The notes under the pieces were generated by a model. The model searched no databases, was not told where the DNA came from, and saw only the letters and a list, made by a program, of their open reading frames with translations. The position numbers and the translations under genes are program-made. 64,000 nt of DNA from Tsukamurella asaccharolytica (GTDB taxonomy: Bacteria; Actinomycetota; Actinomycetes; Mycobacteriales; Mycobacteriaceae), in the NCBI RefSeq assembly GCF_007858435.1, contig NZ_VIGW01000003.1, forward strand, positions 533,298 to 597,297, read 5' to 3'. Numbering within the stretch: the stretch's first letter is position 1; every line of letters starts with the position of its first letter. Below are positions 1 to 64,000 of the stretch, piece by piece.

Positions 1-6
1 CCCGAT

Positions 7-41
7 GCAGCGCCCCGTTCCCCGAGAACGGGGCGTTGCTG
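7..41. terminator. Hairpin, probable terminator
   Basis: A strong inverted repeat has arms CGCCCCGTT (11-19) and AACGGGGCG (27-35) around a 7-base loop, with outer pairing between GCAG and the TGC near 39-41. No T-tract follows on the plus strand, which is common in high-GC actinobacteria. It probably ends a gene lying left of the window or the minus-strand operon to its right. Confidence 0.55.
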
Positions 42-123
42 CGTTTCGGGCCAGCGCCACGGCGACGACACCCAACGGCGTTGTGCGGCACGGTGATGGG
101 CGAGCGAGGGCCGTGGACGGGCC

Positions 124-315
124 TCAGCCGCCCACCCCGTCAGACCGGCGCGTGAGACTGCGGAACAACTCTCCGGCCCGGCGCAGCTCGTCGTCGGTGA
201 ACGCCGACATGGTGGCCGCCAGCCACTCACGCGATCCGGTCTCCCCCGCTCGCACTGCGGAACCGGCGCGGGCGCTGACAGCGAGCGGGGTAGACCCCGC
301 CTCGGGCGCGCTCAC
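124..315 (-). CDS. Small hypothetical protein coupled to the excisionase-like gene
   Basis: A 63-residue protein I do not recognise. It begins with a GTG whose last bases overlap the TGA of the upstream helix-turn-helix gene (GTGA arrangement), which is the main reason to believe it is translated. The C-terminal half (roughly residues 36-60) is charged and probably helical, with a DDELRRAGELF stretch. It has no signal peptide or membrane segment. It probably belongs to the integration and excision side of the element. Confidence 0.45.
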   Translation of the reverse strand: MSAPEAGSTPLAVSARAGSAVRAGETGSREWLAATMSAFTDDELRRAGELFRSLTRRSDGVGG

Positions 316-593
316 TGCTCGCCGTCCTGCTTCGGGCGGTACGACTTCAAGGACGCGGGATCGACTCGGGTCAGAGTCGCGTCTACGTCCTCGGGCCGGA
401 ATCGGAGCTTCCCCCGAGGGGGCGGCCCGAGCCGGTAGGCGGGCAGGGAGCCGTCGGCAACGCGCGCCATGATGAAGTCGCGGCTGGCGTCGATGCGCGC
501 CTTCGCCTCCGCAAGGGACAGGAATCGGCCGGGCTGGTCGTCGTCCTTGACGGGCTCGACGGACACCGCTGGGGTGGTGGGAGTGGAACTCAC
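312..593 (-). CDS. Excisionase-like helix-turn-helix protein
   Basis: A 93-residue protein whose centre (residues about 24-70) has the pattern of the excisionase/MerR-type winged HTH: an FLSLAEAKARI helix, a RDFIMARVADGSLPAYRLG recognition and wing segment, and a basic GKLRFRPEDVDATL tail. Such proteins bind att or regulatory DNA in actinobacterial integrative elements and direct excision or repress neighbouring genes. It starts at GTG and is transcribed leftward, away from the repeat array. Its leftward direction fits an integrase gene lying left of the window. It could equally be a plain regulator rather than a true recombination directionality factor. Confidence 0.6.
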   Translation of the reverse strand: MSSTPTTPAVSVEPVKDDDQPGRFLSLAEAKARIDASRDFIMARVADGSLPAYRLGPPPRGKLRFRPEDVDATLTRVDPASLKSYRPKQDGEQ

Positions 594-735
594 GATGAAT
601 CGCTCTCGGGTGGAAACGAGTTCCTCGAAGCGGGCGCGGGGCGGCTACGTGGGCGGGAGCGGTGGCGTGGAGAGGTCGGGAACCGGGTCGCGTGGTGCGG
701 CCCTATGCCGGACGAAGCCTGGCAACCTACGGCAA

Positions 736-799
736 ACATACATCAGACTCGGTGAAGCGACAAGCACCGATGCGCCGAATAGCGTTGCACCACATACAT
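736..799. repeat. Pair of ACATACAT direct repeats
   Basis: ACATACAT occurs at 736-743 and again at 792-799, 56 bases apart, in a stretch less GC-rich than its surroundings. They lie upstream of the leftward excisionase-like gene and could be regulator sites or part of its promoter. Function is unknown. Confidence 0.35.
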
Positions 800-883
800 T
801 TCCTACCAGAGTCGGTGTTGTACCACCCCGCCTCGGAGAGCTGTCTCAACCCTGGCCGACGCCCGAAAAACCCGGGCCGTGAG

Positions 884-1107
884 GTTCGTGGAAAGCCCCC
901 CTATTTCGAGGTAGTTCGTGGACGGTTTCCACGAACTGATCGAGGCCGGTTCGTGGAAGTTCGTGGAAGTCGTCCACGAACTGAAAATCACCCTCTACCT
1001 GGGATGATGAACGTCACCGGAATGAAGTTCGTGGAGTTCGTGGAAGTTCGCCACGAACCGCTGGACCAAGTTCGTGGAGTTCGTGGGGGGCCTATGGCCC
1101 CACGAAC
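884..1107. repeat. Iteron-like array of the 9-mer GTTCGTGG(A/G)
   Basis: Plus-strand copies of GTTCGTGGA or GTTCGTGGG start at 884, 914, 949, 959, 1027, 1036, 1070 and 1079. Minus-strand copies lie at 928-936, 973-981, 1050-1058 (one mismatch) and 1099-1107. The pairs 1027/1036 and 1070/1079 are directly abutting 9-base units; the pair 949/959 is spaced 10. The last two copies form a long palindrome over 1079-1107. Such arrays are typical of replication-initiator iterons, partition sites or clustered operator sites. No initiator gene is seen in the window, so the bound protein is unknown. Confidence 0.8.
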
Positions 1108-1323
1108 CTCGAACGTCCCGGCGACCACGAGCCTCGAAGTGGTGCAGAACAGCGACGGGGAGGTGATCGCGATCCCCCCCACTCGGAGGCTGGGAACGGT
1201 GACAGGGCGACCGAGGCGGGGTCAGCAACGGGGGCGGGGGCATCGACCGCGACGCGGCTTCGCACGGCCGAGGCGGGGTAGGCAGCGGTGTGCGTGGCGG
1301 TGGCGGTGTAGCGCACGGAACCC

Positions 1324-1336
1324 GTTGTAGTACAAC
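1324..1336. promoter_or_regulatory. Perfect palindrome, putative operator
   Basis: GTTGTA-G-TACAAC is a perfect 13-base inverted repeat about 55 bases upstream of the small-terminase-like start at 1392. Its position suggests an operator controlling the rightward packaging operon. The cognate regulator may be one of the element's HTH proteins. Confidence 0.45.
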
Positions 1337-1391
1337 GCCTACCACTGTCGGCGATATGGACAGGCCGAGAGAATCTGTGCAGAATTTGAGC

Positions 1392-1928
1392 ATGGTCAAC
1401 CCACCCGGCAAGCCTGGCCCTCACGGCAGTCACGCCAGCAGCCGAGCCCGCGCCGAGAAGGCGCTGCGCCTGCGCTCGATGGGGCGGACCTGGCAGGAGA
1501 TCGCGGACACGTTGGGGTTCCGTTCCCGGAGCGGGGCCGAGCAGGCGGTGACCCGGCTCATCAAGGCGCGGGGTCCGGTCAACCTCGAAGAAGACCGAGC
1601 CACGTCCACCGAGATGCTGCGCGTGCTCAAGTCCACGCTGTCCACTCGGTTCGTGGCCGCCGTGGCGAACGGCGACGACGACATGGTGCTCCGGTACGCC
1701 AAAGAGCTGCGAGCCCTCGACGGCCAGCACTCGAAGCTCAACGGCACCGCCGTGCCTGAGACCCACAAGCACGACGTGACCCTCGGTAGGTCGCCGGATG
1801 AAGCACTCGCCGCCGCACGTGATGCCGCGCTCGCGGCCCTGGAAGCCCGACGCCCACTGAGCGGGGGCATCGCGGTCGCGGCCCCCGCCATCGAACCTGA
1901 GCCCCTGGAAGCCGAGGTAGTCGAATGA
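1392..1928 (+). CDS. Small terminase-like helix-turn-helix protein
   Basis: A 178-residue protein. Residues about 15-57 form a helix-turn-helix (AEKALRLRSMGRTWQEIAD, then LGFRSRSGAEQAV) of the kind found in phage small terminase subunits, followed by a helical segment that ends in ALDGQHSKLNG, a pattern I associate with actinophage small-terminase-like proteins. The acidic C-terminal tail is proline-rich. In phages this subunit recognises the packaging site and loads the large terminase, which lies 1.5 kb downstream. The ATG at 1392 was chosen because coding character begins there; an in-frame ATG at 1356 is the alternative. The stop overlaps the next gene's ATG, so the two are coupled. It could instead be a transcription regulator. 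Confidence 0.5.
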   Translation: MVNPPGKPGPHGSHASSRARAEKALRLRSMGRTWQEIADTLGFRSRSGAEQAVTRLIKARGPVNLEEDRATSTEMLRVLKSTLSTRFVAAVANGDDDMVLRYAKELRALDGQHSKLNGTAVPETHKHDVTLGRSPDEALAAARDAALAALEARRPLSGGIAVAAPAIEPEPLEAEVVE

Positions 1929-2383
1929 TGAACGACGCCGATGTGGTCAACGCCGCGTTCGACGTGCAAGCGGAGATGACGGCGGGCACGCTGAGCGCCG
2001 CCACGCTGGAGCGCGAGCTGCTCGAGACGATGCGGTCCCAGTTCGGCACCGTGGGAGCTGGACCTGGCGACCCGCTCTGGTCGCTCCACCTGGACGTGGC
2101 GCGCCAGTTCATCGCCGCCGGTGGCCTGACCTCGGGCGAGCTGCGCGAGTGGCTGAGCGTGCGCCTGCGGGCCGAGAACGGCGGGGAGCTACCCGAGGGC
2201 TCGACGCCGACGACCGAGCCAGACGAGGCCGCGCCGGTTGCACTGCTCGGCGTCGTGGAGCCCGCGCCGGAACCCGACGACGACCTGGGCGACCTTCCCG
2301 AGTCCGTGCTGGCCGACGCCGAGGCGGCGGCTCAGGCTGTCATCGACCGGTATCGCGCCGGACTGAGCGGGGTGACCGAATGA
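1925..2383 (+). CDS. Hypothetical acidic protein of the packaging operon
   Basis: A 152-residue protein of unknown function. The N-terminal 90 residues look helical (DADVVNAAFDVQAEM, then a LERELLETMRSQFG segment); the rest is Glu/Pro/Asp-rich and probably disordered. Its ATG overlaps the stop of the small-terminase-like gene and its own stop overlaps the next ATG, so it sits in a tightly coupled rightward operon. No catalytic motif, membrane segment or signal is visible. Confidence 0.6.
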   Translation: MMNDADVVNAAFDVQAEMTAGTLSAATLERELLETMRSQFGTVGAGPGDPLWSLHLDVARQFIAAGGLTSGELREWLSVRLRAENGGELPEGSTPTTEPDEAAPVALLGVVEPAPEPDDDLGDLPESVLADAEAAAQAVIDRYRAGLSGVTE

Positions 2384-2694
2384 GCCTGTTGCGCCGCCTA
2401 CGGTCCCGAACCGCTCGACCCGCGCCTGAGCACCTCGACGCCGTTCCGACGCCGCAGCGGCCCGCACAGCGCCAGGGCGGGGTGTCCAACGCTCACCCCG
2501 CGCCCACACCGGACGCGGTGCCGTCCGACGTACGCGATGCCGACCCACTGGCCGAGCACCACTTCGGCTCCCAGTTCCGAGTACGCCGAGACCACGACGA
2601 GGTACTTGCCGACCGGCTCGGGCCGCGTGCAGTGGACGCTCGAGGGCCGAGGCGGGGCGCGGGCGCGCGCCGCCCGGCACCTCGGTGTCGATGA
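2380..2694 (+). CDS. Small hypothetical protein, doubtful
   Basis: A 104-residue basic protein beginning with the ATG of an ATGA overlap with the preceding gene. The first half is proline-rich and the second half is hydrophilic (a DPLAEHHFGSQFRVRRDHD segment). No family is recognised. Codon use is less GC-rich at third positions than its neighbours, and the antisense frame of the same stretch reads almost as well, so the coding strand is uncertain. The overlap with the operon is the best argument for this frame. Confidence 0.4.
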   Translation: MSLLRRLRSRTARPAPEHLDAVPTPQRPAQRQGGVSNAHPAPTPDAVPSDVRDADPLAEHHFGSQFRVRRDHDEVLADRLGPRAVDARGPRRGAGARRPAPRCR

Positions 2695-2813
2695 AGTGCT
2701 GTTCGGCCGGGAGCCGTGATGACCGCCAGCCGCACGTCCAGTTTGAGTACACCCATACTCGACGCCAGCCGGTCCCGGTCGAGGCGTACAAATGAAGTCC
2801 ATATCGGGGTTGA

Positions 2814-2842
2814 TTGACACATGTCCAGCAACCCTATAGATT
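2814..2842 (+). promoter_or_regulatory. Sigma-70-type promoter of the serine recombinase gene
   Basis: A perfect -35 TTGACA (2814-2819) is followed after 17 bases by TAGATT (2837-2842), with an overlapping TATAGA. Two palindromes flank the core: GACA-CA-TGTC (2816-2825), overlapping the -35, and GTGTACAC (2847-2854), just downstream. These could be operator or recombinase-binding sites. The gene's ribosome site TGGAGG (2864-2869) precedes the ATG at 2875. Confidence 0.7.
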
Positions 2843-2874
2843 CTAGGTGTACACATCGGCACCTGGAGGCACCC

Positions 2875-3420
2875 ATGCGCGTTGGCTACCAACGAGTCTC
2901 GACCATCGACCAGAACACCGAGCGCCAGCTCGACGGCATCGAGGTAGAGCGCACGTTCACCGACAAGGCCAGCGGCAAGACCGCTGACCGGCCCGCGCTC
3001 ACCGAGGCACTGGGCTTCGTTCGTGAGGGCGACACCCTCGTGGTGCACAGCATGGACCGGCTGGCTCGCAACGTCGAAGACCTCCGGCGCATCGTGCGCG
3101 AGCTGACCGAGCGCGGGGTGCGCGTCGAGTTCGTCAAGGAGGCAATGACCTTCACGGGCGAGGACTCCCCGATGAACAACCTCATGCTGACGATGCTCGG
3201 CGCGGTGGCCGAGTTCGAGCGGTCGCTGATCCTGGAGCGCCAGCGGGAGGGCATTGCCGTAGCTAAGGCTCGGGGCGCATACAAGGGGCGCACGCCCAAG
3301 CTCACCGACGAGCAGGCCACCGAGCTGCGCGCTCGTCTGGCTGGCGGCGAGTCCCCCGCCGCGCTGGCTCGCGAGTACAACGTCGCACGTCAGACCGTCT
3401 ACAACTACCGAGCGGGGTAA
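2875..3420 (+). CDS. Serine recombinase, resolvase/invertase type
   Basis: A 181-residue small serine recombinase. The N-terminal catalytic domain shows the YQRVSTIDQ motif with the nucleophilic serine at residue 9, and the arginine-bearing HSMDRLARN motif. The E-helix region follows (LMLTMLGAVAEFERSLILE), and the C-terminus is a short HTH ending in ARQTVYNYR. The size fits Tn3/Gin-type resolvases and invertases, not large serine integrases, so it more likely resolves dimers or inverts DNA than integrates the element. TGGAGG at 2864-2869 sets the ATG at 2875. It has its own promoter inside the packaging operon, and the large terminase gene starts 3 bases after its stop, so the two are probably co-transcribed. 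Confidence 0.9.
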   Translation: MRVGYQRVSTIDQNTERQLDGIEVERTFTDKASGKTADRPALTEALGFVREGDTLVVHSMDRLARNVEDLRRIVRELTERGVRVEFVKEAMTFTGEDSPMNNLMLTMLGAVAEFERSLILERQREGIAVAKARGAYKGRTPKLTDEQATELRARLAGGESPAALAREYNVARQTVYNYRAG

Positions 3421-3423
3421 CTC

Positions 3424-4911
3424 ATGAGCGCACGGACCATCGACCGGACCCGAGCCCTGATCGCCGCCCGTGCGCTCCGAGCGGCACGCCGTCGCGTGCC
3501 CGCACCGGGACCGGCGCAGCTCGCCCGCCGCCTCGATCCCTCGTACGTCATCACGCCCACCATCGCGATGCTGTCCGACCTCGCCGTGCGGTCGGTGCGT
3601 GAGCGGTCGCAGCGCGACATCGTGAGCACCCCGCCGAGGTCCGGCAAGTCCCGGCTGCTGGCGGTGTGGACCACCGTCTGGGCACTGGCCGACGACCACG
3701 ACCGCGAGGTCGTGCTGGTCTCTTACAGCGATGAACTTGCAACCGCCCACGGCCGGGAGGCCCGCCAGCTCATCACCGAGCACAGCACCGAGCTGGGCAT
3801 CGCCGTCGCCTCCGACAAGAGCGCCGCCGGTCGCTGGCGCATCGAGGGCGCGCGCGGGGGCCTGCTCGCCACCGGCATCAACTCGGGCGTGACCGGCTTC
3901 GGCGCGGACATGCTCGTGCTGGACGACGTGACCAAGGACGCCGCCGAGGCCGAGTCCGAGGCCCACCGAACCCGCGTGCTCCGCGAGTACCGGTCCACGC
4001 TGAGTACGCGCCTGCACGCGGGGGCGTCCACGTTGGTGGTTGGCACCAGGTGGCATGAACACGACCTCATCGGCTCGCTGCTCACCGACGAGCCGGGCGC
4101 GTGGCGGCACACGAACATCCCCGCCGTGGCCGAGACGGGCGTACCCGACGCCCTCGGCCGCGCGCCCAGCCAGGCGCTCACCAGCGCGCTGGGATTCGAC
4201 GCCGAGCACTTCGCGAGCGCCCGCCGCACCGCTGGCGAGCGCGTCTGGTGGAGCCTGTACGAGGGCGTACCTACCGCGCCCGAGGGCGGCCTGGTCCAGC
4301 GTTCGTGGTTCGACTCGTGGCGTCTCGCCGCCGCCCCGTCGAACCCTGTCCGCACCGTCGTGGCCGTCGATCCCAGCGACAGCGGCTCCGGCGACAGCGC
4401 GGGCATCGTGGCCGCGTCCGTGACCGGCGAAGGCGTGGTCGCGCTCATCGCTGACCGGTCGGCACCCATGACCTCGGACGCCTGGGCCAGGACCGCGCTG
4501 GAGCTGGCGGTGGAGGTCGGCGCATCGGAGGTCGCGGTCGAGGCGTTCTCGGCGCGAGAGACGTACCGGCGCGTCATGTCGGAAGCCATCGACCGGCACC
4601 GTCGCAGGCACCCCGACACCGCACCCATCCGGGTCACGATGTGGCCTGAGCGGGGTCGAGGCGCGATGGGCGACGCGCTCGCCCGCAGCGGTGCGATGTT
4701 GCAGGCGTTCGAGGTCGGCACGCTACGGATCGCCGGGCACCTGCCCCGGTTCGAGCAACAGGCGCTGCGCTGGCAGCGGGGGCAGCACCAGCCCGATAGC
4801 CTCGCCGCTGCCGTGATCGCGCACGACGTGCTCGCGCCCGCGCGCGGCATGACGCTCGGCCTACCGAGTGGCCCCGCCGCGCTCCGGCTGCTGGCCCGCC
4901 GGATCGGCTAG
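3424..4911 (+). CDS. Large terminase subunit (TerL)
   Basis: A 495-residue phage DNA-packaging motor. The ATPase domain has a Walker A, STPPRSGKSRLL (residues about 68-79), a Walker B, ADMLVLDDV (161-169), and a coupling motif at GTRWHEHD (207-214). The C-terminal nuclease domain begins at VAVDPSDSGSGDSAG (about 313-327), with the acidic residues expected for metal-dependent cleavage. In phages TerL translocates DNA into the prohead through the portal and cuts it. The length is normal and the frame is intact. It starts 3 bases after the recombinase stop. No portal gene is present in the window, which is odd for a complete phage and fits a satellite that borrows one. Confidence 0.88.
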   Translation: MSARTIDRTRALIAARALRAARRRVPAPGPAQLARRLDPSYVITPTIAMLSDLAVRSVRERSQRDIVSTPPRSGKSRLLAVWTTVWALADDHDREVVLVSYSDELATAHGREARQLITEHSTELGIAVASDKSAAGRWRIEGARGGLLATGINSGVTGFGADMLVLDDVTKDAAEAESEAHRTRVLREYRSTLSTRLHAGASTLVVGTRWHEHDLIGSLLTDEPGAWRHTNIPAVAETGVPDALGRAPSQALTSALGFDAEHFASARRTAGERVWWSLYEGVPTAPEGGLVQRSWFDSWRLAAAPSNPVRTVVAVDPSDSGSGDSAGIVAASVTGEGVVALIADRSAPMTSDAWARTALELAVEVGASEVAVEAFSARETYRRVMSEAIDRHRRRHPDTAPIRVTMWPERGRGAMGDALARSGAMLQAFEVGTLRIAGHLPRFEQQALRWQRGQHQPDSLAAAVIAHDVLAPARGMTLGLPSGPAALRLLARRIG

Positions 4912-5067
4912 GGCGGGGTACACCACCCACACGCCGACGGGGCCGCGCAACCGCTTCACGTGAAACAGACATGCCCTACCGGTGTCGGTGAATTACCCAC
5001 GGCCACAGCACAATACCGACTCTTGCCCGTAGTGTGAACGGCCATCAGTGTGGCAACGTGATGCACC

Positions 5068-5304
5068 GTGAGCACGGAACGAGCACCGCACACGACGGAC
5101 GACGGGACCACCGACGACGACAGCCCCCGCTACTCGACCGCCGACGCGGCGGCGTACCTCGGAACTTCCGTGTGGACGATCCGACGATACGCGGGCGAGG
5201 GCGCCCTTCGCGGGTACCGCATCGGTTCGTCCAAGCGGGGTCAGCTCCGCTTTCGACGCGCCGACCTCGACGCGCTGCTCACGGACGCGCGGGGGCGCGC
5301 ATGA
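5068..5304 (+). CDS. Excisionase/MerR-type HTH protein
   Basis: A 78-residue DNA-binding protein. Residues about 21-73 match the excisionase-family HTH pattern: YSTADAAAYLG, VWTIRRYAGEGALRGYRIG, then a basic GQLRFRRADLDALL. It starts at GTG and its stop is overlapped by the ATG of the next frame. It is the second gene of this type in the element, after the one at 312-593, and has a similar RFR.xDlDA.L tail. It may be the recombination directionality factor or a regulator of the capsid half. Confidence 0.75.
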   Translation: MSTERAPHTTDDGTTDDDSPRYSTADAAAYLGTSVWTIRRYAGEGALRGYRIGSSKRGQLRFRRADLDALLTDARGRA

Positions 5305-5752
5305 TCACGTTGCTCGCTCCTCGCACGTCGTGGCTCCACCTGTTCCACCCCGCCAACCTCCTCGGGCCTCGGGGAAAGACGCACCACGACATGACCAGCA
5401 CGACGAACCACCGCACCACGGCCAGCAGCCCGTCCACCGACATCGACACGTCGCTGTTCCCGAGCGACCCCGCCCCCGAGCTGGTCGCGGAGGCGAAGGC
5501 CGCCGTCCTCACCGCGCTCGCTGCCTCGCCCGACGCGGTGATCGACCGCGCCTACCTCGCCCGCACGCTCCCCGGCCGCCTCACCGATCCCGTACGCCGG
5601 GTGGGGTCGCGCCCCTCTGCGCCGCGATCTGGTTCCTGCACTGCACCGACCGCGCCAGCGTCGTTCACGTCGGCACCCGAACGCTGCTGATAGGCGACTC
5701 GCTCATCCCGCCGCGCGATGAGCCCCGCGTCCGCCCCTACCTGGTGGCCTAA
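5301..5752 (+). pseudogene. Hypothetical protein with a -1 frameshift at a G run
   Basis: Coding character runs in one frame from the ATG at 5301 (possibly 5391) to about 5605, ending in a LPGRLTDPVRRVG stretch. It then continues in the -1 frame to the stop at 5752 (VAPLCAAIWFLHCTD, then VVHVGTRTLLIGDSL). The switch coincides with GTGGGGTC at 5601-5608, and one extra G would restore a 150-residue protein. This may be a real mutation, a homopolymer read error, or programmed slippage. The family is unknown. The N-terminal third is Thr/Ser-rich; the C-terminal part looks like a folded domain with two cysteines. Confidence 0.6.
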
Positions 5753-5783
5753 GCCCACCGATCATCCGAGAGAAGGAACCACC

Positions 5784-6467
5784 ATGAAGGTCATTCGCGG
5801 CAGCCGCCGACGCCCGATGGCACTGGAAGTTCGACCGGCCGCGCTCACGCAAGACCAGCAGCGCCACCGTCGGCGCACCCACCAGTTGCACACCCTCGAC
5901 GGCGCGTTCGACCTCGCTGACGAGGTGACCGCCGTCGTGGGGCCGGTCGCCGCTGCCCTCGCCAGCGAGCCCCGCCCCACCAGCGGCGCAGCGCGCGAGG
6001 CGGTGGAGACCATCGCCGCCGCCGTGGACCAGCTCGCACGCGAGGTGGGCGACATGGTTGCCGATCACCGTAGCCGCGCCGCAACGGTCGGTAACCGAGG
6101 TGCTGCCCGCAGCGCCGTCCGTGAGCTGGTGCGCCGTCCCGTCCCTGTCGTCTCCGACGACGAGCTGCGCGACGGTTCCTGGGCGGGGTCGCTGGCCGAG
6201 TTCGTCGCACCCCTGGGCACACCGCTGGCCCAGATTCTCGGCGCTGCCGCCCTCGACCGCACCCGGGTACCGGTCGAGTCGGACGCTGTGATCGACGCGC
6301 TGCGGGCGGTGGACAGGGAGGTGCGGACGCTGGAGCGCAGCATCGACACCGCCCGAGCCTGGCGGTCCAGCCTGCCCAGCCGCGAGCCCGCACCCAAGCG
6401 AGACATGTCCGGCGTGATCGCGGAACTTGACCGCCTCGGCATCGCCCACCGAGACCTCACCGCCTGA
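5784..6467 (+). CDS. Hypothetical protein, possible capsid scaffold
   Basis: A 227-residue, mostly helical protein with a basic N-terminus. Helices around residues 40-100 (DEVTAVVGPVAAALAS, then VETIAAAVDQLAREVGDMVAD) and 170-205 (VDREVRTLERSIDTARAWR) suggest a coiled-coil assembly. AGAAGGA lies 8 bases before the ATG at 5784, which is preferred to the earlier in-frame start at 5718. It sits 60 bases upstream of the capsid-like gene, where phages often keep a scaffold, and that is the only basis for the suggested role. Confidence 0.6.
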   Translation: MKVIRGSRRRPMALEVRPAALTQDQQRHRRRTHQLHTLDGAFDLADEVTAVVGPVAAALASEPRPTSGAAREAVETIAAAVDQLAREVGDMVADHRSRAATVGNRGAARSAVRELVRRPVPVVSDDELRDGSWAGSLAEFVAPLGTPLAQILGAAALDRTRVPVESDAVIDALRAVDREVRTLERSIDTARAWRSSLPSREPAPKRDMSGVIAELDRLGIAHRDLTA

Positions 6468-6527
6468 CGCCGCAGGAACCCCGAGAATCACGTACGCGGC
6501 ACTGCCGCACTGAGAGGAAAACGCACC

Positions 6528-7322
6528 ATGACCGCCCCCACGCAGCCGCAGGCGCTGCTCCCCATCGAGTTCGACCCGCCGTTGCTCAACCCCGCGCCCG
6601 GTGGCCTCTACGCCGCGACGAGGTTCGTCTCCGACAGCACCACCGAGGTGCCGCGTTGGCTCGCGTCCGGCGTGCTGGTGCGCCCGCGCATCGGCAACTA
6701 CGGCGGAGGCGAGTCCGTGGGCATCTGGGATGCGCCGTGGTGCGACACGACGCCCACCCAGCGCAAGGAGGGCGAGCGACCGGGCCTGTTGGACCCGTTC
6801 ACGCCCGCGACCGTCTGGGCGTACGCGGACGCCTGCGATATGACCGAGCCCGAGCGGTCGGTGGTCGAAGCCCGCGCACTCCAGAACCTCCGGCTCATCG
6901 AGCCGACGTTGGTCGAGCGCGAGTTCGCCGCCCGGCTGCTCATCGACGCGGGCACCCCGGTGGCAGCGCCGGACCTCGTGCGCGCCATCGGGCACCTGGA
7001 GGGCCTGTTCGCCAAGACGAACACCCTGGGCCTGATCCACCTGAACCCCGAGCTGCTCGCGGAGCTGGCGCACCTGAACCTCGTGGTGCGCGACGGCTCC
7101 GGCTTCGCCAAGTCCCCGGCCGGACACACGTACGTCCTGGGCGGTGGCTACGTCGCCGGTCTCGGCCGCACCCTCGTGGCCACCTCGCAGACGTTCGGGT
7201 GGCGCGACCAGCCGGTCACCCGCGAGGCGCTGGAGCCCCGCGAGGGCGAGTACGCCGTCATCGCGGAACGCTCGGTGGTCGTCGGCTACGAGGCCAACCT
7301 CGGCGCGGTCACCGCCGCGTAG
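6528..7322 (+). CDS. Probable phage major capsid protein (HK97-fold type)
   Basis: A 264-residue intact protein. The overall layout resembles actinophage major capsid proteins as I know them. It has an early GGLY segment and an RWLASGV strand, a helical middle (ARALQNLRLIEPTLVEREFA), then a GLIHLNPELLAELA helix, a SPAGHTYVLGGGY loop, and a C-terminal AVIAERSVVVGYEA strand. In such proteins the tail part forms the axial domain of the shell. The ribosome site GAGAGGA precedes the ATG. The gene lies after a possible scaffold and before a peptidase. A profile search or structure prediction should settle it; if wrong, it is an unknown structural-type protein. Confidence 0.6.
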   Translation: MTAPTQPQALLPIEFDPPLLNPAPGGLYAATRFVSDSTTEVPRWLASGVLVRPRIGNYGGGESVGIWDAPWCDTTPTQRKEGERPGLLDPFTPATVWAYADACDMTEPERSVVEARALQNLRLIEPTLVEREFAARLLIDAGTPVAAPDLVRAIGHLEGLFAKTNTLGLIHLNPELLAELAHLNLVVRDGSGFAKSPAGHTYVLGGGYVAGLGRTLVATSQTFGWRDQPVTREALEPREGEYAVIAERSVVVGYEANLGAVTAA

Positions 7323-7360
7323 CGCGGCGCAAGAACTTGTCGGCGCAGCGCGCGTACGGG

Positions 7361-7386
7361 CGGGCGGCCTTTGGGCGGGCCGCCCG
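7361..7386. terminator. Hairpin after the capsid-like gene
   Basis: CGGGCGGCC (7361-7369) pairs perfectly with GGCCGCCCG (7378-7386) around an 8-base loop. It lies about 40 bases past the capsid-like stop. It may terminate or attenuate transcription, lowering expression of the peptidase relative to the capsid gene. Confidence 0.5.
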
Positions 7387-7512
7387 TCGCCAACGCAGCG
7401 CGCCCGGCGAGAAGCAGGCGCGGGGGTCGCGGTCTCACAACCGGCGGCGCTGGTTTCGGACCGGCCGCCTGCTCCCGCGCCTGCACCCCACCCCCGATCA
7501 GGAGGCAAGACC

Positions 7513-8250
7513 ATGCAGTTCACGAGCGGACCCGAGTACCGCGCGGTGGCAACCCCGCCGCGTACGCCTGCCGCGCCTGCCCGTAGCGCCACCGCGCGCG
7601 CCAGCGAGGCGGGGGCGAGCACCAGCCCCGGCGCGGACCGTACGCGCCGCAACGTGGCACCTGCGGCGGGCGCGAGTGCGCGCCGGTACAGAGGCGGGGT
7701 GCCTACGCCCACCGTCGCGCGAGTCGATCCCCGGCTACGGGCGGCTGCATTCCATGAGGTCGGCCACGCGGTGGTCGCCACCGTGCTCGGTGGTCGCATC
7801 CACCGTGCTGTCCTGACGCCCGACGATCCTGCCACGGCGGGGCACTGCTCGTACGACGACCTACCAGCCGCGCATGACCCCGCCATCACCTACGCGGGGC
7901 CGTACGCGGAGACCTACGCCGCAGTCGGTGGCCCGCCCACCGCGCGCAAGGTGCGCGACACGCTGCTCCGCAACCACCAGGACCACGCCAGCCTCGTGGC
8001 CGCCGGTGACCCGCGCCCCGCCGAGGTACCGAGGATCGTGGCGACGACGTGGCAGGCCATCGACGGGCTCGCCCGCCTGCTCTACCGCGAGATGACCATC
8101 AGCCAGGCCGACGTGGACGCCGCGCTGGGTCTCCCCGACGGTGAGCGCAACCCCGAGGCGCGCGAGCACGCCCTCGCCGCCATACGTGCGGGGTCGGTAC
8201 CGGGCACGTTCGAGGTCACCTCACCACGCCTGACCGACTGGAAGCTGTAG
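7513..8250 (+). CDS. HExxH zinc metallopeptidase, FtsH-peptidase-like
   Basis: A 245-residue protein with an Ala/Pro-rich, probably disordered first 70 residues and then a peptidase-like domain. The zinc motif is FHEVGHAVVA (HEVGH at residues 81-85), as in M41 peptidases. A later AGPYAETYAAVG segment matches the place of the third ligand (the GGRxAE helix of FtsH). There is no AAA+ domain and no membrane segment, so this is a stand-alone peptidase. GGAGG 8 bases before the ATG at 7513 fixes the start. Following the capsid-like gene, it could process capsid or scaffold, but no target is visible. The loss of ATPase and the fused disordered tail are unusual. Confidence 0.65.
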   Translation: MQFTSGPEYRAVATPPRTPAAPARSATARASEAGASTSPGADRTRRNVAPAAGASARRYRGGVPTPTVARVDPRLRAAAFHEVGHAVVATVLGGRIHRAVLTPDDPATAGHCSYDDLPAAHDPAITYAGPYAETYAAVGGPPTARKVRDTLLRNHQDHASLVAAGDPRPAEVPRIVATTWQAIDGLARLLYREMTISQADVDAALGLPDGERNPEAREHALAAIRAGSVPGTFEVTSPRLTDWKL

Positions 8251-8257
8251 CGACGGC

Positions 8258-8980
8258 CTACACGCCCGGCGGCGGGGGAATCGGCGCGGTGTGCTCGGTC
8301 CACTGCGTCCCGTCCCAGTAACGCAGCAGCCCCGGCGTGCCGTGGGGGTCCGCGTGCCAACCAGCGGGTGGCAGCGTCGGCGGAAGCGGCGGTGACGCTG
8401 GCACGGCCTCGGCTTGGTCCTGGGCTCCCACTTCAATCGGGGTCGCGGTCTCAGCCTTCTTGTCGGCCAGCTTGATCGCGTGCTTGAGCTCTCGATCTCG
8501 GTCCTGCCACGCTCGAATCTCCGCCGTACCGGCCCAACGATTTCGGGATGCCTTGTGCGCGGCCCGTTGTTCTCGAAGCTCCTCGGCATAGTCGCGCGCC
8601 TGCTCCGGCGTCATACCGGAGATGTTTCGCGCCTCTTCCGCCTTGCGCTCCATGCTTTCCTGCACAAGGGCGCGGGAGGTAGGTTTCGCGGGCTGCTGCG
8701 CCTGTGGCGTTTGCGCTACCGGTGCCTGCGCTGACGGTGCGCTCGGCGGCCCCCACAGCTTCGGGCTATCGGTCGGCTTGTTCACCGACCCGCAGCCGGA
8801 GCAGCGGAGCTTGCGCCGCGCGGCCGCTGCACCGATCAGGCCGACGGGACCGACCAGCACAGCACCGATTGCGGCCTTGCCGATCATCCCCGCGCCGGAT
8901 CGCCCCGCGCTCAGGTTGATGCTGCCGCACTTCCAACAGCGAAGCCGACCGTCGGCATCAATCTGGACCTCTTCGCTCAC
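8258..8980 (-). CDS. Zinc-ribbon protein with C-terminal DUF2510
   Basis: A 240-residue protein. The N-terminus carries two CxxC pairs (CWKCGS at about 15-18 and CSGCGS at about 59-62) bracketing a glycine/alanine-rich hydrophobic stretch (MIGKAAIGAVLVGPVGLIG) that may be one membrane helix. A charged helical middle (residues 105-175) follows. The C-terminus has the DUF2510 signature PAGWHADPHGTPGLLRYWDG...W. Such modular proteins are common in actinobacteria and their phages, with unknown role. It is transcribed divergently from the Cro/CI-like gene and convergently with the peptidase gene. It could be cargo or a lysogenic function of the element. Confidence 0.75.
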   Translation of the reverse strand: MSEEVQIDADGRLRCWKCGSINLSAGRSGAGMIGKAAIGAVLVGPVGLIGAAAARRKLRCSGCGSVNKPTDSPKLWGPPSAPSAQAPVAQTPQAQQPAKPTSRALVQESMERKAEEARNISGMTPEQARDYAEELREQRAAHKASRNRWAGTAEIRAWQDRDRELKHAIKLADKKAETATPIEVGAQDQAEAVPASPPLPPTLPPAGWHADPHGTPGLLRYWDGTQWTEHTAPIPPPPGV

Positions 8981-9044
8981 CGGGCATCACCTCGGAACGA
9001 GCCGCCGACCGCCGACAAGACCGGATTCTTGATCATGCCGGAAT

Positions 9045-9076
9045 GCTACTTATCAGTCTGTAGACCTACAAGTAGC
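9045..9076. promoter_or_regulatory. Nested palindromes, putative repressor operator
   Basis: Between the divergent genes at 8980 and 9100, GCTACTT (9045-9051) pairs with AAGTAGC (9070-9076). Inside it lies TGTAG-AC-CTACA (9059-9070). This arrangement fits binding of the adjacent Cro/CI-type protein and could give a genetic switch for the two directions. Confidence 0.6.
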
Positions 9077-9099
9077 AGGTCGGCAGAGTCGATGGCGCT

Positions 9100-9318
9100 A
9101 TGGAAGGCGACCTACAGCGCACCCTCGGGCGCAACTTGCGTGCGTATCGGGCCGAGCGGGCGCTGAGCCAAGAAGCCTTCGCAGACGTGCTCGGCGTCCA
9201 CCGCACCTACATGGGCGGGCTGGAACGCGGCGAGCGCAACCTGACGTTGCGGTCGGTCGAGAAGATCGCCGACACCCTCCAGCTCGATCCGCTGGTGCTG
9301 CTGCGCGACGAAGGCTGA
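9100..9318 (+). CDS. Cro/CI-type transcription regulator
   Basis: A 72-residue XRE-family protein that is essentially one HTH domain (residues 8-66), with LSQEAFADVLGVHRTYMGGLERGERNLT as the two DNA-binding helices and turn. It has no extra dimerisation or protease-sensing domain, so it is closer to Cro-like or immunity-type regulators. It lies beside nested palindromes at 9045-9076 and is divergent from the zinc-ribbon gene. It probably controls both directions and may be the element's lysogeny regulator. Confidence 0.85.
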   Translation: MEGDLQRTLGRNLRAYRAERALSQEAFADVLGVHRTYMGGLERGERNLTLRSVEKIADTLQLDPLVLLRDEG

Positions 9319-9447
9319 CCGCGCGGCGCGAACGCACGCGGGCGGCTCCGCATTTCTGGATTTTTCCGACGAGAAGTTTTGTCAGTGCGCAGCTCTAGAC
9401 TCCGCGCTAGGCGCGCCCGCCGGGTGCCCCGGATCGAGGATGTCAAC

Positions 9448-10305
9448 ATGGGAGACCCGACTACTGTTCCCGTGCCGCAGCAGGCACCACAGGTACCCGT
9501 CGAGCTGCTGATCACCCAATCGGTCGCGACGACCATCGGCGTGTTGATCGCCCTGGCCGTGGCAGTCCTGACCTATGTCAAGATGCGCCAAGACCGCAAG
9601 CGCGACGACGAACGGGCGCGTGAGGACCGAGATCGGTACGAGACGCAGCTCGCGACGCTACAGCGCGCTGAGCGCGACCGTATCGAGGCCCAGGCTCGCC
9701 GAATCGTCCCCACCGTCTTCCCGGCGGAGATGTTCGGCCCCAACGTCTGGACGGTGCGCGTCGTCAACAGCAGCAGCGCACCAATCACAGAGCTGGGCGT
9801 GCAGGTGGTCGCGTTCGACGCCGACGGGAAGGAAGTCGAAAACGGCCTGACAAAGAGTAGTGCAGTTGGCTTGGACCAAGCGATTGAGCGCATGGTGCGG
9901 CCCATCATCCGGTCCGCGATGAACGCAGGCATGGGTTCGATTCAAATGTCTGGCCCCGGACTATCGGGGCCTATCGCTGCAGCGATGGGAGCACGGGCAG
10001 ACCAAGCGGCGAACGCGGCGGCTCCGCAGATGTCCGCTCGGGTACGCGAAGCGGTGACCGGGTCAATGGTCTCTGTGTGGCCCCGGACCCTGATTCCCGA
10101 ACAGCCCGCGATCATGACCTTCGAGGCAGCAGCGGGGGTAGTCGATCTGGGGGTCCTCATCCAGTTCACGGACGAGGCGGGGTACCGCTGGATGCGCACT
10201 GACGAGACCATGCCTCAACAGATTCACGACGACACACCGCCCGCCGAGAACGGCTCTGACGAACCATCCGTGGCTGCACGGAGGTGGTGGAAGTTCTGGG
10301 CCTAG
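9448..10305 (+). CDS. Membrane-anchored hypothetical protein
   Basis: A 285-residue protein with one N-terminal membrane helix (about residues 30-49, VATTIGVLIALAVAVLTYVK) followed by a strongly charged coiled coil (50-85) and then a beta-rich globular part. The globular part has a VWTVRVVNSSSAPITELGV stretch, like an immunoglobulin-type fold, and the protein ends in basic and aromatic residues. The ATG at 9448 with an upstream GAGG is preferred to a TTG at 9379. No family is recognised. It sits in the accessory segment after the regulator and may be superinfection-exclusion, immunity or defence cargo, but that is a guess from position and topology. Confidence 0.7.
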   Translation: MGDPTTVPVPQQAPQVPVELLITQSVATTIGVLIALAVAVLTYVKMRQDRKRDDERAREDRDRYETQLATLQRAERDRIEAQARRIVPTVFPAEMFGPNVWTVRVVNSSSAPITELGVQVVAFDADGKEVENGLTKSSAVGLDQAIERMVRPIIRSAMNAGMGSIQMSGPGLSGPIAAAMGARADQAANAAAPQMSARVREAVTGSMVSVWPRTLIPEQPAIMTFEAAAGVVDLGVLIQFTDEAGYRWMRTDETMPQQIHDDTPPAENGSDEPSVAARRWWKFWA

Positions 10306-10343
10306 TCGCGCGTCACCGACGAGCCACGAGTCTTACCCTGGCG

Positions 10344-11177
10344 CTACCCTTCCACGCCGGGCTCGTTGCCCTTGGCCGCAATATCAATCTCACTGCCCGC
10401 TGGCCTACCGTCAGTCCACCGCTGGTCCTGTGCGGAGTAGAGGGACACAGTCGGCTTTCGCGTACTCTCACCGGCCTTCTTGCGCCCACTGTAGGAAACC
10501 CGGTATTCAGCGGGGTCTCCGCTTGTTCTCCTGAAAGTCAGAATCCACGGAACGCCCTGCAACCCGCCCGACTTGTTGTACGGCCGAAATGACCCGACAA
10601 GATTGCCGACCGTCCAGGACCCGCTAGCGTTGCCGTCGCGCCACCAATTCACCACATCCGCGAGGACCTTCAGCGGTACCGCCGACGGCAGTCTGTACTC
10701 CCCCTGCTCTTCGATCTCGATGATGCCGGTCGAATCTGCATCGTCTACTTCAAGATCATCGACGGCAGAATCTTGCTCATTCCCGTCACGCGCCTCGTCC
10801 GGACCGGGGGCTTGAGACGCGGCGAAAGCCCCCTGCATCTCCTGCAGTAGTACCGCCGACTCAGTCGTACGTCGCGAGATTGCGTCAAGAAGGGTCCTCT
10901 GCCGTCTGTTCTCGCGCTCTCCTTGACGCTTCTGGGCCTGGTAAATCGTCACCGCGAGACCCGCGCCCAGCGCCGTGATTCCCAGCGACAGAACGCCCAG
11001 TGCGTCCAGCCCGTTATCCAATACCTCACCCAACTTGAGCAGCCAGATCACCAGCGCGGCGGCTCCGAGAAGGTACAGGACCAACTCGGCAACTCTCGCA
11101 AGCTTCTCCCACACCAGAGACCGCTTCGCCCGCGCCTCACCCCCAGGGGCGGCAGCGTCGCCGTCACGTAAGTCCAA
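10344..11177 (-). CDS. Two-helix membrane protein with soluble C-terminal domain
   Basis: A 277-residue protein of unknown function. Two membrane helices lie at about residues 28-47 (VAELVLYLLGAAALVIWLL) and 58-80. They are followed by a basic stretch (KRQGERENRRQRT), an acidic linker (about 120-160), and a folded C-terminal domain with DVVNWWRDGN and WILTFRR segments. It appears to start at TTG (11177), with GAAGG 8 bases upstream; no better in-frame ATG exists. It is convergent with the other membrane-anchored gene and close to the element's right edge, a usual place for cargo genes. Confidence 0.7.
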   Translation of the reverse strand: MDLRDGDAAAPGGEARAKRSLVWEKLARVAELVLYLLGAAALVIWLLKLGEVLDNGLDALGVLSLGITALGAGLAVTIYQAQKRQGERENRRQRTLLDAISRRTTESAVLLQEMQGAFAASQAPGPDEARDGNEQDSAVDDLEVDDADSTGIIEIEEQGEYRLPSAVPLKVLADVVNWWRDGNASGSWTVGNLVGSFRPYNKSGGLQGVPWILTFRRTSGDPAEYRVSYSGRKKAGESTRKPTVSLYSAQDQRWTDGRPAGSEIDIAAKGNEPGVEG

Positions 11178-11185
11178 AGTCAGCC

Positions 11186-11205
11186 CTTCGACGTAGGCGT
11201 CGAAG
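11186..11205. other. Inverted repeat near the element's right edge
   Basis: CTTCGAC (11186-11192) and GTCGAAG (11199-11205) flank GTAGGC. It lies just upstream of the TTG-start membrane gene and 34 bases from the flavodoxin stop. It may be an operator, a terminator for the flavodoxin gene read leftward, or part of an integration site. Confidence 0.35.
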
Positions 11206-11238
11206 CGCCTCTGTTCGTGTTGTCATTCCGTCCTACCC

Positions 11239-11712
11239 CTACATGAGCTGAGCGGCGACCGTCGCGCCGAGGTTCCAGCACGCCTCCAGGTCGGCCTTCG
11301 ACGGCTTGCCAGACACGACCACGTTGGGCGTGACCTTCTCCCAGCCGAGGCCGCCGGTGATCGAATCGGCCGCCCGCTCGGCCCCCTCGGTGCCCTCGTT
11401 GCCGTGGACGTAGAAGCCCCACGGCCGCCCCCGCGTGGAGTCGAGGCACGGGTAGTAGATGTTGTCGAGCCCGTGCTTGAGCGCGCCGCTGAGGTACCCG
11501 AGGTTCGCCGGGGTGCCGAGCACGTAGCCGTCGGCCTCCAGCACGTCGGCGGGCGACAGCGTGAGCGCAGCACGCCGCACGACTTCCACGCCCTCGATGT
11601 CAGGATCGGTCGCCCCCGCCACCACGGCCTCGAACATCTCCTGGCAGTGGGGCGAAGGCGTGTGGTGCACGATCAGGAGACGGTGCGGGGCGGCGGAATC
11701 AGGCGCTGACAT
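11239..11712 (-). CDS. Flavodoxin-like protein (Rv2771c family), intact copy
   Basis: A 157-residue flavodoxin-fold protein. It has an N-terminal strand and phosphate loop (LLIVHHTPSPHC), a GYVLGTPANLGYLSGALKH flavin-contact loop, and a C-terminal helix ending in the stop. It probably binds FMN and acts as a small oxidoreductase. A purine-rich GGGGG site precedes the ATG at 11710-11712. The gene overlaps the 3' end of a second, truncated copy (11699-11965). The two differ at many scattered positions, so this is not a recent duplication. In M. tuberculosis one gene of this kind follows dapB and Rv2772c. This copy may belong to the mobile element and replace the interrupted one. Confidence 0.85.
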   Translation of the reverse strand: MSAPDSAAPHRLLIVHHTPSPHCQEMFEAVVAGATDPDIEGVEVVRRAALTLSPADVLEADGYVLGTPANLGYLSGALKHGLDNIYYPCLDSTRGRPWGFYVHGNEGTEGAERAADSITGGLGWEKVTPNVVVSGKPSKADLEACWNLGATVAAQLM

Positions 11713-11761
11713 CGGCAGACCCCCTATTACAGGGGTATTTGACATTGAAGTGCTTGAGCGC
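11473..11761. other. Shared 12-mer at the split flavodoxin genes, candidate att core
   Basis: GTGCTTGAGCGC occurs at 11473-11484 in the intact flavodoxin gene and at 11750-11761 in the truncated one, exactly where the truncated reading frame loses most similarity. The DNA between 11715 and 11749 is unusually AT-rich and includes a CCCCT-ATTAC-AGGGG hairpin. This may be a site-specific recombination junction. The matching left end would lie outside the window. Confidence 0.35.
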
Positions 11762-11964
11762 ACCGGAGATGTAGCCGAGGTTCGCGGGCGAGCCGAGCAC
11801 GTAGCCGTCGGCGGCCAGCACATCCGAGGCGGTGACCGCCAATGCTGCGCGGCGCACCACCTCCACGCCCTCGATGTCCGGATCGGTGGCTCCCGCGATC
11901 ACCGCCTCGAACATCTCCTGGCAATGCGGAGACGGCGTGTGGTGGATCACGAGGAGCACGGCCA

Positions 11965-11965
<1 letters not shown>
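11699..11965 (-). pseudogene. 5' fragment of a second flavodoxin-like gene
   Basis: An 88-residue frame whose first 73 residues closely parallel the intact copy (VIHHTPSPHCQEMFEAV, DGYVLGSPANLGYISGALKH) and then depart into a short tail before stopping. The last half of the flavodoxin fold is missing, so the protein is probably not functional. It begins with an ATG that shares a base with the TGA of the upstream membrane-protein gene, the native arrangement, so this is likely the chromosomal original, cut by insertion or deletion. A faint resemblance continues past the break (NVKYPC against NIYYPC), so a simple deletion is the alternative. Confidence 0.75.
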
Positions 11966-13587
<1,622 letters not shown>

Positions 13588-13597
13588 TGTTGCGCGC

Positions 13598-14569
13598 ATG
13601 GACGTGACCATCCGGACCTTCGTCGGCGACGCGGACGCCTGCTTCGACGTCGTCCACCACGCCGCGACGGACGCCGCCACGCGGGCGCTGGCAGCACGGT
13701 CGGGCCTGGTCTGGGTGGACGTGCTCGACCCGACCGAGGAGGAGTTCGCCCCCTTCGTCGCGACGATGGGGCTGGACAAGCTGGCGGTGGAGGACGCTCT
13801 CACCGTGCACGAGCGCCCGAAGTCCCTGCGCTACGGCGAGATCATGTTCGTCACGGTCTACACGATCACCGAGGACGGCACCACCAGCCGGCTCTCGCTG
13901 TTCCTCTTCGAGCACGGGGTCCTGACGGTGCGCCTGGGCCACGGCTTCCCCGTCGAGGAGGTCGCGGCCACCATCTCGGACAACGCGGATCTGCTGCAGT
14001 ACGGACCGAAGTCCCTGGAGCTGATGCTGTTGGATGCGGTCGTCGACGGCTACACGGCCCGAATCACGGCGGTGGACGAACGTCTCGACGACGTGGAGAC
14101 CTTCCTGTTCGACGGCCGCTCCAGCGACCGCGTCTCTCAGGTCACCTTCGACCTGCACAAGCAGGTGGGCGCCCTGCGCCGCATCGTGCTGCCGATGCGC
14201 GACGTCGTGGGCTCGGTCCTGCGACGGGTGTCCGTGGCGCCCGACCTGCGCGAGTTGCTGCCCTACGCCGAGGACGTCTACGACCACACGATGCGCGCAG
14301 CGGACTGGACCGAGGGCCTGCGCGACGCCGTGGAATCGGTCCGCTCGACCAACCTGGCGCTGGTGGACAACCAGCTCAACACCGTGATGAAGAAGCTCAC
14401 CAGCTGGGCCGCGATCATCGCTGTCCCCACCGCGATCACCGGCTACTTCGGCCAGAACGTGCCGTATCCGGGATTCGGCAAGGAGTGGGGTTTCTGGCTG
14501 AGCCTGCTGACGATGCTCGCCCTGGCCGGGGGGCTCTACGCGGCGTTCAAGCGCCGCGGCTGGCTCTGA
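13598..14569 (+). CDS. corA: CorA-family magnesium/divalent metal channel
   Basis: A 323-residue membrane protein. A long cytoplasmic domain (1-260) with the helical CorA funnel is followed by two membrane helices (about 266-285 and 296-315). The signature loop after the first is YFGQN, so the usual YGMN is GQN here; the essential Gly and Asn are kept. The tail ends in basic residues (KRRGWL). It forms a pentameric channel for Mg2+ or Co2+ uptake, or, as in ZntB-like members with variant loops, Zn2+ transport. The ATG at 13598 is in frame with the start of the broken YjbR gene, but nothing suggests a natural fusion. Confidence 0.9.
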   Translation: MDVTIRTFVGDADACFDVVHHAATDAATRALAARSGLVWVDVLDPTEEEFAPFVATMGLDKLAVEDALTVHERPKSLRYGEIMFVTVYTITEDGTTSRLSLFLFEHGVLTVRLGHGFPVEEVAATISDNADLLQYGPKSLELMLLDAVVDGYTARITAVDERLDDVETFLFDGRSSDRVSQVTFDLHKQVGALRRIVLPMRDVVGSVLRRVSVAPDLRELLPYAEDVYDHTMRAADWTEGLRDAVESVRSTNLALVDNQLNTVMKKLTSWAAIIAVPTAITGYFGQNVPYPGFGKEWGFWLSLLTMLALAGGLYAAFKRRGWL

Positions 14570-14613
14570 CCCTCGACCGGCGGCCGAGCCGTCGCAACCT
14601 CTAAGCTCTTCGC

Positions 14614-15105
14614 ATGGCCGGTTCGCCCGTTTCCCGCCCGTCCTTCCACCCTCTCGCCCTGCTCGTCTCGCTCGCCGCGGTCGCGGTGGTGGCGCTGCTG
14701 GGCGGGCTCGCCTCGGCGGACGCGGCAGCGGACTACGCGCAGCTCGCCCAGCCCTCGTGGGCACCGCCGAGCTGGCTCTTCGGCCCCGCGTGGAGCGCGC
14801 TGTACCTGCTCATGGCCGTCGCGGCGTGGCTGGTGTGGCGAGTCGATCCGTCACCGCGAAACCGCGCTATCCAGGTGTACGCGCTGCAGTTGCTGGTGAA
14901 CCTGTCCTGGTCGCCGCTGTTCTTCGGTCTGGAGCTGCGCGGCGTGGCCCTCGCCGTGATCCTGCTCCTCGACGTCCTCGTCGTGGTGACGATCGTGCTG
15001 TTCTGGCGGGTCCGCCGCTCAGCCGCGGTGTTGTTGCTCCCCTACCTCGGCTGGATCCTGTTCGCCACCGCGCTCAACTACGCGGTCTGGTCCCTCAACT
15101 CCTGA
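14614..15105 (+). CDS. tspO: TspO/MBR family tryptophan-rich sensory protein
   Basis: A 163-residue protein with five membrane helices. It carries the family's WAPPSWLFGPAW segment (about residues 49-60), a YLLMAVAAWLVW helix and the NLSWSPLFFG motif, and it ends in GWILFATALNYAVWSLN. TspO proteins bind porphyrins and steroids and are linked to tetrapyrrole and oxidative-stress responses. The 3' end overlaps the end of the convergent MMPL gene by 87 bases. Confidence 0.93.
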   Translation: MAGSPVSRPSFHPLALLVSLAAVAVVALLGGLASADAAADYAQLAQPSWAPPSWLFGPAWSALYLLMAVAAWLVWRVDPSPRNRAIQVYALQLLVNLSWSPLFFGLELRGVALAVILLLDVLVVVTIVLFWRVRRSAAVLLLPYLGWILFATALNYAVWSLNS

Positions 15106-17226
15106 AACATGCCCGCGCGGCCACCAGTTGGCCGTGCCCGCGATCCGCATGAACGCGGGCAGCAGCACGAGCCGCACCAGGGTCGCGTCGAGCAGCACGG
15201 CGATGGCGAGCCCCACCCCGAGCATCCGCATGAACGAGACCTCGGAGAAGCCGATCGCCGCGAAGACCACGGCCATGAGCAGCGCGGCGGCCGTGACCAC
15301 CCGCGCCGTGCTCGCGATGCCGCGGGCCACGGCCTCGTCGTTGGCGGCGCGGTCCCGGCCGGGCAGGCGCTTCCACTCCTCGCGGATCCGGGAGAGCAGG
15401 AACACCTCGTAGTCCATCGACAAGCCGAAGGCGATGCAGAACATCAGCACGGGCATGTCCGCGATGAGGTACCCGGTGACCGTCGTCCCGAGCCCGCCGA
15501 GGTTCCCCTCCTGGAAGATCCAGACCATCGCTCCGAAGGTCGCCGTCAACGAGAGCACATTGAGCACCAGGGCTTTCAGCGGCAGCAGCACGCTCCCCGT
15601 GAGCAGGAACAGCAGCAGGAAGGTGGTCACCGCGATCGCCGCGAGCACCCGCGGCACCGCCCCGAGGATCGAGTCCACGGCGTCCCGGTCCGCCTGCGCC
15701 GCACCGGCGAACAGCGTCGGGGCCGGCGCCGGCACCGCCCGCAGCGCGTCCAATTGGGCGCGACCCTCCTCCGACCGCGGGTCGTGCTCGCTCGCCACCG
15801 TCACCAGGCGTGCGAACCCCGACCGTGCCGTCGGATCGCCGTCGGCGACGCGGGTGCCGCGCAGCCACGTCCCGTCGGGTCCGGTGACCGGCCCGGTGCC
15901 CGCGGTCCGCGACAGGTCTCGGGCGTAGTCCTCGGTGCCCGACGGTGCGCCCTCGGGCAGCAGAATCAGCACGTCGGCGGCCGGATTCGGCCGGAATCCT
16001 TCACGCAGCTCGTCGCCGACCACGTGCGACGACGCCGCGGTCGGCAGCGCTCGGTCGTCGGGGTAGCCCAGCTTGGCGCCGAAGAAGGGCGCACCGAGCG
16101 CGAGCAGCAGCACCACGACGGCGAGACCGAGCAGGACCGCACGGCGCTGCACGGCGCGCACCGCCCGGTACCACCGGGACTCGTCCGTGGGACGGGGGCC
16201 GCGGCCCACGCGGAGCCGGTCGATCCGATTGCCCAGCAGGGTCAGGATCGCGGGCGTCACCACCAGCGTGGCGAAGGCCGTGAAGGCGACGACCACCAGG
16301 CCCGCGTAGGCGAAGGAACGCAGGAAGTACATCGGGAACAGCACCATCGACGCCAGACTGAGCCCCACCGTCACGGCGGAGAACAGCACGGTGCGCCCGG
16401 CGGTCGCCATCGCAGTGACGAGGGCCTCTTCCCGGCCGCGGCCCGGCACCTCCTCCCGGTACCGGCTCACCACCAGCAGGGTGTAATCGATGGCGAGAGC
16501 CAGGCTCATCGCTGTGATGAGGTTGAGCGCGAACACCGAGACGTCGGTGGCCTCGGCCACGAGCCGGAGCAACCCCGAGGTCGCGATGATGGCGGCGATC
16601 CCCACGACGACGGGCACCGCGGCGGCGACGAGCCCGCCGAAGGCCCACACGAGCACCAGGAAGGTGAGCGGCAGGGCGATCAGTTCCGCGCGGACCAGGT
16701 CCTCGCCCGACTGCTCGTTGATCTGCAGGTAGGTCATCGACTCGCCGCCCGCCTCGACACGCACCCCGTCGGGCGGGCTCGGCATTCCGTCCACGATCGC
16801 GCGGGCGTGGTCTGGAGCCTCCCCCGTACCCCCGATCAGGCTCGCCACGACGAGCCCTGTGCGGCCGTCCGCCGAGGTCAGGCGCGCGGCGGCCGCGGGG
16901 TCGGACCAGGGCGAAACGGCGGATTGCACCGTCGGCGTGCGCCGGAGGCCATCCGTGACCGCACGTCCGTACTCGGCGGCGGCGGACGCCGCCTCGGGGT
17001 TCTGCGCGCGCACCGTGAGGACGAGCGAGGAGCCGCCGCGCCGGAAGTCGTCCTCCAGGCTCTGCTGCGCCCGCGCGGATTCGGCGGCCGGGTCGGTGCT
17101 GCCGCCGCTGCGTAGCGCGTCGCCGACGCCCGCTCCGAGCCACCCCAGCACCACGAGCAGGAGTAGCGACGCCGCGAGCACGGTGCGGGGTCGCGCGGCG
17201 ACGGCGCGGGTGAGGCGGGTGATCAC
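15019..17226 (-). CDS. MMPL-family (RND) transporter
   Basis: A 735-residue inner-membrane exporter with two repeats of one plus five helices and two large periplasmic loops (about 35-170 and 370-520). The N-terminal RxxxA segment and central helices with polar residues (MSLALAIDYTLLVVSRY, and FGLSMDYEVFLLSRI in the second half) supply the proton-relay Asp-Tyr pairs typical of MMPL. It begins with a GTG overlapping the acyltransferase stop, so it is the third gene of a coupled operon and most likely exports that operon's acylated product. The last 25 or so residues extend antisense into tspO and look unlike the family. Confidence 0.92.
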   Translation of the reverse strand: MITRLTRAVAARPRTVLAASLLLLVVLGWLGAGVGDALRSGGSTDPAAESARAQQSLEDDFRRGGSSLVLTVRAQNPEAASAAAEYGRAVTDGLRRTPTVQSAVSPWSDPAAAARLTSADGRTGLVVASLIGGTGEAPDHARAIVDGMPSPPDGVRVEAGGESMTYLQINEQSGEDLVRAELIALPLTFLVLVWAFGGLVAAAVPVVVGIAAIIATSGLLRLVAEATDVSVFALNLITAMSLALAIDYTLLVVSRYREEVPGRGREEALVTAMATAGRTVLFSAVTVGLSLASMVLFPMYFLRSFAYAGLVVVAFTAFATLVVTPAILTLLGNRIDRLRVGRGPRPTDESRWYRAVRAVQRRAVLLGLAVVVLLLALGAPFFGAKLGYPDDRALPTAASSHVVGDELREGFRPNPAADVLILLPEGAPSGTEDYARDLSRTAGTGPVTGPDGTWLRGTRVADGDPTARSGFARLVTVASEHDPRSEEGRAQLDALRAVPAPAPTLFAGAAQADRDAVDSILGAVPRVLAAIAVTTFLLLFLLTGSVLLPLKALVLNVLSLTATFGAMVWIFQEGNLGGLGTTVTGYLIADMPVLMFCIAFGLSMDYEVFLLSRIREEWKRLPGRDRAANDEAVARGIASTARVVTAAALLMAVVFAAIGFSEVSFMRMLGVGLAIAVLLDATLVRLVLLPAFMRIAGTANWWPRGHVSGVEGPDRVVERGGEQDPAEVGEQQHRG

Positions 17227-18059
17227 AGTGCCGCGAGGAACGAGCGGATCTCCTGGAGCGTGCCGGCCCGGCGCATCCGCTCCGCGTCGAACAGCACGAG
17301 GAAGTCGGCCATCTCGAAATCGGGATCGTACGAGGGCATACCGCAGATCACGCCGCCGTACCGGGTGGCCAGCCGGATCGTCGGCGGCACCAGCTCCTCG
17401 TCCGCGCCGTCGGGCCGCGGCAGATCCTCGATCGGCACTCCGTCGACGGAGACCGGGCGGATCGGATCGACCCGGACCTCACCGCTCGCGAGTGCCTCGT
17501 TGTCGGTCAGGAAGCCCAGGGCGGCGCGCACGAGAGCGGCCCGGGGGTGCACACCGTCCTCCATGCGGACGGACATGCAGCCCATCGCGTACCGGAATCC
17601 GGAGCGTTCGTAGAAGAGCAGCAGGGCGATCCGCAAGAGGACCGACACGACGCCGCCCCGGTACGCCGTGGCGATCGTCGCCCGGCCCCACTCGGCGACC
17701 CCGTCCGCCATCGCGTCGAACGCGGGGCTGAGGCGGAACATGCTGGTCGTGAACACCTCCCGCTGTCCGCGGGGTGCAGGAAGTATGACGCGGTAGCAGC
17801 CCACGATCTCGTCGGTCGGGTCGTGCCGGACGAGGATGTGGGCGCTGTGATCGTCGAACCGGTCCACGTCGATGGGCCGGCCGAGACGCTCGCTGATCAC
17901 CGCCCCCGGGAGCGGCGCGCCGAGCTCGGTGGAGAAGGCTTCGTACCGCAGGGCTTGCGCGCGTTCGATATCACGCGGATCCTCCGCGACGAACACCGTG
18001 TACGGGGTGCGGTCCGTCGCGGCGAAGAGCACGGTTCCCGCCGGTGTGCGCGTGGTCAT
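17223..18059 (-). CDS. GNAT-type N-acyltransferase (OlsB/FeeM-like)
   Basis: A 278-residue soluble enzyme of the autoinducer-synthase-like GNAT branch that makes N-acyl amino acids or lyso-ornithine lipids. Visible features are an IERAQALRYEAF entry helix, DDHSAHILVRHD and EIVGCYRVILP strands, and WGRATIATAYRGG around the acyl-donor site. It starts with ATG overlapping the hydroxylase stop and ends overlapping the MMPL start. Between an amino acid N-hydroxylase and a lipid exporter, it probably links a fatty acyl group to an ornithine or lysine derivative. The substrate cannot be told from sequence. It is not close in layout to MbtK. Confidence 0.8.
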   Translation of the reverse strand: MTTRTPAGTVLFAATDRTPYTVFVAEDPRDIERAQALRYEAFSTELGAPLPGAVISERLGRPIDVDRFDDHSAHILVRHDPTDEIVGCYRVILPAPRGQREVFTTSMFRLSPAFDAMADGVAEWGRATIATAYRGGVVSVLLRIALLLFYERSGFRYAMGCMSVRMEDGVHPRAALVRAALGFLTDNEALASGEVRVDPIRPVSVDGVPIEDLPRPDGADEELVPPTIRLATRYGGVICGMPSYDPDFEMADFLVLFDAERMRRAGTLQEIRSFLAAL

Positions 18060-19303
18060 GGCGACTCCTCGTGTTCCAGTGCGCGGGCGATCTCGCCCGC
18101 GCGGACGGCGACGTTGGACAACAGCGTGGTCCCGAGCCCGTGTCCAGGGAGGTCGGCACCCTGCACGAACAGGCCGGGGACCTCCGCCCCGTCGATCACG
18201 GCGCGGTGCGAGCGGGCGATGTGCACGTCGGCGTCCGGCGGGGCGACGCCCTCGAACCCGGTGAGCCCGCCGGGGTGGAACCCCGTCGCGCAGACCACGG
18301 CGTCGACGGTCATCGCCGTCGTCTCACCGGTGGTGAGGCGTCGCACGATCGTCTCGACCCCACCGCCCGCCGCCACCGCCGCGGAGACGACATCGCTGGT
18401 GCGGTGCACTCCCAACCGACCTGAGCCGATCACCTTCTGGCGATACCACCGGTCGTACAGCTCTCGAGTCAGTCCGTGTTCCACCGCCGCGTAGTTGGTG
18501 TTGCCATGACGGTGCAGGAGCGCGTCACGCACCTCCGGCGTCGCGGTGGCGAACTCGTCGACCACGTCCGGGTCGAAGACTTGGTTGACGAACGGGCTCT
18601 CGTCGACGTCCGCCATGCCGAAGCCGTGGAAGACGAGGTCGACGCGGGCGCCGGTGTCGTGCAGGTGCAGCGCCACCTCGGCAGCGGACTGGCCACCCCC
18701 CACCACCAGGAAGCGCGCATCCGCGACCCCGGAAGGCAGGTCACGCTCCAGCGCGCCGAGCCGCGGAACGAGGTCGATGTTGTGGAAGACGCGGCGCGGG
18801 TCGAGTCCGGTCGCCCACGCGGGCAGGACGGGCCGCAGGCCGGGCGCCACGATCACGGACCGGGCGCGGGTCACCTGCTCGTCGCCGCCGGCGCCACGGT
18901 GGGTGACGGCGAACCGCGGACCGTCCGAACAGCGGCGCAGCCCGGTCACCGTACGGCCGTACCGCACCTGATCGGCGAAGGGCGTTGCCGCCCAGGCCAG
19001 GTAGTCGGCGAATTCCGCGCGCTCGGGGGTGAGGACGCCGCGGTTCACGAAGTCGACGAGTCGGCCCCGCGCGCCGAGATACGCGACGAAGGAGAACGGG
19101 CTGGCCTGATTGCGCAGCGTCACCAGGTCTTTGAGGAAGCTGATCTGCATCGACGTGCCCGGGAGCAGCATTCCCGGGTGCCACGCGAAGGACTCGCGGC
19201 GTTCCAAGAACCGCACGGAGCCGATCCGGCCGGGCGACTCCGCCAAGGCGATCGCCAGCGCCAGATTGGCGGGCCCGAATCCGACGCCGAGTACGTCGAC
19301 CAC
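18056..19303 (-). CDS. L-ornithine/L-lysine N-monooxygenase
   Basis: A flavoprotein of about 415 residues from the SidA/PvdA/MbtG family, which hydroxylates the side-chain amine of ornithine or lysine with FAD, NADPH and O2, the first step of hydroxamate siderophores. The FAD motif is VLGVGFGPANLALAIAL, the NADPH motif VVGGGQSAAEVALHL, and the C-terminal family signature ATGFHP is present. SMQISFLKDLVTLRNQ lines the substrate pocket. The GTG at 19303 is the best visible start, but the family usually has several residues before it, so translation may begin upstream. First gene of a coupled three-gene operon. No NRPS gene is near, and I see no clear iron box upstream. Confidence 0.88.
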   Translation of the reverse strand: MVDVLGVGFGPANLALAIALAESPGRIGSVRFLERRESFAWHPGMLLPGTSMQISFLKDLVTLRNQASPFSFVAYLGARGRLVDFVNRGVLTPERAEFADYLAWAATPFADQVRYGRTVTGLRRCSDGPRFAVTHRGAGGDEQVTRARSVIVAPGLRPVLPAWATGLDPRRVFHNIDLVPRLGALERDLPSGVADARFLVVGGGQSAAEVALHLHDTGARVDLVFHGFGMADVDESPFVNQVFDPDVVDEFATATPEVRDALLHRHGNTNYAAVEHGLTRELYDRWYRQKVIGSGRLGVHRTSDVVSAAVAAGGGVETIVRRLTTGETTAMTVDAVVCATGFHPGGLTGFEGVAPPDADVHIARSHRAVIDGAEVPGLFVQGADLPGHGLGTTLLSNVAVRAGEIARALEHEESP

Positions 19304-19490
19304 GTCGTGGTCGTCTCTGGCGTTCGTCGTACGATCACACCCTTCCCAAGGAGCCGGGGCGGTGGCTGGGGCATCCGCCTCGACGGATCGTATCCCTGGA
19401 AAGATCCTGTACACCGTACTTGAGGACAGATCGTTCGGGCCGCGCACTACACCGACTTCGCGGGCCTCCGACTCGCGGGACGGTTGGCGG

Positions 19491-22172
19491 CTACCGCCGG
19501 TGCCGTGGATTGTGCAGGTGCGCGACGAGGCCCGTCCAGCCGGTTTGATGAGTCGCGCCGAGCCCCTCGCCGGTGTCGCCGTCGAAGTACTCGTAGAACG
19601 TGGGATGCTGGGCCCACAGCGGGTTGTCACTTCCCTCGATCCGCCCGGCATCGGCTGGGCGGCGGGCGCCGCCACCGTCGGCTCGCGCTACGGGCCGGAA
19701 GAGGCCGACGAGCCCCTCGTCGATGACGTCGGCCGCCTCCTCCAGTGTGCACAGGTTGTCCGAACCGGTGGGGATGGCGATGGTGAAGTCGTCGCCGAAG
19801 TGTCTGCCGTAGGTCCGTAGCTTGTCGGCGAGCAGGACGTTCACCGGGAACCAGACGGGCCCGCGCCAGTTCGAATTGCCGCCGAACATGCCCGTGGTCG
19901 ACTCACCGGGCTCGTATTGAATGGAGACGGTGTTCCCGTCGACGTCCTCGGTCACATGCTGCTCCGCCTTCGACAACGACCGGATCCCATAGGGCGCCAG
20001 GAATTCCGCCGAGTCGAACATGCGCTCGAGCACCCTGCGCAACCGGTCGGGGCCGACCAGCGAGAGCAGCATCCGGCCGTCACCGGCCCCGTCGGCCGCA
20101 ACGCCCGAGAGCACCGGCTCCACGAGCTCGGGGCGCCGCGAGCGCAGCCAGTTCAGGCGCGCCGTGACGTCGGGGCACTCCTGCGCCACCCACGCCGGGA
20201 CCTCGGTGGCGCCCAGCACCGGAAGCAGGCCGACCATCGAGCGCACCCGCATCGGCAGCGCGCTGCCATCGGGCCGGACGAGGACGTCGTAGAAGAAGCC
20301 GTCCTCCTCGTCCCACAGCGAGAGGCTGTGCGAGCCGAAGTTGTAGGTGGCCTTGGAGATCTGCAGGAAGTGCTCGAGGAACTTGGTCGCGCAGTCCTGC
20401 CACACCGGGTCGTGCCGGGAGAGCTCGATGGCGATCTTGAACATCTGCTGGCAGTAGAAGGCCATCCAGCTGGTGGCGTCGGACTGCTCGAGCCGATAGC
20501 CGGGCGGCAGGGGTGCGGAGCGGTTGAAGAAGCCGATGTTGTCCATGCCGAGGAAGCCGCCCTCGAAGACACCGGCGTCGTCGGACCCCTTACGGTTGAC
20601 CCACCAGGAGAAGTTGAGCAGCAATTTGGTGAACACCCGCACGAGGAAGTCCTGGTCGCGCCAGCCGTCGATGCGGTAGACGTGCCAGGCGGCCCATGCG
20701 TGCACGGGCGGGTTGACATCGCCGAACTCCCACTCGTACGCCGGCAGTTGGCCGTTCGGGTGCATGGCCCACTCGCGGCACATCAGGACAAGTTGCTCCT
20801 TGGCGAACTCCGGGTCCACGTGTGCCAGCGGAATGCAGTGGAAGGCCAGATCCCACGCGGCGAACCAGGGGTACTCCCACTCGTCGGGCATGGAGATCAC
20901 GTCGGCCAGGGAGAAGTGCTTCCACGTGGTGTTCCGGCGCCCCTGGTCGGCACGCTCGCGCGGCGACGGGTCCACCGCCGGATCGCCCTCCAGCCAGGAC
21001 TCCACGTCATAGCGGTAGAGCTGTTTGTTCCACAGCATGCCCGCATAGGCGCGGCGCGCGACGACGCGGTCCTCGCCCTGCACGTCCTCATCGATCACGG
21101 CCCCGTAGAACTCGTCCGCCTCCTCACGGCGATCGGCGAAGACGGCGGCGAAGCCGGGGCCGAAGGTGTCCAGCGAGGGCGCGGGCCGCGAGAGCCGCAG
21201 CCGCACGGTCACGCTCTCCCCCGCGGGAACGGAGGCGAAGCGGTACCAGAACGCCGCCTTCGTGCCGCGCTGCTCCGGATTGACCGCCGACTCGTCGCCC
21301 TGCACCACCCGCTTGGTGATCGCGTCCTTCGGGTAGGGCGATGCGTTGGCCGCGACGCCGAAGAGCTCGACCGCGTCGGTCTCGTTGTCGCAGAACAGCA
21401 ACTGCGGTCCGCCCTCCGCCGCGAGGTGGTAGTCGCCGAGCCACTGGTGCGTCACGTGGGCGGCCACGAGCCCGCCCGCCTGCGGCGCCGACACGCGGGT
21501 GATCTCGCCGCGGCGCTCGTCGTGGCCCCACGCCCAGGTGTTGCGCAGCCACAGCTGGGGCACGAGGTCCAGCGGCGCGGGCGACGGGCCGTGGTTGACG
21601 GCCTCGATCTCCACGCAGATGTCGTCGGGCGCGGCCTTGGCGTAGCGCACGTGCACGTCGAAGAAGCGATTGTCCGCGAGCACCCCCGTGTCGGCGAGCT
21701 CGTACTCCCGCTCGGTGCGGCCACGAGCGGCGTTGCCGTCGCGCAGCTGCTGATACGGGTACTCGGCCTGCGGGTACCGGTACATCCAGTGCATCCAGCT
21801 GTGCGTCGGCGTCCCGTCGATGGGCCACCAGTACTCCTTGACGTCCTCGCCGTGGTTGCCCTGCGCGTTGGTGAGGCCGAACAGGCGCTCCTTGAGGATC
21901 GGGTCGTTGTGGTTCCACAGGCCGACGGCCAGGTTGAGGAAGCCGTAGCGATCGCAGATGCCGCCGAGCCCGTCCTCGCCCCACCGGTAGGCGCGGCGGT
22001 GCGCCTGGTCGAAGCCGAAGCTCCCCCAGGCGTCGCCGCTACTGCTGTAGTCCTCCCGCACGGTGCCCCATTGGCGCCCCGCGAGGTACGGGCCCCACAG
22101 GCGCCACGGCCCGTCGGGGCCCGGGCTCTCGGCCAGGCGGCGGTGTTCGGCCGTGGACTCGGTGTTCTGCAC
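19491..22172 (-). CDS. Glycoside hydrolase family 63 glucosidase
   Basis: An 893-residue protein without a signal peptide, so probably cytoplasmic. The N-terminal half is beta-rich and the C-terminal half is an (alpha/alpha)6 barrel with FAAWDLAFHCIP, which holds the likely catalytic Asp, and GNSNWRGPVWFPVN near the end. GH63 members remove alpha-glucosyl residues from oligosaccharides. The actinobacterial long form may act on glucosylglycerate-type or maltosyl substrates. It starts at GTG. The next gene upstream is a pirin, 75 bases away and on the same strand. Confidence 0.85.
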   Translation of the reverse strand: MQNTESTAEHRRLAESPGPDGPWRLWGPYLAGRQWGTVREDYSSSGDAWGSFGFDQAHRRAYRWGEDGLGGICDRYGFLNLAVGLWNHNDPILKERLFGLTNAQGNHGEDVKEYWWPIDGTPTHSWMHWMYRYPQAEYPYQQLRDGNAARGRTEREYELADTGVLADNRFFDVHVRYAKAAPDDICVEIEAVNHGPSPAPLDLVPQLWLRNTWAWGHDERRGEITRVSAPQAGGLVAAHVTHQWLGDYHLAAEGGPQLLFCDNETDAVELFGVAANASPYPKDAITKRVVQGDESAVNPEQRGTKAAFWYRFASVPAGESVTVRLRLSRPAPSLDTFGPGFAAVFADRREEADEFYGAVIDEDVQGEDRVVARRAYAGMLWNKQLYRYDVESWLEGDPAVDPSPRERADQGRRNTTWKHFSLADVISMPDEWEYPWFAAWDLAFHCIPLAHVDPEFAKEQLVLMCREWAMHPNGQLPAYEWEFGDVNPPVHAWAAWHVYRIDGWRDQDFLVRVFTKLLLNFSWWVNRKGSDDAGVFEGGFLGMDNIGFFNRSAPLPPGYRLEQSDATSWMAFYCQQMFKIAIELSRHDPVWQDCATKFLEHFLQISKATYNFGSHSLSLWDEEDGFFYDVLVRPDGSALPMRVRSMVGLLPVLGATEVPAWVAQECPDVTARLNWLRSRRPELVEPVLSGVAADGAGDGRMLLSLVGPDRLRRVLERMFDSAEFLAPYGIRSLSKAEQHVTEDVDGNTVSIQYEPGESTTGMFGGNSNWRGPVWFPVNVLLADKLRTYGRHFGDDFTIAIPTGSDNLCTLEEAADVIDEGLVGLFRPVARADGGGARRPADAGRIEGSDNPLWAQHPTFYEYFDGDTGEGLGATHQTGWTGLVAHLHNPRHRR

Positions 22173-22247
22173 AAGAGAATCGTCCTACACCGGGCACCGT
22201 GCCGCAGGAGGTGGACCGCGTCGAAGCCGAACGGGTCCGGTGAACGG

Positions 22248-22973
22248 TCACAGCGCCGACGCCGCCTGCGCGCGCATCTCCCAGAACAGGATCTCGGTTT
22301 CGTCCTGCACGGCGCGCAGGGGCAGTTCCCCCGAACCGACGGTGCGCAGTGCGTCGCCCTCCGCGAGTCGGTCGTCGCCGACGTCGACGGCACCCGACAC
22401 CACGAAGAGATGCCCGTAGGGCGCGGGCGGCAGCGCGACGGATTCCCCCGCCGCCAGCCGGGCCGCGTACAGGGCCGCGGCGTCGTTGCCGATCGACACC
22501 GCCGGTGAGTGCCCCGCGATACCGGAGGCCACAAGGACCAGGCCACGCCCGGCGAGCGGGACGTCGGCGGTGCGGTACTCCGGCTGACCGCCGGGCGCAT
22601 CGGGCGGCAGCCACATCTGGATCACCCGAGCCACGACCCCGGTGGAGCGCGGATTCTGCTCGCGGTGGTTCACTCCGGTCCCCGCGCTCATCGCCTGCAC
22701 CTGGCCAGCGCGGACCACCCCCGCAGCACCGGAGTCGTCGTCGTGGTGCACCTCGCCCGTGACCACCCAGGTGACGATCTCCGCGTCGCGGTGGAAGTGC
22801 CGGTCGACGCCCGAACCGGGGTCGACGAGGTCGTCGTTGTGCACGAGCAACTGACCATGAGCATTCGCCGCCAGGTCGAACTTGCCGGTGAACGGCATCG
22901 ATTGCCGCGTGTACAGGCCGTCGCCGCGCCAATGCGTGCGATCGGCGGCCGGGACGATCCTGCTCGCGCTCAC
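22248..22973 (-). CDS. Pirin-family bicupin
   Basis: A 241-residue protein with two cupin domains. The first has the metal-binding pattern HNDDLVDPGSGVDRHFHRDAE (His-x-His and Glu) and a later GTGVNHREQN; the second is degenerate. Pirins bind Fe and some oxidise quercetin; the cellular role in actinobacteria is mostly unknown. It starts at GTG, 18 bases after the aldR stop, and could share its transcript. Confidence 0.88.
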   Translation of the reverse strand: MSASRIVPAADRTHWRGDGLYTRQSMPFTGKFDLAANAHGQLLVHNDDLVDPGSGVDRHFHRDAEIVTWVVTGEVHHDDDSGAAGVVRAGQVQAMSAGTGVNHREQNPRSTGVVARVIQMWLPPDAPGGQPEYRTADVPLAGRGLVLVASGIAGHSPAVSIGNDAAALYAARLAAGESVALPPAPYGHLFVVSGAVDVGDDRLAEGDALRTVGSGELPLRAVQDETEILFWEMRAQAASAL

Positions 22974-22991
22974 CCCGCCACCCTAGGCCGC

Positions 22992-23501
22992 CTACAGCGG
23001 TGCCGAACCGCGGACGTGCTCGAAGACCAGCGAAGTGTTGGTGCCGGCGACCTCTTCGCGGGCGCTGAGGTACTCGACCAGGCGGCGCAGGTCATCGGTG
23101 TCGACGGCGGCGATGTGCAGCAGGTAGTCGTCGCCGCCGGCGAGGAAGTAGGCGTCGATCACGGGCGGGAGATCGATCACGGACTCCACGAACTCCCGGA
23201 TCCGGTTCCGGGCGGTCGAGCGCAGGGTCACCGCGATCATCGCGCGCAGCGGGCGACCCACGGCCGCGGGATCGACGTCGGCGTAGAAGCCGCGGATGAC
23301 GCCCGCGTCGGAGAGGCGCCGCACCCGAGCGTGCACGGTGGACGGGGCGAGGCCGACCTCCTCGGCGAGCGCGGCGTTGGAGACCCGGCCGTCGCGCTGC
23401 AACACCAGCAGGATCCGCCGATCGGCATCGTCGAGCAGTGCTCGACGATCGTTCGAGGACGGCGCGCGATTCGCCGCCCTGGGGGAATATCCTTCACTCA
23501 T
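22992..23501 (-). CDS. aldR: Lrp/AsnC-type regulator of alanine dehydrogenase
   Basis: A 169-residue protein. After a disordered first 22 residues comes the Lrp HTH (DDADRRILLVLQRDGRVSN, APSTVHARVRRL) and the C-terminal RAM effector-binding domain (residues about 85-160). In mycobacteria AldR binds amino acids such as alanine and represses or activates the divergent ald gene. The same divergent pair is present here, separated by 100 bases with repeated CTTCCG motifs, so the assignment rests on both family and context. Confidence 0.9.
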   Translation of the reverse strand: MSEGYSPRAANRAPSSNDRRALLDDADRRILLVLQRDGRVSNAALAEEVGLAPSTVHARVRRLSDAGVIRGFYADVDPAAVGRPLRAMIAVTLRSTARNRIREFVESVIDLPPVIDAYFLAGGDDYLLHIAAVDTDDLRRLVEYLSAREEVAGTNTSLVFEHVRGSAPL

Positions 23502-23601
23502 CTTCCGACCTTCCGGAATTATCTTCCGCTGCCTTGCTAGCTCCTCGGTGTTTCTTCAGACTATGTGACATAAGCCACCTATCGCCTGACAGGAGCACAC
23601 G
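23502..23601. promoter_or_regulatory. aldR-ald control region
   Basis: CTTCCG occurs three times, starting at 23502, 23510 and 23523; the middle copy is part of the palindrome TTCCGGAA (23511-23518). TATGT-G-ACATA (23562-23572) is a second palindrome about 30 bases before ald. AldR-type octamers bind several such sites, so these are the candidate operators. GGAG precedes the ald ATG. Confidence 0.55.
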
Positions 23602-24717
<1,116 letters not shown>

Positions 24718-24739
24718 GGCCGGCCTCACCGGCGACGGT

Positions 24740-26620
24740 TCACCATTCGCCGGCGTCGAAGTACTGTGCGAGGTTCGCCATGCGACGCTGCACCGCGGCC
24801 ACCTCGCGCACACAATGCTCGAGGAGTCCGCGGTCCAGAGAGGGCAGACGCCGGATGGACAGGACGTCGCCCGGTGTACGACCCTCCGCCATCTGCTGCA
24901 CCTGGTGCTCCATCCGCAGCCGCTCGAGAATCGAGAAGGCCTCGCGCAGCACCTCCGCGGAGTCGTCGGGCAGCACCGGCGAATCGGCGCCCGCCGCCAG
25001 CCGGTTGCGGGTTTGCAGCTTCGTCGAGCCTCGACTCAGCGCCGCCCACCGGGCGATGTTCACCACCGGCACCAACGCGTGCGTCTTGATATCGAAGGTG
25101 CCGCCGCGCAGCGAGATCACGTCGCGGACGGACCGCAGCCGAGCCTTCGCCGTCAGGGCCTCGCGGAGCATCAGCATGAAGGCACGGGGATGTTCCGAAA
25201 GGTGCTGGTAGACACCGGCCACGGGCTGCAGGGTCAGATCGCCCCAGACGGGCCGCCCGTCCACCAGCAGCGACGCCATCATCATCGCGTTGTTCGACAG
25301 CGGCGCATCGATCCATTCGCCGGCGGCGAACAGCCATTCCGACTCGGTCCGGCAGAAGCGGGCCTGCGCGGCGACGGCCCCGTTGGTGTCCGACGGGATT
25401 CCGCACTCCTCGAGCCGCGCGTGCACGGCTGCGGCCAGGGCGAGGGCGGCGGACCGTCGCACCTCGATCTCCACGGCGGACTCACCGGGGAGGTCCTTGA
25501 GGATGATCGCGCTGTCGACGTCCGAGCTGGGCACGACCTCGCGACGCGAGACGCTGCCCAGCGAGAGCCAGGTGAAATCGCTCGTCTTCAGCTCGGGGTG
25601 CACCGGCAGCTCGAGCTCGATGCAGCGGCGCACCATCGCCTCGATCGCGACCGCGGCGACGCCGGAGATGTGCCGGACCGGTGCCTGCTGGCCCCAGAGC
25701 ACGGGGAAGATCTTCCGGATCGTCGCGCCGATCTCGGGCAGCTCCGCCGCCTCGGCGCGCTCGATCCGGCGCTGCAGCGCGAACGTCGAGGTGGTGGGCA
25801 CCGTCAAGAAGTCCACGTCTTGCACTACTCCGCGCACCGCGGCCTGCTCGTCGAGCACCGCCATGTAATGCAGCTTCCGGTCGAGCATCTCGATGAGCAC
25901 GTCGGAGGAGAGCGCGGACTCCGGGACGGCCGCCAATGGCGCCGTCATCACTGCAGTCACGGGGTCGGTCACGGGGCGCCCCACGGAGATCACGCGGGCG
26001 CGCAGGTCGTGGTCTGTGACGATGCCGAGGGGCTCCCGGGCTGCGTTCTCCACCACGATGTACCCGGACTTGGCCGCGGTCATCGCGGTGGCGGCCTCCT
26101 GCACGCTGACAGTCGGCGGGCAGACGACCGGTGGGCGCCGCACGATCTCCCCCGCCGTCCGCTCGCGGGCCTCGTCCGCGGCGACCGGGGCAGTGGGCCT
26201 GGCGAGTTCAGTGGCGAGGAAGGCCGCACCGGCCGGCGTGGAGAACATGTCGGCCACCGCCCAGGCGGGCAGTCGGAGCAGGACGACGTCGGAGAGCGCG
26301 ACCGCGCGCGGCCCGCCCTTGGCTCCCACCAGGATCACTACGTAGCCGAAAACGCCACCGGGGCCGACCACCTCGTCGACGTCGCTCACCTCTGTCAGCG
26401 AGGTTGCCGGAAAGTTCCAGACTCCGACCCGGCCCGCGAGGACCACGAAGGCGTGATCGGGCGAAGCGGACAAACCGTCGAGAATCGTCGCGCCCTCGGG
26501 GAATTCGCTGATCGACGATTCAGCGGCCAGACGTGCGCGAACGTCGTCGGGCAGCCCGTCGAACGGAGTGTGCCCGGAGAGGAACGCGAACAGCTCCCCG
26601 AGGTCCGAGAAGTCGGTCAT
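24740..26620 (-). CDS. cNMP-binding/CBS/DUF294 nucleotidyltransferase-like regulator
   Basis: A 626-residue cytoplasmic protein. It has an N-terminal cyclic-nucleotide-binding fold (about 10-130), two CBS domains (about 160-290, with YIVVENAAREPLGIVTDHDL and DRKLHYMAVL), a DUF294 nucleotidyltransferase-like domain related to GlnD (SLGSVSRREVVPSSDVDSAI, with the GS...D.D pattern) and a DUF294 C-terminal helical domain. Such proteins are thought to sense nucleotides and modify or bind a partner; the target is unknown. It is divergent from an amino acid permease with a palindrome between them, so it may take part in amino acid or nitrogen control. The ATG at 26618-26620 was chosen because the cNMP domain begins there. 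Confidence 0.85.
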   Translation of the reverse strand: MTDFSDLGELFAFLSGHTPFDGLPDDVRARLAAESSISEFPEGATILDGLSASPDHAFVVLAGRVGVWNFPATSLTEVSDVDEVVGPGGVFGYVVILVGAKGGPRAVALSDVVLLRLPAWAVADMFSTPAGAAFLATELARPTAPVAADEARERTAGEIVRRPPVVCPPTVSVQEAATAMTAAKSGYIVVENAAREPLGIVTDHDLRARVISVGRPVTDPVTAVMTAPLAAVPESALSSDVLIEMLDRKLHYMAVLDEQAAVRGVVQDVDFLTVPTTSTFALQRRIERAEAAELPEIGATIRKIFPVLWGQQAPVRHISGVAAVAIEAMVRRCIELELPVHPELKTSDFTWLSLGSVSRREVVPSSDVDSAIILKDLPGESAVEIEVRRSAALALAAAVHARLEECGIPSDTNGAVAAQARFCRTESEWLFAAGEWIDAPLSNNAMMMASLLVDGRPVWGDLTLQPVAGVYQHLSEHPRAFMLMLREALTAKARLRSVRDVISLRGGTFDIKTHALVPVVNIARWAALSRGSTKLQTRNRLAAGADSPVLPDDSAEVLREAFSILERLRMEHQVQQMAEGRTPGDVLSIRRLPSLDRGLLEHCVREVAAVQRRMANLAQYFDAGEW

Positions 26621-26653
26621 GGACCTATGTTTACACGCCGAGATCGAACGACA

Positions 26654-26674
26654 TACCGAAGTCATCTCTCGGTA
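26654..26674. promoter_or_regulatory. Inverted repeat between divergent regulator and permease genes
   Basis: TACCGA (26654-26659) and TCGGTA (26669-26674) flank 9 bases, in the 142-base gap between the DUF294 gene and the permease. It is a candidate operator; no regulator is assigned. Confidence 0.35.
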
Positions 26675-26762
26675 ACGCGTCCGCGGAAGCGTTGCGAGGT
26701 CTACATTCCCATCGAGCGCACAACCCCATGCGCACCGATACGTCGAGGAGAAAGACTCATCC

Positions 26763-28274
26763 ATGACGCGTTCCGTCGATAAGTTCGCGGCCGAGCAGGA
26801 GGGCTACAAGCAGACCCTCGGTCGGCGACACGTGCAGATGATCGCCATCGGCGGCGCCATCGGCACGGGCCTGTTCCTCGGCTCCGCCAGCCGCCTCAAC
26901 AGCACGGGCCCGGCCCTGCTGTTCAGCTACGCCTTCGTGGGCGTGATCGCCTTCTTCCTGATGCGGGCTCTCGGCGAGCTGGTGTTGTACCGCCAGAGCT
27001 CGGGCGCCTTCGTCTCCTACGCCCGTGAGTTCTTCGGCGAGGCGGCGGCGTACGCCGCGGGGTGGCTGTACTGGATCTTCTGGGCGCTCACCGGCGTGGC
27101 CGAGCTCTCGGCCGTGGCGGTGTACATCAGGAAGTGGTGGGAACTGCCGAACTGGATCTCGGTGATCATCGCGCTCGCGGTGGTCCTGGTGATCAACCTG
27201 TTGTCGGCCCGGGCCTTCGGCGAGTTCGAGTTCTGGGCATCGGTGCTCAAGGTCGCCGCGATCGTCGTCTTTCTCGTCGTCGGCCTCGTCATCGTGGTCG
27301 GCCAGATCACCGTGGGAGAGGGCGATCAGGCACACAAGGCCGGCATCTCCAACCTCTGGTCGAATCCGGGCGGATTCTGGCCGCACAGCGACACCTTCGG
27401 ATGGATAGCGCCGATCGTGGTGATGTCCGGCGTCGTCTTCGCCTACGCCGCGATCGAGATGGTCGGCATCGCCGCGGGCGAGATGCAGAACCCGCAGCGC
27501 GAGGTGCCCAAGGCCGTCAACTCGGTGATCCTTCGGATCGCGGTCTTCTACTGCGGCTCGATCTTCCTGCTCGTGTGCATCCTGCCGACCAGCCAGTACG
27601 GCACCCGCAACGCCGAGGGCGATCTCGAGTCGCCCTTCGTGACCGTCTTCGAGCGCATGGGCATCAGCTGGATGGCCGCCCTCATCAACGGTGTGCTCAT
27701 CGTCGCCGCCATGAGCTCGCTCAACGCCGGCCTCTACACCACCGGCCGCATGCTGCGCAGCCTCGCCGCCAGCCGCGAGGCCCCCAGCATGTTCATGAAG
27801 ATGAGCAAGTCGGGCGTTCCCGCCACCGGCATCGTCGTGACCTCGATCTTCTACGTGCTCGGCGCCGTCCTCAACGCGCTCGTCCCGGGCCACGCATTCG
27901 ACATCGCACTGGAGGCGTCGGCCATCGCGGTGGTCGGCGTGTGGAGCCTGATCTTCCTGTGCCACATTCGCTACCGGAAGCTCTCCGACGCGGGCGTGGT
28001 GGCCAAGAGCCCGTTCCGCGCCCCGCTGGCGCCGTTCATGAGCTACGTCGGGCTGGTCTTCCTGGTGCTCGTCCTCGTCGGTATGGCGTACTCGGGCTAC
28101 AAGTCCGACGGTGGCTTCTGGGACAAGACGAACCTCATCGTCGTCGTCCTGGGCATCCCCGCCTTCGTCGCGATCCTGGCGATCGGCTGGATCGCCGTGA
28201 AGCCGAAGGTGCTCGAGCACACGGGCGGCGATCTCGCGCCGACCTGGTCACTCAAGGACGCGCCCAAGAAGTAG
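26763..28274 (+). CDS. Amino acid permease (APC superfamily)
   Basis: A 503-residue inner-membrane transporter with 12 predicted helices. The first helix has the substrate-binding GGAIGTGLFLG motif, preceded by LGRRHVQMIAIG. This is typical of the amino acid transporter group containing AnsP, CycA and GabP. Substrate cannot be fixed; asparagine/aspartate or alanine/glycine/serine are the likeliest by resemblance. GAGGAG lies 12 bases before the ATG. Proximity to ald is suggestive of alanine uptake but not evidence. Confidence 0.92.
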   Translation: MTRSVDKFAAEQEGYKQTLGRRHVQMIAIGGAIGTGLFLGSASRLNSTGPALLFSYAFVGVIAFFLMRALGELVLYRQSSGAFVSYAREFFGEAAAYAAGWLYWIFWALTGVAELSAVAVYIRKWWELPNWISVIIALAVVLVINLLSARAFGEFEFWASVLKVAAIVVFLVVGLVIVVGQITVGEGDQAHKAGISNLWSNPGGFWPHSDTFGWIAPIVVMSGVVFAYAAIEMVGIAAGEMQNPQREVPKAVNSVILRIAVFYCGSIFLLVCILPTSQYGTRNAEGDLESPFVTVFERMGISWMAALINGVLIVAAMSSLNAGLYTTGRMLRSLAASREAPSMFMKMSKSGVPATGIVVTSIFYVLGAVLNALVPGHAFDIALEASAIAVVGVWSLIFLCHIRYRKLSDAGVVAKSPFRAPLAPFMSYVGLVFLVLVLVGMAYSGYKSDGGFWDKTNLIVVVLGIPAFVAILAIGWIAVKPKVLEHTGGDLAPTWSLKDAPKK

Positions 28275-28335
28275 TCCCGCCCGGAGCTTCCGCGTCGTTC
28301 ACCCGCGATTCATCGTGTGCGATTACGTTGCCGCC

Positions 28336-29340
28336 ATGACCACCCGCTCCCGCATCCTGTCCCGCGCCGCCGCCCTCGCGGCCGCCGTCACCGTCGCGCT
28401 GGGCGGCGGGGCGCTCGCCGCCCCGGTCTGGGCGGCACCGTCGGGCTCCTTCGACCTGCAGTCGCACCGCGGCGGGCGGGGCGAGCACACCGAGGAATCG
28501 CTGTACGGTTTCGCGCGGTCGCTCGAGCTCGGGGTGACCACTCTGGAGCTGGACATCGTGCTCACCAAGGACCAGGTCCCCCTCGTCTGGCACGATCCGA
28601 CGGTGCAGGCGGACAAGTGCACCGACACGGCACCCGCGAAGCCCGGTGACCCGCAATTCCCGTACGTGGGCAAGACGATCCACGATCTCACCTACGCGCA
28701 GGTGCAGACAGTGGTCTGCGCGAAGAAGCTGGCGAACTTCCCCGCGGCGAAGGTCGTCGAAGGGAATCGGATCGCCACGCTGCCGCAGCTCTTCGACCTG
28801 GCCGCGCAGTACAAGGGCAACACCGTTCGGTTCAACATCGAGACCAAGATCGAGGCCGAGGAGCGCTCGAAGTCGGCGGAGCCGGCCGCCTTCGTCGCGC
28901 AGATCCTCGGCGCGGCCCGGCGCGCGGGCGTACTCGACCGGATCACGGTCCAGAGCTTCGACTGGCGATCGCTGCCGCTGGTGCGCGCGCAGGCGCCGTC
29001 GGTGCCGCTGGTCGCGCTCTACGACGCGACGACGTGGAAGAAGGGCTCGGCCTGGCTCGGCCCGGTCAGCTACGAGCAGTCCGGCGGCGACGTGGTGCGG
29101 GCGGTGAAGTCGGCGGGCTTCGACGTGCTCTCCCCCGACTACGAGCTGTCGGACGCCAAGACCGTCGCCGCCGCGCACGCCGCGGGCCTGAAGATCATCC
29201 CGTGGACGGTCAACGAGGAGAAGGACATGCGGGCCCAGCTCGCCCTCGGCGTCGACGGCATCATCACCGACTACCCCACGCGCCTGCGCGGCGTGCTCGC
29301 CGCGGAGGGTAAGCCGCTCCCCCGGGCGTTCGCGAAGTAG
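28336..29340 (+). CDS. Secreted glycerophosphodiester phosphodiesterase
   Basis: A 334-residue protein with a signal peptide (RSRILSRAAALAAAV..., probable cleavage after PVWA, about residue 33). The GDPD domain starts at LQSHRGGRGEHTEES, continues through LELDIVLTKDQVPLVWHDPTV (split metal site His, Glu, Asp, His), and ends with KIIPWTVNEE and GVDGIITDYPTRL. It would cleave glycerophosphodiesters from lipid turnover outside the membrane for glycerol-phosphate uptake. The ATG at 28336 is preferred to the GTG 21 bases earlier because the signal peptide starts there. Confidence 0.92.
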   Translation: MTTRSRILSRAAALAAAVTVALGGGALAAPVWAAPSGSFDLQSHRGGRGEHTEESLYGFARSLELGVTTLELDIVLTKDQVPLVWHDPTVQADKCTDTAPAKPGDPQFPYVGKTIHDLTYAQVQTVVCAKKLANFPAAKVVEGNRIATLPQLFDLAAQYKGNTVRFNIETKIEAEERSKSAEPAAFVAQILGAARRAGVLDRITVQSFDWRSLPLVRAQAPSVPLVALYDATTWKKGSAWLGPVSYEQSGGDVVRAVKSAGFDVLSPDYELSDAKTVAAAHAAGLKIIPWTVNEEKDMRAQLALGVDGIITDYPTRLRGVLAAEGKPLPRAFAK

Positions 29341-29379
29341 CCCCGGCGGGCGGCGTCAGTCCCGCCGCGCGGGGCTCTC

Positions 29380-30711
29380 TCAGCCCAGCCAGTTCCGGAC
29401 GGGCGATGGGACCCCGCGCTTCCCGCGGTGCGGGCCGAGGACGGCACCGCCGAAGCGCTGCGAGAGCAGGTCCCGCGCGACGCGGTTCACGTCCGCCGCC
29501 GAGACCTTGTCGATCGCCGCCAGCGTCCGCGCGACGGTGCGCTGGTTCTGGTAGTTGATCTCGCTGCGGCCGATGCGGTGCATGCGGGACTGTGCGTCCT
29601 CCAGCCCCAGCACGAGCCCGCCGCGGAGCGAGCCCTTGGCCCGGGCCAGCTCCTCGGCGGTGAGGCCGTCGTCGCGGACGTCCTCGAGGACCTTCCGCGC
29701 GACCGTCGCCACCTCGCCCAGGCGGTCCGGAGAGCACCCCGCGTACACGGAGAACAGCCCGGTGTCGGCGTACGTGTCGACGGCCGAGTACACCGTGTAG
29801 GCGAGACCGCGCTGCTCCCGAATCTCCTGGAACAAGCGCGAACTCAGGCCGCCGCCGATCGCGGTGTTGAGCACCGACAGCGCCCACCGGTCCGGGTGGA
29901 ACCGGCCGTAGGCCCGCGTGCCCGCGACGAGGTGCGACTGCTCCCCGTCGCGGTTCACCACCTCGAGCGTCGGCACGCCCGGTCGGCGGCGGACACCCGT
30001 GCGCACCGGGGCGGAGTCGGCGGCACCGTCGAGCCGGCCCGCGAAGGCCCTCCGCGCCAGCTTGACCACCTGCGCATGCGTGACGTTGCCCGCGACCGAA
30101 AGCACCATCCGCTCGGGCGTGTAGCGCCGACGGTGGAAGCCACGCAGCCGCGCAGCGGTCATCGCCGACACCGACTCCTCGGTGCCCAGCACGGGCCGGG
30201 CCAGCGGGTGATCGCCGAACAGGGCTGCGGTCGCCGCCTCGTTGACCAGGTCCTCGGAGTCGTCGTCGCGCATGGCGAGCTCCTCGAGCACCACCTCGCG
30301 CTCCACGTCGACGTCCGCGGGGCGGCACAGGCCGCCGAGGACGACGTCGGTCACCACGTCCACCGCGAGCTCGAGGTCGGTGTCGAGCACGTGCGCGTAG
30401 TAGCAGGTGTGCTCCTTCGAGGTGAAGGCGTTGATCTCGCCGCCCACGGCGTCCACCTCGGCGGCCAGGGACGCGGCGTCGCGGTGCGGCGTCGCCTTGA
30501 ACAGCAGGTGCTCCAGGAAGTGCGCGGAGCCGGCGGAGGCAGGGTGCTCGTCGCGCGAGCCGACCGCGACCCAGAGGCCGACGGCGGCGGACCGGGACCC
30601 CGGCACCGTCTCCGTGACCACCCGCAGGCCGCCGGGCAGAACGCTACGACGAACGGGGGCACCCGATCCGGATACCCCCGTCCGCGCAGCCCGTGATGTC
30701 AGGCTGCTCAG
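29380..30711 (-). CDS. pepR: M16-family zinc peptidase (PepR)
   Basis: An insulinase-family peptidase with the inverted zinc motif HFLEH (HxxEH), the later acidic ligand in EHTCYYAHVL...E, and the R/Y motif SSRLFQEIREQRGLAYTVYS near the C-terminus. Length is about 413 residues from the GTG at 30621, or 443 from a CTG at 30711. The upstream residues LPGGLR that normally precede VVTE in this family are in frame before the GTG, so translation must begin earlier. CTG at 30709-30711 has GAGGAG 6 bases upstream, formed by the last codons of pnp. It follows pnp as in mycobacteria. Confidence 0.9.
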   Translation of the reverse strand: MSSLTSRAARTGVSGSGAPVRRSVLPGGLRVVTETVPGSRSAAVGLWVAVGSRDEHPASAGSAHFLEHLLFKATPHRDAASLAAEVDAVGGEINAFTSKEHTCYYAHVLDTDLELAVDVVTDVVLGGLCRPADVDVEREVVLEELAMRDDDSEDLVNEAATAALFGDHPLARPVLGTEESVSAMTAARLRGFHRRRYTPERMVLSVAGNVTHAQVVKLARRAFAGRLDGAADSAPVRTGVRRRPGVPTLEVVNRDGEQSHLVAGTRAYGRFHPDRWALSVLNTAIGGGLSSRLFQEIREQRGLAYTVYSAVDTYADTGLFSVYAGCSPDRLGEVATVARKVLEDVRDDGLTAEELARAKGSLRGGLVLGLEDAQSRMHRIGRSEINYQNQRTVARTLAAIDKVSAADVNRVARDLLSQRFGGAVLGPHRGKRGVPSPVRNWLG

Positions 30712-30714
30712 TTC

Positions 30715-32967
30715 CTACTCCTCGCCCGTGGGAGCGGCGGCTTCGGCCGACTCCTCCGCCTTCTCATCAACAACGGGGATCAGGCTGATCTTGCCGCGCT
30801 CGTCGATGTCGGCGATCTCGACCTGCAGCTTGCTGCCGACGTTGACCACGTCCTCGACCTTGTTCACCCGCTTGCCGTTGCCCAGCTTGCTGATGTGGAC
30901 CAGTCCGTCACGGCCGGGGACCAGCGAGACGAAGGCGCCGAAGGCCGTGGTCTTGACCACGGTGCCCAGGAAGCGCTCGCCCACCTTGGGCAGCTGCGGG
31001 TTCGCGATCGCGTTGATGCGATCGATCGCCGCCTGCGCCGACAGGCCGTCGGAGGCACCGACGAAGACGGTGCCGTCATCCTCGATCGAGATGTTCGCGC
31101 CGGTCTCCTCGGTGATGGAGTTGATCGTCTTGCCCTTGGGGCCGATGACCTCGCCGATCTTGTCGATCGGCACCTTGATCGTGGTGATCCGCGGGGCGTA
31201 CGGGCTCATCTCGTCGGGGGCGTCGATCGCCTCGGCCATGACCTCGAGGATCGTGGTGCGCGCGTCCTTCGCCTGGCCCAGCGCGCCGGCCAGCACCTGC
31301 GACGGGATCCCGTCCAGCTTGGTGTCCAGCTGCAGGGCGGTGACGAAGTCGGACGTGCCGGCGACCTTGAAGTCCATGTCGCCGAAGGCGTCCTCGGCAC
31401 CGAGGATGTCGGTCAGGGCCACGTAGCGGGCCTGGCCGTCGACCTTGTCGGACACCAGGCCCATGGCGATGCCCGCAACCGGGGCCTTGAGCGGCACGCC
31501 GGCGTTGAGCAGCGACATCGTCGAGGCGCAGACCGAGCCCATCGACGTGGAGCCGTTGGAGCTCAGCGCCTCCGAGACCTGGCGGATGGCGTAGGGGAAC
31601 TCCTCCACCGAGGGCAGCACCGGCACGAGGGCACGCTCGGCGAGCGCGCCGTGGCCGATCTCGCGACGCTTCGGCGAGCCGACGCGGCCGGTCTCACCGG
31701 TCGAGTACGGCGGGAAGTTGTAGTGATGCATGTAGCGCTTGCTGGTCTCGGGTCCCAGCGAGTCGATCTGCTGCGCCAGCTTCACCATGTCCAGCGTGGT
31801 GACGCCCAGGATCTGGGTCTCACCGCGCTCGAACAGCGCGCTGCCGTGGGCGCGCGGGATCACGGCGATCTCGGCGCTGAGCGAGCGGATGTCGGTGATG
31901 CCCCGGCCGTCGATGCGGAAATGGTCGGTGAGGATGCGCTGGCGCACGAGCTTCTTGGTCAGCGAGCGGAAGGCCGCGCCGATCTCGCCCTCGCGGCCCT
32001 CGAACTGCGGGCCCACGGCCTCGAGCACCTCTGTCTTGACGACGTCGGTGGCGTTGTCGCGCTCCTGCTTGCCGGCGATCGACAGCGCGTCGCTCAGCTT
32101 CGCGGCGCCCGCGGCCTCGACGGCGGCGAAGACGTCGTCCTGGTACGCCGGGAAGAGCGGGAACTCGCCGGTCGGCTTGGCGGCGCCGGCAGCCAGCTGC
32201 TTCTGCGCCTCGCACAGCACGGCGATGAAGGGCTTGGCGGCCTCGAGGCCCTCGGCCACGACGGCCTCGGTGGGCGCGGTGGCGCCGCCCGCGATGAGCT
32301 CGATGACGTTCTCGGTGGCCTCGGCCTCGACCATCATGATCGCGACGTCGGCGTCCTTGCCGGAGCCCGAGACGATGCGGCCGGCGACGACCATGTCGAA
32401 GACGGCGCGCTCGAGCTGCTCGACGGTCGGGAAGGCGACCCATTGGCCGTCGATGAGCGCGACGCGCACGCCGCCGACGGGGCCCGAGAAGGGCAGGCCC
32501 GCGATCTGGGTCGACGCCGAAGCGGCGTTGATCGCGACCACGTCGTACAGATCCTGCGGGTCGAGCGACATGACGGTCACGACGACCTGGATCTCGTTGC
32601 GGAGCCCGTCGACGAACGACGGACGCAACGGCCGGTCGATCAGGCGGCAGGTGAGGATCGCGTCGGTCGACGGGCGACCCTCGCGACGGAAGAACGAGCC
32701 GGGGATGCGACCCGCGGCGTACATGCGCTCCTCGACGTCGACGGTCAGCGGGAAGAAGTCGAAGTGCTCCTTCGGGTGCTTGCTGTGCGACGTGGCCGAG
32801 AGCAGCATCGTCTCGTCGTCGAGGTACGCGGCCACCGAGCCGGCGGCCTGCTGCGCGAACCGGCCGGTCTCGAACCGGATGGTGCGCGTGCCGAAGGAAC
32901 CGTTGTCGATGACGGCGACCGCTTCGGTGATGTCGTCGTCGAATTCGACCTGAGTGTTGTCCGACAT
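30715..32967 (-). CDS. pnp: Polynucleotide phosphorylase
   Basis: A 750-residue trimeric 3'-5' exoribonuclease and polymerase (also called GpsI). It has two RNase PH domains (about 15-230 and 340-570, with the active-site stretch [19 protein letters not shown]), a KH domain ([17 protein letters not shown]) and an S1 domain ([26 protein letters not shown]), then an acidic tail. The ATG at 32967 matches the family start; the frame upstream is leader. It is first in a pnp-pepR transcript. Its leader contains a hairpin at 33014-33030. Confidence 0.97.
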
Positions 32968-33298
32968 GAAGTAGGGGAAAACCTTTCCTCGCGCGGTCCG
33001 TCCCCACCTGGCGGCGCGCATGCTGCGCGCGGCCGGAGTCGTTCGACATGGCGGCGGGGCGACGTGGGCGCGGTCATCGATCGAAGCCGCCGGACCCGCC
33101 CGTCGGTGACGACGGCGCTTCCGGCAACCACTACCGAGGACCACCCCGCGGGGAATGACACCGTGACGGCGCACCGCAGAAATCGGGAGCCGGTTCTACC
33201 GGCACCGACATCGGACGGACCTGCAACAAGGCTATCATCGGGAGTCTTTTCCGCGTGATTCGCACACGCCGTACACACCGCCCCGAGGAGGATTTTCC
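32968..33298. other. Divergent pnp-lysX control region
   Basis: A 331-base gap without a supported gene. It holds a strong hairpin in the pnp leader (GCGCGCA, 33014-33020, pairing with TGCGCGC, 33024-33030), which may take part in the leader-based autocontrol known for PNPase in other bacteria. It also holds a -10-like TATCAT (33233-33238) for lysX. A purine-rich GAGGAGG precedes the lysX GTG. Nothing else stands out. Confidence 0.5.
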
Positions 33299-36200
33299 GT
33301 GTCGCAGAGCAGCCGGGAGCGCGTGCAGGAGTTGACGGCGACGTGGCTCGCGCACATGATCACGGCCGCGGGGATCGTCTCGCTCCTCAGCGTGGTCATC
33401 CGGAGCGAGCGGGTACTCCCCCTCGTAGCGGATCTCCTCGGCATCGTCGGGATCCCCTCGCACCCGAGCCTGCTGGCCGTCGCGGCACTCACCGTCCTCC
33501 TCGGCGCCCTGCGACGACGCCTCCGTGCCGCGCACACCGTCGCGGTGATCATGATGTCGCTCCAGGTGCTGGTGAACATCGGGACCCTGGTGATCGTCGC
33601 GACGGATCAACTCGACCCCGGCGATACACGCCACCTGCCGTCCTTCATCGTGGCGTACGTATCCGTGCGCTTCTCCCTGCCGGGCGCCGCCCTGACCGCG
33701 GCCATCAGCGCGGTGTGTCTGGCCTTCGTCGTCGCAGCCCGCCCGCAGTACCCCGCGAGACTCGCGCGCGGTTCCCGGCGCGCCGCCTTCGGCGTCCTCG
33801 CCGGCGGCTTCGTCACCGTCTACCTCGTGGTGGTCGGCCTCGCGTTCACCTTCCCGGGCCGGGGCTCGAATCGCCTGAACGGCACCGTCGAGATCCTGCT
33901 GTGGTCCCTGCGATCCACGTTCGGCGTGGCCGTGCCGCGACGGATCGACGTGATGCTCAACGGGCACTCCGGACCGATGTGGCTCTACTCCCTCGCGGGC
34001 GTGCTGTCGGCGTCCGTACTGATCCTCGCGCTCATGGCGTTCTGGCGGGCCGGGCGTGGCGACGAGCTCATGACCGAGCCGGAGGAGCTGGAGGTCCGGC
34101 GGCTGCTCCTCGAGTACGGCGAGGACGATTCCCTGGGCTACTTCGCCACCCGCCGCGACAAGGCGGTCATCGCCTCCCCGGACCGGCGCGCGGTGGTGAC
34201 CTGCCGCGCCGTCGGGCCGGTGTCGATGGCCAGCGCCGATCCCATCGGCCACCGCGACTCGTGGCCCGCCGCAGTAGCGGCATGGATCGAGGACTGCCGG
34301 TCGCACAGCCTCTATCCCGCCGTCCTGGCGGCGAGCGCCGACGGCGCCGCCGTCTACAAGGACGCCGGCTTGCGCACCCTGACGATCGGCGACGAAGCGA
34401 TCATCCACGTCGATACGTTCACCCTCAAAGGCCGCGAGATGCGCGCCGTCCGCCAGGCGGTGACCCGGGTCGCCGGCGCGGGGTACACGCTCCAGGTGCG
34501 GCGGCACGGCGATCTGTCCGCCGCCGAGCTGACCGAAGTGGCCGCGTTGGCGGAGGAGTGGCGCGGCGAGGAGACGGAGCGCGGTTTCTCGATGGCGCTG
34601 AACCGGATCGGCGACCCGGTGGACGGTCGCTGCGTGCTCGTCTCCGCGCACAGTGCCGACGGGGCGGTGCGGGGGCTGCTCAGCTTCGTGCCGTGGGGTA
34701 CGCGCGGCCTCTCGCTCGACCTGATGCGCCGCGATCGCGATGCCGAGAACGGCCTCAACGAGTTCATGGTCGCCAAGCTCATCGAGCACTGCGGAGAGAT
34801 CGGGATCCGACGGATCTCCCTGAACTTCGCGGTGTTCCGATCGGTGTTCTCCGAGGCGGACCGGGTGGGCGCGGGGCCCGTCACCCGGATGGTCGACTCG
34901 GTTCTGAGCTTCGCCTCGAAGTTCTATCAGCTCGAGTCCCTGTATCGCTCCAACGACAAGTACCGCCCGGACTGGGTGCCCCGGGTCCTCTGCTACGACC
35001 CGGCGCTCAGCGCCGTCCGCGCCGGCATCGCCGTCGGCACCGCGGAGGGCTTCCTGCCGCAGATCGGGCCGAAGTTCCTGGCGGGACCGTCGATCCCCGA
35101 CGAGGTTCCGCGCGACCGGGAGTTCGTCGACCGCCTGCTGGCCGAGGAGGAGCGGCTACTGCGCCGCGAGGCGCCGCCCGTGCGGCTCTCCGAGCAACAG
35201 CGCGTGCGGCGGCGCAAGCTGCTGGCGCTCGAGGAAGCGGGGATGCCCGCCTATCCGCCGTCGGTGCCGCGCACGTCCGACCTCGCCGCGGCACGGACCG
35301 CGGCCTCCGGCCTCGAGCCCGGCGGCACGTCCGGCACCGTCGTCTCCGTGACGGGGCGGGTGCGGGCAGCGCGCGATTACGGTGGTGTCACCTTCGTGGA
35401 CCTCCACGAGGACGGCGACCGGCTGCAGGTGATCGCGGAGCACGGCCGCACCCCGGACGACGTGCGGGCGCTGTGGCGCAGGTCGATCGACATGGGCGAC
35501 CTGGTCTCCGTGACCGGCGAAGTGATCCGGTCCCGCACGGGCGAGCCGTCGGTGCTCCTCACCTCCTGGGCCATGGCCGGCAAGTGCCTCTCCCCAGTCC
35601 CCAAGACACGGGCGCGGCTGGGCGACGAGACCCGGGCGCGTAATCGCCCCCTGGAGCTCATCACCGACGAGGCCGCCGTCGACATGCTGTACCGCCGCTC
35701 ACGCGCCGTCGCGGCGATGCGCGCCGTCTTCGTGGACCGCGGATTCACCGAGGTGGAGACGCCGATGCTGCAGTCGGTCCACGGCGGCGCCGCCGCACGA
35801 CCGTTCACCACCCATATCAACGCGTACGACATGGGGCTGTACCTGCGAATCGCCCCGGAGCTCTACCTCAAGCGGCTGGCGGTGGGCGGCATGGGCCGGA
35901 TCTTCGAGGTGAACCGCAACTTCCGCAACGAGGGCGCGGATGCGACGCACAACCCGGAGTTCACCGCGCTCGAGGCCTACGAGGCGTACGGCGACTACAC
36001 GACGATGCGGACGCTCACGCGGGAGGTGATCCTCGCCGCCGCGATCGCCGTGAACGGGAAGCCCGTCGCCGTGCGGCCCGACGGTGCCGGGGGTACGCGC
36101 GAGGTGGACCTGACGGCCGAGTGGCCCGTCGTCACGGTGCACTCCGCGGTGTCGAATGCGGCGGGGACGACGTTGACCTCGACGTCGACGCTCGAGGAGG

Positions 36201-36667
36201 TGGCCGCCGTGTGCGCACGCCACCACGTGGCCGTGCCGCGCGGCGCGACCGCGGGCAAGCTCGTGATGGAGCTGTACGAGGCGCTGGTCGAGAAGCAGAC
36301 TGAGTTCCCGACGTTCTACTGCGACTTCCCGATCGAGGTCTCCCCGCTGGCACGCAGGCACCGCGACGATCCGCGCCTCACCGAGCAGTGGGACCTCGTC
36401 GGCTTCGGCGCCGAGCTCGGCACCGCCTACACCGAGCTCACCGACCCGATCGATCAGCGCGAGCGGCTCACGACGCAGTCCATGGCCGCGGCCGCGGGAG
36501 ATCCGGAGGCGATGGAGCTGGACGAGTCCTTCCTCGACGCCCTCTCCTACGCCATGCCGCCGACCGGCGGCCTGGGCATCGGCGTGGATCGCATCGTCAT
36601 GCTGCTGGCGGGCGTGAACATCCGCTCCACACTGGCCTTCCCGTTCGTCAAGCCCCAGGAGCGCTGA
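33299..36667 (+). CDS. lysX: Bifunctional lysyl-tRNA synthetase/lysylphosphatidylglycerol synthetase
   Basis: A 1122-residue two-part protein. Residues 1-260 form about seven membrane helices. They are followed by an MprF-type aminoacyltransferase domain (DUF2156; about 270-600, e.g. SYADPIGH-like MASADPIGH and GLLSFVPWGTRGLSLDLMRRD). The C-terminal half is a class II LysRS with an OB fold (about 680-770) and motifs 2 and 3 (FEVNRNFRNEG, GLGIGVDRIVMLL). It charges lysine and transfers it to phosphatidylglycerol, which reduces sensitivity to cationic peptides. Start GTG at 33299 has GAGGAGG upstream. In mycobacteria lysX lies elsewhere; here it sits between pnp and rpsO. Confidence 0.96.
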   Translation: MSQSSRERVQELTATWLAHMITAAGIVSLLSVVIRSERVLPLVADLLGIVGIPSHPSLLAVAALTVLLGALRRRLRAAHTVAVIMMSLQVLVNIGTLVIVATDQLDPGDTRHLPSFIVAYVSVRFSLPGAALTAAISAVCLAFVVAARPQYPARLARGSRRAAFGVLAGGFVTVYLVVVGLAFTFPGRGSNRLNGTVEILLWSLRSTFGVAVPRRIDVMLNGHSGPMWLYSLAGVLSASVLILALMAFWRAGRGDELMTEPEELEVRRLLLEYGEDDSLGYFATRRDKAVIASPDRRAVVTCRAVGPVSMASADPIGHRDSWPAAVAAWIEDCRSHSLYPAVLAASADGAAVYKDAGLRTLTIGDEAIIHVDTFTLKGREMRAVRQAVTRVAGAGYTLQVRRHGDLSAAELTEVAALAEEWRGEETERGFSMALNRIGDPVDGRCVLVSAHSADGAVRGLLSFVPWGTRGLSLDLMRRDRDAENGLNEFMVAKLIEHCGEIGIRRISLNFAVFRSVFSEADRVGAGPVTRMVDSVLSFASKFYQLESLYRSNDKYRPDWVPRVLCYDPALSAVRAGIAVGTAEGFLPQIGPKFLAGPSIPDEVPRDREFVDRLLAEEERLLRREAPPVRLSEQQRVRRRKLLALEEAGMPAYPPSVPRTSDLAAARTAASGLEPGGTSGTVVSVTGRVRAARDYGGVTFVDLHEDGDRLQVIAEHGRTPDDVRALWRRSIDMGDLVSVTGEVIRSRTGEPSVLLTSWAMAGKCLSPVPKTRARLGDETRARNRPLELITDEAAVDMLYRRSRAVAAMRAVFVDRGFTEVETPMLQSVHGGAAARPFTTHINAYDMGLYLRIAPELYLKRLAVGGMGRIFEVNRNFRNEGADATHNPEFTALEAYEAYGDYTTMRTLTREVILAAAIAVNGKPVAVRPDGAGGTREVDLTAEWPVVTVHSAVSNAAGTTLTSTSTLEEVAAVCARHHVAVPRGATAGKLVMELYEALVEKQTEFPTFYCDFPIEVSPLARRHRDDPRLTEQWDLVGFGAELGTAYTELTDPIDQRERLTTQSMAAAAGDPEAMELDESFLDALSYAMPPTGGLGIGVDRIVMLLAGVNIRSTLAFPFVKPQER

Positions 36668-36861
36668 CGCCCCCGGTGAACGCGTTCGCGACCGAGGACG
36701 GGGTGGCGGCGCTGGTACGGAGCCGCACCTTCGCCCGCCGGCGGTGAGCCGGCACCCGATCAGCCGCAGTCCGTCCCATTACCGCTGTGAATCCACGGCT
36801 CACTTGCGGCACGCGAGGCGACGGCGGCTGACGCCCCGCGACCGGCGGAGCCGGAAACGCC
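36668..36861. other. Short non-coding gap after lysX
   Basis: About 190 bases with no supported gene. A 23-codon frame from GTG at 36676 (MNAFATEDGVAALV...) ends at a TGA; it has normal codon use but no ribosome site or family and is probably noise or a gene remnant. Confidence 0.4.
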
Positions 36862-36897
36862 GAACGGCCCGCCCCGGGATCCGGGAGCGGGCCGTTC
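36862..36897. terminator. Bidirectional terminator between lysX and rpsO
   Basis: GAACGGCCCGC (36862-36872) pairs perfectly with GCGGGCCGTTC (36887-36897) around a 14-base loop. It lies between the convergent ends of lysX and rpsO and probably ends both transcripts. Confidence 0.8.
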
Positions 36898-36909
36898 AGG
36901 GGAAGGCTC

Positions 36910-37179
36910 TTAGCGGCGCAGGCCGAGGCGCTCGATGAGCGCACGGTAGCGGTTGATGTCGACCGTGGCGACGTACTTCAGGAGGCGACGACGACGGCCG
37001 ACGAGCAGCAGCAGACCGCGGCGGCTGTGGTGATCGTGCTTGTGCTCCTTGAGGTGCTCGGTCAGGTCGGTGATGCGCTTGGTCAGCATCGCGACCTGCG
37101 CCTCGGGCGAACCCGTGTCGGTCTCGTGCAAGCCGTACTCGGCCAGGATGCTCTTCTTCTGCTCGGTGGTCAGCGCCAT
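36910..37179 (-). CDS. rpsO: 30S ribosomal protein S15
   Basis: An 89-residue protein with the complete S15 sequence pattern: [16 protein letters not shown], the conserved [30 protein letters not shown] and the C-terminal [12 protein letters not shown]. It binds the central domain of 16S rRNA early in 30S assembly. The ATG at 37179 is preceded by AAGGAG. It lies 89 bases downstream of ribF. In many bacteria S15 regulates its own mRNA leader; no clear leader structure was seen here. Confidence 0.98.
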
Positions 37180-37268
37180 GCGAGGCTCCTTGTTCCAGTA
37201 TCGCGTCGTCAGAATTCCGTGCCGCCGCCGCGAACTGCAGCAGGCACAAGCGACCACGTTACCAGGGA

Positions 37269-38231
37269 TCAGGCTATTCCCAGAATCGCGCGGGTCCTGT
37301 CGACATCGCCGCCCATCGCCTCGAGCAGGGACTCGATGGAGTCGAACCGCGCCATGCCGCGCAGCCGGTCGACGAAGTCGACGGCCACGTGCTGGCCGTA
37401 CAGGTCGGCGGAGGTGTCCAGCACGAAGGCCTCGACGGTGCGCGTTCGTCCGGAGAACGTCGGGTTGCTGCCGACGGAGACGGCGGCCGGGTACCGCTCG
37501 CCCGGCGTCACCTGCCCCACCACCGGCCCCACGCCCAGCACGGTGAACCACGCGGCGTAGACACCGTCGGCGGGGATCGCCGCGAACATCGGTGGCGCGA
37601 CGTTCGCCGTCGGGAAGCCCAGCTCACGACCGCGTCCGTCACCGCGGACGACGACACCCTCGACGCGGTGCGGGCGCCCCAACGCCTCGGCGGCGGCCTT
37701 GACGTCGCCCGCGTCCACGCAGGAGCGGATGTACGTCGAGGAATAGGTCACCGAGTGTTCGGTGAGCAGCGGGACGGGGTCCACCGAGAAGCCGAACTTG
37801 TTGCCGAGCCGCCCGAGCATCTCGACGTTGCCGAGCGCCCGGTGCCCGAAGGTGAAGTTGTCGCCCACGACGACCGCGGCGGCGTGCAGCCGCTCCACCA
37901 ACACGGAGTGCACGAAGTCCTCGGCCGGCTGGGCCATGACGGTGGCGGTGAAGGGCATCACACAGAAGACGTCGATGCCGAGTTCCTCGGCGAGCTCGGC
38001 CCGCCGGGTCAGTGTGGTCAGTTGCGGCGGATGAGATCCGGGCCGCACCACCTCCGCGGGATGCGGATCGAACGTCATGAGGACCGCGGGGAGGCCACGT
38101 CGGCGGGCCTCCGCGGTCGCCCGTGCGATCAACTGGGCGTGTCCACGGTGTACACCGTCGAACACGCCGATCGTTACGACACAGCGTCCCCAGTCCGCGG
38201 GAACGTCATCGAGCCCTCGCCAGCGAAGCAC
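37269..38231 (-). CDS. ribF: Bifunctional riboflavin kinase/FAD synthetase
   Basis: A 320-residue enzyme that phosphorylates riboflavin to FMN and adenylates FMN to FAD. The N-terminal adenylyltransferase has [13 protein letters not shown] (HxGH-type) and [13 protein letters not shown]; the C-terminal kinase begins at [12 protein letters not shown] and contains NPTFSG. It starts at GTG (38231), 34 bases from the divergent metal regulator gene. The ribF-rpsO order matches mycobacteria. Confidence 0.96.
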
Positions 38232-38265
38232 GCACTCACCTTATCCGACGGCCTATGGTGGGTGC

Positions 38266-38973
38266 GTGCCCAAGCCTCCCCTGCCCGATTCGCCGCGCCC
38301 CGTCGGTGAACTGTCCGCGGTCACCCAGGACTACCTCAAGCAGATCTGGACCGCCCAGGAGTGGTCCGATGTGAAGGTCACCACCAAGTCGCTCGCCGAT
38401 GCGCTCGGCGTCTCCGCCTCCACCGCCTCCGAAGCCATCCGCAAACTCGCCGACCAGGGGCTGGTCGACCACGAGAAGTACGGGGCGGTCACACTCACGG
38501 ACGACGGCCGCGCCGTCGCGACGGCGATGGTGCGCCGGCACCGGCTCCTCGAGACCTTCCTGGTCTCGGAGCTCGGCTACGGCTGGGACGAGGTGCACGA
38601 CGAGGCGGAGGTCCTCGAACACGCCGTCTCCGAGCGCTTTCTCGCGCGCCTCGACGAGCGGCTCGGTCACCCCGACCGGGACCCGCACGGCGATCCGATA
38701 CCCCAGCCCGACGGCAGCGTGCCCACCCCCGACGCGTGCCTCCTCTCCGAGCTCGCAGCCGGTCAGTCGGGCACCGTCGCCCGGATCTCCGATTCCGACC
38801 CCGAGATGCTGCGCTACTTCCAGGAGGTCGGCATCGCGCCGGACGCGCGGATCGAGGTCGTGGAGCTGCGGAAGTTCCTCGGCACCATCGCGGTCACCGT
38901 CGACGGTCGTGCCGCGCTGGACCTGGGCGACGTGGCCGCGCACGCGATCTGGGTCAGGAGCGCAGATTCTTGA
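38266..38973 (+). CDS. mntR: DtxR/MntR-family metal-dependent repressor, probably Mn-responsive
   Basis: A 235-residue repressor. The winged HTH lies at about 20-75 (TTKSLADALGVSASTASEAIRKLADQ, split here by residue count), the dimerisation and metal domain at 75-150 (RRHRLLETFL, VHDEAEVLEH) and a C-terminal SH3/FeoA-like domain at 160-232. Where iron regulators have Met10 and Cys102, this protein has Asp (TQDYL, residue 22) and Glu (HDEAE), the MntR pattern. The M. tuberculosis gene beside ribF (Rv2788) is a manganese regulator. It starts at GTG 38266 and overlaps the convergent AlkD-like gene by 20 bases. Confidence 0.9.
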   Translation: MPKPPLPDSPRPVGELSAVTQDYLKQIWTAQEWSDVKVTTKSLADALGVSASTASEAIRKLADQGLVDHEKYGAVTLTDDGRAVATAMVRRHRLLETFLVSELGYGWDEVHDEAEVLEHAVSERFLARLDERLGHPDRDPHGDPIPQPDGSVPTPDACLLSELAAGQSGTVARISDSDPEMLRYFQEVGIAPDARIEVVELRKFLGTIAVTVDGRAALDLGDVAAHAIWVRSADS

Positions 38974-39628
38974 GCGCCTCGCGGCGGGACAGACCGCTGA
39001 GCTCGGCCTCGTGCGCGGTGACGTAGGCGCGGACCCACGCCGGATCGGTCTTGGCGTGCTCGCGCAGCGCCCAGCCGATCGCCTTGCGGAGGAAGAACTC
39101 CGCCTCGGGTAGGGCCGGCGCGATCGCATCCTCGAGGAGGTCGGTGTCGAGCCGGTCCCGCCGGCCGAGCTGCGCGAGGATCGCCAGCCGCCGCAGCCAC
39201 AGATCGTCGCCGCGGCTCCAGGCGCGGACGACGGCCGCGGTGTCCTCGGGGTGCGCGTCGAGCAGGGCGGCGATGTGCCGGGCGGTCTCGTCGACGTGGT
39301 CCCACCAGGCTCCGGTCACCGCGATGTGCTCGTGCAGCGGCAGCAGCGCGGGATCGCCCCGGCCCAACCGGTAGCGCAGCAGGTTCTGCGCGGCGTACCG
39401 CTCCTCGCGGTACTGCGCGCCGTCCCACAGCGCGAGCACGACGGCCCGCAGCTCGTCGAGGCCGGCGGGCGGGTGATCGCGCCGCGCGGCGGCGGTGATC
39501 GCGCGGACCTGCGGCGCCGGGACGCCGAGGAAGGGCATCGCGGACTTCATGTACGCCTGCATCTTCGGCGCGCGCTCGGCGTCCGCCGCCGCGCGCAGCT
39601 CGGCGCGGATCCGATCGACCAGTTTCAC
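38954..39628 (-). CDS. DNA alkylation repair protein (AlkD-like)
   Basis: A 224-residue all-helical HEAT-like repeat protein. Features typical of the family are an early PFLGVPAPQVRAI segment, REERYAAQNLLRYRLG, then WWDHVDETARHIAALL and AEFFLRKAIGWALREHAKTDP. AlkD glycosylases remove bulky N3- and N7-alkyl bases without flipping them. The Trp-Trp-Asp and Arg region expected for the active site is present. It starts at GTG and is convergent with mntR. Confidence 0.88.
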   Translation of the reverse strand: MKLVDRIRAELRAAADAERAPKMQAYMKSAMPFLGVPAPQVRAITAAARRDHPPAGLDELRAVVLALWDGAQYREERYAAQNLLRYRLGRGDPALLPLHEHIAVTGAWWDHVDETARHIAALLDAHPEDTAAVVRAWSRGDDLWLRRLAILAQLGRRDRLDTDLLEDAIAPALPEAEFFLRKAIGWALREHAKTDPAWVRAYVTAHEAELSGLSRREALKNLRS

Positions 39629-39661
39629 CTCGTCATCACGCGCGCGATGCTACGCGCGCCG

Positions 39662-40735
39662 TCACCGCACGCCCCCCGTGTTCGTGCCGCGCCACCGCAG
39701 CGGCGCCTCCTCGTACTCCTCCGCGATGTGCGCCGCCATCCCGACGGTCCGCCCGTACTGGAACAGCACCTCCGTCGCCCGGGCCGGGAGCCCCAGCGAG
39801 TGCGCGACCGCGGCGCCGGCGAGGTCGATGTTGACCGCCCGGCCGGTGCGCTCCGCGAGGTCGGCGACGGCCCGCAGCGCTGGCGCGTCGGGCCGGTCCG
39901 CGCGCATCAGGCCCAGCACGACGGTGGCCCGCGGGTCCTCACCGGTGTAGACGATGTGCCCGAAGCCCGCGAGGTGCCCGCCCCAGGCGGCGTCCGCGAT
40001 CGCCGCGTCCACATCGTCCCCGCCGAGGACCCGCCCGAGCATCGCGTACGCGGCCGCCGGGGCGCCGCCGTGCAGCACACCCGCCATCGCCCCGTACCCG
40101 GAGAGCAGCGCGTCGTAGAAGCCCGCCCGCGCGGAGGCGGCGACCCGCGCAGCCGTGGTCGACGCGGCCAGTCCGTTGTCGATGAGGCAGGTGGCGAGCG
40201 CATCGACCCAGGGGTGGTCGAGGCGGACCTCCGGAACGAGCTCGGCGAGGATCGGCAGCAGGCCCAGTGCGCGCTCGGCGATGTGGGACCGGTCCGCCCG
40301 CACCGGGTCCTGCGCGGCGAGCAGCGCGACGGCGAGCGGGATCCGGCGCTCGAGGGCCACCGTGCGCGCGAGTGCCAGGTCGACCGCGGGCGGTGGCGCG
40401 GACCCGTCCGTCTCCAGAACGAATCGGGCGGCCGCCGCGAAGTCCAGCTCGGCGCAGATCCGAGCGATGGGTCGCCCGCGCAGGTGCAGCGCGTCGCCCC
40501 GGAGCGCGGAGACCCGGGTGGTCACGGCGCGGAAGCGCAGCAGGCGGTCGGCCTCGCGCCGGCCGTCGTGCTTGACCGCGGCGAGCGAATCGATCTCGGT
40601 GCGGTCGAAGAGCGACTCCGCACGACCGGGCATGCGCCGCGAATGGAGCACTCCGCGGCTCACATACGAGTAGAGCGTGCCGCGTTTGACGCCGAGCCGC
40701 TCGGCGGCCTCCGAGGTCGTGATCCATCGGTCCAC
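39662..40735 (-). CDS. HTH-citrate synthase fusion, putative regulator
   Basis: A 357-residue fusion. Residues 1-50 are a MerR/excisionase-type HTH (ITTSEAAERLGVKRGTLYSYVSRGVLHSRR); residues about 70-355 have the citrate synthase fold (MAGVLHGGAPAAAYAML, GFGHIVYTGEDPRAT, VNIDLAGAAV). Against the neighbouring enzyme, the first catalytic His is replaced (DHGFNAS to DNGLAAS) and the C-terminal substrate arginine region is altered (RPSARY to RWRGTN), while GFGH and the Asp remain. This suggests a sensor that binds a CoA ester or oxaloacetate-like ligand rather than a full enzyme. It is divergent from the citrate synthase across palindromes. Confidence 0.85.
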   Translation of the reverse strand: MDRWITTSEAAERLGVKRGTLYSYVSRGVLHSRRMPGRAESLFDRTEIDSLAAVKHDGRREADRLLRFRAVTTRVSALRGDALHLRGRPIARICAELDFAAAARFVLETDGSAPPPAVDLALARTVALERRIPLAVALLAAQDPVRADRSHIAERALGLLPILAELVPEVRLDHPWVDALATCLIDNGLAASTTAARVAASARAGFYDALLSGYGAMAGVLHGGAPAAAYAMLGRVLGGDDVDAAIADAAWGGHLAGFGHIVYTGEDPRATVVLGLMRADRPDAPALRAVADLAERTGRAVNIDLAGAAVAHSLGLPARATEVLFQYGRTVGMAAHIAEEYEEAPLRWRGTNTGGVR

Positions 40736-40738
40736 GAA

Positions 40739-40770
40739 TTGATTGAATCAACATTGCGGGTATTGATCAA
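40739..40770. promoter_or_regulatory. Two TTGAT/ATCAA palindromes between citrate synthase genes
   Basis: TTGATT-G-AATCAA (40739-40751) and TTGATCAA (40763-40770) lie in the 53-base gap between the divergent genes. Their centres are about 21 bases apart, two helical turns, so dimers could bind the same face. This is the likely operator of the HTH-citrate synthase fusion. Confidence 0.7.
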
Positions 40771-40788
40771 CATCGCCACACTCGAGCC

Positions 40789-41901
40789 ATGACCACACCG
40801 CTCATCGCCCCAGCGGGGCTCAAGAACGTCATCGTGACCGACACGGAGATCGGCGATGTCCGCGGCGAGGAGGGCTACTTCCACTACCGCGGCCACGACG
40901 CCACGCGCCTCGCGGCCGAGGCCTCCTTCGAGGACGCCTGGCACCTCGTCCTGTTCGGCACCCTGCCCGGCCCGTCCGACGGTGCCGCCTTCGCACGCCG
41001 TGTCGGCGCCCTCCGGCCGCTCCCCGGCGAAGTGCTCGACCTGCTGCGAGCCACCGTCGGGCCCGAGACCGAGCCGATGCACGCGCTGCGCGTCGCGCTC
41101 GCGGCGCTCGGCCTCGGCGACCGGCCCCTGATGGATCTCCGCGAGGAGGAGCGGGTCGACGCCGCACTGCGGTACGCCGCGGTGACCCCCACGATCCTCG
41201 CGGCGGCGCACCGTCTGGCGCGGGGCGAAGCGCCGGTGGAGGCCGATCCGGGCGCCGGCCACGCCGCGGACTACCTGCGGATGGCCACCGGATCGGCGTC
41301 CGACGGGGACGCCGCGGCGCTACAGACCTACCTGGTCGCAACGATCGACCACGGCTTCAACGCCTCGACCTTCGCCGGCCGGGTGATCGCATCGACGGGA
41401 TCGGACATGGCCTCGTGCCTGCTCGGCGCGCTCGGCGCCTTCCTCGGCCCCCTGCACGGCGGCGCGCCGAGCCGGGCACTCGCGGCGCTCGACGAGATCG
41501 GCGACCCCGCGAACACTCGCGACTGGGTGCGCGGGAAGATCGCCCGCGACGAGAAGGTCATGGGCTTCGGGCACGCCGTGTACCGCACGCACGACCCGCG
41601 GTCCGAACTGCTCAAGGGCGTCGTGAGCCGCTTCGACACCCCGCTGGTACGCCAGGCCCGCGCCATCGAGGCGGAGATCGAGGCCGGGATCAACGAGCTC
41701 AAGCCCGGCCGGCAGCTGTATGCCAACGTCGAGTTCTACGCCGGCGTCCTGATGAGCGAGGTGGGCCTGCCGCCCTCGATGTTCACCCCCACCTTCGGCG
41801 TGGCTCGCGTCGTCGGCTGGACCGCCAACGTGCTCGAGCAGGTCCGGCAGGGCAAGATCATCCGCCCGTCAGCTCGCTACATCGGTGAACATTTGCAGTA
41901 G
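40789..41901 (+). CDS. Citrate synthase (CitA/2-methylcitrate synthase type)
   Basis: A 370-residue enzyme that condenses an acyl-CoA (acetyl- or propionyl-CoA) with oxaloacetate. The catalytic elements are visible: DHGFNASTFAGRV (first His), LGPLHGGAPSRA, GFGHAVYRTHDPR (second His) and the C-terminal RPSARYIG arginine. The usual NVDFY carries Glu here (NVEFY), as I recall for mycobacterial CitA. The length is typical of the short bacterial type. It is probably controlled by the divergent HTH fusion. Confidence 0.93.
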   Translation: MTTPLIAPAGLKNVIVTDTEIGDVRGEEGYFHYRGHDATRLAAEASFEDAWHLVLFGTLPGPSDGAAFARRVGALRPLPGEVLDLLRATVGPETEPMHALRVALAALGLGDRPLMDLREEERVDAALRYAAVTPTILAAAHRLARGEAPVEADPGAGHAADYLRMATGSASDGDAAALQTYLVATIDHGFNASTFAGRVIASTGSDMASCLLGALGAFLGPLHGGAPSRALAALDEIGDPANTRDWVRGKIARDEKVMGFGHAVYRTHDPRSELLKGVVSRFDTPLVRQARAIEAEIEAGINELKPGRQLYANVEFYAGVLMSEVGLPPSMFTPTFGVARVVGWTANVLEQVRQGKIIRPSARYIGEHLQ

Positions 41902-41911
41902 CATACCCGCC

Positions 41912-43039
41912 GTGACGTTCCCTTCTTATGCAGGCCGATACCGTATCGGCGGCCACATCGTCGACCTGCGCTCCCTGCGACTCGCCGACGCCGCGTCCTG
42001 GCGCAAGACGAATCTCGACCACGAGGAATGGCTGCGGCCGGCGTTCGGTGACCCGGGCACCGACTGGAACACCCGGCGCTCCACCGCAGCCTGGGCGGAG
42101 GAGTGGTGGGACGCTCGGAACGGGAAGGACGTCCTACTCTCCCGCGTTCTCACCGTCGACGACGGGGCCGAGCAGCGGGTGGTCGGCCAACAGTCGATGC
42201 GCGGTCCCGATCCGCGGACGGGCCACGCCGAGTCGCTCACCTGGGTCGCAGGCCTACCCGCCTCGAAGCCGGTCACCCTCTGGATGTCGGCGGTGAACCT
42301 CCTGGACACGTTCGTGCAGAATCCCCAGGTCTCGGCGTTGCTGGCGGTGCAACCGGTGGAGAATCGCGGCTCACTCATGCTGGCCAAGGCTCTCGGTTTC
42401 ACGTATCTGCAGACCGCGCGAGCACTCCGGGAGTACGCAGGCGAACCCACCGATCACACCGTGTACGTCATGCACAACACCCCCGAGTCGCGCCGCGGGC
42501 TGAAGGACGTCATCGCTTCGGTGACGCCCGAGGCGATGCCCGCCCGTCGCCTCCCACCGCCGCCCGCCCGTTCCGCGATCGACCTGGCGCGCATCTCGGT
42601 GCGGCGCGTACGCGCACGGCGCGGTGCGCGCGGCGCCACGTCCGTCAGAGCGTTCCCGGAGCGGGCGCGCACCGATGACGGAATCGATATCACCTTCGGA
42701 GCCGACCCCCACGGCCGCCATCCGGTGTCCGCCGACGGAGAATCGATCGGCGCCCTGCAGATACACATCGACGAAGGAAGTTCGACGACCACCATCATCG
42801 ACTGGCTGCACGCCGATACACCGGCGGCGATCGGGGCGGCGGCCGTCGTCACGGCGTGCCGCGCCGCCGCGGAGCTCCAGGCCACCCGGCGCCTCACGGT
42901 GGCACTCGCCGACCGGCACGACCGGGCCCGGGACGCCCTCGCCGCGATCGGTTTCTCCTCAGAGGGGCCGACCCTGCCGACGCTCGGGGATCTGGACATG
43001 CCGCGCGAATCGTGGACCCGGCTCCGGCCCGACGGGTAA
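41912..43039 (+). CDS. GNAT-like protein with two domains
   Basis: A 375-residue protein. The first 180 residues resemble RimJ/RimL-type acetyltransferases (VDLRSLRLADAASWR, a Trp-rich helix, QPVENRGSLMLAKALGF for the CoA site). After a basic linker (about 225-260), a second region (about 270-370) could be another GNAT domain (SIGALQIHI, ALADRHDRARDALAAIGF). The RLADAASW start is typical of protein N-acetyltransferases. The GTG at 41912 is chosen because it follows the citrate synthase stop; a GTG at 41885 overlaps it. Substrate unknown. Confidence 0.65.
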   Translation: MTFPSYAGRYRIGGHIVDLRSLRLADAASWRKTNLDHEEWLRPAFGDPGTDWNTRRSTAAWAEEWWDARNGKDVLLSRVLTVDDGAEQRVVGQQSMRGPDPRTGHAESLTWVAGLPASKPVTLWMSAVNLLDTFVQNPQVSALLAVQPVENRGSLMLAKALGFTYLQTARALREYAGEPTDHTVYVMHNTPESRRGLKDVIASVTPEAMPARRLPPPPARSAIDLARISVRRVRARRGARGATSVRAFPERARTDDGIDITFGADPHGRHPVSADGESIGALQIHIDEGSSTTTIIDWLHADTPAAIGAAAVVTACRAAAELQATRRLTVALADRHDRARDALAAIGFSSEGPTLPTLGDLDMPRESWTRLRPDG

Positions 43040-43044
43040 CGCGG

Positions 43045-43950
43045 TCAGGCGGAGGGGCGCACCACGAACACCGAGCTCGCCCGCTTCCCCGACTCCTGCA
43101 GCAGCGCGATGGCACGGCCGTCCGTGGTCACCGCGGCGTACACGCCGGGACGGCCGATCGGATCGAGCCACCGGCCCAGCGCGAGATCAACGGCCTGCTC
43201 CGCGGTGATCTCCCGGGTCGCGAAGCCCGCGGCGATCGCCTCATCGATGCCGTACGACAGCCTCGGCGCCTCGAAGAGTTCGTCGAGGGTGATCGCGTGC
43301 TCGAGACCGTAGGGCCCGACGCGGGTTCGGCGCAGCGCGGTCAGGTGGCCGCCCACCCCGAGCGCGGCGCCCAGGTCGCGGGCGAGCGCCCGGACGTACG
43401 TGCCGGAGGAGCACTCGACGGTCACGTCGACGTCGAGGAAGTCGCCATCGCGACGGAAGCCGTGCGCGGCGAACTCGCCGACAGTGACCGGCCGGGCCTT
43501 GAGCTGCACGTCCGCGCCCTCGCGGACGAGCTGATGCGCCCGCTTGCCGTCGACCTTGATCGCGCTCACGCTGCTCGGGACCTGCTCGATGTCGCCCGTC
43601 AGGGGCGCCATCGCGGCGCGCACCGCGTCCTCGTCCAGACCGGCGGCGGAGGCGCCACCCGTGACCTCGCCCTCGGCGTCGTCCGTCGACGTCGAGGCGC
43701 CGAGCCGGACCGTGGCGGTATAGGCCTTCGTCGTCAGCGCCAGATGGCCCAGGAGCTTCGTCGCGCGCTCGACGCCGATCACCAGAACGCCGGTCGCCAT
43801 CGGGTCCAGGGTGCCGGCGTGGCCGACCTTGCGAGTGCTCATGGCGCGCCGGCAACGCGCGACCACGTCGTGGCTGGTCAGGCCCGCGGCCTTGTCGACG
43901 ATGACGAGTCCCGCGCCGTCGGGTTCGAGGAACCCCCTGTCGGTGGTCAT
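43045..43950 (-). CDS. truB: tRNA pseudouridine-55 synthase
   Basis: A 301-residue enzyme that makes pseudouridine 55 in the T-loop of tRNAs. The catalytic motif is VGHAGTLDPMATGVLVIG (Asp nucleophile), preceded by GLVIVDKAAGLTSHDVV. Later family marks are PSSVSAIKVDGKRAHQL and YVRALARDLG, followed by a PUA-like C-terminal domain. It ends 5 bases from the convergent acetyltransferase-like gene and follows pptT in a leftward cluster as in mycobacteria. Confidence 0.97.
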   Translation of the reverse strand: MTTDRGFLEPDGAGLVIVDKAAGLTSHDVVARCRRAMSTRKVGHAGTLDPMATGVLVIGVERATKLLGHLALTTKAYTATVRLGASTSTDDAEGEVTGGASAAGLDEDAVRAAMAPLTGDIEQVPSSVSAIKVDGKRAHQLVREGADVQLKARPVTVGEFAAHGFRRDGDFLDVDVTVECSSGTYVRALARDLGAALGVGGHLTALRRTRVGPYGLEHAITLDELFEAPRLSYGIDEAIAAGFATREITAEQAVDLALGRWLDPIGRPGVYAAVTTDGRAIALLQESGKRASSVFVVRPSA

Positions 43951-43951
43951 C

Positions 43952-44623
43952 TCACACCACTGCGATCGCGGTCACGATAAGGCCATCGGTGATCCTCCAT
44001 CGGCCGTCGAAGGAGGACACGGGAGGGCCGCCGTCGATCGTGCGCCCGTCGATGAGGATCCGGGACCGGAACGTGCCCGCCGCCGCGTCGTCCGTGCGCT
44101 CGGTGAGATCGAACGTGATCTCCGCGTCCTCGAACCCCAGCCAACGCCCGGTGATCGGGTTCCACGCCTTGTACGTGGCCTCCTTCGCGCAGAACAGGAG
44201 CCGGTCCCAGTGCAGCCCGTCGTCGGGGCGCGCGGCGAGCACGTCCCGCTCGGATTCCACGGAGACCGTCGGCAGCACCTTGTCGGGCAGCGCGAGGTGC
44301 GGCTCGGCGTCGATACCGATGGTGCGCACCCCCATGCGGTAGCCCACCACCGCGCCGCGATAGCCCTCGCAGTGCGTGAGGGCGCCCACGACGTTGCGCG
44401 GCCAGTCCACGCCGCCGCGCTCGCCCTTGACGAGCACCGCATCGCCAATGCCCAACTCGCCCAGCGCCTCCCGGGCGAGATGGCGCACCGTCGTGTACTC
44501 GGCCTGACGTTTGGGCACGGCTTTCGCGATCTGCGCGGCCTCCCGGGGATGCAGGGGCGCGTCGACGTCGGCCTGCGCCTCCCGCGCGATCACGCCCCGC
44601 GGCAGCATCGACTGCAGAATCAC
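43952..44623 (-). CDS. pptT: 4'-phosphopantetheinyl transferase
   Basis: A 223-residue Sfp-type transferase that attaches phosphopantetheine from CoA to acyl carrier proteins, NRPS and PKS carrier domains; essential in mycobacteria for mycolic acids and siderophores. Motifs: LTHCEGYRGAVVG, RTIGIDAEPH (Mg-binding Asp and Glu) and FCAKEATYKAWNPITGR (Lys-Glu catalytic helix). It starts at GTG overlapping the pptH stop, so the transferase and its opposing hydrolase are translationally coupled. Confidence 0.95.
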   Translation of the reverse strand: MILQSMLPRGVIAREAQADVDAPLHPREAAQIAKAVPKRQAEYTTVRHLAREALGELGIGDAVLVKGERGGVDWPRNVVGALTHCEGYRGAVVGYRMGVRTIGIDAEPHLALPDKVLPTVSVESERDVLAARPDDGLHWDRLLFCAKEATYKAWNPITGRWLGFEDAEITFDLTERTDDAAAGTFRSRILIDGRTIDGGPPVSSFDGRWRITDGLIVTAIAVV

Positions 44624-45633
44624 TTCTCCCCCTCCTTCGCGCGCGCCGCCCGGCGCTCCGCGATCCGTTCCCGCGCAGCGACGCGGCGGTCGCTCAGGCG
44701 CTCCTGCGCCGCCGCGCGCTCAGCGGCGAACCTCTCCGGGTCGTCCCGGTACTCCGGGTCGATGTCGAAATGGACGCCGTAGTGGCCCAGCGACTTCTCC
44801 GTGTACTCGGGTGCGGGGAGGATCCGCCGCAGCAGCGGCTCGGGCAGTCCGCGCTTCTGCCACTCCCTCGGGTAGCCCACGGAGACCTCTTCGAATCGCA
44901 CGCCGTCGTACCACGTGGTGCGCGGGATGTGCAGATGCCCGTATACGACTGCCTCGGCGTCGTACCGCACATGCCAGTCCCGCGTCGAGGTGGTGCCGCA
45001 CCACAGGGCGAAATCCGGGTAGAACAGCACGTCGGTGGGCTCGCGCCGCAGTGGCCAATGGTTCACGAGCACGGTGCGCGTGCCGGTGGGCAGGGCCGCG
45101 AGCCGGCGCCGGGTGTACTCCAGCCTGGCCCGGCACCATGCGTCACGCGTGGCGTAGGGCTCGGGCGAGAGCAGGAACTCGTCGGTGGCGACGACGCTGT
45201 TCTCCTTCGCACGCGCGAGCGCCTGCAGCGCGGTCACGCCCTCGTCGCGGAAGCTGTAGTCGTAGAGCAGGAACATCGGAACGACGGTGACCGGACCCGA
45301 TTCCGGGTCGTCGAAGACCGGGAATGGGTCCTCCGGGGTCAGCACGCCGTGGTGCCGGCAGATCTCCACCAGGTGGTCGTACCGGGCCTCGCCGAAGACC
45401 TGCATCGGGTCCTTCGAGGTGGTGTAGAGCTCGTGGTTGCCCGGGACCCAGATCACCGTCGCGAACCGCGGCACGAGGGCCGCGAGCACCTCGTCGAGCT
45501 GGTCGGTGCGCTCACACAGGTCCCCCGCGAGAATCAGCCAGTCATCCGGCGAGGGCGGCCGCACCATGTCGACGATGCCCTCGTTACCGCGGTGCCCGAC
45601 GTGCAGGTCGCTGATCGCCCAGAGGTTCGACAC
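44620..45633 (-). CDS. pptH: Metallophosphoesterase, phosphopantetheinyl hydrolase PptH-like
   Basis: A 337-residue calcineurin-type phosphoesterase. Its metal motifs are AISDLHVGHRG, LILAGDLCERTD, VPGNHELY, VLVNHWPL and VVYGHLHIPR. In M. tuberculosis the gene coupled to pptT (Rv2795c) encodes a hydrolase that removes phosphopantetheine, opposing PptT. The same order and overlap are present here. The C-terminal 45 residues are charged and helical (ERAAAQERLSDRR). Confidence 0.92.
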   Translation of the reverse strand: MSNLWAISDLHVGHRGNEGIVDMVRPPSPDDWLILAGDLCERTDQLDEVLAALVPRFATVIWVPGNHELYTTSKDPMQVFGEARYDHLVEICRHHGVLTPEDPFPVFDDPESGPVTVVPMFLLYDYSFRDEGVTALQALARAKENSVVATDEFLLSPEPYATRDAWCRARLEYTRRRLAALPTGTRTVLVNHWPLRREPTDVLFYPDFALWCGTTSTRDWHVRYDAEAVVYGHLHIPRTTWYDGVRFEEVSVGYPREWQKRGLPEPLLRRILPAPEYTEKSLGHYGVHFDIDPEYRDDPERFAAERAAAQERLSDRRVAARERIAERRAARAKEGEK

Positions 45634-45727
45634 CCCTCCACGCTACCGGGCGGCGTCGCGGCGGGACCTGACGCGCCCCGGAAGGCGCTCCCCGCGGACC
45701 GTCCTCGGCGGCGGCGACGGCTCAGTA

Positions 45728-46549
45728 ATGTCGGATCCGATGAACCACTCGACCGATGCACCGCATGCTCCGTACCCGCGCAAACCGCCCGTCCTGTGGA
45801 CCGACTGGGCGATGGTCGCGCTCGCCTTCGTCTCCGTCGGCCTCATCGTGTGGATCACGTTCTTCACGGTCTCGCCCACGACGCTGCGCACGGTGCTGAT
45901 CGTCGATGCGGTGATCTGCGCGATCTTCGCCGCCGAGTTCCTCTGGCGTTGGCGGCAGGTGGGCTGGCACCGTCGATTCCTCCTGATGAACTGGTACGAG
46001 ATCCTCGGCATGATTCCCGCGGCGATCGTGCCGAGCCCGGCTCCCCGGCTGTTCCGCCTGATCCGGATCGTGGTGGCCCTCGCGCGCCTGGCGCGGGCGA
46101 TCGACCGGCTGTACGGCGATCGGATCACCGCGGCCGTCGTCAACCGCGCAACGGACACGGTCGTCGACGCCGTCAAGCGCCCGATCACCGTGGCCGTCCT
46201 CGACGAGGTGACCGAGGTGCTCAAATCGGGCCACTACACCAAGAACATCGCCGCCGCGCTCGAGGAGAACAAGGCCGAGATGAGCGGCATGATTCTCGAG
46301 ACCATCAAGAACGACCCGCAGACCAGGCGCGTCAAGTACATCCCGTTCCACGACGAGATCATCCAGCTGATCGTGGACACGACTTTCCGGATGGTGCTGC
46401 AGGTGCTCGCCGACGAGCGCACCGACGAACTGGTCGCCGACATGCTGCGCGAAAACATCGACCAGATCCGCGATTCCGTGCAGCGCAAGGAGGTCGCCGA
46501 GATGGCGAAGCCGGGCAACACGGTCATTACACGGCACCCGAACCCGTAA
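45728..46549 (+). CDS. Voltage-sensor-like membrane protein without a pore
   Basis: A 273-residue protein. Four N-terminal helices (about residues 21-44, 50-68, 85-98 and 102-122) look like an ion-channel voltage-sensor domain: the third contains NWYEILGMIPAAI and the fourth has regularly spaced arginines (RLFRLIRIVVALARLARAI). No pore helices or selectivity filter follow. Instead there is a soluble helical tail (about 130-265, DEVTEVLKSGHYTKNIAAAL). This could be a proton channel, a voltage-controlled regulator or a remnant of a K+ channel. The ATG at 45728 was chosen by the start of coding character. Confidence 0.7.
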   Translation: MSDPMNHSTDAPHAPYPRKPPVLWTDWAMVALAFVSVGLIVWITFFTVSPTTLRTVLIVDAVICAIFAAEFLWRWRQVGWHRRFLLMNWYEILGMIPAAIVPSPAPRLFRLIRIVVALARLARAIDRLYGDRITAAVVNRATDTVVDAVKRPITVAVLDEVTEVLKSGHYTKNIAAALEENKAEMSGMILETIKNDPQTRRVKYIPFHDEIIQLIVDTTFRMVLQVLADERTDELVADMLRENIDQIRDSVQRKEVAEMAKPGNTVITRHPNP

Positions 46550-46644
46550 CCGGGCCGTTACCGCGCAGTCACTCCCGGCGAACGCCGCGCCCGCACCATT
46601 CTCCCCAACCCCGCGTCGCACGGCGCGGGCCGGAAGGGAAAACC

Positions 46645-48366
46645 GTGACCGCATTGCAACCCGCGGAGGCCGACGGCGCACCGTCGAACGCGCTCCGCGA
46701 CGCCGCCGTCCGCGAGACGCTCGAGGACTACACGCTCCGGTTCGCGCCGCGCAGCTACCGCAAGTGGGGACCCGCTGTGGTCGCCACGTCGGCGCTCGGC
46801 GGCATCGCCTACCTCGCCGATTTCGCGATCGGCGCCAACATCGGCATCGCGGGCGGCACGGGTAACGCGCTGCTGGGCATCGGATTCTTCGCGATCGTCA
46901 TCATGGCCACGGGCCTGCCGCTGTCCTACTACGCGGCGCGGTACAACATCGACCTCGACCTCATCACCCGCGGCAGCGGTTTCGGATACTACGGCTCGGT
47001 GCTGACCAACGTCATCTTCGCCTCGTTCACGTTCATCTTCTTCGCGCTCGAGGGCGCGATCATGGCGCAGGGCCTCAAGCTGGGCCTCGGGATCCCCCTC
47101 CCGGTCGGGTACCTCTTGAGCTCGGTGATCGTGATCCCGCTGGTGATCTACGGAATGAACACTCTCGCCAAGCTGCAGGTGTGGACGACTCCCATCTGGC
47201 TCGTGATGATGGTGCTGCCGTTCGCGTACCTGCTGTTCAGTCATCCGGGCGCGATCGGCGACTTCTTCGCGTACTCGGGCACGGACATCGTGCGCGACGG
47301 TGCCGGGAACGTCGTGTCCGCCACGCCCGCCGGCCACGGCGTGAGCCTGGCCGGCACCATGCTCGCCGCCGGCGTGTGCCTCTCGCTCATCGCGCAGATC
47401 GCCGAGCAGATCGACTACCTGCGGTTCATGCCGCCCAAGACCGCGGCGAACCGGCGGGCCTGGTGGACCGCGATGCTGACCGCCGGCCCGGGCTGGGTGG
47501 TCTTCGGTGCCATCAAGCAGGTCGTGGGCCTGTTCCTCGCCGTCTACCTGATCGCGCAGACCGCCGACAACGCCGGCATCGCCAACGAGCCCGTGCACCA
47601 GTTCGTCGAGATCTACTCCGACTTCCTGCCCGGCTGGCTCGCCATCACCCTCGCCGTGATCCTCGTGGTCATCAGCCAGATCAAGATCAACGTGACCAAC
47701 GCCTACTCCGGCTCCCTCGCGTGGACCAACAGCTTCACCCGGGTCACCAAGACGTATCCGGGCCGCCTCGTCTTCCTGGTGCTCAACGTCGCGATCGCCC
47801 TGGTGCTCATGGAGGCCGACATGTTCAGCTTCCTCAATTCGATCCTCGGCTTCTACGCCAATCTGGCCATCGCCTGGATCGTGGCCGTCGCCAGCGACAT
47901 CGCCATCAACAAGTACCTGCTGAAGATCTCGCCCAAGGACCCCGAGTTCCGCCGCGGCATGCTCTACAACGTCAACCCGGTCGGCGTCGTCACCCTGATC
48001 GTCGCCGGCGGATTGTCGATCGCGACCTTCTTCGGGCTCCTCGGCGCCGGCCTGCAGCCCTACTCGCCGCTGGTGGCCCTGGTGCTCGCCCTGGTGCTCC
48101 CGCCGGTGCTCGCGATCGCCACCCGCGGCAAGTACTACCTGCGGCGCGGCGATGACGGGATCGACCTGCCGATGTTCGACGCCGACGGCAACCCATCGGG
48201 CGAGAGGCTCCTGTGCTGCGTCACCGGAATCGAGTTCGAGCGCCCCGACATGGTCGCCTCCGCAGTCCCCGGCCCTGGCGGCGAGAAGCAGTACATCAGC
48301 TCGCTGGCGCTGTCGACGGACAAGTCGGGCGAGCACGTGCTGCCCGCCGATCCGCCGGTGAAGTAG
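46645..48366 (+). CDS. NCS1-family nucleobase/cation symporter
   Basis: A 573-residue transporter with about 12 helices. Family features are a cytoplasmic ETLEDYTLRFAPRSYRKWGP lead-in, a GANIGIAGGTGNALLG first repeat, RGSGFGYYGS, and IKINVTNAYSGSLAWTNSF in helix 8. A C-terminal soluble tail of about 80 residues (from RGKYYLRRG) is unusual and contains CCVTG, which may be a small regulatory extension. NCS1 members take up purines, cytosine, allantoin or hydantoins. A formamidase lies downstream on the same strand, so uptake of a nitrogen compound yielding formamide is possible. Start GTG 46645 with GGAAGGG upstream. Confidence 0.88.
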   Translation: MTALQPAEADGAPSNALRDAAVRETLEDYTLRFAPRSYRKWGPAVVATSALGGIAYLADFAIGANIGIAGGTGNALLGIGFFAIVIMATGLPLSYYAARYNIDLDLITRGSGFGYYGSVLTNVIFASFTFIFFALEGAIMAQGLKLGLGIPLPVGYLLSSVIVIPLVIYGMNTLAKLQVWTTPIWLVMMVLPFAYLLFSHPGAIGDFFAYSGTDIVRDGAGNVVSATPAGHGVSLAGTMLAAGVCLSLIAQIAEQIDYLRFMPPKTAANRRAWWTAMLTAGPGWVVFGAIKQVVGLFLAVYLIAQTADNAGIANEPVHQFVEIYSDFLPGWLAITLAVILVVISQIKINVTNAYSGSLAWTNSFTRVTKTYPGRLVFLVLNVAIALVLMEADMFSFLNSILGFYANLAIAWIVAVASDIAINKYLLKISPKDPEFRRGMLYNVNPVGVVTLIVAGGLSIATFFGLLGAGLQPYSPLVALVLALVLPPVLAIATRGKYYLRRGDDGIDLPMFDADGNPSGERLLCCVTGIEFERPDMVASAVPGPGGEKQYISSLALSTDKSGEHVLPADPPVK

Positions 48367-48383
48367 GGGGCGTGCCTCCCGCC

Positions 48384-48800
48384 TCAGGTGTCCGACGGTG
48401 CGCCGACCTCCTCCGCGGGGGCCGGCGCACCGTCGTCGGTGCTGCGCGCACGCAGGTGGAGGAGGATCTCCGCGTGCCCCTGCAGGAAGGCCCGCTCGTC
48501 GAGCTTCTTGCGGCGCATCCATCCCGTGACCTCGGAGTTGCATTTGCTCGCGTTGCACGCGCGACAGGCGGGCACCACGTTCTGCTGGGTGTAGCGGCCG
48601 CCGCGCGAGATCGGGAGGACGCAATCCTTCTGGAAGGGGCCCGCTCCCCCGCAGTAGGCGCAGGCGCCCCACAGCGCGAGCAGCTCGTCCCACTGCGGCG
48701 CCGTGAGGTCATTGTCGGCGGCGGCCACGCGCTTCGCCCTGCGGCGGGCGATCCGGGCCTTGCGGGTCTGCGCGCGGGGCGGAGTGGACTTCGGCGGCAC
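48384..48800 (-). CDS. HNH endonuclease
   Basis: A 138-residue protein with an HNH fold: CAYCGG and CRACN (zinc knuckle) flank a KDCVLPISRGGRYTQQNVVP core, with Asp in place of the first His, as in many HNH proteins. The N-terminus is strongly basic (TRKARIARRRAKR). It lies on the opposite strand between the NCS1 permease and the FmdB-type gene. Alone, such genes may be solitary restriction-like or repair nucleases; no methyltransferase is nearby. Confidence 0.88.
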   Translation of the reverse strand: MPPKSTPPRAQTRKARIARRRAKRVAAADNDLTAPQWDELLALWGACAYCGGAGPFQKDCVLPISRGGRYTQQNVVPACRACNASKCNSEVTGWMRRKKLDERAFLQGHAEILLHLRARSTDDGAPAPAEEVGAPSDT

Positions 48801-48891
48801 GGTCCCACGGTACTCAGCGGGTACTCAGCACAAGCGATACCGATTCGGTAGTTTCCCCTCGGGAACCCGGCGAAAGGAATACCGTCCAGTC

Positions 48892-49176
48892 ATGCCCACC
48901 TACGAATTCCGCTGCAGCAGTTGCGGACCCTTCGACGCCGTCTTCAGTATGCGCGAGGTCCCCGCGGCCACGGCATGTCGCTGCGGATCCCCGGCGCGTC
49001 GCGGCATCACCGCGCCCCGGCTCGGCAGCGGTGCGTCCAGCGCGATGAAGCTGCTCGACGCCACCCGGGCGACCGCCGAGCGGCCGGCGGTGGTCGGCGC
49101 GCCCGCGGGCCGAGCCCGCCACGCGGGCGCGCCGGCACCGTCGAACCCGCTGCACGCACGCCTGCCCCGGCCCTGA
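48892..49176 (+). CDS. fmdB: FmdB-family zinc ribbon protein
   Basis: A 94-residue protein beginning MPTYEFRCSSCGPFD, with a second CxC pair (ACRCGS) completing a zinc ribbon; the rest is Ala/Arg/Pro-rich. The family is named after a putative regulator of formamidase genes in Methylophilus. Here it lies 33 bases before a formamidase gene, which supports the link. Confidence 0.88.
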   Translation: MPTYEFRCSSCGPFDAVFSMREVPAATACRCGSPARRGITAPRLGSGASSAMKLLDATRATAERPAVVGAPAGRARHAGAPAPSNPLHARLPRP

Positions 49177-49209
49177 AACCGTACGAAGACCTGAAGAAAG
49201 GCCTGCTCC

Positions 49210-50466
49210 ATGCCCGACGTCGTCTTTCCACTCGATTCCAGTAGGAAATTCACCGACCAGGAGAAGATCGGCCACAACCGGTGGCACTACGCCATCCCGC
49301 CGGCCGTCACCGTCAAGCCCGGCGACACCTTCCGGGTGCACTGCCGCGAGTGGTTCGACGGTGCCATCCACAACGACGACTCGGCGGAGGACATCCTCCA
49401 CGCACCGCTGACCACGGTGCACACCCTCTCGGGCCCGATCGCGGTGGAGGGCGCGAAGCCGGGCGACCTGCTCATCGTGGACATCGTGGACGTGGGCCCG
49501 ATCCCGCAGGAGGACAGCGGGCCGCTGGCCGGCCAGGGCTGGGGCTACACGGGCATCTTCGCCAAGGAGAACGGCGGCGGCTTCCTCACCGACCAGTTCC
49601 CCGACGCCTACAAGGCGATCTGGGACTTCACCGGCCACACCGCCACCTCGCGGCACGTGCCGCACGTCAGCTTCACCGGGATCGTCCACCCGGGACTCAT
49701 GGGCACGGCGCCGTCGAAGGACCTGCTGGCCCGGTGGAACGCCCGCGAGGCGGCGCTCATCGCGACCGACCCCGATCGGGTGCCGCCGCTGGCGCTCCCT
49801 CCCGAGCCGAACGACGCCATCCTCGGTAGCCTCACCGGCGACGCCTTCGCCGCGGCCGCCGCGGAGGCCGCCCGCACCGCCCCGCCGCGCGAGAACGGCG
49901 GCAACCAGGACATCAAGAACCTCACCCGGGGCACTCGCGTCTTCTACCCGGTGTTCGTGGACGGCGCCAACCTCTCGGTGGGTGATCTGCACTTCAGCCA
50001 GGGCGACGGCGAGATCACCTTCTGCGGCGCCATCGAGATGGGCGGATTCATCGACCTGCACGTCGACATCATCTCGGGCGGCATGGAGACCTACGGCGTC
50101 AGCGAGAACGCGATCTTCCTGCCCGGCGGCGATGTGGGCCCGCGGTACGAGCAGTTCCTCGCGTTCTCAGGCACCTCGGTGACCCTCGACGACGAACAGC
50201 GCTACTTGGACAGCCACCTCGCGTACCAGCGGGCGTGCCTGCACGCCATCGACTACCTCACCACGTTCGGCTACACCCCGGAGCAGGCGTACCTGCTGCT
50301 CGGCGCCGCGCCGATCGAGGGTCGCCTCTCGGGTGTGGTCGACATCCCGAACTCCTGTGCCACGGTGTACATCCCGACGTCGATCTTCGACTTCGACGTC
50401 ACGCCCGGCAAGGACGGACCGACCCGGATCGATCCGGGTCAGGGGGCACCGCGCGCCGCGCGCTGA
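49210..50466 (+). CDS. fmdA: Formamidase (acetamidase/formamidase family)
   Basis: A 418-residue cytoplasmic amidohydrolase that releases ammonia from formamide. Characteristic stretches include RVHCREWFDGAIHNDDSAED, GPIAVEGAKPGDLLIVDIVD, GNQDIKNLTRGTRVFYPVFV and MGGFIDLHVDIISGGMETYG, with SCATVYIPTSIFDFDV at the end. AGAAAGG precedes the ATG. It is grouped with fmdB and, farther upstream, an NCS1 permease, suggesting nitrogen scavenging. Confidence 0.95.
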   Translation: MPDVVFPLDSSRKFTDQEKIGHNRWHYAIPPAVTVKPGDTFRVHCREWFDGAIHNDDSAEDILHAPLTTVHTLSGPIAVEGAKPGDLLIVDIVDVGPIPQEDSGPLAGQGWGYTGIFAKENGGGFLTDQFPDAYKAIWDFTGHTATSRHVPHVSFTGIVHPGLMGTAPSKDLLARWNAREAALIATDPDRVPPLALPPEPNDAILGSLTGDAFAAAAAEAARTAPPRENGGNQDIKNLTRGTRVFYPVFVDGANLSVGDLHFSQGDGEITFCGAIEMGGFIDLHVDIISGGMETYGVSENAIFLPGGDVGPRYEQFLAFSGTSVTLDDEQRYLDSHLAYQRACLHAIDYLTTFGYTPEQAYLLLGAAPIEGRLSGVVDIPNSCATVYIPTSIFDFDVTPGKDGPTRIDPGQGAPRAAR

Positions 50467-50500
50467 TCCCGCGTGCCCGACTCGGTCCGGCACCGACGGA

Positions 50501-50932
50501 TCAGTACGGGATCGGCAGGCCGGGCGGGATCGTGATGGTGCGCGGCGCACCCGGCGGCAGCTGGACGACGGGCGGAATCACCACGGTAGTGGGGTACGGC
50601 TGCTGCGTGGCGGTCGGCGCGGCCGTGGTGGTCCCCGCCGCCGGGTAGGTCGTGGTCGGCGCGACGTACTGCCCGCCGCCGGGCTGCTGCTCGGTGACCG
50701 CCGGTGCCGGCGCCGGGACCGTCGTCGTGACCGGCGCCGAGGACGGAGTCGCGGACGCGGAGGACGGACTCGCGGGCGCACTCTGCGCCGCCGAGGGGTT
50801 CACGGTGAAGGACGGCACCGACTCGGGCCGCGACGGGGCGCAGGCCATTGCCGCGCCGCACACCGCGACGACCGCCGCGCCGGCGAGGGTCCGACGGAAC
50901 GCGACCGTGCTCGTGATCACAGTGAATGACAT
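50501..50932 (-). CDS. Small secreted Pro/Thr-rich protein
   Basis: A 143-residue protein. The N-terminus is a signal peptide (RRTLAGAAVVAVCGAAMAC); the Cys at residue 31 could be lipidated, but AMAC is a weak lipobox. The mature part is Ser/Thr/Pro/Ala-rich and low-complexity, ending in PPGAPRTITIPPGLPIPY. Probably a cell-wall or surface protein of unknown role. Two in-frame ATGs (50941 and 50932) lie in an AT-rich CATATG-containing stretch. It lies 41 bases past dinF on the same strand. Confidence 0.7.
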   Translation of the reverse strand: MSFTVITSTVAFRRTLAGAAVVAVCGAAMACAPSRPESVPSFTVNPSAAQSAPASPSSASATPSSAPVTTTVPAPAPAVTEQQPGGGQYVAPTTTYPAAGTTTAAPTATQQPYPTTVVIPPVVQLPPGAPRTITIPPGLPIPY

Positions 50933-50973
50933 ATGCAACATATGATCGTATTCGGGGCCACATTGCAAGCCGT

Positions 50974-52329
50974 TCACCCCGGTGCGGTGCCCACCCGCTC
51001 CCACCGGTGCCCCGCGAACCGCACCACCACGGCGGCGCACCGCAGCACCATGAAGGCCGCCAGACCGGACCAGATCCCGGCCAAGCCCCACCCGAAGGCG
51101 TAGGACAGCCAGATCAGCGGCAGGAAGCCGACGAGGGCGGCCGCCAGCGTCGCGGTCCGCAGGTACGCGGCGTCCGCGGCGCCCAGGAGCACCCCGTCGA
51201 GCGCGAAGACCACGCCGGCGATCGGGATCATCCCGACGAGGAACCACCACGGCACGGTGATGGCGTCGAGTACCACGGCATCGGAGGTGAACAGGCGCGG
51301 CAGGATCCCCTGCAGCGCGGCGAGCGCCGCGGCGATGGCCAGCGCGAAGACCGCCGACCACGCGGTCACGCGGCGCCCCAGAGTCCGTGCGGCGCCCGTC
51401 TTGCCGGCCCCGAGAGCGGCACCCACCAGCGTCTGCGCGGCGATGGCGAGGGAGTCCAGCACGAGCGCGACGAAGTTCCACAGCTGCATCGCGACCTGAT
51501 GCGCACCCACGTACTGCGCGCCCGCCCGCGCGGCCACCGCGCCGGCGGAGACGAAACAGACCTGGAAGGAGAGGCTGCGCACGATCAGGTCGCGGCCCAG
51601 CACCAGCTGCGCGCGCACCAGGTCGGGCCGCGGCCGCAGGGCTGAGAAGCCGCCGCTCCCGCCCTCGGTGGCGGCGCGCACCAGGGCACCGAGGAAGAGC
51701 GCCCCGCTCACGAGCTGCCCGGCCAGGTTCGCCCACGCGGAGCCGACGAGGCCCAGTGCGGGGGCGCCGGCCCAGCCGTAGACCAGAGTGGGGCAGAGCA
51801 CCGTCGACAGGCCGAGGCCGAGGAGCACGAAGACCAGGGGCGCGCGGGGCCGATGGACGCCCCGGAGCCAGCCGTTACCTGCCATGGTGATGAGGATCAG
51901 CGGGATCCCGAACGAGGCCACCCGCAGCCAGGATTCGGCGGCCGCGGCGATCTCCTCGCGGCCCGCGATCGCGCGGGTGACCGGCCCGGCGAAGCCCTGC
52001 ACGAGGGCCAGCAGAACGCCGCCCACGGCCAGGGCGATCCATGTGGCCTGCACTCCCTCGACGACCGCGCCGCCCGGATCGCCCGCGCCGTAGCGGCGGG
52101 CCGACCGCGCGGTGGTGCCGTACGAGAGGAAGGTCAGCTGGGTCGAGACGGTCGCCAGGATCAGCCCGCCGACCGCGAGTCCCGCGAGCGGCAGCGCTCC
52201 CAGGCGACCGATGACGGCGGTGTCCCACAGTAGGTACAGGGGCTCCGCCGCAAGCACCCCGAGCGCGGGCAGGGCCTGACCCACGATGCGTCTGCCGAGC
52301 CCGGCGGGCACGTCGGGGGTCTCGCTCAC
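50974..52329 (-). CDS. dinF: MATE-family efflux transporter (DinF-like)
   Basis: A 451-residue inner-membrane protein with 12 helices in two six-helix halves, each beginning with the MATE pattern (ALGVLAAEPLYLLWDTAVIGRLG; DSLAIAAQTLVGAALGAGKTG). It would export drugs or metabolites using Na+ or H+. It starts at GTG. The nrnA-dinF order matches the mycobacterial Rv2837c-Rv2836c pair at the end of the infB operon. Confidence 0.93.
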   Translation of the reverse strand: MSETPDVPAGLGRRIVGQALPALGVLAAEPLYLLWDTAVIGRLGALPLAGLAVGGLILATVSTQLTFLSYGTTARSARRYGAGDPGGAVVEGVQATWIALAVGGVLLALVQGFAGPVTRAIAGREEIAAAAESWLRVASFGIPLILITMAGNGWLRGVHRPRAPLVFVLLGLGLSTVLCPTLVYGWAGAPALGLVGSAWANLAGQLVSGALFLGALVRAATEGGSGGFSALRPRPDLVRAQLVLGRDLIVRSLSFQVCFVSAGAVAARAGAQYVGAHQVAMQLWNFVALVLDSLAIAAQTLVGAALGAGKTGAARTLGRRVTAWSAVFALAIAAALAALQGILPRLFTSDAVVLDAITVPWWFLVGMIPIAGVVFALDGVLLGAADAAYLRTATLAAALVGFLPLIWLSYAFGWGLAGIWSGLAAFMVLRCAAVVVRFAGHRWERVGTAPG

Positions 52330-52353
52330 GCGGTGCGGGTCACGATCCGACGA

Positions 52354-53298
52354 TCAGATCCGCGCGAGGAAGTCGGCGACCACGTCGTCGCCCGCGCCGG
52401 TGGCGGAGTACCCCGCGGCGAGCCGGTGGCCGCCGCCGCCGAAACCGCGGGCGACCTCGGAGACGTCCAGATCGGTGCGCGCACGGAGCGAGACGGACCA
52501 CTCGCCACTGTCACTCTCCTTGAACAGGGCTGCGACCTCGCAGTCCTCGGCGGTGCGCAGCAGGTCGATCAGCGACTCCGCGGCGTCCCATCCGAGCGGG
52601 CCGCGGTCCTCCGCGCGGCAGACGGCGTACACGGCACCGCGGCCGCCGAAGGCCTCGGGCACCGCCGTGGCGGATCCCAGCACCGCGGCGACCATGCTGA
52701 ACCAGGCGCGCGGGTGGCTGTCGAGCAGGTCGCGCGCGAGCTCGCGCCCCCGGGCCCCCGCGGCGAGCAGCCGGCTGGCCATGACGTGCCCGGAGGGCGA
52801 GGCCCACCGGAACGATCCGGTGTCCGTGATCAGCCCCGCGTAGAGACAGTCGGCCGTGCCCGCGTCGAGCTCGGCGCCGAGCCCGTCGATCACTGCCAGC
52901 ACCAGCTCGGTCGTGCAGTTCGCGTCCGGGTCGATCAGATCGGCGGTGCCGAATCCGGTGTTCGTGGCGTGGTGGTCGATGACCACCCGCACCGGGTGGC
53001 CCTGGAAGGACTCCTCGAGTCCCGCGAGCCGCTCCGAGCTCGCGCAGTCGACGGCCACGCCGACCTCCGCGTCGGCCGACGGCGCGGTGAAGCCGTCGAC
53101 ACCGGGAAGCAGGCCGATGCCGGACGGCAGGTCCGGACCGGGGTGACTCACCGTGACGCGGGCGCCCTGCGCGCGGAGCACCCGCGCGAGCGCCAGTCCC
53201 GAGCCGAGAGTGTCGGCGTCGGGGCGCACGTGGCAGTACACCGCCACACTGCGCGCCCCGTCCAGTGCCGCCGCAGCCGCCGCTGCGGCAGCTGTCAC
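52354..53298 (-). CDS. nrnA: DHH-family oligoribonuclease/pAp phosphatase
   Basis: A 314-residue phosphoesterase with [19 protein letters not shown] (DHH-family first motif), [20 protein letters not shown] (DHH) and a C-terminal DHHA1 domain with [13 protein letters not shown]. Such enzymes degrade nanoRNA, pAp and, in M. tuberculosis (Rv2837c), cyclic di-AMP. It starts at GTG overlapping the rbfA stop. Confidence 0.95.
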
Positions 53299-53762
53299 CG
53301 CTCGTCCCCGTCCGGTTCGGCGTCCTGGTCCTCGTCGTCGTGCTTGTAGGGGTCGGCTTCGCCGGCGGGCTTCGCCGTGGCGGCGACGGCGGCGACCCGC
53401 TCGTCCTGCTCGCGCGCCTTGGCGAGCAGTGCCTCCATGTTCGCGACGGCCGCGGGCACCCCGTCGAGCTCGAACCGCAGGGTCGGCGTGAACCGCACGC
53501 CCGTGCCAGCGCCGACCTTGCTGCGGAGCTGGCCGCGGGCCTTCTCCAGGCCGGCGGCGGCCGCCTCGTAGTCGGGTTCGGCGTCGAGCGTCGGGCCCAT
53601 GACGGTGTAGAAGACCGTCGCATCGTGCAGGTCGTTGGTCACGCGGGTATCGGTGACGGTGACGTAGTCGAGCCGCGGGTCCTTGATGTCGTGCTCGATC
53701 GCGGTCGCGACGATGGTCCCGATCCGTTTGGCGAGCCGAGCGGCCCGTGCGGGGTCAGCCAT
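53295..53762 (-). CDS. rbfA: Ribosome-binding factor A
   Basis: A 155-residue KH-type protein needed for 16S rRNA 5' maturation and growth in the cold. Family pattern: [59 protein letters not shown]. The last 40 residues are an acidic, disordered tail. GGGAGG precedes the ATG at 53762. The gap to the next upstream gene is 149 bases, so an internal promoter is possible. Confidence 0.96.
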
Positions 53763-53911
53763 GGCCTGTCCTCCCTTACACGTCGAAACGATCAATCGGT
53801 GAAACGGTGTGGATCAACCGATGGAACAAAGAGCATATCCCGGTGCGGCACTGCGGGGTCGGCACCTGCGTCCACCACGCTCAATCCCGCATCGGACCGG
53901 CGGTCGCCGGG

Positions 53912-54202
53912 TCAGTCCTCCGGGCCCCACAGGCGCCGCCGCACCGATAACACTTCCACCTCGGGGTGGCCGACGGCGGCGCGTTCGCAGTGATCGAGGA
54001 CGTCGATCACGTGGCCCGCGTCCGGACCGACGACGCCGACGCCCAGAAGCGCGCGGCGGTGCAGGTCCTGGTGCCCCACCTCGGCGGCACTGACGGAGAA
54101 CCGGCGCAGCTCGGCCAGGATCGGCCGGACGACGGAACGCTTGTGCTTGAGCGAGTGCACATCGCCCAGGAGCAGATCTATCTCGATGACACCTGTGAAC
54201 AT
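53912..54202 (-). CDS. YlxP family (DUF503) protein
   Basis: A 96-residue protein of the DUF503 family found in infB-rbfA operons. The N-terminus MFTGVIEIDLLLGDVHSLKHKRSVV and the closing AVGHPEVEVLSVRRRL match the family. The function is unknown but the position implies a ribosome-related role. The ATG at 54202 is preferred to an earlier frame start at 54253 because the family begins there. Confidence 0.88.
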   Translation of the reverse strand: MFTGVIEIDLLLGDVHSLKHKRSVVRPILAELRRFSVSAAEVGHQDLHRRALLGVGVVGPDAGHVIDVLDHCERAAVGHPEVEVLSVRRRLWGPED

Positions 54203-54284
54203 GAATCGGGCCACCCGGCCCCGGGGATAGTGGTTCGGGTGCGGCCGGCGCACAACGCGCCGGCCGCACCCGACCGGAGGAACA

Positions 54285-57125
54285 TCAGTCGCGCGGCTTC
54301 TCGACCAGCTCGTAGGTCTCGATCACATCGCCGACCTTGATATCGGAGTACGAGAGCGTCAGACCGCATTCGTAGCCCTCGCGGACCTCGGTCGCGTCGT
54401 CCTTCTCCCGCTTGAGCGAGGTGATCGTGAGGTTCTCGGCCACGACCGTCGAGTCCCGGAGCAGGCGCGCCTTCGCGTTGCGGCGCATGATGCCGGACTG
54501 GACCAGGCAACCCGCGATGTTGCCCACCTTGGACGACTTGAAGATCGCGCGGATCTCGGCCTGGCCGAGCTCCTTCTCCTCGTAGACCGGCTTGAGCATG
54601 CCCTTGAGCGCGGCCTCGACCTCGTCGATGGCCTGGTAGATCACCGAGTAGTACCGGATCTCGACGCCCTCGCGGTTGGCGAGCTCGGTGGCCTTGCCCT
54701 CGGCGCGCACGTTGAAGGCGATGATGATCGCGTTCGACGCGGACGCCAGGTTGATGTTGGTCTCGGTGACGCCGCCGACGCCGCGGTCGATGACGCGCAG
54801 CTGCACCTCGTCGTCGATCTCGATCCCCAGCAGGGCCTCCTCGAGCGCCTCCACGGTGCCCGAGTTGTCGCCCTTGAGGATGAGGTTGAGCTGACTGGTC
54901 TCCTTGAGCGCGGCATCCAGGTCCTCGAGCGAGACCCGCTTGCGGGAGCGCGCGGCCAGGGCGTTGCGCTTGCGCGCCGCGCGCCGGTCGGCGATCTGCC
55001 GAGCGATCCGGTCCTCGTCGACCACGAGCAGGTTGTCGCCTGCGCCGGGCACCGAGGTGAAGCCGATGACCTGTGCCGGACGCGACGGGGTCGCCTCCGT
55101 GATGTCGTCGCCGTTCTCGTCGACCATGCGCCGGACGCGCCCGTAGGCGTCGCCGGCCACGATCGAGTCGCCGACCCGCAGGGTGCCGCGCTGGATGAGC
55201 ACGGTGGCCACCGGGCCACGGCCGCGGTCGAGGTGCGCCTCGATCGCGACGCCCTGCGCGTCCATGTCGGGGTTGGCCCGCAGGTCGAGCGAAGCGTCCG
55301 CGGTCAGCAGCACGGCCTCGAGCAGCGCCTCGACGTTGGTGCCCTGCTTGGCGGAGATGTCGACGAACATCGTGTCGCCGCCGTACTCCTCGGGGATCAG
55401 GCCGTACTCGGTGAGCTGGCCGCGGATCTTCTCCGGCTGCGCGCCCTCCTTGTCGATCTTGTTCACCGCCACGACGATCGGCACGTCGGCCGCCTGCGCG
55501 TGGTTGATGGCCTCCACCGTCTGCGGCATGACGCCGTCGTCCGCCGCGACCACGAGGATCGCGAGGTCGGTGGCCTTCGCACCACGGGCACGCATGGCGG
55601 TGAACGCCTCGTGACCGGGGGTGTCGATGAAGGTGATGAGCCGCTCGCTGCCGTCGAGCTCGGTGAGCACCTGGTAGGCACCGATGTGCTGCGTGATGCC
55701 GCCGGCCTCGCCCTCGCGGACGTTGGCCTTGCGGATCGTGTCGAGCAGTCGGGTCTTACCGTGATCGACGTGGCCCATGACGGTGACCACCGGCGGGCGC
55801 TGCTCGAGGTCGTCCTCGCCGCCCTCGTCCTCGCCGTAGGTGAGGTCGAAGCTGTCGAGCAGCTCGCGGTCCTCGTCCTCGGGGCTGACGACCTGGACGA
55901 CGTAGTTCATCTCCTCGCCCAGCAGCACGAGGGTCTCCTCGTTCACCGACTGGGTGGCGGTGACCATCTCGCCCAGGTTGAACAGCGCCTGGACCAGCGA
56001 CGCCGGGTTGGCGTCGATCTTCTCCGCGAAATCGCTCAGCGAGGCGCCACGGGCGAGGCGGATCGTCTCACCCTGGCCACGGGGCAACCGGACGCCACCG
56101 GCGATCGGCGCCTGCATGTTCTCGTACTCGGCGCGTTTCGCCCGCTTCGACTTGCGGCCACGACGCGGAGCGCCACCGGGACGACCGAACGCGCCCGCGG
56201 TGCCGCCGGGACGGCCACGACCGCCGCCGCCACCGGGACGACCGCGGAAACCGCCCGCGGGTGCGCCGGTACCGGTGCCGCCGCCGGGCCCACCGCGGTA
56301 GCCACCGCCGCCGCCACCGGGACGGCCGCCGGGCCCACCCCGGCCGCCGGGGCCGGGACGGCCCTGTGCCGCCGGACGCGCAGCGCGCGAGGGCATGGCA
56401 CCGGGGTTCGGGCGCGGGGGCATGCTGCCCGGGGTCGGACGCGGGCCGCCGGGGCCGGCCGCGGGGCGACCGCCCTGGGGACGGGGTCCGCCCTGGGGGC
56501 GGGGTCCACCCTGGCCGGGAGCCGGACGGGCACCGCCCTGCGGGCGAGGACCGCCCTGGCCGGGAGCCGGACGGGCACCGCCCTGCGGACGGGGGCCACC
56601 GGGGCCCGGCTGCGGACGCGGCGCACGCTCGACCGGGGCCTGCGAGGAGAACGGGTTGTTCCCGACCTTGGGGGTACGCGGGCCGGGCTTGGGGCCGGCG
56701 GGACGCGGTCCCGGGCGGGCCGACGAGGGGGCGGCGGGCGCGGATGCCTCGGGCGCCGACGGGGCGGCGCTGGCGGCAGGAGCCGCCGGCGCGGCGGGCT
56801 CCGGGGTCGGCTCGGGGGCGGCCGGCGCCGCAGGACGCGGTCCGGGACGTGCCGAGGACGGTCGGGGGGCCTTCGTCGCGGGCGCCTGGGCTGCCGGGCT
56901 GCTCGCGGACGCGGGGCGGGGCTTGCGGGCCGGGGCGGGGCCCGGCTTCGCGCCACCGTCGGACTTGGATCCGTACGATTCGCGCAGGCGTCGCGCGACG
57001 GGTGCTTCCACCGTCGACGACGCGGACTTCACGAACTCGCCCTGCTCACTGAGCCGTGCGAGAACTTCCTTGCTGGTGACACCGAGCTCTTTAGCCAACT
57101 CGTGCACGCGGGCCTTGCCTGCCAC
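54285..57125 (-). CDS. infB: Translation initiation factor IF-2
   Basis: A 946-residue GTPase that delivers initiator tRNA to the 30S subunit. The N-terminal IF2 motif ([19 protein letters not shown]) is followed by a long disordered Pro/Ala region and then Gly/Arg/Pro-rich repeats (about residues 60-330). The G domain has [23 protein letters not shown] and NKIDK. Two beta-barrels and the C-terminal fMet-binding domain complete it. The GTG at 57125 with GAGGAGAAG upstream is the family start; earlier in-frame starts exist. Its leader (57126-57324) carries a -10-like TATGAT, a hairpin and three tiny frames. Confidence 0.97.
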
Positions 57126-57324
57126 TCTTCTCCTCAAATGTGAGGTCGAGGGCATCACTGGTCCCGCCGACCTCGGTTAGTTACTCCGATTGCCGTTCAT
57201 CGCTCGTGCTTCACGGTGTGCTCATGTCTTCAGCTCGATTCCTTCATCTCCGAGTGCGTCGGCCATGGGAAAGGCCGACCGTCTTCAGACCGCTCATCAT
57301 CATAGCGCGTCCTGGCAAACCGGT
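57126..57324 (-). promoter_or_regulatory. infB leader and internal promoter region
   Basis: On the minus strand, TATGAT (57304-57299) is a good -10 sequence. Downstream, GTCGGCC and GGCCGAC (57273-57279 and 57258-57264) form a hairpin. Three very short frames follow: MKESS (57247-57230), MSTP (57225-57211) and MNGNRSN (57200-57177). They may be noise, or could act as leader frames affecting infB translation. Confidence 0.4.
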
Positions 57325-57570
57325 TTACGCGAGGGAGTCGTCGAGCGGGCCCGACACCCGCAGTGCCCGGCGGAAGGCGTTCCGCTTGCGGGCCTGCTCC
57401 CGACATCCGGGATCGTCGTGCAGCCAAGCGCCCCGGCCCGGCAGCCGGCGCCGCGCGTCCACGACGACGGTGCGCGCACCGTCGACCGCGGTGGTGGCGA
57501 CCACCCGGATCAACGCACTCGCGGGTGCCCGGCGCCGGCACCCGATGCAGGTGCGGACCGGCTCGCTCAC
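57325..57570 (-). CDS. YlxR family RNA-binding protein
   Basis: An 81-residue protein with the DUF448/YlxR pattern: [35 protein letters not shown] and a basic [10 protein letters not shown]. It starts with GTG overlapping the nusA stop. YlxR proteins are found between nusA and infB; in other bacteria they bind RNA or the RNase P/nucleoid and affect metabolism. Confidence 0.93.
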
Positions 57571-58568
57571 CGCGGGTCGGTGCTCTCCGCATCCGAGCGG
57601 ATGTCGATCCGCCAGCCGGTGAGCCGGGCGGCGAGACGGGCGTTCTGCCCCTCCTTGCCGATGGCCAGCGAGAGCTTGAAGTCGGGGACCACCACGCGGG
57701 CGGCCTTCTCCTTGGCGTCGACGATGGTGACCGACACCACCGACGACGGCGACAGGGCGTTGCCGACGAAGACCGCTGGATCGTCGTCGTACGAGATGAT
57801 GTCGATCTTCTCGCCCTCGAGGTCGCTCATCACGTTCCGCACGCGCTGCCCCATCGGGCCGATGCACGCGCCCTTGGCGTTGAGGCCCGCCACGGAGGTG
57901 CGCACCGCGATCTTCGAGCGGTGGCCGGCCTCGCGGGCCACGGAGGTGATCTCGACGCTGCCGTCGGCGATCTCCGGGACCTCGAGCGCGAAGAGCTTCT
58001 TCACGAGGTTCGGGTGTGTGCGCGAGAGGGTGATCTGGGTGCCCCGCTGGCCGCGACTGACGCCGACCACGTAGAACTTCATGCGGTCGCCGTGCTCGTA
58101 GGTCTCCCCCGGCACCTGCTCGGCGGGCGGCAGCAGGCCCTCGTGGCCCTCGCGCTCGCCGCCGATCCGGACCACGACGAAGCCGCGGGCCGCGGCACGG
58201 GCGTCGGCCTGCACCACACCGGAGACGACCTCGCCCTCGTAGACCGCGAACTCGCCGAACGTGCGGTCGTTCTCGGCGTCGCGGAGGCGCTGCGTGATGA
58301 GCTGCCGGGCCGAGTCCGCGGCGATGCGGCCGAAGCCCTCGGGGGTGTCGTCCCACTCGGTGATGATGTTGCCGTCGGCGTCGAGTTCCTGCGCGAGCAC
58401 CTTCACCTCGCCGGTGCGGCGGTTGACGTCGATCCGCGCGTGCGGCTCGTGTCCGTCGGTGTGCTTGTACGCGGTGAGGAGGGCCACCTGGATCGCCTCG
58501 ATCACGGTCTCGACGGAGATGTCCTTCTCCGCCTCGATCGCCCGCAGCGTTGCCATGTCGATGTTCAT
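57567..58568 (-). CDS. nusA: Transcription termination/antitermination factor NusA
   Basis: A 333-residue RNA polymerase-binding factor with an N-terminal domain (1-100), an S1 domain (about 105-180, [22 protein letters not shown]) and two KH domains (about 190-325, [22 protein letters not shown] and [19 protein letters not shown]). It lacks the acidic repeats of E. coli NusA, normal for actinobacteria. It directly abuts rimP and overlaps ylxR. Confidence 0.97.
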
Positions 58569-59186
58569 CTAGTCCTCATTCCTCGGCGCCGTACCGGCGT
58601 CCTCGCCCGTCAGGTCCTCCGGTTCGGCACCCGACTCCACGCGCCCGGGCGTGATGCCCGAGAGCTTCATCTCCTGGGGGTTCGGCCTGCGGAACTCGAC
58701 GCGGACGGCGGCCGAGGCCACCTCCGCGAGGTCGAGATCGCGGGTCGTCGGGGCAGCCCCCTTCGCCCCGGGCAGCACGACGGTGACCGTGGTCCCGGTA
58801 GGAGCTCCCGGTCCGGCCTCCGCCTCTGTCAGCGGCCCGATCCGGGCCAGCAGGTTCGTCCCGTCCGTCAGCTCGATCGCCGCCTGCCGGCCGCGGGCGC
58901 GGCGCCAGTGCCGGGGTTCGGTGAGCGGACGCTCCGCGCCGGGCGTGGTGACCTCGAGGGTGAACGCCTGGGCGCCGAAGACCGCGTCAGCATCGTCGAC
59001 CGCGGCGGACAACGTGCGGGCGACCTCGGCCAGTTCGTCGAGCGTGGGGCCCGCGTCGCTGTCCACGACGACCGCGATGGAGGACTTCGGTCCCGCGTTA
59101 TTGATCTTCACCTGCTCCAGATCGAGCCCGGCGGCGTCCAGGTGGGGCGCGATGACGGCCGTCACCGCCGCTTCGTCGTAAGCCAT
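58569..59186 (-). CDS. rimP: Ribosome maturation factor RimP
   Basis: A 205-residue protein (YhbC family) needed for 30S maturation. The N-terminal domain (AAGLDLEQVKINNAGPKSS, VVVDSDAGPTLDELAEVAR) is followed by LEVTTPGAERPLTEPRHW, the most conserved part, and an SH3-like C-terminal domain. The C-terminus has an acidic low-complexity tail. It is the first gene of the rimP-nusA-ylxR-infB operon. Confidence 0.95.
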   Translation of the reverse strand: MAYDEAAVTAVIAPHLDAAGLDLEQVKINNAGPKSSIAVVVDSDAGPTLDELAEVARTLSAAVDDADAVFGAQAFTLEVTTPGAERPLTEPRHWRRARGRQAAIELTDGTNLLARIGPLTEAEAGPGAPTGTTVTVVLPGAKGAAPTTRDLDLAEVASAAVRVEFRRPNPQEMKLSGITPGRVESGAEPEDLTGEDAGTAPRNED

Positions 59187-59273
59187 ACGCGCCTCCCTGT
59201 GAAATTGTCACCGGACGTGCCCGGTGTCGAACGCTGCAGCCAGTGTACCCGGGCGCGCCGCTAGACTCGCCCC

Positions 59274-59801
59274 GTGATCGCCCCACCCCCGCGCCGCGGC
59301 GACGAATCGCAGTCGCGCTCCGGCATCGACAGACGCACCGTCCTCACCTCCGTCCTCCTCGCGGGCGGCGCCCTCGCGGGCGGGGCCGCGCTGGCGGGAT
59401 GCACCACCGCCGAGGACCGCGCCGATGATCCGCAGGCCGTGCGGCTCCAGGCCGCCGCCGCCCAGGCCCAGGCCGACGCGGAGGCCGCGCGCGGCCTCTC
59501 GGTACTCGACGGGGCCGCGGGCCCGCAGCTGCGGATCATCGCCGATCAGCGCAGCCGGCACGCGTCAGCGCTGGCCGACGAGTTGTCCCGGTACGTCGAG
59601 CGGCCCACCTCCGTGACCGCCGCACCGTCGTCGACGCCGGTGGCCCCGTCGCCGGTGAGCCGGCAGGCGCTGCACGCCCAACTCACCCGCTCGGCGAAGG
59701 ACGCCGGCGACGCGGCGGTCGCCGCGTCCGGGTACCAGGCCGCACTGCTCGGTTCCGTCGCCGCCGCGACCCGCGTGCACGCGGAGGTGGTGCTCGCATG
59801 A
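59274..59801 (+). CDS. Putative Tat-exported lipoprotein (Rv2843-like)
   Basis: A 175-residue protein. The N-terminus has a twin-arginine-like DRRTVL (Arg20-Arg21), a hydrophobic segment and a lipobox LAGC (Cys43). The mature part is alanine-rich and helical with a flexible Ser/Pro linker (about 115-130). It may pack against the ferritin-like partner encoded by the next gene, whose start overlaps its stop. The pair lies between rimP and proS as Rv2843-Rv2844 do in M. tuberculosis. No function is known. Confidence 0.82.
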   Translation: MIAPPPRRGDESQSRSGIDRRTVLTSVLLAGGALAGGAALAGCTTAEDRADDPQAVRLQAAAAQAQADAEAARGLSVLDGAAGPQLRIIADQRSRHASALADELSRYVERPTSVTAAPSSTPVAPSPVSRQALHAQLTRSAKDAGDAAVAASGYQAALLGSVAAATRVHAEVVLA

Positions 59802-60232
59802 CCCCCACGCAGGACGCCGTGGCCGCCGCGCTGAAGTCCGAGTACGCCGCCGTCTACCTGTACGGACTCATCGAGGCCTACGCCGCGCCGACCCGCAAAG
59901 CCGAGATCGCGACCTACGCCGCGGAGCACCGCGCGCAGCGCGACGCCCTCGCCCGCGTGCTCAGTGCCGCCGGGGCCGAGGTGCCCGTCGCGGCGCCCGC
60001 CTACGCCCCGCCCGAGCCGGTCACCGATCCCGCGAGCGCCGCGAAGGTGGCCGCCGCGGTCGAGGACGACGCCGCGGCCGCGCACCGCAACGTTCTCTCC
60101 CAGGCCGACGGTGACGGTGTCCGGCACCTCGGGGTGGCGGGCCTCGGCGGCGCCGCGGTTCGCGGCGCGCGGTGGCGCGCGGCGCTCGGCGTCTCCCCCG
60201 TGACCACGCCGTTCCCCGGCAGCGGTACCTGA
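59798..60232 (+). CDS. Ferritin-like DUF4439 protein (Rv2844-like)
   Basis: A 144-residue, alanine-rich helical protein with the DUF4439 pattern: AALKSEYAAVYLYGLIEAYA, a second helix with EHRAQRDALARVL, and an ending ARWRAALGVSPVTTPFPG. The four-helix ferritin-like fold is expected, but clear paired metal ligands are not evident. Its start overlaps the preceding lipoprotein gene, so the two are co-produced. Confidence 0.85.
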   Translation: MTPTQDAVAAALKSEYAAVYLYGLIEAYAAPTRKAEIATYAAEHRAQRDALARVLSAAGAEVPVAAPAYAPPEPVTDPASAAKVAAAVEDDAAAAHRNVLSQADGDGVRHLGVAGLGGAAVRGARWRAALGVSPVTTPFPGSGT

Positions 60233-60250
60233 CGCCTCTACACTCGGGGG

Positions 60251-61009
60251 ATGACGTCCAGCGATCCGCAGCAGCCCGGCGACGGGACCTACGACCCGAC
60301 GGTGGTGCGTCCGGCCGAGCCGAAGCCCTCCGCGCCCGACCTGACGAAGCGCGACGCCGCCGCACCCCCCACCGGACAGGACGGCGGCGATCCCGACGCC
60401 GCGACCACGGTGCACCCGACCGCGCAGCCCGATCCCTACGCCACGCCGTACCCGCCGTCGGCGGACCCCTACGCTGCGCCGGCCGATCCGTACGCCGCGC
60501 AGCCGAACCCGTACGGCGCGCAGAACCCGTACGGCACGCAGAACCCGTACGGCACACCGGCGGATCCCTACGCCGCACAGCAGAACCCGTACGGCGCGCC
60601 CGCGGATCCCTACGCCGCACAGCAGAATCCCTACGGGGCGCCGCCGCAGTACCCGGGCCAACCGGGATACCCCGCATACCCGGGCTACCCCGGCTATCCG
60701 GGCCAGCAGCCGAAGTCCGGCACGAACGGACTCGCGATCGCCTCGCTCGTCTGCGGACTTCTGGCGATACCGCTGGCGTGCCTCATCGGCCTGTTCAGCA
60801 TCCCGCTGCCCATCGCCGCGATCATCACGGGTGTGATGGCCATGAAGCAGACCAAGCAGACCGGCCAGCAGGGCCACGGCATGGCGCTCGCCGGAACCAT
60901 CCTGGGTGGCGTCGTGCTCGCGCTCGTCGTCATCCTCGTGATCGTCGGCATCGGCGTGCTCGCGTCCGGGGGCTTGGACACGAACTTCGTGCTCACCCCG
61001 CTCGCCTGA
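60251..61009 (+). CDS. DUF4190 membrane protein with Tyr/Pro-rich repeats
   Basis: A 252-residue protein. Residues about 60-155 are disordered repeats of DPYAA, NPYGA and PGYP units. Two membrane helices follow (about 160-190 and 215-240) in a DUF4190 domain (GLAIASLVCGLLAIPLACLIG, GMALAGTILGGVVLA). Such actinobacterial proteins are of unknown function; the tyrosine-rich tail may interact with envelope or division proteins. Confidence 0.85.
   Translation: MTSSDPQQPGDGTYDPTVVRPAEPKPSAPDLTKRDAAAPPTGQDGGDPDAATTVHPTAQPDPYATPYPPSADPYAAPADPYAAQPNPYGAQNPYGTQNPYGTPADPYAAQQNPYGAPADPYAAQQNPYGAPPQYPGQPGYPAYPGYPGYPGQQPKSGTNGLAIASLVCGLLAIPLACLIGLFSIPLPIAAIITGVMAMKQTKQTGQQGHGMALAGTILGGVVLALVVILVIVGIGVLASGGLDTNFVLTPLA
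60460..60710 (+). repeat. In-gene repeat coding DPYAA/NPYGA/PGYP units
   Basis: Degenerate tandem units of 12-45 bases, such as AACCCGTACGGC and GATCCCTACGCCGC, repeat through the first part of the DUF4190 gene. The longest near-repeat is about 48 bases (60,563-60,610 and 60,611-60,658 approximately). Slippage could change the length of the tail between strains. Confidence 0.7.
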
Positions 61010-61021
61010 ACGTACGGCCGA

Positions 61022-61058
61022 ACGAGGGGCCCGCACCGATCCGGTGCGGGCCCCTCGT
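61022..61058. terminator. Bidirectional terminator
   Basis: ACGAGGGGCCCGCACC (61022-61037) pairs perfectly with its complement at 61043-61058 around a 5-base loop, a 16-base stem. It separates the convergent DUF4190 gene and proS. Confidence 0.88.
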
Positions 61059-61068
61059 GTTCTCCTGA

Positions 61069-62826
61069 CTACTTCGCGGCGGCGATGATCTCCGCGGCGG
61101 CGTCGGCGACGGGGATCTCGCGGGACTCGCCGGTGAGGCGGTCACGGAGCTCGACGACACCGTCGGCCCAGCCCCGGCCGACCACGACGACGGTGGGCAC
61201 GCCCACCAGCTCGGAGTCCTTGAACTTGATGCCGGGCGAGGCCTTGCGGTCGTCGAGCAGCACCTCCAGGCCGGCCGCGTCCACCTCGGCGGCCAGCGAC
61301 TCGGCGCCCGTCCAGGCGCCCTCGTCCTTGTTCGCGATCACGACGTGCACGTCGAACGGGGCGATGCCCTTGGGCCAGCGCAGGCCCTTCTCGTCGTGCT
61401 GTTGCTCGGCGATGACGGCGACCAGCCGGGAGACGCCGACGCCGTACGAGCCCTGGGTGAGGCGCACGGGCTTGCCGTTCTCCCCCAGTACGTCGATCTC
61501 GAAGGCGTCGGTGTACTTGCGGCCCAGCTGGAAGATGTGGCCGATCTCGATGCCACGGGCGGACTTCAGCACGCCCCTGCCGTCGGGCGAGGCGTCGCCG
61601 TCGCGGACCTCGGCGGCCTCGATGGTGCCGTCGGGAGTGAAGTCGCGGCCGGCGGTGAGGTTCACCACGTGCTGCCCGGGCGCGTCGGCGCCGGTGATCC
61701 AGGCGGTGCCGGTCACCACGCGTGGATCGACGAGGTAGCGGACCTCGTTCTCCAGCAGCGCCTTCGGGCCGATGTACCCCTTCACGAGGAACGGGTACTT
61801 CGCGAAGTCCTCCGCCTCGACCAGCGCCACCTCGGTGGGCTCCAGCGACGCCTCGAGCCGCTTGAAGTCCACCTCGCGGTCACCGGGCACGCCGATGCCG
61901 AGGAGCTCCCAGTCGCCGCCGGGCGCCCGCGTCTTGACCATGACGTTCTTCAGGGTGTCGCCGGCGACGACCTCGCGGCCGAGCACGGAGGCACCGTCGG
62001 CGCCCCCGTTGGCCCAGGCCACGAGCGTGTCGATCGTGGGCGCGTCCGGGGTGTCGTACACCTGCGCGGCGGGCAACCCGTCGAGCGGGATCGCGGGCGG
62101 CGCGGGCGTGGTCACGGCCTCGACGTTCGCGGCGTAGTCCGACTCGGTCGAGTGCACGTAGGTGTCCTCGCCGACGGGGCTCACCGCGAGGAACTCCTCG
62201 GAGGCGCTGCCGCCCATGGCGCCCGACGTGGCCGAGACGATGACGTGCTCTATGGCCAGCCGCGCGAAGATGCGCTGGTACGCGGCGCGGTGCTTGGCGT
62301 AGGCCTCGGACAGACCCTCGTCGGAGGTGTCGAAGCTGTAGCTGTCCTTCATGACGAACTCGCGGCCGCGGAGGATGCCCGCGCGGGGGCGCTCCTCGTC
62401 GCGGTACTTCGTTTGGATCTGGTACAGGATGACCGGCAGGTCCTTGTACGAGTTGTACTCGCCCTTCACGGTGAGGGCGAAGATCTCCTCGTGCGTGGGG
62501 CCGAGCAGCATGTCGGCGCCCTTGCGGTCCTGCAGGCGGAAGAGGCTGTCGCCGTACTCGGTCCACCGGTTGGTGGCCTCGTAGGGCTCGCGCGGGAGCA
62601 GCGCGGGCAGCAGGATCTCCTGGCCGCCGATGGCGTTCATCTCCTCGCGCACCACCTGCTCGACGTTGCGCAGCACCCGCAGGCCCAGCGGCAGCCAGGA
62701 GTAGACGCCCGGCGCGATGCGCCGCACGTAGCCGGCGCGGACGAGCAGCTTGTGGCTGGGGACCTCCGCGTCCGCCGGGTCGTCGCGGAGCGTGCGCAGG
62801 AACAGCTGGGAGAATCGGGTGATCAC
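61069..62826 (-). CDS. proS: Prolyl-tRNA synthetase
   Basis: A 585-residue class II synthetase of the bacterial type. Motif 2 lies around [26 protein letters not shown] and motif 3 near [15 protein letters not shown]. Between them is the INS editing domain (about residues 225-390) that removes Ala-tRNA(Pro). The C-terminal anticodon domain ends in the window's normal place. The GTG at 62826 gives the family start [21 protein letters not shown]. Confidence 0.97.
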
Positions 62827-62851
62827 GAGGCCACAGCTTAGTGTGTCCGGT

Positions 62852-63598
62852 GTGCTGATCCTGCTTCCCCCATCGGAAACCAAAGCCGGCGGCGGCGCGG
62901 GCGCGCCCCTCGATCTCGGGGCGCTGACCTTCCCGTCGCTCACGCCGACCCGCGAGCGTCTCCTCGACGCGCTCGTCGCGCTCTCCCAGGACGACGAGCG
63001 CGCCCGCGCCGCGCTGGGGCTGTCGGAGGGGCAGACGGACGAGCTGGAACGGAACCGGGCGCTGCGCTCCGCGCCCACGCGGCCCGCGATCGAGCAGTAC
63101 ACGGGCGTGCTCTACGACGCCCTCGACGTGCGCGGGCTGACGAAGGCGCAGCGGGCGAAGGCCGACGCCCGCCTGGCCGTGGGGTCGGCGCTGTTCGGGG
63201 CCGTCGGCGCCGTCGATCCGATCCCGGCGTACCGGCTCTCGTCGGGGTCGAAGCTGCCGGGCCTGGGCACGCTCGCCGCCGAGTGGAAGCCCGCGCTGGC
63301 CGAGGCCCTCGCCGGTGCGGAGCGCGGCCTCGTCGTGGACCTGCGATCCGGCGGCTACGCGGCGCTCGGCAGGGTTCCGGGGGCGGTCACCGCCACCGTC
63401 GTGACCGAGAAGCCCGACGGCTCACGCGCCGTCGTCTCGCACTTCAACAAGCATCACAAGGGCCTGCTGGCCCGGGCGCTGGTGATCAGCCGCGCCGAGC
63501 CGGCGGACGCGCGGGCCGTGGTCAAGGTCGCCGGCAAGGCCGGCCTGCGCGCGGAGCTCTCCTCCCCCACCGAGGTCACGATCGTCACGGCGGGGTGA
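62852..63598 (+). CDS. yaaA: Peroxide stress protein YaaA
   Basis: A 248-residue cytoplasmic protein of the YaaA/DUF328 family, with [14 protein letters not shown] at the N-terminus, an [15 protein letters not shown] segment, and the conserved [18 protein letters not shown] near the end. YaaA lowers free iron under peroxide stress and binds DNA. It starts at GTG (62852), 25 bases from the divergent proS start. Confidence 0.92.
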
Positions 63599-63601
63599 CG
63601 G

Positions 63602-64000
63602 TCAGTCCTCGTCGAGGCGGTGGCGCCGCGCGCGGCTCACGCGCTCGGCCTGCGGCGAGACCTCGGGGCGGTGCATCGGGTCGGGCTCGGGCACGGAGTG
63701 CCGGCCGCCGTTCGACGGTGCCGCCTGCTGCGGGGGCGCTGCGGGCGGACGCTGGACCGGCCCGCTCGGACGCTGGACCGGCCCGCTCGGGCGCGGTGCC
63801 TGCTGGACGGGCCGCCCGATCGCACCGCTCGGCCGCGGCATCGGCCGGATCGGGACACCCTGACCGTGACCGGCCTGGTGCCCCGGCGGAGTCGGGCGCT
63901 GCACGGGCCCGCTCGGCCGCGGCACCTGCCCGCTCGGGCGCTGGATCGGCCCGCTCGGGCGCTGCAGGGGCGCGCTCGGACGCCGCTGCGCCTGCGGAGG
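63602..64000 (-). CDS. C-terminal part of a Pro/Arg/Gly repeat protein, cut by the window edge
   Basis: The reading frame is open from the stop at 63602 to the window edge (132 codons). It consists of repeated RPSGPVQ or RPSGPI units, a GHGQG insert, and a final charged segment (EVSPQAERVSRARRHRLDED). The amino end lies outside, so the full domain content is unknown. It may be the tail of a membrane, kinase or cell-envelope protein. Codon use is normal for the region. Confidence 0.6.
   Translation of the reverse strand, partial: PPQAQRRPSAPLQRPSGPIQRPSGQVPRPSGPVQRPTPPGHQAGHGQGVPIRPMPRPSGAIGRPVQQAPRPSGPVQRPSGPVQRPPAAPPQQAAPSNGGRHSVPEPDPMHRPEVSPQAERVSRARRHRLDED

Follow-up and report, generated by a model that had tools for sequence, protein, structure and literature searches.

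A putative integrative phage satellite with a capsid vertex gene in Tsukamurella asaccharolytica

The window analysed here, a stretch of 64,000 nt from Tsukamurella asaccharolytica (GCF_007858435.1, contig NZ_VIGW01000003.1, positions 533,298-597,297), carries the right 11.75 kb of an integrated element (its own locus being L003) that is 15.27 kb long and reaches from about -3520 to 11750, negative coordinates lying to the left of the window. This element is very probably an integrative phage satellite of Mycobacteriales. Our full reading, to which we give a probability of roughly 0.6, is that of a helper-dependent satellite whose captured vertex protein, family-specific protein O249 and peptidase would together shrink the capsid of the helper.

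A preliminary description of the window had proposed a compact packaging satellite rather than a full prophage, with its left part lying outside, and had named a portal and tail module immediately to the left, or relatives embedded in full-length prophages, as observations that would speak against it. Extension to the left revealed an integrase and host genes and no portal or tail module, and the same gene set was found in other genomes, in 35 distinct elements, outside any full prophage. As is typical of satellites, the element is compact and integrated and carries integrase, regulatory, replication and packaging genes, without most virion genes.

Boundaries and gene content

The features of the element and its flanks are as follows (coordinates, strand, description, best profile matches):

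about -3750..-3522, minus: what is left of the C-terminal part of the split host gene, outside the window
-3534..-2065, plus: large serine integrase, 489 aa, likely ATG at -3495, at the left end of the element, outside the window
-1869..230, minus: ORF of a replication-type AAA_25 ATPase, its N-terminal end at 1..230 (PF13481 4.3e-20; phrog_2597 primase 1.5e-7)
312-593, minus: HTH_17 excisionase-like protein (Pfam 0.001, below the Pfam cut-off; phrog_66 2.2e-5)
1290-1928, plus: HTH DNA-binding protein, candidate small terminase (TerS-like); family in 34 of 35 distinct elements
1925..2383, plus: O152, 152 aa, no assigned function, after the TerS-like gene (phrog_27872 1.4e-18); 27 of 35 distinct elements
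2821-3420, plus: small serine resolvase/invertase (Resolvase 2.3e-38; HTH_7 4.2e-9)
3424-4911, plus: large terminase, TerL (phrog_38 8.7e-82; Terminase_6N 2.2e-11)
5068-5304, plus: HTH_17 excisionase/regulator-like protein (2.9e-10)
5718/5784-6467, plus: O249, a helical protein characteristic of the element family (AlphaFold2 pLDDT 91.8)
6528-7322, plus: major capsid pentamer (vertex) protein, HK97 fold (phrog_779 5.1e-80)
7144-8250 (frame; likely start 7465), plus: HExxH metallopeptidase-like protein, PEPT (Peptidase_M50B 8e-6)
8258..8980, minus: DUF2510 protein, possible zinc ribbon, cargo (DUF2510 3.8e-15; zinc ribbon 0.011)
9100-9318, plus: Cro/CI-type HTH regulator, 93% identical in genomes G012 and G004
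9379-10305, plus: 308-aa protein, cargo, hydrophobic stretch near the N-terminus seen by eye (weak matches only)
10344..11177, minus: 277-aa protein, cargo, without family match
11239-11712, minus: intact FMN-reductase-like gene borne by the element next to its right end; copy of the host gene that the insertion interrupts
11750..11752: attR core CAC within the host FMN-reductase-like gene, whose N-terminal part runs on to 11965

At attL and attR the element-side sequence is common to T. spumae (G012) and genome G004, and the two ends share the core CAC. The element had been thought to end at 11240, but its right end lies at 11750, so that the FMN-reductase-like gene at 11239-11712 also belongs to it. 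This gene is 97% identical to the copy carried by the element in G004 and G012, and about 78-81% identical to the halves of the host gene. The integrase probably inserts the element into the FMN-reductase-like gene, the intact copy covering the loss; excision is expected to leave the core CAC and a restored host reading frame (ALKHAFDTIYYPC). The integrase is 98% identical in other species with differing host flanks.

All the genes listed earlier from the window alone (HTH gene, TerL, capsid gene, peptidase, excisionase-like genes, Cro/CI-type regulator and internal serine recombinase) are present. For the HTH gene at 1290-1928, described as small-terminase-like, the gene itself stands, and its terminase role, suggested by the HTH and by position, is putative: it has a homologue in phage Dori, and the labels given to its homologues in phages are limited to DNA-binding/HTH, hypothetical and "Rnase E". 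TerL matches phage Dori and four M. abscessus prophages at 60-64%; it is present in 19 of the 35 distinct elements, and the other 16 lack it in the stretch examined. The resolvase profile is matched in 26 of the 35. A PADLOC search gave matches for the small HTH alone, with control-protein-like ranked first.

Structural-gene profiles built from Dori, NHagos and prophiT48-1 and applied at E 1e-5 and at a laxer E of 0.1 detected no portal, hexamer, head protease, major tail, tape-measure or adaptor gene between -6000 and 14000. Scanning of 19 ORFs likewise gave no lysin and no portal family. The earlier statement that portal, tail, holin and lysin genes are missing is thereby borne out for portal, tail and lysin; for holin it is less clear-cut, as the 308-aa protein matches PHROG holins weakly (0.0077 and 0.093).

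The vertex protein and its neighbours

Profile and structure searches across 5784-7322, previously treated as one region with a capsid-like protein, resolved it into two genes, of which only the second encodes a capsid protein, and this can be narrowed further. By homology, the product of 6528-7322 is the pentamer protein of the major capsid known from cluster-B-type mycobacteriophages and from Gordonia phages, with identities of up to 54.6%. The first gene, O249 (5718-6467), is non-capsid. Fold searches with it gave no significant match, and neither O249 nor the peptidase had a match in the phage records searched. Foldseek with the pentamer protein retrieved 7rwz, the SaPIbov5 procapsid with Ccm, at rank 15, and encapsulins are among the structural neighbours; phmmer against PDB chains gave no sequence match at E<=1, though 7rwz is in the PDB. 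The pentamer matched two Tsukamurella records and is present in 4 of 16 Tsukamurella genomes; the plasmids searched gave no match. One genome search listed 36 places, of which the 23 best-scoring or same-genus ones, and in addition G046, were taken for examination.

The pentamer gene is flanked by O249 on one side and the peptidase on the other. These three genes are co-oriented in the order O249, pentamer, peptidase in 36 of 43 element loci; in the other seven they are not co-oriented or the peptidase lies outside the stretch. The HExxH motif is present in all 40 peptidase ORFs, as compared to 4 of 43 O249 ORFs taken as a control. When 122 pentamer loci were sorted, duplicates included, 78 fell to phages and 42 to elements, with 2 special cases. 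The 42 element loci have O249 and lack hexamer, portal, head protease and major tail, and the 78 phage loci have at least one of these and lack O249. Among the sequences searched, O249 and the peptidase are confined to such elements, and the element family recurs as a conserved lineage apart from prophages. Order-wide, O249 was found in 5 of 397 genomes, one of them outside the family at E 3.9e-4. Of the 27 family genomes with O249, 11 have no pentamer match, and in 10 of these the peptidase directly follows O249; the core function may therefore not require the pentamer.

The sole phage structural match in the 43 element loci at E 0.1 is in M. barrassiae (L103), where the peptidase ORF opens with about 70 residues resembling the start of a helper-type hexamer, a single case among those found. 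As this match is confined to the peptidase ORF, we rejected it as an exception to the division between elements and phages; the fusion suggests a tie between the peptidase and capsid assembly. Outside these 43 loci, L230 has a head-protease domain match.

The pentamer is under purifying selection, with dN/dS of 0.06-0.28 in 10 of the 12 pairs compared. Of the remaining two, one is identical and the other, our element versus T. spumae, gave 0.71; the latter was left out as a row with divergent partners, together with TerS, most RES and some PEPT rows. On the pentamer tree, element and phage sequences interleave, with 13 changes between the two, at least 8 of them forced, and a single element clade is rejected (AU p 0.00017). 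Element pentamers of Tsukamurella, Gordonia and Rhodococcus group with one contig, putatively Sour, and a clade of 16 elements, in which those named are all Mycobacterium or Mycolicibacterium, also holds the putative Imvubu and Adawi contigs. This grouping with phage contigs points to elements that track their helpers.

Proposed mechanism and alternative explanations

Phages of the cluster-B type (Dori, NHagos, Sour), which hold the relatives of the element's pentamer and TerL, are the likely helper type. Dori and NHagos have the complete phage equipment of hexamer, portal, protease and tail, none of which is found in the element. No hexamer gene occurs in the whole of its own genome as analysed, and only 1 of the 27 element-bearing genomes has one, so the helper is probably external. 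No isolated Tsukamurella helper phage was identified; phage TIN3, considered from its annotation, looks different in layout.

We propose that induction would follow when a helper with a two-protein (hexamer and pentamer) capsid of the Dori, Sour or cluster-B kind infects the cell. The element would then excise, replicate with its own AAA protein and produce the pentamer protein, O249 and the HExxH peptidase, whose substrate may be a head protein. Satellite pentamers would combine with helper hexamers, and O249, as a scaffold-like size factor, would redirect assembly to a small shell, probably T=4, that could not fit the helper genome. By volume scaling from a T=9 helper of 60-70 kb, a T=4 shell would take 18-21 kb, and a T=3 shell, at 11.5-13.5 kb, would be too small for 15.3 kb. 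The TerS-like protein, with TerL from either the element or the helper, would package the 15-kb element, and hexamer, portal and tails would come from the helper.

It is also possible, although we consider it unlikely, that the satellite pentamer stays outside particles and poisons helper assembly, as defence or interference, with the element DNA travelling as concatemers in helper heads of normal size. The element's own terminase genes would permit such packaging, four units of 15.3 kb amount by arithmetic to 61 kb, near helper-type genome sizes, and members without a pentamer occur. However, purifying selection on the pentamers and their interleaving with phage pentamers suit incorporation, while a poison would be expected to diverge from the functional subunit. 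Even less probable is a T=1 encapsulin-like shell built from pentamers alone around protein or DNA cargo. Its closure is geometrically possible, and the HK97 fold with encapsulin neighbours agrees with it, but volume scaling from T=9 gives room for about 2-3 kb, far under 15 kb; moreover, a terminase gene implies packaging via a portal, which the element lacks, and the interleaving again points to phage capsids.

A decayed Dori-like prophage that retained a terminase and one capsid gene would explain why TerL and pentamer are both Dori-like and why Dori encodes a homologue of the TerS-like protein. This origin, already raised in the preliminary description, is highly improbable given the recurrence in 35 distinct elements of an arrangement that includes O249 and a peptidase without phage match, the low dN/dS in ten close pairs, and the near-identical integrase in species with different host flanks. 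Moreover, the element holds no hexamer or portal remnant at E 0.1, and what decay looks like can be seen in L054, a broken pentamer alone. Domestication by the host of a phage-derived module that lost its mobility would fit the lack of a resident helper and the replacement of the split gene; we hold it to be similarly remote, as the pentamer is present in just a quarter of the Tsukamurella genomes, the integrase is near-identical across species and the att ends match.

Relation to known satellites and implications

The likeness to capsid-forming islands suggested earlier did not hold. Such cf-PICIs encode all capsid-forming genes, namely major capsid, protease, portal and connectors (as quoted in PMC10690885), whereas our element has the vertex subunit of a two-protein capsid alone, with no portal, hexamer, head protease or adaptor detected; the comparison therefore fails on the tested features. 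By analogy, SaPIbov5, as described in PMC8569155, is the nearer functional parallel: its Ccm, an HK97-fold capsid homologue carried by the satellite, occupies pentamers and makes the helper assemble small heads. In our case vertex occupancy is predicted, the protein being a homologue of phage pentamers with an HK97 fold. According to the same paper, the helper of SaPIbov5 has a single capsid protein and Ccm is its homologue, whereas here a dedicated pentamer of two-protein capsids was acquired several times, beside O249 and a peptidase, and has no sequence relationship to Ccm detectable by phmmer in the PDB (E<=1).

The Streptomyces satellites MulchRoom and MiniFlayer are likewise actinobacterial and have terminase and head genes; by their description (PMC10690885) they are set apart in carrying portal, major capsid, scaffold and adaptor and no known primases, whereas the present element has the vertex subunit alone and a replication-type ATPase. 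Candidate Mycobacterium PICIs, including phiRv1 and phiRv2, have an integrase and a capsid gene, and some a serine integrase, terminase and helicase (PMC10654092). They are defined by a major capsid protein, and the word "pentamer" is absent from the main text of that paper; some could be members of the O249 family, from which they are set apart by description only. Among the matches listed in the open-licence literature we recognised no pentamer-only satellite.

More broadly, and with somewhat less than even confidence, one might envisage a satellite family, undescribed and widespread in Mycobacteriales, whose marks are O249 and the HExxH peptidase. Its members would time and again take over the vertex protein of two-protein phage capsids and, with O249 as size factor and a head-targeted peptidase, make helpers build small heads, the vertex swap being a general form of capsid piracy. 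If true, actinobacterial satellites would have reached the same trick as SaPIbov5 by supplying the pentamer, with a vertex gene that is ready-made and renewed from helpers. Since these phages use one protein for the hexamer and another for the pentamer, they would allow a clean test of whether the supply of vertices by itself fixes capsid size. The element also shows a pattern in which the gene hit by the insertion is rescued at that site, and O249 and the peptidase provide markers for satellites that may escape searches based on complete major capsid genes.

Position and ends of the element

The window lies at C31:533298-597297 of a 4.12-Mb genome. Reading the sequence 20 kb further to the left (negative coordinates) revealed host genes, which from their translations we take to be an ftsK-like gene, an rnj-like gene, dapA, thyA and a DUF222/HNH gene, followed by an integrase and then an ATPase gene. 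The preliminary description had reported a capsid-and-terminase element without portal or tail genes, its left part beyond the window; these 20 kb supplied the integrase and contained no portal or tail module of the kind that would argue against that description. The genes discussed below are:

from -3534: large serine integrase, 489 aa (phrog_95 match, 5e-82)
-1869..230, minus strand: AAA_25 protein, 699 aa
1290-1928: HTH gene, inferred small terminase (TerS-like)
1925-2383: O152, a 152-aa protein
2821-3420: resolvase
3424-4911: TerL
5330-5752: small coding stretch between an HTH_17 gene and O249, apparently in two frames (by eye)
5784-6467, plus strand: O249, a helical protein
6528-7322, plus strand: pentamer (capsid vertex protein)
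7465-8250, plus strand: peptidase with an HExxH motif
9100-9318: small HTH regulator with a restriction-modification control-protein match in PADLOC (1.7e-16)

The interrupted host gene is small and FMN-reductase-like (the element's copy matches FMN_red at 0.0018, below the curated cut-off), with its N-terminal part running up to 11750 and its C-terminal part starting at about -3522. In nine single-copy loci of the same genus (L069-L077; L078 and L079 fell outside the search pattern) the gene is uninterrupted and reads ALKHAFDT(I/F)YYPC. The att sequence on the element side is identical in T. spumae (G012) and another Tsukamurella genome (G004), while the host side differs. The element measures ~15.27 kb here; judged by the att positions, it measures ~14.0 kb in G012 and G004, ~14.1 kb in Rhodococcus (L090) and ~15.4 kb in Mycobacterium sp. 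141 (L094).

Directly inside attR, the element carries an uninterrupted version of the host gene it splits, and so rescues it. This copy is 97% identical to that of G004/G012 and only ~78-81% identical to the halves in its own host, and therefore travels with the element. Full or nearly full copies were found in our element, G012/G004/L092, L094, L090/L043, L046 and L041, and a partial one in L042/L089. When this region (window 11239-11970) is set beside L067, L068 and L083, a 97%-like copy is the sole one in another genome, G003, and in G009 such a copy is accompanied by a C-terminal remnant ~1.2 kb away; these are possibly scars of lost elements, or the origin of the rescue copy.

Gene content of the family

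Relatives of the pentamer occur in 4 of 16 genus genomes and 33 of 401 family genomes (some matches being very weak), and in 27 loci of genome_contigs and 71 of IMG/VR. Profiles were run on 20-kb stretches from 23 genus and family places, all genome_contigs and IMG/VR loci, and our own element, giving 122 pentamer loci, some of which represent one place from two sources. At least one of hexamer (the partner capsid protein of Dori/cluster-B-type phages), portal, head protease and major tail was present in 78 loci, none of which had O249; 42 had O249 and none of these four. The other two were L054, which shows nothing but a broken pentamer, and L103, described below. At E 0.1, the 78 phage loci gave matches to hexamer (75), portal (61), protease (69), major tail (70), tape-measure (49) and adaptor (65), and across the 43 element loci these six profiles gave a single match, to the hexamer N-domain in L103.

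Merging loci with identical O249 left 35 distinct elements, L103 included, so that the gene set does recur in other genomes, a point that the preliminary description had named as a check for Tsukamurella and Gordonia, and does so outside any full prophage. Named hosts belong to Gordonia, Rhodococcus, Tsukamurella, Mycobacterium/Mycolicibacterium and Williamsia. All 35 encode pentamer and O249, 34 the TerS-like protein, 32 the peptidase (missing in L101, L108 and L112, whose contigs stop just past the pentamer), 27 O152, 26 a resolvase-profile protein and 19 TerL; an integrase of our type was seen in 13, the stretches often being too short to include it. One element locus has Vsr-type-nuclease-like and DNA-methyltransferase-like ORFs (by eye) between resolvase and O249 (L097:6146-7829), a possible restriction-modification cargo.

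O249 had no meaningful Pfam, PHROG or NCBIfam match and no match in the phage records searched. Its model is confidently all-helical (pLDDT 91.8), and a fold search with it gave no significant match. The gene was found in 27 of 401 family genomes, 11 of which had no pentamer match. Since in 10 of the 11 pentamer-less loci fetched O249 is followed by the peptidase ORF with no intervening pentamer (in L228 O249 itself is spread over two frames; in the eleventh, L229, mere pieces of O249 and peptidase match), the core of the element is O249 plus peptidase, with the pentamer a frequent addition. One of these pentamer-less loci (L219-L229) is in Tsukamurella (G010). In a further genome, G046, the element has a pentamer and a helper-type head-protease domain on the strand opposite to O249 and peptidase (L230:9771-12523).

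HExxH is present in all 40 peptidase ORFs, and the peptidase had no match in the phage records searched. In Mycobacterium barrassiae (L103:10910-11734) this ORF opens with ~70 residues resembling the start of a helper-type hexamer (E 7.5e-11 among 40 ORFs, 4.1e-8 among all). Judging from this one case, the hexamer N-terminal segment could carry the predicted protease into the forming head.

Pentamer history and module exchange

A tree was built from 94 distinct pentamers, of which 34 belong to elements. The element label has to change 13 times on it, and well-supported branches force at least 8 of these changes. A single element clade appeared in 0 of 200 bootstrap trees and was rejected by the AU test (p = 0.00017), on a tree whose bootstrap is not fully settled and some of whose branches, our own included, are long. 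Pentamers of Tsukamurella, Gordonia and Rhodococcus elements cluster with a 61,670-base contig, presumed to be Gordonia phage Sour; a second clade joins 16 elements (the named ones all Mycobacterium/Mycolicibacterium) and contigs presumed to be phages Imvubu and Adawi, and the remaining Mycobacterium elements fall elsewhere. Pentamer dN/dS (Nei-Gojobori, own script) was 0.06-0.28 in 10 of 12 pairs compared; of the other two, one was identical and ours versus T. spumae (0.71) was too divergent. For that same pair the integrases are 98% identical but the pentamers only ~53%, which shows that modules are swapped. Few of the shared genes diverge as much as those for the TerS-like proteins.

Probable helper phage, predicted head size and known satellites

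The hexamer profile matched nothing in our own genome and matched in 1 of the 27 element-bearing genomes, so the helper probably arrives from outside, as an incoming phage. The element of that one genome (L231; G391:C238) is without pentamer. Distant hexamer relatives (33-34%) occur in the same genus in G005:C2 and G013:C200 (L087, L088), with no pentamer match there; a different vertex protein may be the partner in these capsids. TerL was absent within the stretch examined in 16 of the 35 distinct elements (L101, L108 and L112 being short or cut contigs), which fits with borrowing of the helper TerL beside the element's own candidate recognition protein. If capacity scales with T^1.5 and phages of 60-70 kb have T=9 heads, as shown for Rosebush only, a T=4 head would take 18-21 kb and a T=3 head 11.5-13.5 kb; by this arithmetic, which is not an observation, elements of 14.0-15.4 kb fit a T=4 head.

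Ccm of SaPIbov5 occupies pentamers and redirects head size (PMC8569155), the cf-PICIs and Streptomyces satellites differ in carrying whole head modules (PMC10690885), and Mycobacterium PICI candidates are defined via integration machinery and a major capsid gene (PMC10654092), the word "pentamer" being absent from the main text of the latter. Among the matches listed from the open-licence literature we recognised no satellite with a pentamer alone. Since these known systems, as described, differ from ours, we regard these elements as a family of satellites whose capsid strategy is unusual.
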